In this document: in pieces, positions 1-10,680 of the stretch
How positions within the stretch are numbered: position 1 is the stretch's first letter
How the letters are laid out: every line of letters begins with the position of its first letter
DNA from: Gammaproteobacteria bacterium
GTDB lineage: Bacteria; Pseudomonadota; Gammaproteobacteria; Xanthomonadales; Xanthomonadaceae
Direction of reading: 5' to 3'
DNA: 10,680 nt
NCBI GenBank assembly: GCA_025360985.1
Contig: JANYBA010000063.1
Location: forward strand, 1-10,680
The notes under the pieces: model-generated
What the model was told of the DNA's origin: nothing
Seen by the model: the letters and a program-made list of their open reading frames with translations, nothing else
The model's database searches: none
Made by a program: the position numbers and the translations under genes

Positions 1-840
1 CAGCGCGTCGTCCTGCGAGTACGGGGTGAAGTAGCCGATGTCGTACCAGGAGTTGTAGTGCAGGAAGGTGCGGAACGGGTGCGCGCGCTCGTTTTCCAGA
101 TAGGCCATAAAGCCGCGGCGGAGTTGCCCTGTCGGCGCCACGCCCAACACCGCCGCATAGTCGGCGGCGACGTTGGCGCGCAGCGGCAGCGCCCGCCGCA
201 GCTGCGCGGTGGCGCGGCCGGCGATCACGCGAGCGCTCGCCATCGGCTGTTCGAACGCGAAGAATTCATCGCCGTCGACGATCGGCGAACCGTCGGTGGT
301 GCCGTCGACGAAAGCGTCGGCCAAGCCGAGGTCGATCAGCGTCAACCGGTCGAGGTCGAAATCGGTCGGCGCCTGCAAGCGGAATTCCTCACGCACGTAG
401 TTGCCGTCGTCGCGCAGTTGCGCCGTCCATTGCACGACCAGGCCACTGGCGGCATCGGCCAAACGCGCTTGCAGTTGCACGCCGGCATGGCGTTCCGCGG
501 CGCGCGCGGCGCCCATGTTCGCGACCATCGGCGCGCAGGTCGGTTGGCCTTCAAGACGCAACGAACTCGCCGGCACCGGTGTCTTGCTGTCGCGCAGCTG
601 CAGGTCGAAGAGCTCGCCATCGAGCACGCGCGTGCGGCCGCTGAAACGGTTGTCCAACGCCGCCGGCTTGAGCGCGCCGCCTGCGATGGCGACCACGAAG
701 CGCAGCGCGCCGTTGGTGAGCTCGGCGTCCCGGGGGCCGACCTGGCAATGGGCCGCTCCCGGCGCGCTCGGCAGCCACGGTGGGGAAGCGCTGGCCTGGA
801 CCGGCAGCGACGCGAACAAGGCGAGCAGGAATAGGCGCAT
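1..840 (-). CDS. Secreted glycoside-hydrolase-like protein, N-terminal part (runs off the window)
   Basis: An open frame of 280 codons runs from ATG at 840 leftward to base 1 with no stop, so only the N-terminus is present. Residues 1-18 form a signal peptide: an Arg at position 2, a Leu/Phe-rich core, and a likely cleavage near V14-Q-A-S-A-S. The product should therefore be exported. Residues about 30-250 look like a beta-rich domain. Residues 255-268 contain the block H-P-F-R-T-F-L-H-Y-N-S-W-Y-D. I recognise this block from alpha-galactosidase-like (GH36-type) proteins of xanthomonads and bacteroidetes, where it begins the catalytic barrel. Some of these are annotated 'enterotoxin'. The catalytic acids would lie outside the window, so substrate and activity cannot be stated. 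No clear Shine-Dalgarno precedes the ATG. The gene is divergent from the sigma/kinase operon. Coding status is strong (signal peptide, long clean frame); the family call is moderate. Confidence 0.75.
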   Translation of the reverse strand, partial: MRLFLLALFASLPVQASASPPWLPSAPGAAHCQVGPRDAELTNGALRFVVAIAGGALKPAALDNRFSGRTRVLDGELFDLQLRDSKTPVPASSLRLEGQPTCAPMVANMGAARAAERHAGVQLQARLADAASGLVVQWTAQLRDDGNYVREEFRLQAPTDFDLDRLTLIDLGLADAFVDGTTDGSPIVDGDEFFAFEQPMASARVIAGRATAQLRRALPLRANVAADYAAVLGVAPTGQLRRGFMAYLENERAHPFRTFLHYNSWYDIGYFTPYSQDDAL

Positions 841-933
841 CGGTGACAGAGTCCGGCGGGAGCGGGCGGTTAGGGTGTCATAGTTGCGGGTCTCGGCCTA
901 TCCATGAGAAGTACCCACTGCCCAGGAGTCGCA
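841..933. other. Divergent intergenic spacer upstream of the sigma/kinase operon
   Basis: This 93-bp gap separates two divergent genes and must hold the 5' signals of both. The sequence TCATAG near 878-883 could serve as a plus-strand -10, but no convincing -35 lies at the right distance. The only firm element is the ribosome binding site AGGAG at 924-928, five bases before the ATG at 934. If the sigma factor is autoregulated, its recognition sequence would be expected here. Confidence 0.3.
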
Positions 934-1974
934 ATGAATCCCGTCTTCCCATGTTTCCGCCTTACCGCGCTGACGCTCGCCTGTGCAATTTCCTTACAGG
1001 CCCATGCGCAAGCGATGACCGAATCGGGCGTGCCCGCCGCGCTCACCCAAGCCGCCGACCACCAGCGCGCCGACTATCGCCAGCAGCAATGGCAACGATT
1101 GGCCGCCAAGTCCGATCGCGACAGCTTGATCGCCGCGGTGCTGCTCGGCATGCCCTACGAATTGGGCACGGCGGACGAATCGCAACCGCAACCGCTCGCC
1201 GGCCACGACAAAGTCGAGCAACGTCTGGCGCAGGCCTACGGCAAGGATCCGCTGGTCGCATTCACCCTGGCCCTGTCCTGCCAGATCCCCGGCGCGGCCT
1301 GCACGGATTCTTCCCGCTACGATGCGCTGGTTCGCCTCGCGCCGGACAACGCCGTGCACTGGCTGATGCTGCCCAACGGCGGCGCGCCCAACGATGCGCA
1401 GCTACATGCGGCGGCGAAGGCCACGCAGGCGGACACGCATCTTCGGGAAATGCTGGCCATCGTTCGTACGGCCTTGGCCGGACAAAAAGCGTTGTCGGTG
1501 CCAGAGGGCGTCGATGCCGGCGACTTGGCCTTGTTGCTGCGTCGCGATACCACCGACCAGGTACCGCTGCCCCTCTTCCGCGCCGTGGTTCGCCTATGCA
1601 AGACGCCGGCGGTTGCACAACGCGAGGAATGCATCGAAGTCGGCCGACGCCTGGAAGCCGACCGCAGCGGCAGCATTCTTTCGCGCATGATCGGCAGCAC
1701 CATGGTGCGCCGGCTGATCAAGGGCACGCCGGAAGAAACGGCGGCCAAGCAGTTGCGCCGTGAGTACGTCTGGATGAGCGAGCAGTTGGACGGCAGCCCG
1801 CGTCCGTATCTGGAGCGCGTGCAAGCCGACGCCGCCTCTCTAGGAGAATGGACCGCCTGGCAGCGAGCCACCGATCGACTGGTCGGGCGCCACACCCCGC
1901 CAGCGGATTGGCTACCGAAGAACCCGCAATCGTTGTTGTTATCCGAGGAACGCAGCCCAGCCCCGGCCAAGTAG
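934..1974 (+). CDS. Secreted protein homologous to the extracytoplasmic domain of the downstream kinase
   Basis: A 346-residue protein. I chose the ATG at 934 because AGGAG (924-928) sits five bases upstream and the product then begins with a compact signal peptide (R9, a hydrophobic core to L21, likely cleavage at A-H-A25). The in-frame ATG at 904 adds ten residues that spoil this. The mature protein is collinear with residues about 410-726 of the kinase encoded at 2680-4860. Shared blocks include DYRQ-x-Q...SLIAA (48-68), a C-x6-C pair (C116/C123), NAVxW (139-143), S247-T265 (15 of 19 identical), YVWxSEQ (278-284), GEWxAWQR (304-311) and a WxPxNxQxLLLxExR tail (326-340). A second Cys pair, C222/C233, also has a counterpart. 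Conserved cysteines suit disulfides in the periplasm. I recognise no named family. By position and homology it may be a soluble ligand, decoy or partner of the kinase sensor; this is inference. First gene of the operon, 28 bp before the sigma gene. Confidence 0.88.
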   Translation: MNPVFPCFRLTALTLACAISLQAHAQAMTESGVPAALTQAADHQRADYRQQQWQRLAAKSDRDSLIAAVLLGMPYELGTADESQPQPLAGHDKVEQRLAQAYGKDPLVAFTLALSCQIPGAACTDSSRYDALVRLAPDNAVHWLMLPNGGAPNDAQLHAAAKATQADTHLREMLAIVRTALAGQKALSVPEGVDAGDLALLLRRDTTDQVPLPLFRAVVRLCKTPAVAQREECIEVGRRLEADRSGSILSRMIGSTMVRRLIKGTPEETAAKQLRREYVWMSEQLDGSPRPYLERVQADAASLGEWTAWQRATDRLVGRHTPPADWLPKNPQSLLLSEERSPAPAK

Positions 1975-2002
1975 ACTGCCGTGACCGCGAGGTCATCGGT
2001 CT

Positions 2003-2683
2003 ATGGCAGTGTTCCCTACCACCCGCTGGAGTTTGATTCGGGCCAGCGAACGCTCGGACGCCGACGTAGCCGCGGCCTGGGGCGAACTGGTGCGCGGCTA
2101 CCGGCCGGCCATCGTCGGTTTCTTTCGCCGCAGCGCCCTGGCCAGCGAGGCCGAGGATCAGGCACAGGAGTTCCTGCTGCGTTCGATGCGCGATGGCTGG
2201 TGGGCACGCGCCGACCCGGAGGTCGGCAGTTTTCGCCGCTTCCTGCTGGTGTTGTTGAGGCGTTTCCTGGCGATGCAGCGCGAAGCCGGCCATCGCCGTT
2301 TCGAGGTCAACGCCGTCGCGGCGGAAGAAGTGGCTGGCGAAGATTCTCCGGAAAGAAGCTTCGACCTCGAATTCGCCCTGTGCCTGACGCGCAACGCCAT
2401 GACCCAGTTGCGCGCCGAGTACGAAGCCTCCGATCGCGGCGAATTGTTCGACGCCCTGCAACCCTGGTTGGCCGAAGCACCGGAACATGGCGAGCTGGCC
2501 GCGCTCGGCACCCGGCTGGAGGTCGCGCCGAACACGCTGGCGGTGCAGCTCAAGCGCTTGCGCCTGCGTTTTCAGAAAGCGGTGCGCGCGGTCTTGTTGG
2601 AATTGTGCGTGGACGCTGAGCATGCGTCCGCGGATTTGGATGCCCTGCGCGCCGTGCTTGGCGCGAACGGAGCGGGCGCATGA
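2003..2683 (+). CDS. ECF-type RNA polymerase sigma factor, kinase-associated class
   Basis: A 226-residue sigma-70-family protein. The start at 2003 is supported by GAGGT at 1989-1993, nine bases upstream. Residues 5-12 (P-T-T-R-W-S-L-I) are the N-terminal signature of an ECF-like class common in Planctomycetes and usually encoded beside a Ser/Thr kinase. Region 2 spans about 22-100 with the A-E-D-Q-A-Q-E-F segment at 50-57; relatives usually have a Thr where A54 stands. Region 4 lies at about 125-200, with a helix-turn-helix around G163-R189 (E-L-A-x-L-G-x-R-L-E-V-A-P-N-T-L). The stop overlaps the kinase start as ATGA (2680-2683), so the two are probably translationally coupled. No anti-sigma factor gene is visible. 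Regulation by the kinase is therefore the natural hypothesis, as shown for the ECF43 sigma/kinase pair EcfP/PknT in Vibrio parahaemolyticus. Which residue might be phosphorylated here is unknown. Confidence 0.88.
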   Translation: MAVFPTTRWSLIRASERSDADVAAAWGELVRGYRPAIVGFFRRSALASEAEDQAQEFLLRSMRDGWWARADPEVGSFRRFLLVLLRRFLAMQREAGHRRFEVNAVAAEEVAGEDSPERSFDLEFALCLTRNAMTQLRAEYEASDRGELFDALQPWLAEAPEHGELAALGTRLEVAPNTLAVQLKRLRLRFQKAVRAVLLELCVDAEHASADLDALRAVLGANGAGA

Positions 2684-4860
2684 TTCTTCCCGGGCCCGAT
2701 CTGCTGGAGGTGGCGCGCCTGGGCTTTTCCCAGCCGGCCTCGAGCGAGGCGATGCTCTGGGAAAATCTCGACCTCGACGATCCCGAGGATCGCCGCTTCG
2801 GCGATTACGAATTGCTCGAGCGGATCGGCCGCGGCGGCATGGGCGTGGTGTTCCGCGCCCGGCAATTGAGTCTGAATCGCGAGGTCGCGGTGAAATTCAT
2901 CGTCGGCGGGCTGGCCGCCGATCCGCATGCGGTCGCCCGCTTCCTGGACGAAGCGCGCGCCGCCGCGCGGCTGAATCATCCGAACATCGTGCCGGTGTTC
3001 GAGGTCGGCACGGTCGACGGCATGCATTTCTTCTCGATGCCGCTGCTGCGCGGCCAGACCCTGGCGCAGCGCATTGCCAATGCACGAATGCCGACCAAGG
3101 AATGCGTCGACTTGTTGCTCAAGCTCGGCGCCGCGGTCGAGTACGCGCATAGCCTGGGTCTGCTGCATCTCGACCTGAAACCGGCGAATGTCTTGTTCGA
3201 CGAACATGGCCAGCCGCTGATAGGCGACTTCGGCCTGGCCCGGCAAATGGACGCAGCCGGCGGCGTCGACGCGCAGGAAGTGTCGGGCACGCTGGAATAC
3301 ATGGCGCCGGAACAGCGCGCGGACGGTTCGCACCGATTGACCACGCGCACCGACGTCCTTGCGCTCGGCGCGATCCTGCACGAACTGCTGGCCGGCAATG
3401 CGCCGATGGATCCGGATCTCGCGGCCATTTGCCGCACGTGCCTTCAAGCAAGCCCGGAGAATCGTTACCCGACGGTTGCGGAGCTCAACGCCGACCTGGC
3501 GCGATTCCGCGATGGCAACGACGTCAGCGTGCGCGCTCCCGGCTGGTGGCAACGCGGCGTGCGCAGTCTCCGCCGACATCCGGCGATTGCGCTAGCCACC
3601 GCGGCGGCGCTGGTCATGTTGCTGATCGGCCTGGCGGCGACCAGTTGGCAATGGCGACAGGCCGATGTGGCGCGCGCACGAGCGCAACAACTCGCCGGCC
3701 TGATGGCGGCGGCCTTTCCGACCGGCGAACAGCTGCGCGACGAACAACTGCCCAGCGCCCGCAATGCAGTGGCCTGGCTCAAGCAGCACACGGCCAACGA
3801 TCCGACCGCGCAACGCGCCGTGCTCACCGCCTTCCGGCAAGCGCTGGTCGCCGAACACAAAGGCGACGCGGTGACGGCGCTGTTCACCGAAATCGTCGAC
3901 CAGTTCGGCGAGGACTACCGGCAGACGCAGGTCGAGCGCCTGGCGAAGAAAGGCGACCGCGACAGCCTGATCGCGGCGGCCTTGATCGGCCTGCCGCGTG
4001 GCGCGATGGTCGCGAGCGCCGCGCACGCCGCCGTCTTGCGGCGCCTGTTCGAGCAACATCGCGACGATGAACTCGCGCTCTACGTCGTGGCGCTGGCCTG
4101 CCATGTCCAGTCGCAACCCTGTCTGCATCCGGAATACTTCGCTCGCCTGACCGAACGCTTCCCCGGTAATGCCGTGAACTGGGTGCTGGTTCCGAGCGGC
4201 GCCAGGCTGAGCGATCGCCAGGTGGCCGCGCACGTCCTGAATGCGGCCGGTGCGCATGCGTTCGACGACCGTGGCGCGGCATTCGCCGGACTGTTGCGCA
4301 AGGCCTTGCGCGACCAGCCGGTGCCGGAGTCGATCCTGGAGCCGATGCAAGCCGTGCTGAGCGAATCCGAGGTGGCGCCGCGCTTGCGCCGCAATGCCGT
4401 CGACAGCGCGCCGCTGCCCATGCATCGCGATGTCATGATTGTGTGCAAGCCGGCCAGTGTCGCCGCGCTTCGGATCGGCGGATTGCGCGATGCCTGCGGC
4501 GCCTTCGCGCGCAAGGGCATGCACTCGCCGGGCGCATCGATCCTGGCGCGGATGATCGGAAGCGCAATGTTGCGACGGCTCTACAAGGGCACGGCGCTGG
4601 CAGCCGAGGCCATCGAATACCGTCGCCAATACGTTTGGCTGAGCGAACAGGTCTGGCCGGATTTCGCCAGCGAACCCACCAACGCCGAGCAGATCCAGCA
4701 GGACGTCGCCCGGTACGGCGAATGGGAGGCCTGGCAACGCCAGGCCGATCGCATGGGCAAGCCACGCAGGCCGCCGCCGGGATGGCAGCCGGCGAATACG
4801 CAGACGCTGTTGCTGGCCGAGGATCGGAAGCCGGCGGCGCCGGCACCTTCGGCGAAATAG
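2680..4860 (+). CDS. Transmembrane Ser/Thr protein kinase with a large extracytoplasmic C-terminal domain
   Basis: A 726-residue Hanks-type kinase, third gene of the operon, overlapping the sigma gene by 4 bp. The kinase domain is at about 43-280: glycine loop I-G-R-G-G-M-G (49-55), VAVK with K72, C-helix E91, catalytic loop H163-L-D165-L-K-P-A-N170, DFG at 183-185, APE at 209-211 and helix-F D225. Two features are odd. The usual HRD arginine is Leu, a 'non-RD' kinase. The stretch between the LLAG segment (236-239) and DLAAICRTC (246-254) is only a few residues, where related kinases have roughly 30, so helix G and the substrate-docking region look cut away. The domain end (DLAAIC...RYPTVAELNADLARF) matches planctomycete-type kinases. 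One membrane helix lies at about 302-321, followed by some 400 residues that should be periplasmic. Residues 410-726 are homologous to the secreted protein at 934-1974, including cysteines C474/C481 and C589/C606. The likely target is the neighbouring sigma factor (inference). Confidence 0.92.
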   Translation: MILPGPDLLEVARLGFSQPASSEAMLWENLDLDDPEDRRFGDYELLERIGRGGMGVVFRARQLSLNREVAVKFIVGGLAADPHAVARFLDEARAAARLNHPNIVPVFEVGTVDGMHFFSMPLLRGQTLAQRIANARMPTKECVDLLLKLGAAVEYAHSLGLLHLDLKPANVLFDEHGQPLIGDFGLARQMDAAGGVDAQEVSGTLEYMAPEQRADGSHRLTTRTDVLALGAILHELLAGNAPMDPDLAAICRTCLQASPENRYPTVAELNADLARFRDGNDVSVRAPGWWQRGVRSLRRHPAIALATAAALVMLLIGLAATSWQWRQADVARARAQQLAGLMAAAFPTGEQLRDEQLPSARNAVAWLKQHTANDPTAQRAVLTAFRQALVAEHKGDAVTALFTEIVDQFGEDYRQTQVERLAKKGDRDSLIAAALIGLPRGAMVASAAHAAVLRRLFEQHRDDELALYVVALACHVQSQPCLHPEYFARLTERFPGNAVNWVLVPSGARLSDRQVAAHVLNAAGAHAFDDRGAAFAGLLRKALRDQPVPESILEPMQAVLSESEVAPRLRRNAVDSAPLPMHRDVMIVCKPASVAALRIGGLRDACGAFARKGMHSPGASILARMIGSAMLRRLYKGTALAAEAIEYRRQYVWLSEQVWPDFASEPTNAEQIQQDVARYGEWEAWQRQADRMGKPRRPPPGWQPANTQTLLLAEDRKPAAPAPSAK

Positions 4861-4870
4861 TTGGCGCGCC
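4858..4870 (-). pseudogene. Probable 3' remnant of the split resident tRNA-Arg(CCG)
   Basis: The 13 bases TAGTTGGCGCGCC are identical to 9195-9207, which is the 3' end (encoded CCA, discriminator, five acceptor bases) and 3' flank of the intact tRNA-Arg. TGG-C-GCGCC can also pair with the 5' acceptor strand GCGCCCG kept by the tRNA fragment at 9363-9406. The T-arm and variable loop that should follow are missing, and the sequence passes directly into the 15-bp anticodon-arm repeat at 4870. The first three bases are also the kinase stop codon. The element is short, so a chance match cannot be excluded on its own, but its position beside the repeat argues against chance. Confidence 0.55.
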
Positions 4871-4884
4871 TGCCTTCGGAGGGC
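4870..4884. repeat. Left 15-bp direct repeat, putative att site (anticodon-arm sequence)
   Basis: CTGCCTTCGGAGGGC here is identical to 9363-9377. Read on the minus strand it is the tRNA-Arg(CCG) anticodon arm: a 7-base loop CTCCGAA flanked by GCC and GGC. This is the layout of a tyrosine-recombinase core site with a 7-bp overlap in the anticodon loop. Confidence 0.7.
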
Positions 4885-5140
4885 GGTTGTCAGGCAATGT
4901 CCAAATCATCGCACTTGGGTGCGAATCGGCGATATTCCGCGTGGAGAGTGCGTTTTCTCGACTGAAATTCCGCCGTGAAGCAGACGCTCGCAGCAGACTT
5001 TTGCAGGTTGAAATCGAACAATTGGCGCAATGCTTGGCACGAAGCCTTTTCCCCGTCGGCCATGCATCTGAGTGCTGCCCTCTCGATGAGTTGAACCCTC
5101 GAATGAGCAACCGCTTCAAGTTGCCGCGACCAAGACCAAT
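4885..5140. other. Non-coding left end of the island
   Basis: This stretch between the left repeat and the hipBA control region holds no convincing gene. Visible structure is a small hairpin CGCAC-TTGG-GTGCG at 4910-4923. The sequence becomes AT-richer than the flanking kinase gene toward 5140. TCAGGC lies eight bases inside the left repeat (4891-4896), and its inverse GCCTGA lies just inside the right repeat near 9342-9347. This is a weak hint of inverted recombinase-binding sites. No T-run follows the hairpin, so I do not call a terminator for the kinase operon. Confidence 0.35.
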
Positions 5141-5148
5141 TTGGCTGT

Positions 5149-5194
5149 GTATCGAATACTAGACATTACATAAGCAATGTAGTATTTTCCATAC
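5149..5194 (+). promoter_or_regulatory. Probable hipBA operator/promoter region
   Basis: Three small palindromes are packed into 46 AT-rich bases ending at the hipB start: GTAT-N3-ATAC (5149-5159), ACATT-N8-AATGT (5163-5180) and GTAT-N5-ATAC (5182-5194). The last ends on the base before the ATG. The N8 spacing resembles the E. coli HipB operator layout (TATCC-N8-GGATA), although the half-site differs. TAGTAT at 5180-5185 could be a -10 box, which would put the transcript start almost at the ATG. No Shine-Dalgarno is present, which fits a leaderless hipB message. Binding by HipB would then cover the promoter (inference). Confidence 0.5.
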
Positions 5195-5452
5195 ATGGAC
5201 GAAGTGACCCTGCTTGCTCGATTTGGCACCGCAATGCGGCGACTACGGCAGGCGCGTGGCCTGACGCAAGCGGCGGTGGCCGCACGCGCCGGAGTTCCGC
5301 GTCTGAAGGTAATCCAGGCTGAGCGAGGCGATGGTTCAGTCTCGGTCGGTGCCTATGCCCAGATCGCCAGCGCGCTGGGCGCCGAGTTCACCTTGCTGCC
5401 CGCCAAGCGCCCGACGCTCGACGAAGTCCGGGAGCTGCTGGCCCATGGCTGA
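5195..5452 (+). CDS. hipB: HipB-like antitoxin, XRE-family helix-turn-helix
   Basis: An 85-residue protein. The Xre/Cro-type helix-turn-helix spans about residues 9-65: F-G-T-A-M-R-R-L-R-Q-A-R-G-L-T-Q opens it, followed by A-A-V-A-A-R-A-G-V and the recognition helix near R36-K38. The position of the stop and the downstream hipA make this the antitoxin and autorepressor of a HipBA module. It would bind the palindromes just upstream and hold HipA inactive. No ribosome binding site precedes the ATG, so a leaderless transcript is likely. The short Leu-rich tail (T73-L83) may contact HipA. The hipA start lies inside the last codons of this gene (8-base overlap), giving tight coupling. Confidence 0.85.
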   Translation: MDEVTLLARFGTAMRRLRQARGLTQAAVAARAGVPRLKVIQAERGDGSVSVGAYAQIASALGAEFTLLPAKRPTLDEVRELLAHG

Positions 5453-6683
5453 GTTGGCTGGCGTCCGACATGTCCGTGTTTCGACCCCGCAAGGAGACAG
5501 CGGCGTGCTGTCCTTCGAGGATGGACGCTATTTATTTACATACGCGCTGGACGCTCCTCAGTCAGCAGACATCAGTCTGCTGATGCCGCATCGGGCGGAT
5601 CAGTACGCCAGCCCGACCTTGCACCCGATCTTCCAGATGAATCTGCCGGAAGGCTACGTCCTGGAGCAGTTGCGCAATCGCCTCGCCAAGGCGACGCCAC
5701 TCGATCCCATGCTGCTCTTGGCCCTGACCGGCCGCGAGGCTGCAATCGGACGTGTACGGGTTGAAGCACCGGAGCTGGAGGCCGCCCTCGGCGAGGGCCG
5801 ACGCACAGGCAAGGGCGAAAACCTGACAAGCATCCTCGCGTGGGATGGTGCCGAGGATCTTTTCAACGCGTTGGCCCAGCGCTACCTCTTCCGCACCGGC
5901 GTTTCCGGAGTACAGCCGAAAGTGCTGGTGCCGGAGCTGCCGGAATCGGCTGCTGCGGGCAAGGCCTCGCTGACGACATCCGACTTGATCGTGAAGAGTG
6001 GCGGCGCGGAGTTCCCGGGTTTGGCCGTGAACGAATACGTCTGCATGTCGGCGGCAAAGGCGGCCGGGTTGCCGGTGCCCGAGTTCCACCTCTCGGACAA
6101 CCACCAGCTGTTCGTGATGCGCCGCTTCGATCGCCTGCCCGATGCCAGCTCGTTGGGCTTCGAGGATATGGCGGCCCTGATGGGCAAGGGCACGACAGAG
6201 AAATACGACAGCAGCTACGAACGAGTAGCTCGCTGTGTCGAACTGTTCTGTGCCGAGGACCACCACGTCGCCGGACTCGCGCAACTGTTTGACCAGGTGG
6301 CCCTGTCCTGCATCCTCGGCAACGGCGATGCGCACCTGAAGAATTTCGGCGTGCTGTACTCCGACCCGAGTCAAAACGATGTCCGGCTGGCCCCGGCCTA
6401 CGACATCGTCAACACCACGGCTTATATTCGCGACGATCAGTTGGCCCTGACCCTGGGCGGGTCCAGGAGCCTGTTCGCGTCCCGGTTGCATTTGTTTGAG
6501 TTCGCCGGCCGGTGTCGCATTGCCGAACCCGCCGTCCGGATAACCCGATTGCTTGAGGCTGTCGAAAGTGTGCTCGGACACGAGCGGAATTTGCTTGCGA
6601 CTGTTCCCGACGTGCGCACAGCGCTCAAGGAATCGTTCGATGGGTTTGCCAGTCTATTTGAGCGCAAACATGCTTCGAAGTAA
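5445..6683 (+). CDS. hipA: HipA-family serine/threonine kinase toxin
   Basis: A 412-residue protein starting at ATG 5445. The frame is open upstream to 5331, but that part overlaps hipB and has no HipA similarity. GGGAG at 5430-5434, ten bases before, supports the chosen start. The N-terminal HipA_N-type subdomain covers about 8-115. Kinase motifs are intact: the S154-G-V-Q-P-K159 loop (equivalent to the autophosphorylated serine loop of E. coli HipA), K184 in LIVK, G292-N-G-D295-A-H-L-K-N300 with catalytic D295 and metal-binding N300, and the D320 metal site in Y-D-I-V. Length and residue spacing match full-length HipA, so it looks functional. E. coli HipA phosphorylates glutamyl-tRNA synthetase and causes growth arrest; this paralogue's target is not evident. 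It ends 33 bp from the convergent primase-helicase gene. Confidence 0.9.
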   Translation: MAELAGVRHVRVSTPQGDSGVLSFEDGRYLFTYALDAPQSADISLLMPHRADQYASPTLHPIFQMNLPEGYVLEQLRNRLAKATPLDPMLLLALTGREAAIGRVRVEAPELEAALGEGRRTGKGENLTSILAWDGAEDLFNALAQRYLFRTGVSGVQPKVLVPELPESAAAGKASLTTSDLIVKSGGAEFPGLAVNEYVCMSAAKAAGLPVPEFHLSDNHQLFVMRRFDRLPDASSLGFEDMAALMGKGTTEKYDSSYERVARCVELFCAEDHHVAGLAQLFDQVALSCILGNGDAHLKNFGVLYSDPSQNDVRLAPAYDIVNTTAYIRDDQLALTLGGSRSLFASRLHLFEFAGRCRIAEPAVRITRLLEAVESVLGHERNLLATVPDVRTALKESFDGFASLFERKHASK

Positions 6684-6716
6684 CTTGGCGCGATCGATTG
6701 TTTATTCACGCTAGAT

Positions 6717-9083
6717 TTAGGCGCTGTTTGAATCAAGTACCTGATATCCCATCGATCGATAGCCGCGCTGCCGCTTTTCCCACATCCGAACGAGTGCCGG
6801 GTGGCCGGAATCGACAAAGTCGAGGATCCAAACGTCGACTTTGCCCGCATGTTCGCGGTGCAATCGCCCGGCATACTGCTGAAGCGTGCCCTTCCATGAG
6901 ATCGGCATGGCCAACACCAGCGTGTCGAGTGGCGGATGGTCGAAGCCCTCGCCGACCAGCTTGCCAGTGGCGAGCAGGACGCGGGGCGCGTCGGGAGGCA
7001 GCGCGCTCAGTTCATCAATTTGTGTGCCGCGTTTTTTCTTCGACATGCGGCCGTGCAAGGTGAACAAATGAGGGACTCTGCCATGGAGCAGCGCCTCGAT
7101 GTCGACCAAATGGTCGAAACGCTCGGTCAGCACCAATACCTTTCGCCCCTGTTCAATGACGCGCTCGATCTGATCGACGATGGCCGCCGTCCGGACAGGG
7201 TCGGACGCAAGGTGAAGAAAGACATTCTGGATGCCCGCGGTATCGGGCAGGGCGATCTTATCCGGCCTGAATTGGGGAATTACTTCCATGAGGGACGGTG
7301 CGCTCTCTGGGCTCGCGGCGGTGTGCCGTATCGGGCCGCATTGCATAAAGATGATCGGGTGTTGGCCGTCTCGACGCAGGGGTGTGGCGGTCAAGCCATG
7401 CACGAACCTGGCCCGGATGCGTTTGAGGATTGCCTCAAACGAGATCGCGGACAAGTGATGGCATTCATCGACGATGACCTGCCCATAGTTCTCGACCAGC
7501 GCGCTGATCTCACCCTTTTGAGAGAGCGATTGCATCACCGCGACATCGATAAGACCCGTGGGCTTGGCCTTGCCGCCACCGATGACTCCGATAACGCCCT
7601 TGCCGACGCCCAGGAATGACTGCAGGCGTTCCTGCCACTGGCGGAGAAGTTCAGTACGATGAACCAGAACCAGCGTGTTTACGCCACGGCGGGCGATCAT
7701 GGCCGCAGCGGTCACTGTCTTGCCGAAAGCCGTGGGCGCGCACAGAACGCCGTTATCGCACGCAAGCAAGGCCGCCAGCGCGGCCTCTTGATCGGATCTC
7801 AGCGATCCGTGAAAGCTGACGTCCAGAGGCGCACCTGCGAAGCGCTCATCCCGGATGACGCAAGCGATCCCGTTGCTTCGCAGCAGGGATGCCGCCGCGT
7901 CCAGACAGCCACGAGGCAGCGCGATGTGCTTGGGATGGTTTTCGGCGCAACCAATGACCCGGGGCTTGTCCCACACGGGGAAGCGCATGGCCTGAGCCTT
8001 GTAGAAATCCGGGTTCTGAAAGGCCGCCAGGCGGACCAGGCGATTGGCCAACGGCGGAGTCAACTCGCTCTTCTCGAAATAGAGCAGGTTGGCCAGAGTC
8101 AGGTTGACTGAAGCGGGTAGGTCACCCGGCACTTTTCCTGCCGACGGTGTTCGACGCTGCCACGGCTTCGACTCGTCTTCGTCGCCGGCTTCGGCGACAT
8201 CCAGCGGGTGCGCGCCTCCCGTGGCAAGCTGAAGCGCGGGCTCCAGCTGGCTGGCGGTCATAGGTTGGACCGAGGCGAGAAATGCCCATTGGTCCGGCCA
8301 AGGCTTGAATGCGTCGTCCACGAACACGCTGCGGTCCTGGGCGCGCGGCTGCTTCTGAAGCGGAAGCGCAATCAGGTTGCCAAAGCCGCCCTTCGGCATG
8401 GTGTCCTGGTTCGGAAAGAGTCGATCATAGGACGACAGGCGCAGTTGAAGTGTTCGCGCGCAGGCATGGCTGATGATCGCCGTTCCAAGGCGCCGGGCCT
8501 CCCGGGCCGGCACCGCTGAATTGAAGAATATCCAAGCGTGAGCACCTTTTCCCGAACGCGAGACCTCGAGCGCCACCGGCACATTCAGTGCGCGACAGGA
8601 CTGGACGAACGCCGCGGCGTCCTTGCGCCATTGGGCCTCATCGAAATCCACTGCCAGGAACCGGCAGGTGTCGTCGGTCAGCAGCGGGTAGACGCCGATG
8701 ACGTGGCGGCCCACGAGGTGGTCGAAGATCACCTGGTCGGTCAGCGGCAGGAATTTTCGGTTCGGACACTCCGAGCACTTGATGCGCGGCTTCTCGCAGA
8801 CGCCCGGCTTCCACTCGTTGGCGCAGGCGGGGGCGTATCCGGATTTGCCGGCCTTGTTTTCCCACCGGGTGGGATAAATATCCGTTCGACCGCTGAATAG
8901 GCGGCGAAATATTTCGACCTTGGCTTTGGAACTCAGAGCTGAGGTCTCAGGTGCAGAGACGTTGGTGCCCTGTGCAGTGGCTGGCTTTCCCGCCCGCCAC
9001 TCAATAGCGTGTGCGTCCAGAAGAGCCGCCAGGCGGGCATTTTCCGCCCGTAGCTGTCTCACGGAATCAGTTTCGGTAGTCAT
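6717..9083 (-). CDS. TOTE conflict-system type primase fused to a superfamily 2 helicase
   Basis: A 788-residue protein from ATG 9083, with GGA eight bases upstream. An upstream TTG at 9131 is in frame but adds a low-complexity leader. Residues 7-24 form a short Leu-rich coiled coil. Four cysteines, C87, C96, C103 and C106, form a likely zinc site. An archaeo-eukaryotic primase domain follows: catalytic D146/D148 in A-V-D-F-D-E, S177-G-K-G-A-H182, and a G-G-F-G-N-L-I-A-L-P-L-Q strand at 232-243. The helicase has Walker A P-T-A-F-G-K-T (450-456), D539-E-C-H, T565-A-T-P, motif V G-E-G-F-D-H (711-716) and motif VI Q736-Y-A-G-R-L-H-R. This fusion is typical of proteins proposed to act in prokaryotic conflict systems. 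No phospholipase-D-type nuclease motif is seen, so an effector nuclease may be absent or supplied elsewhere. All catalytic residues appear intact. It is convergent with hipA. Confidence 0.88.
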   Translation of the reverse strand: MTTETDSVRQLRAENARLAALLDAHAIEWRAGKPATAQGTNVSAPETSALSSKAKVEIFRRLFSGRTDIYPTRWENKAGKSGYAPACANEWKPGVCEKPRIKCSECPNRKFLPLTDQVIFDHLVGRHVIGVYPLLTDDTCRFLAVDFDEAQWRKDAAAFVQSCRALNVPVALEVSRSGKGAHAWIFFNSAVPAREARRLGTAIISHACARTLQLRLSSYDRLFPNQDTMPKGGFGNLIALPLQKQPRAQDRSVFVDDAFKPWPDQWAFLASVQPMTASQLEPALQLATGGAHPLDVAEAGDEDESKPWQRRTPSAGKVPGDLPASVNLTLANLLYFEKSELTPPLANRLVRLAAFQNPDFYKAQAMRFPVWDKPRVIGCAENHPKHIALPRGCLDAAASLLRSNGIACVIRDERFAGAPLDVSFHGSLRSDQEAALAALLACDNGVLCAPTAFGKTVTAAAMIARRGVNTLVLVHRTELLRQWQERLQSFLGVGKGVIGVIGGGKAKPTGLIDVAVMQSLSQKGEISALVENYGQVIVDECHHLSAISFEAILKRIRARFVHGLTATPLRRDGQHPIIFMQCGPIRHTAASPESAPSLMEVIPQFRPDKIALPDTAGIQNVFLHLASDPVRTAAIVDQIERVIEQGRKVLVLTERFDHLVDIEALLHGRVPHLFTLHGRMSKKKRGTQIDELSALPPDAPRVLLATGKLVGEGFDHPPLDTLVLAMPISWKGTLQQYAGRLHREHAGKVDVWILDFVDSGHPALVRMWEKRQRGYRSMGYQVLDSNSA

Positions 9084-9161
9084 CGCCGAATTCCATGATG
9101 AATCGGGGCGGGAACCGGAGCCCGAAGGCAATACTCATTTTTCCGACTTCGATTCGCCGAT

Positions 9162-9191
9162 GGGCACGGTGGCGGGCACGAAAAGGGCACG
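9162..9191. repeat. Three phased GGGCACG direct repeats beside the tRNA
   Basis: GGGCACG occurs at 9162-9168, 9174-9180 and 9185-9191, with start-to-start spacing of 12 and 11 bp, about one helical turn. They lie just past the 3' end of the intact tRNA-Arg. Short phased direct repeats beside a tRNA are typical of arm-type binding sites for tyrosine integrases, but no integrase is encoded here. They could also affect expression of the primase-helicase, whose ATG is about 80 bases away. Confidence 0.45.
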
Positions 9192-9198
9192 AGGTAGT

Positions 9199-9275
9199 TG
9201 GCGCGCCCGACAGGAGTCGAACCTGTGACCCCCACCTTCGGAGGGTGGTGCTCTATCCAGCTGAGCTACGAGCGC
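9199..9275 (-). tRNA. tRNA-Arg(CCG), complete, CCA encoded
   Basis: Folded from the minus strand. The acceptor stem GCGCTCG pairs with CGGGCGC, with two G-T wobbles, discriminator G and encoded CCA. The D-stem is GCTC/GAGC. The anticodon stem CCACC/GGTGG closes loop CTCCGAA, giving anticodon CCG (Arg). The variable loop is GGGTC. The T-stem ACAGG/CCTGT closes loop TTCGACT. All arms are perfect and the length is 77, so it should be functional. Compared with the fragment at 9363-9406 it differs at 7 of 44 positions, including compensated pairs in the anticodon stem, so it is a diverged gene and not a fresh duplicate. It lies inside the island and may replace the split resident tRNA. Confidence 0.95.
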
Positions 9276-9362
9276 GTTCTAAAGCCTTTCTACAGGTTTC
9301 GCCGGGCTGAATTGAGAAAAGGCCCTTCGTGACACTTTACCCGCCTGATTGTCCCCTGAGTA
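9276..9362. other. Spacer between intact tRNA-Arg and the tRNA fragment
   Basis: These 87 bases hold no gene. Read on the minus strand, they are the 5' flank of the intact tRNA. I see no strong promoter of its own here. Transcription may enter from the promoter in front of the tRNA fragment. Confidence 0.3.
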
Positions 9363-9377
9363 CTGCCTTCGGAGGGC
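9363..9377. repeat. Right 15-bp direct repeat, putative att site
   Basis: CTGCCTTCGGAGGGC is identical to 4870-4884. On the minus strand it is tRNA nucleotides 29-43, the anticodon loop plus the 3' side of its stem. The tRNA match stops exactly at the inner edge of the repeat, which is where a recombination junction would lie. Confidence 0.7.
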
Positions 9378-9406
9378 AATACTCTATCCAGCTGAGCTAC
9401 GGGCGC
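9363..9406 (-). pseudogene. 5' fragment of the resident tRNA-Arg(CCG) gene
   Basis: Reading from 9406 on the minus strand gives a 5' acceptor strand GCGCCCG, TA, the D-arm (GCTC, AGCTGGATA, GAGT) and an anticodon arm TTGCC-CTCCGAA-GGCAG with anticodon CCG. After nucleotide 43 the sequence no longer resembles a tRNA: there is no T-arm and no 3' acceptor strand. It is therefore a truncated gene, about 44 of 76-77 nucleotides. The cut coincides with the edge of the 15-bp repeat shared with 4870-4884. A TAGAAT box lies just upstream, so this was probably the resident gene with its native promoter. Confidence 0.85.
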
Positions 9407-9415
9407 GTGGCCGGC

Positions 9416-9421
9416 ATTCTA
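9416..9421 (-). promoter_or_regulatory. Likely -10 box of the original tRNA-Arg promoter
   Basis: TAGAAT (minus strand) ends nine bases before the first tRNA nucleotide, the usual spacing for a tRNA gene with a very short leader. The -35 region is GC-rich and not recognisable. Transcription from here would run through the tRNA fragment into the intact tRNA-Arg about 130 bases further on. Confidence 0.42.
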
Positions 9422-9449
9422 CCGCAATGGCGCGGGCAGGCCTCCCGGG

Positions 9450-9686
9450 CTAGCCGCGGGGCCTGTACATGGCGGCGTTGATGCAGGAGAACACGCTTAT
9501 CAGGAACCAGCCGAAAGGCAGAAGGCTGAGCGTGAGCAGCCACGTCGCGACGAAGGCGACGCTGGCGAACACGAACCAGCCAATCGCCGCCAGCACGCGG
9601 CCCTGCACCAGCTGGCCGAGCCCGGGAATGAAGAAACTGCACAGCGCGGCGATGACATTGCCGGTGGAACCCTGGCCTGCGCTCAT
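9450..9686 (-). CDS. Small two-helix inner-membrane protein
   Basis: A 78-residue protein. The ATG at 9686 is supported by AGGAGA nine bases upstream; longer in-frame starts lack a binding site. After a polar N-terminus (M-S-A-G-Q-G-S-T-G-N) come two hydrophobic segments at about 10-23 and 28-68. The first contains S-F-F-I-P-G-L-G-Q-L-V-Q-G-R, a Gly/Pro-centred turn also seen in TM2-type small membrane proteins. The second stretch is long enough for two helices, so the total may be three. The C-terminus ends N-A-A-M-Y-R-P-R-G. No function can be assigned. The stop codon sits in the loop of a GC hairpin (CAGGCC at 9437-9442 with GGCCTG at 9460-9465) lacking a T-run. It is divergent from ubiA and ends about 29 bp from the tRNA promoter. 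Confidence 0.8.
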   Translation of the reverse strand: MSAGQGSTGNVIAALCSFFIPGLGQLVQGRVLAAIGWFVFASVAFVATWLLTLSLLPFGWFLISVFSCINAAMYRPRG

Positions 9687-9779
9687 CGACTTTCGTCTCC
9701 TGGGATGACGGCCAGAGAATGGCGACGAAAGCAGCCGCACTCAAGTGCCGTTGGTTGGCCCCGCTGCTAGGCTAGGCGG
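9687..9779. other. Divergent spacer between the small membrane protein gene and ubiA
   Basis: This 93-bp gap holds the 5' signals of both genes. On the minus strand AGGAGA serves the membrane protein. On the plus strand an AGG at 9769-9771, eight bases before the ATG, is the best ribosome binding site for ubiA. The tandem GCTAGGCTAGG just before ubiA is notable but unassigned. Confidence 0.35.
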
Positions 9780-10679
9780 ATGGCCGAGCCCACTCCGACT
9801 CTGTTCGAACGCCTGCCCGAGGCCTGGCGCGAGCGCCTGCCGCACTACTGGGCGCTGGTGCGCGGCGACCGTCCGGTCGGCTGGCTGCTGCTGCTGTGGC
9901 CGACCTGGTGGGCGCTGTGGCTGGCCGCCGGCGGCGTGCCGCCGCTGGCGACGTTGGCGACCTTCAGCGCCGGGGTCTGGCTGACGCGCTCGGCGGGCTG
10001 CGTCGTCAACGACTACGCCGATCGTTGGCTCGACCCGAACGTTGAACGGACCCGCGCGCGGCCGCTGGCGACCGGTGCGGTATCGCCGCGCGAAGCGGGC
10101 TGGTTGTTCGTCACGTTGATGTTGGTGGCCTTCGGCCTGGTCTGCCTGACCAACCCGCTGACGATCTTGATGAGCATCGGCGGCGCCTTCCTCGCCGCTT
10201 CCTATCCGTTCCTGAAGCGCTACACCTACCTGCCGCAGGTCTACCTCGGCCTGGCTTTCGGCTGGGGCATCCCGATGGCCTACGCCGCGGTGCAAGGCGA
10301 GGTGCCGGAACTGGCCTGGCTGCTGTTCCTCGGCAACCTGCTGTGGACCACCGGCTACGACACCTGGTACGCGATGGTCGATCGCGACGACGATATCCGC
10401 CTCGGCGCGAAGTCGACCGCGATCCTGTTCGGCGACCTCGACTTGTTCGCGCTCGCCATCCTCTACGGCGGCTTCCTGGTGACGATGGTGCTGTTCGGAC
10501 GGCGCGCGGAACTCGGCGTCAACTACTACGTCGGCCTGGCGGTGGCGGCGGGCTTCATCGCCTACCAGTTCGTGGTCGGCCGCGACCGCGGGCGCGAACA
10601 TTGCTTCACCGCCTTCCGCAACAACCAATGGGTCGGGCTGGCGGTGTTCGCCGGCATCGCGCTCGCCTTGCTCAAATGA
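9780..10679 (+). CDS. ubiA: 4-hydroxybenzoate polyprenyltransferase
   Basis: A complete 299-residue integral membrane enzyme. It attaches the polyprenyl tail to 4-hydroxybenzoate, the first membrane step of ubiquinone synthesis, at the inner membrane. The first Asp-rich motif is N77-D-Y-A-D81-R-W-L-D85, followed by R90-T-R-A-R-P-L. The second is Y193-D-T-W-Y-A-M-V-D201-R-D-D-D205, followed by the K211-S-T motif. Both bind the Mg-diphosphate of the prenyl donor. About eight or nine hydrophobic helices are visible, for example 34-50, 107-123, 127-142, 155-170, 176-190, 223-240, 248-266 and 283-298. Length and motifs fit bacterial UbiA well. The gene stands alone on the plus strand within this window, with no ubiC beside it, and its stop is one base before the window end. 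Confidence 0.97.
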
Positions 10680-10680
10680 A

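What the first reader, a model, noticed from the sequence alone, without database searches (positions are those of the whole stretch)
934..4860. Sigma factor/kinase operon that also encodes a secreted copy of the kinase's sensor domain
The first gene encodes an exported protein collinear with the whole periplasmic half of the kinase. It shares a 15-of-19 identical block (247-265 against 620-638), the YVWxSEQ and GEWxAWQR blocks, the tail, and two cysteine pairs. ECF-sigma plus kinase pairs are known, but a free soluble paralogue of the receptor domain in the same operon suggests a decoy, co-receptor or ligand that tunes the kinase. I do not know of a described system with this arrangement.
Basis: partly seen in the sequence, partly recalled or inferred. 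Interest (0 to 1): 0.75.

Follow-up and report, generated by a model that had tools for sequence, protein, structure and literature searches.

The report
Kinase operon with freed sensor copy
A bacterial signalling operon encodes a membrane kinase, its partner gene-switching factor and an exported free copy of the kinase's own outside sensor, and a conserved promoter suggests that the switch mainly turns on this very operon, so the free copy is probably made as feedback or as the response itself.

Summary
The exported protein SEC (934-1974) and the outer part of the kinase (residues 398-719) are homologous almost end to end: 38% identity, E=5e-57; profile against profile E=1.5e-88. Predicted folds agree helix by helix, apart from two short extra helices. 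SEC lacks the 75 membrane-proximal residues. The order SEC-sigma-kinase was read in 7 genomes. SEC is one clade (100/98) and more distant kinases fall outside, so the sensor was probably freed from a kinase once.

New: a promoter-like element, TGTCATNG-N13-CNYAT, lies ahead of SEC in all 7 loci: 74% identity between loci against about 30% in flanks. In three relatives where no SEC was seen it lies ahead of the kinase instead. Among 55 loose matches in five genomes, the operon is the only target recurring in more than two. The sigma factor therefore probably drives its own operon, SEC first. Best reading: SEC is an autoinduced soluble receptor domain that feeds back on the signal, or is the response. 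Against pure kinase tuning, genome G025 keeps SEC without this sigma or kinase. Function is untested.

The parts
876..901 (+). Predicted operon promoter TGTCAT-A-GTT-N11-CCTAT, ending 32 nt before the SEC start
   Evidence: Same element in 7 of 7 SEC-sigma-kinase loci; mean pairwise identity 0.744 against 0.29-0.31 for flanking 30-nt blocks; the held-out locus G820 scored above all 5000 background windows
934..1974 (+). SEC: exported soluble paralogue of the kinase sensor domain, 346 aa, signal peptide about residues 1-26
   Evidence: model pLDDT 89.3
2003..2683 (+). Sigma-70-like factor of the ECF kind, 226 aa, acidic EAEDQAQE in region 2.2
   Evidence: Sigma70_r2 17.8 bits (cutoff 24); TIGR02937 21.8 bits (cutoff 42.9); 8 of 9 family members match TIGR02937 at E<=1e-3
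2680..4860 (+). Transmembrane Hanks-type Ser/Thr kinase, 726 aa
   Evidence: Pkinase 2.7e-39, residues 43-244; catalytic motifs located
2806..3411 (+). Kinase catalytic domain, residues 43-244
   Evidence: GRGGMGVV at residue 50, VAVKF 69, HLDLKPAN 163, DFGLAR 183
3583..3639 (+). Transmembrane helix, residues about 302-320
   Evidence: Highest 19-residue hydropathy window 2.49; next best elsewhere 1.65
3649..3870 (+). Membrane-proximal helical segment, residues 324-397, absent from SEC
   Evidence: Helices 2-22, 27-47 and 52-68 of the ectodomain model
3871..4836 (+). Sensor domain shared with SEC, residues 398-719

Best explanation
This is a self-contained receptor-kinase/sigma circuit in which the receptor's sensor domain was duplicated once and freed as an exported protein. 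Shown here by sequence: near full-length homology, a single origin of SEC, co-inheritance with sigma and kinase, and a conserved promoter-like element ahead of SEC that is the main recurrent site at the stringency used. Inferred: the periplasmic domain of the kinase senses a signal in the envelope; the kinase activates the sigma factor by phosphorylation; the sigma factor transcribes its own operon from this promoter, SEC first; SEC is exported and, having the receptor's fold, binds the same ligand or the receptor itself. It thereby damps or ends signalling by sequestration, and may also protect the cell from what is sensed. Negative feedback is my favoured sign.
For: Homology and fold. Export: 116 of 116 SEC proteins of 300 aa or more have a hydrophobic N-terminal stretch and 112 an AxA-like site, by a crude script. 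Linkage: 7 loci read; 25 SEC/kinase cluster pairs of identical longest-contig length, one of them the G051 contig. Single origin: SEC, 33 rows, 100/98, with five more distant kinase rows outside. SEC and kinase-ectodomain distances mirror each other, r=0.895 over 30 pairs, permutation maximum 0.317. Promoter. Of 55 loose matches in five genomes, all examined, only the five operon sites share downstream genes across more than two genomes.
Against: G025 keeps an intact SEC with no relative of this sigma at E<=1e-10, no kinase carrying the ectodomain at E<=1e-5, and no promoter match near SEC, so SEC can exist without this kinase. No ligand, no binding and no sign of feedback is shown. The mirror correlation is expected of any co-inherited operon, and SEC diverges slightly faster (median difference 0.541 against 0.460). 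The sigma keeps the acidic region 2.2 motif, so the ECF43 phosphorylation switch need not apply. The -10 part fits the CGT described for ECF promoters, but the -35 part lacks the usual AAC (PMC8103513 passages). Loose matches number 55 against 28 for the reversed control, and two sites found in single genomes (matrix scores 26.7 and 22.9) score like the G820 operon site (23.6), so further targets are not excluded. 10 of 116 SEC proteins have a lipobox-like stretch by a loose pattern, so some may be membrane-anchored.
Confidence: 0.5

Rival explanations
1. SEC is the effector: an exported protein with its own job (for example binding or neutralising an envelope-active compound), turned on by the pathway. 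Its likeness to the sensor merely reflects a shared ligand or shared origin, and it does not regulate the kinase.
For: SEC is the first gene behind the main recurrent promoter element. SEC persists alone in G025. Distant standalone relatives exist in many genomes of the order, with no relative of this sigma or kinase domain found in the flanks fetched for part of them.
Against: SEC sits with kinase and sigma in the 7 other loci read. SEC has no match in Pfam, NCBIfam or PADLOC.
Confidence: 0.27
2. SEC is a co-receptor or hetero-dimer partner needed to activate the kinase, bringing ligand to it.
For: 43 columns carry the same residue in over 90% of both groups. A TPR-like helical fold suits protein contacts. 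Co-inheritance.
Against: Loci without SEC nearby keep sigma and a kinase with the same domain, so such kinases need not have SEC. SEC lies first under the apparently autoregulated promoter, as expected of a product rather than a constitutive partner.
Confidence: 0.18
3. SEC is a bystander duplicate without a role in the circuit.
For: Sequence alone shows no function.
Against: Four cysteines invariant in 122 SEC rows and a conserved promoter element ahead of SEC.
Confidence: 0.05

Closest known systems
Xanthomonas citri EcfK/PknS and Vibrio parahaemolyticus EcfP/PknT (ECF43 sigma plus Hanks kinase; PMC13147305: abstract, sections 4 and 11, passages; PMC8999054: passages)
   Same: Sigma gene beside a transmembrane kinase; the C-terminal periplasmic region of PknS has three TPRs, here it is TPR-like. 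None of the three genes here matches an anti-sigma model.
   Different: This sigma keeps an acidic EAED in region 2.2 where ECF43 has QTTA-like residues. The ectodomain has no Pfam TPR match. An exported copy of the sensor heads the operon; no such third gene appears in the parts I read.
Other STPK-linked ECF groups (ECF59, 61, 62, 217, 283; PMC8999054 passages)
   Same: Sigma plus kinase; this review says groups other than ECF43 keep a DAED-like motif. Another review (PMC8103513 passages) says STPK-regulated ECFs replace it, with a serine in ECF59 and ECF60.
   Different: Group membership was not tested: no group models were at hand. 3 of 9 family members match the Rhodopirellula/Verrucomicrobium sigma model TIGR02989.
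BlaR1 and class D beta-lactamases (PMC5957439 passages)
   Same: A receptor whose outer sensor is structurally homologous to a free protein that handles the same ligand; that a lactamase is the pathway's output is recalled.
   Different: Different fold, receptor type and repressor logic. Shared ligand is unknown here.
Brassica SRK and SLG (recalled, no call)
   Same: A receptor kinase and a secreted paralogue of its ectodomain encoded side by side.
   Different: Plant system, unrelated domains.

Membership tests
Hanks-type transmembrane Ser/Thr kinase | Kinase fold with P-loop, catalytic Lys, HxD and DFG | tested here: met
   Pfam Pkinase 2.7e-39; motifs located. HxD is HLD in 75 of 82 family proteins, HRD in 1, motif not found in 6, some of which are fragments
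Hanks-type transmembrane Ser/Thr kinase | One membrane helix separating kinase and outer domain | tested here: met
   Single strong hydropathy peak at 302-320; next best elsewhere 1.65
ECF sigma factor (sigma-70 superfamily) | Match above curated cutoff | tested here: inconclusive
   Window protein below cutoff in Pfam (17.8 against 24) and NCBIfam (21.8 against 42.9); 8 of 9 relatives match TIGR02937 at E<=1e-3
ECF43 | Region 2.2 lacks the acidic DAED motif (QTTA-like) | tested here: not met
   EAEDQAQE at residue 49; all 9 aligned relatives keep acidic residues there; definition from PMC13147305 and PMC8999054 passages
STPK-coupled sigma system | Sigma gene adjacent to a kinase gene | tested here: met
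STPK-coupled sigma system | Kinase phosphorylates sigma | not testable with these tools
   Needs biochemistry; T7, S61 and T129 are invariant in 9 of 9 relatives
TPR proteins | Recognisable TPR motifs or fold | tested here: inconclusive
Receptor with homologous exported output (BlaR1-like logic) | Exported protein homologous to the sensor and under the receptor's control | tested here: inconclusive
   Homology met; control predicted from the promoter element only; shared ligand not testable

The most novel reading that the evidence does not exclude
A signalling circuit whose sole dedicated output is a free copy of its own sensor: the kinase and sigma factor exist to make a soluble receptor domain, which arose once when the ectodomain was cut loose from a kinase and took over the promoter that had driven that kinase. 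A receptor that manufactures its own decoy or scavenger would be a bacterial counterpart of soluble receptors.
Probability: 0.3. Interest if true: 0.8.

Novelty: new variant of a known kind. Interest (0 to 1): 0.62.

Why it matters
Signals and regulation of sigma-linked bacterial receptor kinases are largely unknown. Here nature supplies the sensor domain as a soluble protein and, by inference, the sigma factor's promoter, so ligand fishing, binding and reporter tests become direct. If SEC sequesters the signal or blocks the receptor, this would be a bacterial soluble-receptor feedback loop.

Tried and rejected
Chance similarity: rejected.

Repeated independent duplications: not supported. SEC is one side of a branch in both trees (support 94; 100/98). 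Kinase monophyly is weak (56/0), so SEC may branch within the kinases, which suits an origin from a kinase.

Match to a known fold family: only TPR-like rows over about 110 residues; Foldseek gave no match at E<=0.001 for SEC. A missing match does not show a new fold.

PDB sequence search with SEC: 16 antibody and kelch rows at E 0.45-0.98.

Wider regulon: all 55 loose sites in five genomes were compared. A first comparison covered 30 and was flawed: in 9 loci the script picked another position than the matched site; one search replaces it. Besides the five operon sites, two pairs recur in two genomes each (L151/L197 and L198/L199); both lie inside long reading frames on the opposite strand, with matrix scores 0.8, 1.3, 13.1 and 13.1. 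Sites L102 and L154 were read in sequence and lie in or against reading frames. Region L174 was fetched but not analysed.

The genome-contig scan with A1 confirmed 3 loci among 67 candidate stretches; its two peptide patterns were narrow.

Novelty in print: searches. No listed title or abstract start describes a sigma/kinase operon with a secreted sensor copy; beyond the parts of the four papers cited I read none of them. Most subscription papers are not held.

Rows dropped: 8 short proteins from the large tree; P0036 and P0162 have no contig length and were left out; the SEC list showed 120 of 128 hits.

Full report
WHAT IS THERE. Three same-strand genes: SEC (934-1974), a sigma-70-like factor (2003-2683) and a kinase (2680-4860), with gaps of 28 and -4 nt. 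The kinase has a Pkinase domain at residues 43-244 (E=2.7e-39), intact catalytic motifs, one membrane helix at about 302-320 and a long C-terminal part. SEC has no Pfam or NCBIfam match. The window is one contig of a fragmented assembly, 401 contigs and 81.6% complete. Names given by sources to relatives include Xanthomonadaceae, Lysobacteraceae, Dokdonella, Rudaea and Tahibacter.

DISTRIBUTION. In 398 genomes of the order, 88 match the SEC profile at E<=1e-5. The profile also finds the kinase domain copy. Six genomes, the window's included, have a SEC-type match at E<=1e-100, and the same six have the only kinase-frame matches below 1e-70, about 3 kb downstream. The order SEC-sigma-kinase was read in the window and in G051, G070, G331, G360, G364 and G820. 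In the genus of G070, 5 of 8 genomes have both genes, one match (G418) is cut by a contig end, and two have none. In 398 genomes of the phylum three match at E<=1e-10: the window genome, G070, and one weakly. The sigma profile gives its six best hits (E<=3.6e-101) in those same six genomes; this is partly by construction, because all six are rows of that profile. Sigma/kinase loci with the ectodomain but no SEC nearby are G012, G115 and G121, G072 (the ectodomain match lies in an overlapping frame) and G823 with two loci. G272 and G128 are cut by contig ends; in G272, 65% complete, no SEC was found. Among database proteins found with the kinase ectodomain (82), 24 of 55 on contigs of 5 kb or more share an exact longest-contig length with a SEC cluster, 25 pairs in all; controls shifted by 1-50 nt gave 0-2. 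One pair is the G051 contig. The 20 unpaired among 38 on contigs of 10 kb or more do not show absence, because only the longest contig per cluster and 120 of 128 SEC hits were listed.

ORIGIN. A tree of 215 rows puts 122 SEC and 81 kinase ectodomains on two sides of a branch (support 94). A careful tree of 68 rows gives SEC 100/98, with five more distant kinase ectodomains outside both groups (G012, G115, G121 without SEC nearby; G272, G128 at contig ends); kinase monophyly is weak at 56/0. SEC therefore arose once, most simply from a kinase ectodomain. Distances of 30 SEC/kinase pairs correlate at r=0.895, permutation maximum 0.317. This shows co-inheritance, not contact.

PROMOTER (new). Upstream of SEC all seven loci carry TGTCATNG, then 13 nt, then CNYAT (window 876-901), ending 32-48 nt before the start codon that I judge best by its ribosome site. 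Mean pairwise identity is 0.744 in the 26 nt and 0.29-0.31 in flanking 30-nt blocks. Six loci were used to find it. The seventh, G820, scored above all 5000 background windows, as did sites just ahead of the kinase in G115, G272 and G072. G128 follows with P 0.0012 and 0.004; G823a, G061, G121 and G012 are weak (P 0.01-0.04), and G823b has none. The G061 kinase has no match to the shared ectodomain. In the SEC-bearing loci tested (G070, G364, G331, G360, window) no such site lies ahead of the kinase; G051 and G820 were not tested for this. The element thus moved from kinase to SEC, or was copied with it; that step is inference. With up to one mismatch, seven genomes hold 9 sites: 6 ahead of SEC and 3 elsewhere, against 3 for the reversed control. 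Over 398 genomes the exact pattern gives 43 sites in 37 genomes: 6 at this system (5 ahead of SEC, 1 ahead of the G115 kinase) and 37 elsewhere, against 30 control sites by my count of the table. With up to two mismatches five genomes of the G070 genus give 55 sites against 28 controls. I compared the downstream genes of all 55: the five operon sites match each other; two other pairs recur in two genomes each but lie inside long opposite-strand frames; the rest do not recur. Two single-genome sites score 26.7 and 22.9, near the G820 operon site at 23.6. The -10 part resembles the CGT described for ECF promoters; the -35 part lacks the usual AAC (PMC8103513 passages, which also state that about 55% of ECFs are predicted to be autoregulated). 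That the operon's own sigma reads this promoter is inferred.

HOW IT PROBABLY WORKS. Shown: homology, one origin, linkage, conserved element. Inferred from family knowledge: outer-domain sensing, kinase activity and sigma activation by phosphorylation, as reported for EcfK/PknS and EcfP/PknT (PMC13147305, PMC8999054). The sigma keeps EAED in region 2.2, so it is not ECF43 by that hallmark and the switch may lie elsewhere; T7, S61 and T129 are invariant in nine relatives. Once active, the sigma would transcribe SEC, itself and the kinase. SEC, exported and with the receptor's fold and cysteines, would bind the same ligand or the receptor. I favour sequestration and negative feedback. The effector reading is close behind, because G025 keeps SEC with no sigma relative, no kinase with this ectodomain and no promoter match.

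COMPARISON AND NOVELTY. Sigma-kinase pairs are known, and PknS also has a TPR-rich outer region (PMC13147305). What is new is the third gene, its single origin and the promoter logic. In the parts of papers read and the search listings I found no such arrangement. I rate it a new variant of a known kind.

Noticed in passing
window 4853-9408: Possible integrative element between the kinase stop and tRNA-Arg (9199-9275, minus): direct repeats 4853-4870/9190-9207 (89%), 4870-4884/9363-9377 (100%), and a tRNA-end copy at 9366-9408 (88%); it carries HTH plus HipA genes and a primase-helicase.
   Followed up: partly
window 6717-9131 (minus): TOTE-type primase-helicase, AEP-TOTE E=3.1e-103.
   Followed up: no
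L081-L091, L032, L036 and others: Distant standalone relatives of SEC, mostly 340-450 aa, in many genomes of the order, without a relative of this sigma or kinase domain in the flanks fetched; a few are longer (614-740 aa).
   Followed up: partly
G000:C212:2548-5188: A second, different locus in the window's genome with two sigma genes in tandem and a kinase; tandem sigma pairs recur in other genomes of the order.
   Followed up: no
window 3166-3174 (kinase residues 163-165): The kinase family is of the non-RD type: HLD in 75 of 82 proteins.
   Followed up: no
L024:7115-8164 (G025): An intact SEC gene in a genome where no relative of this sigma and no kinase bearing its domain was found.
   Followed up: yes
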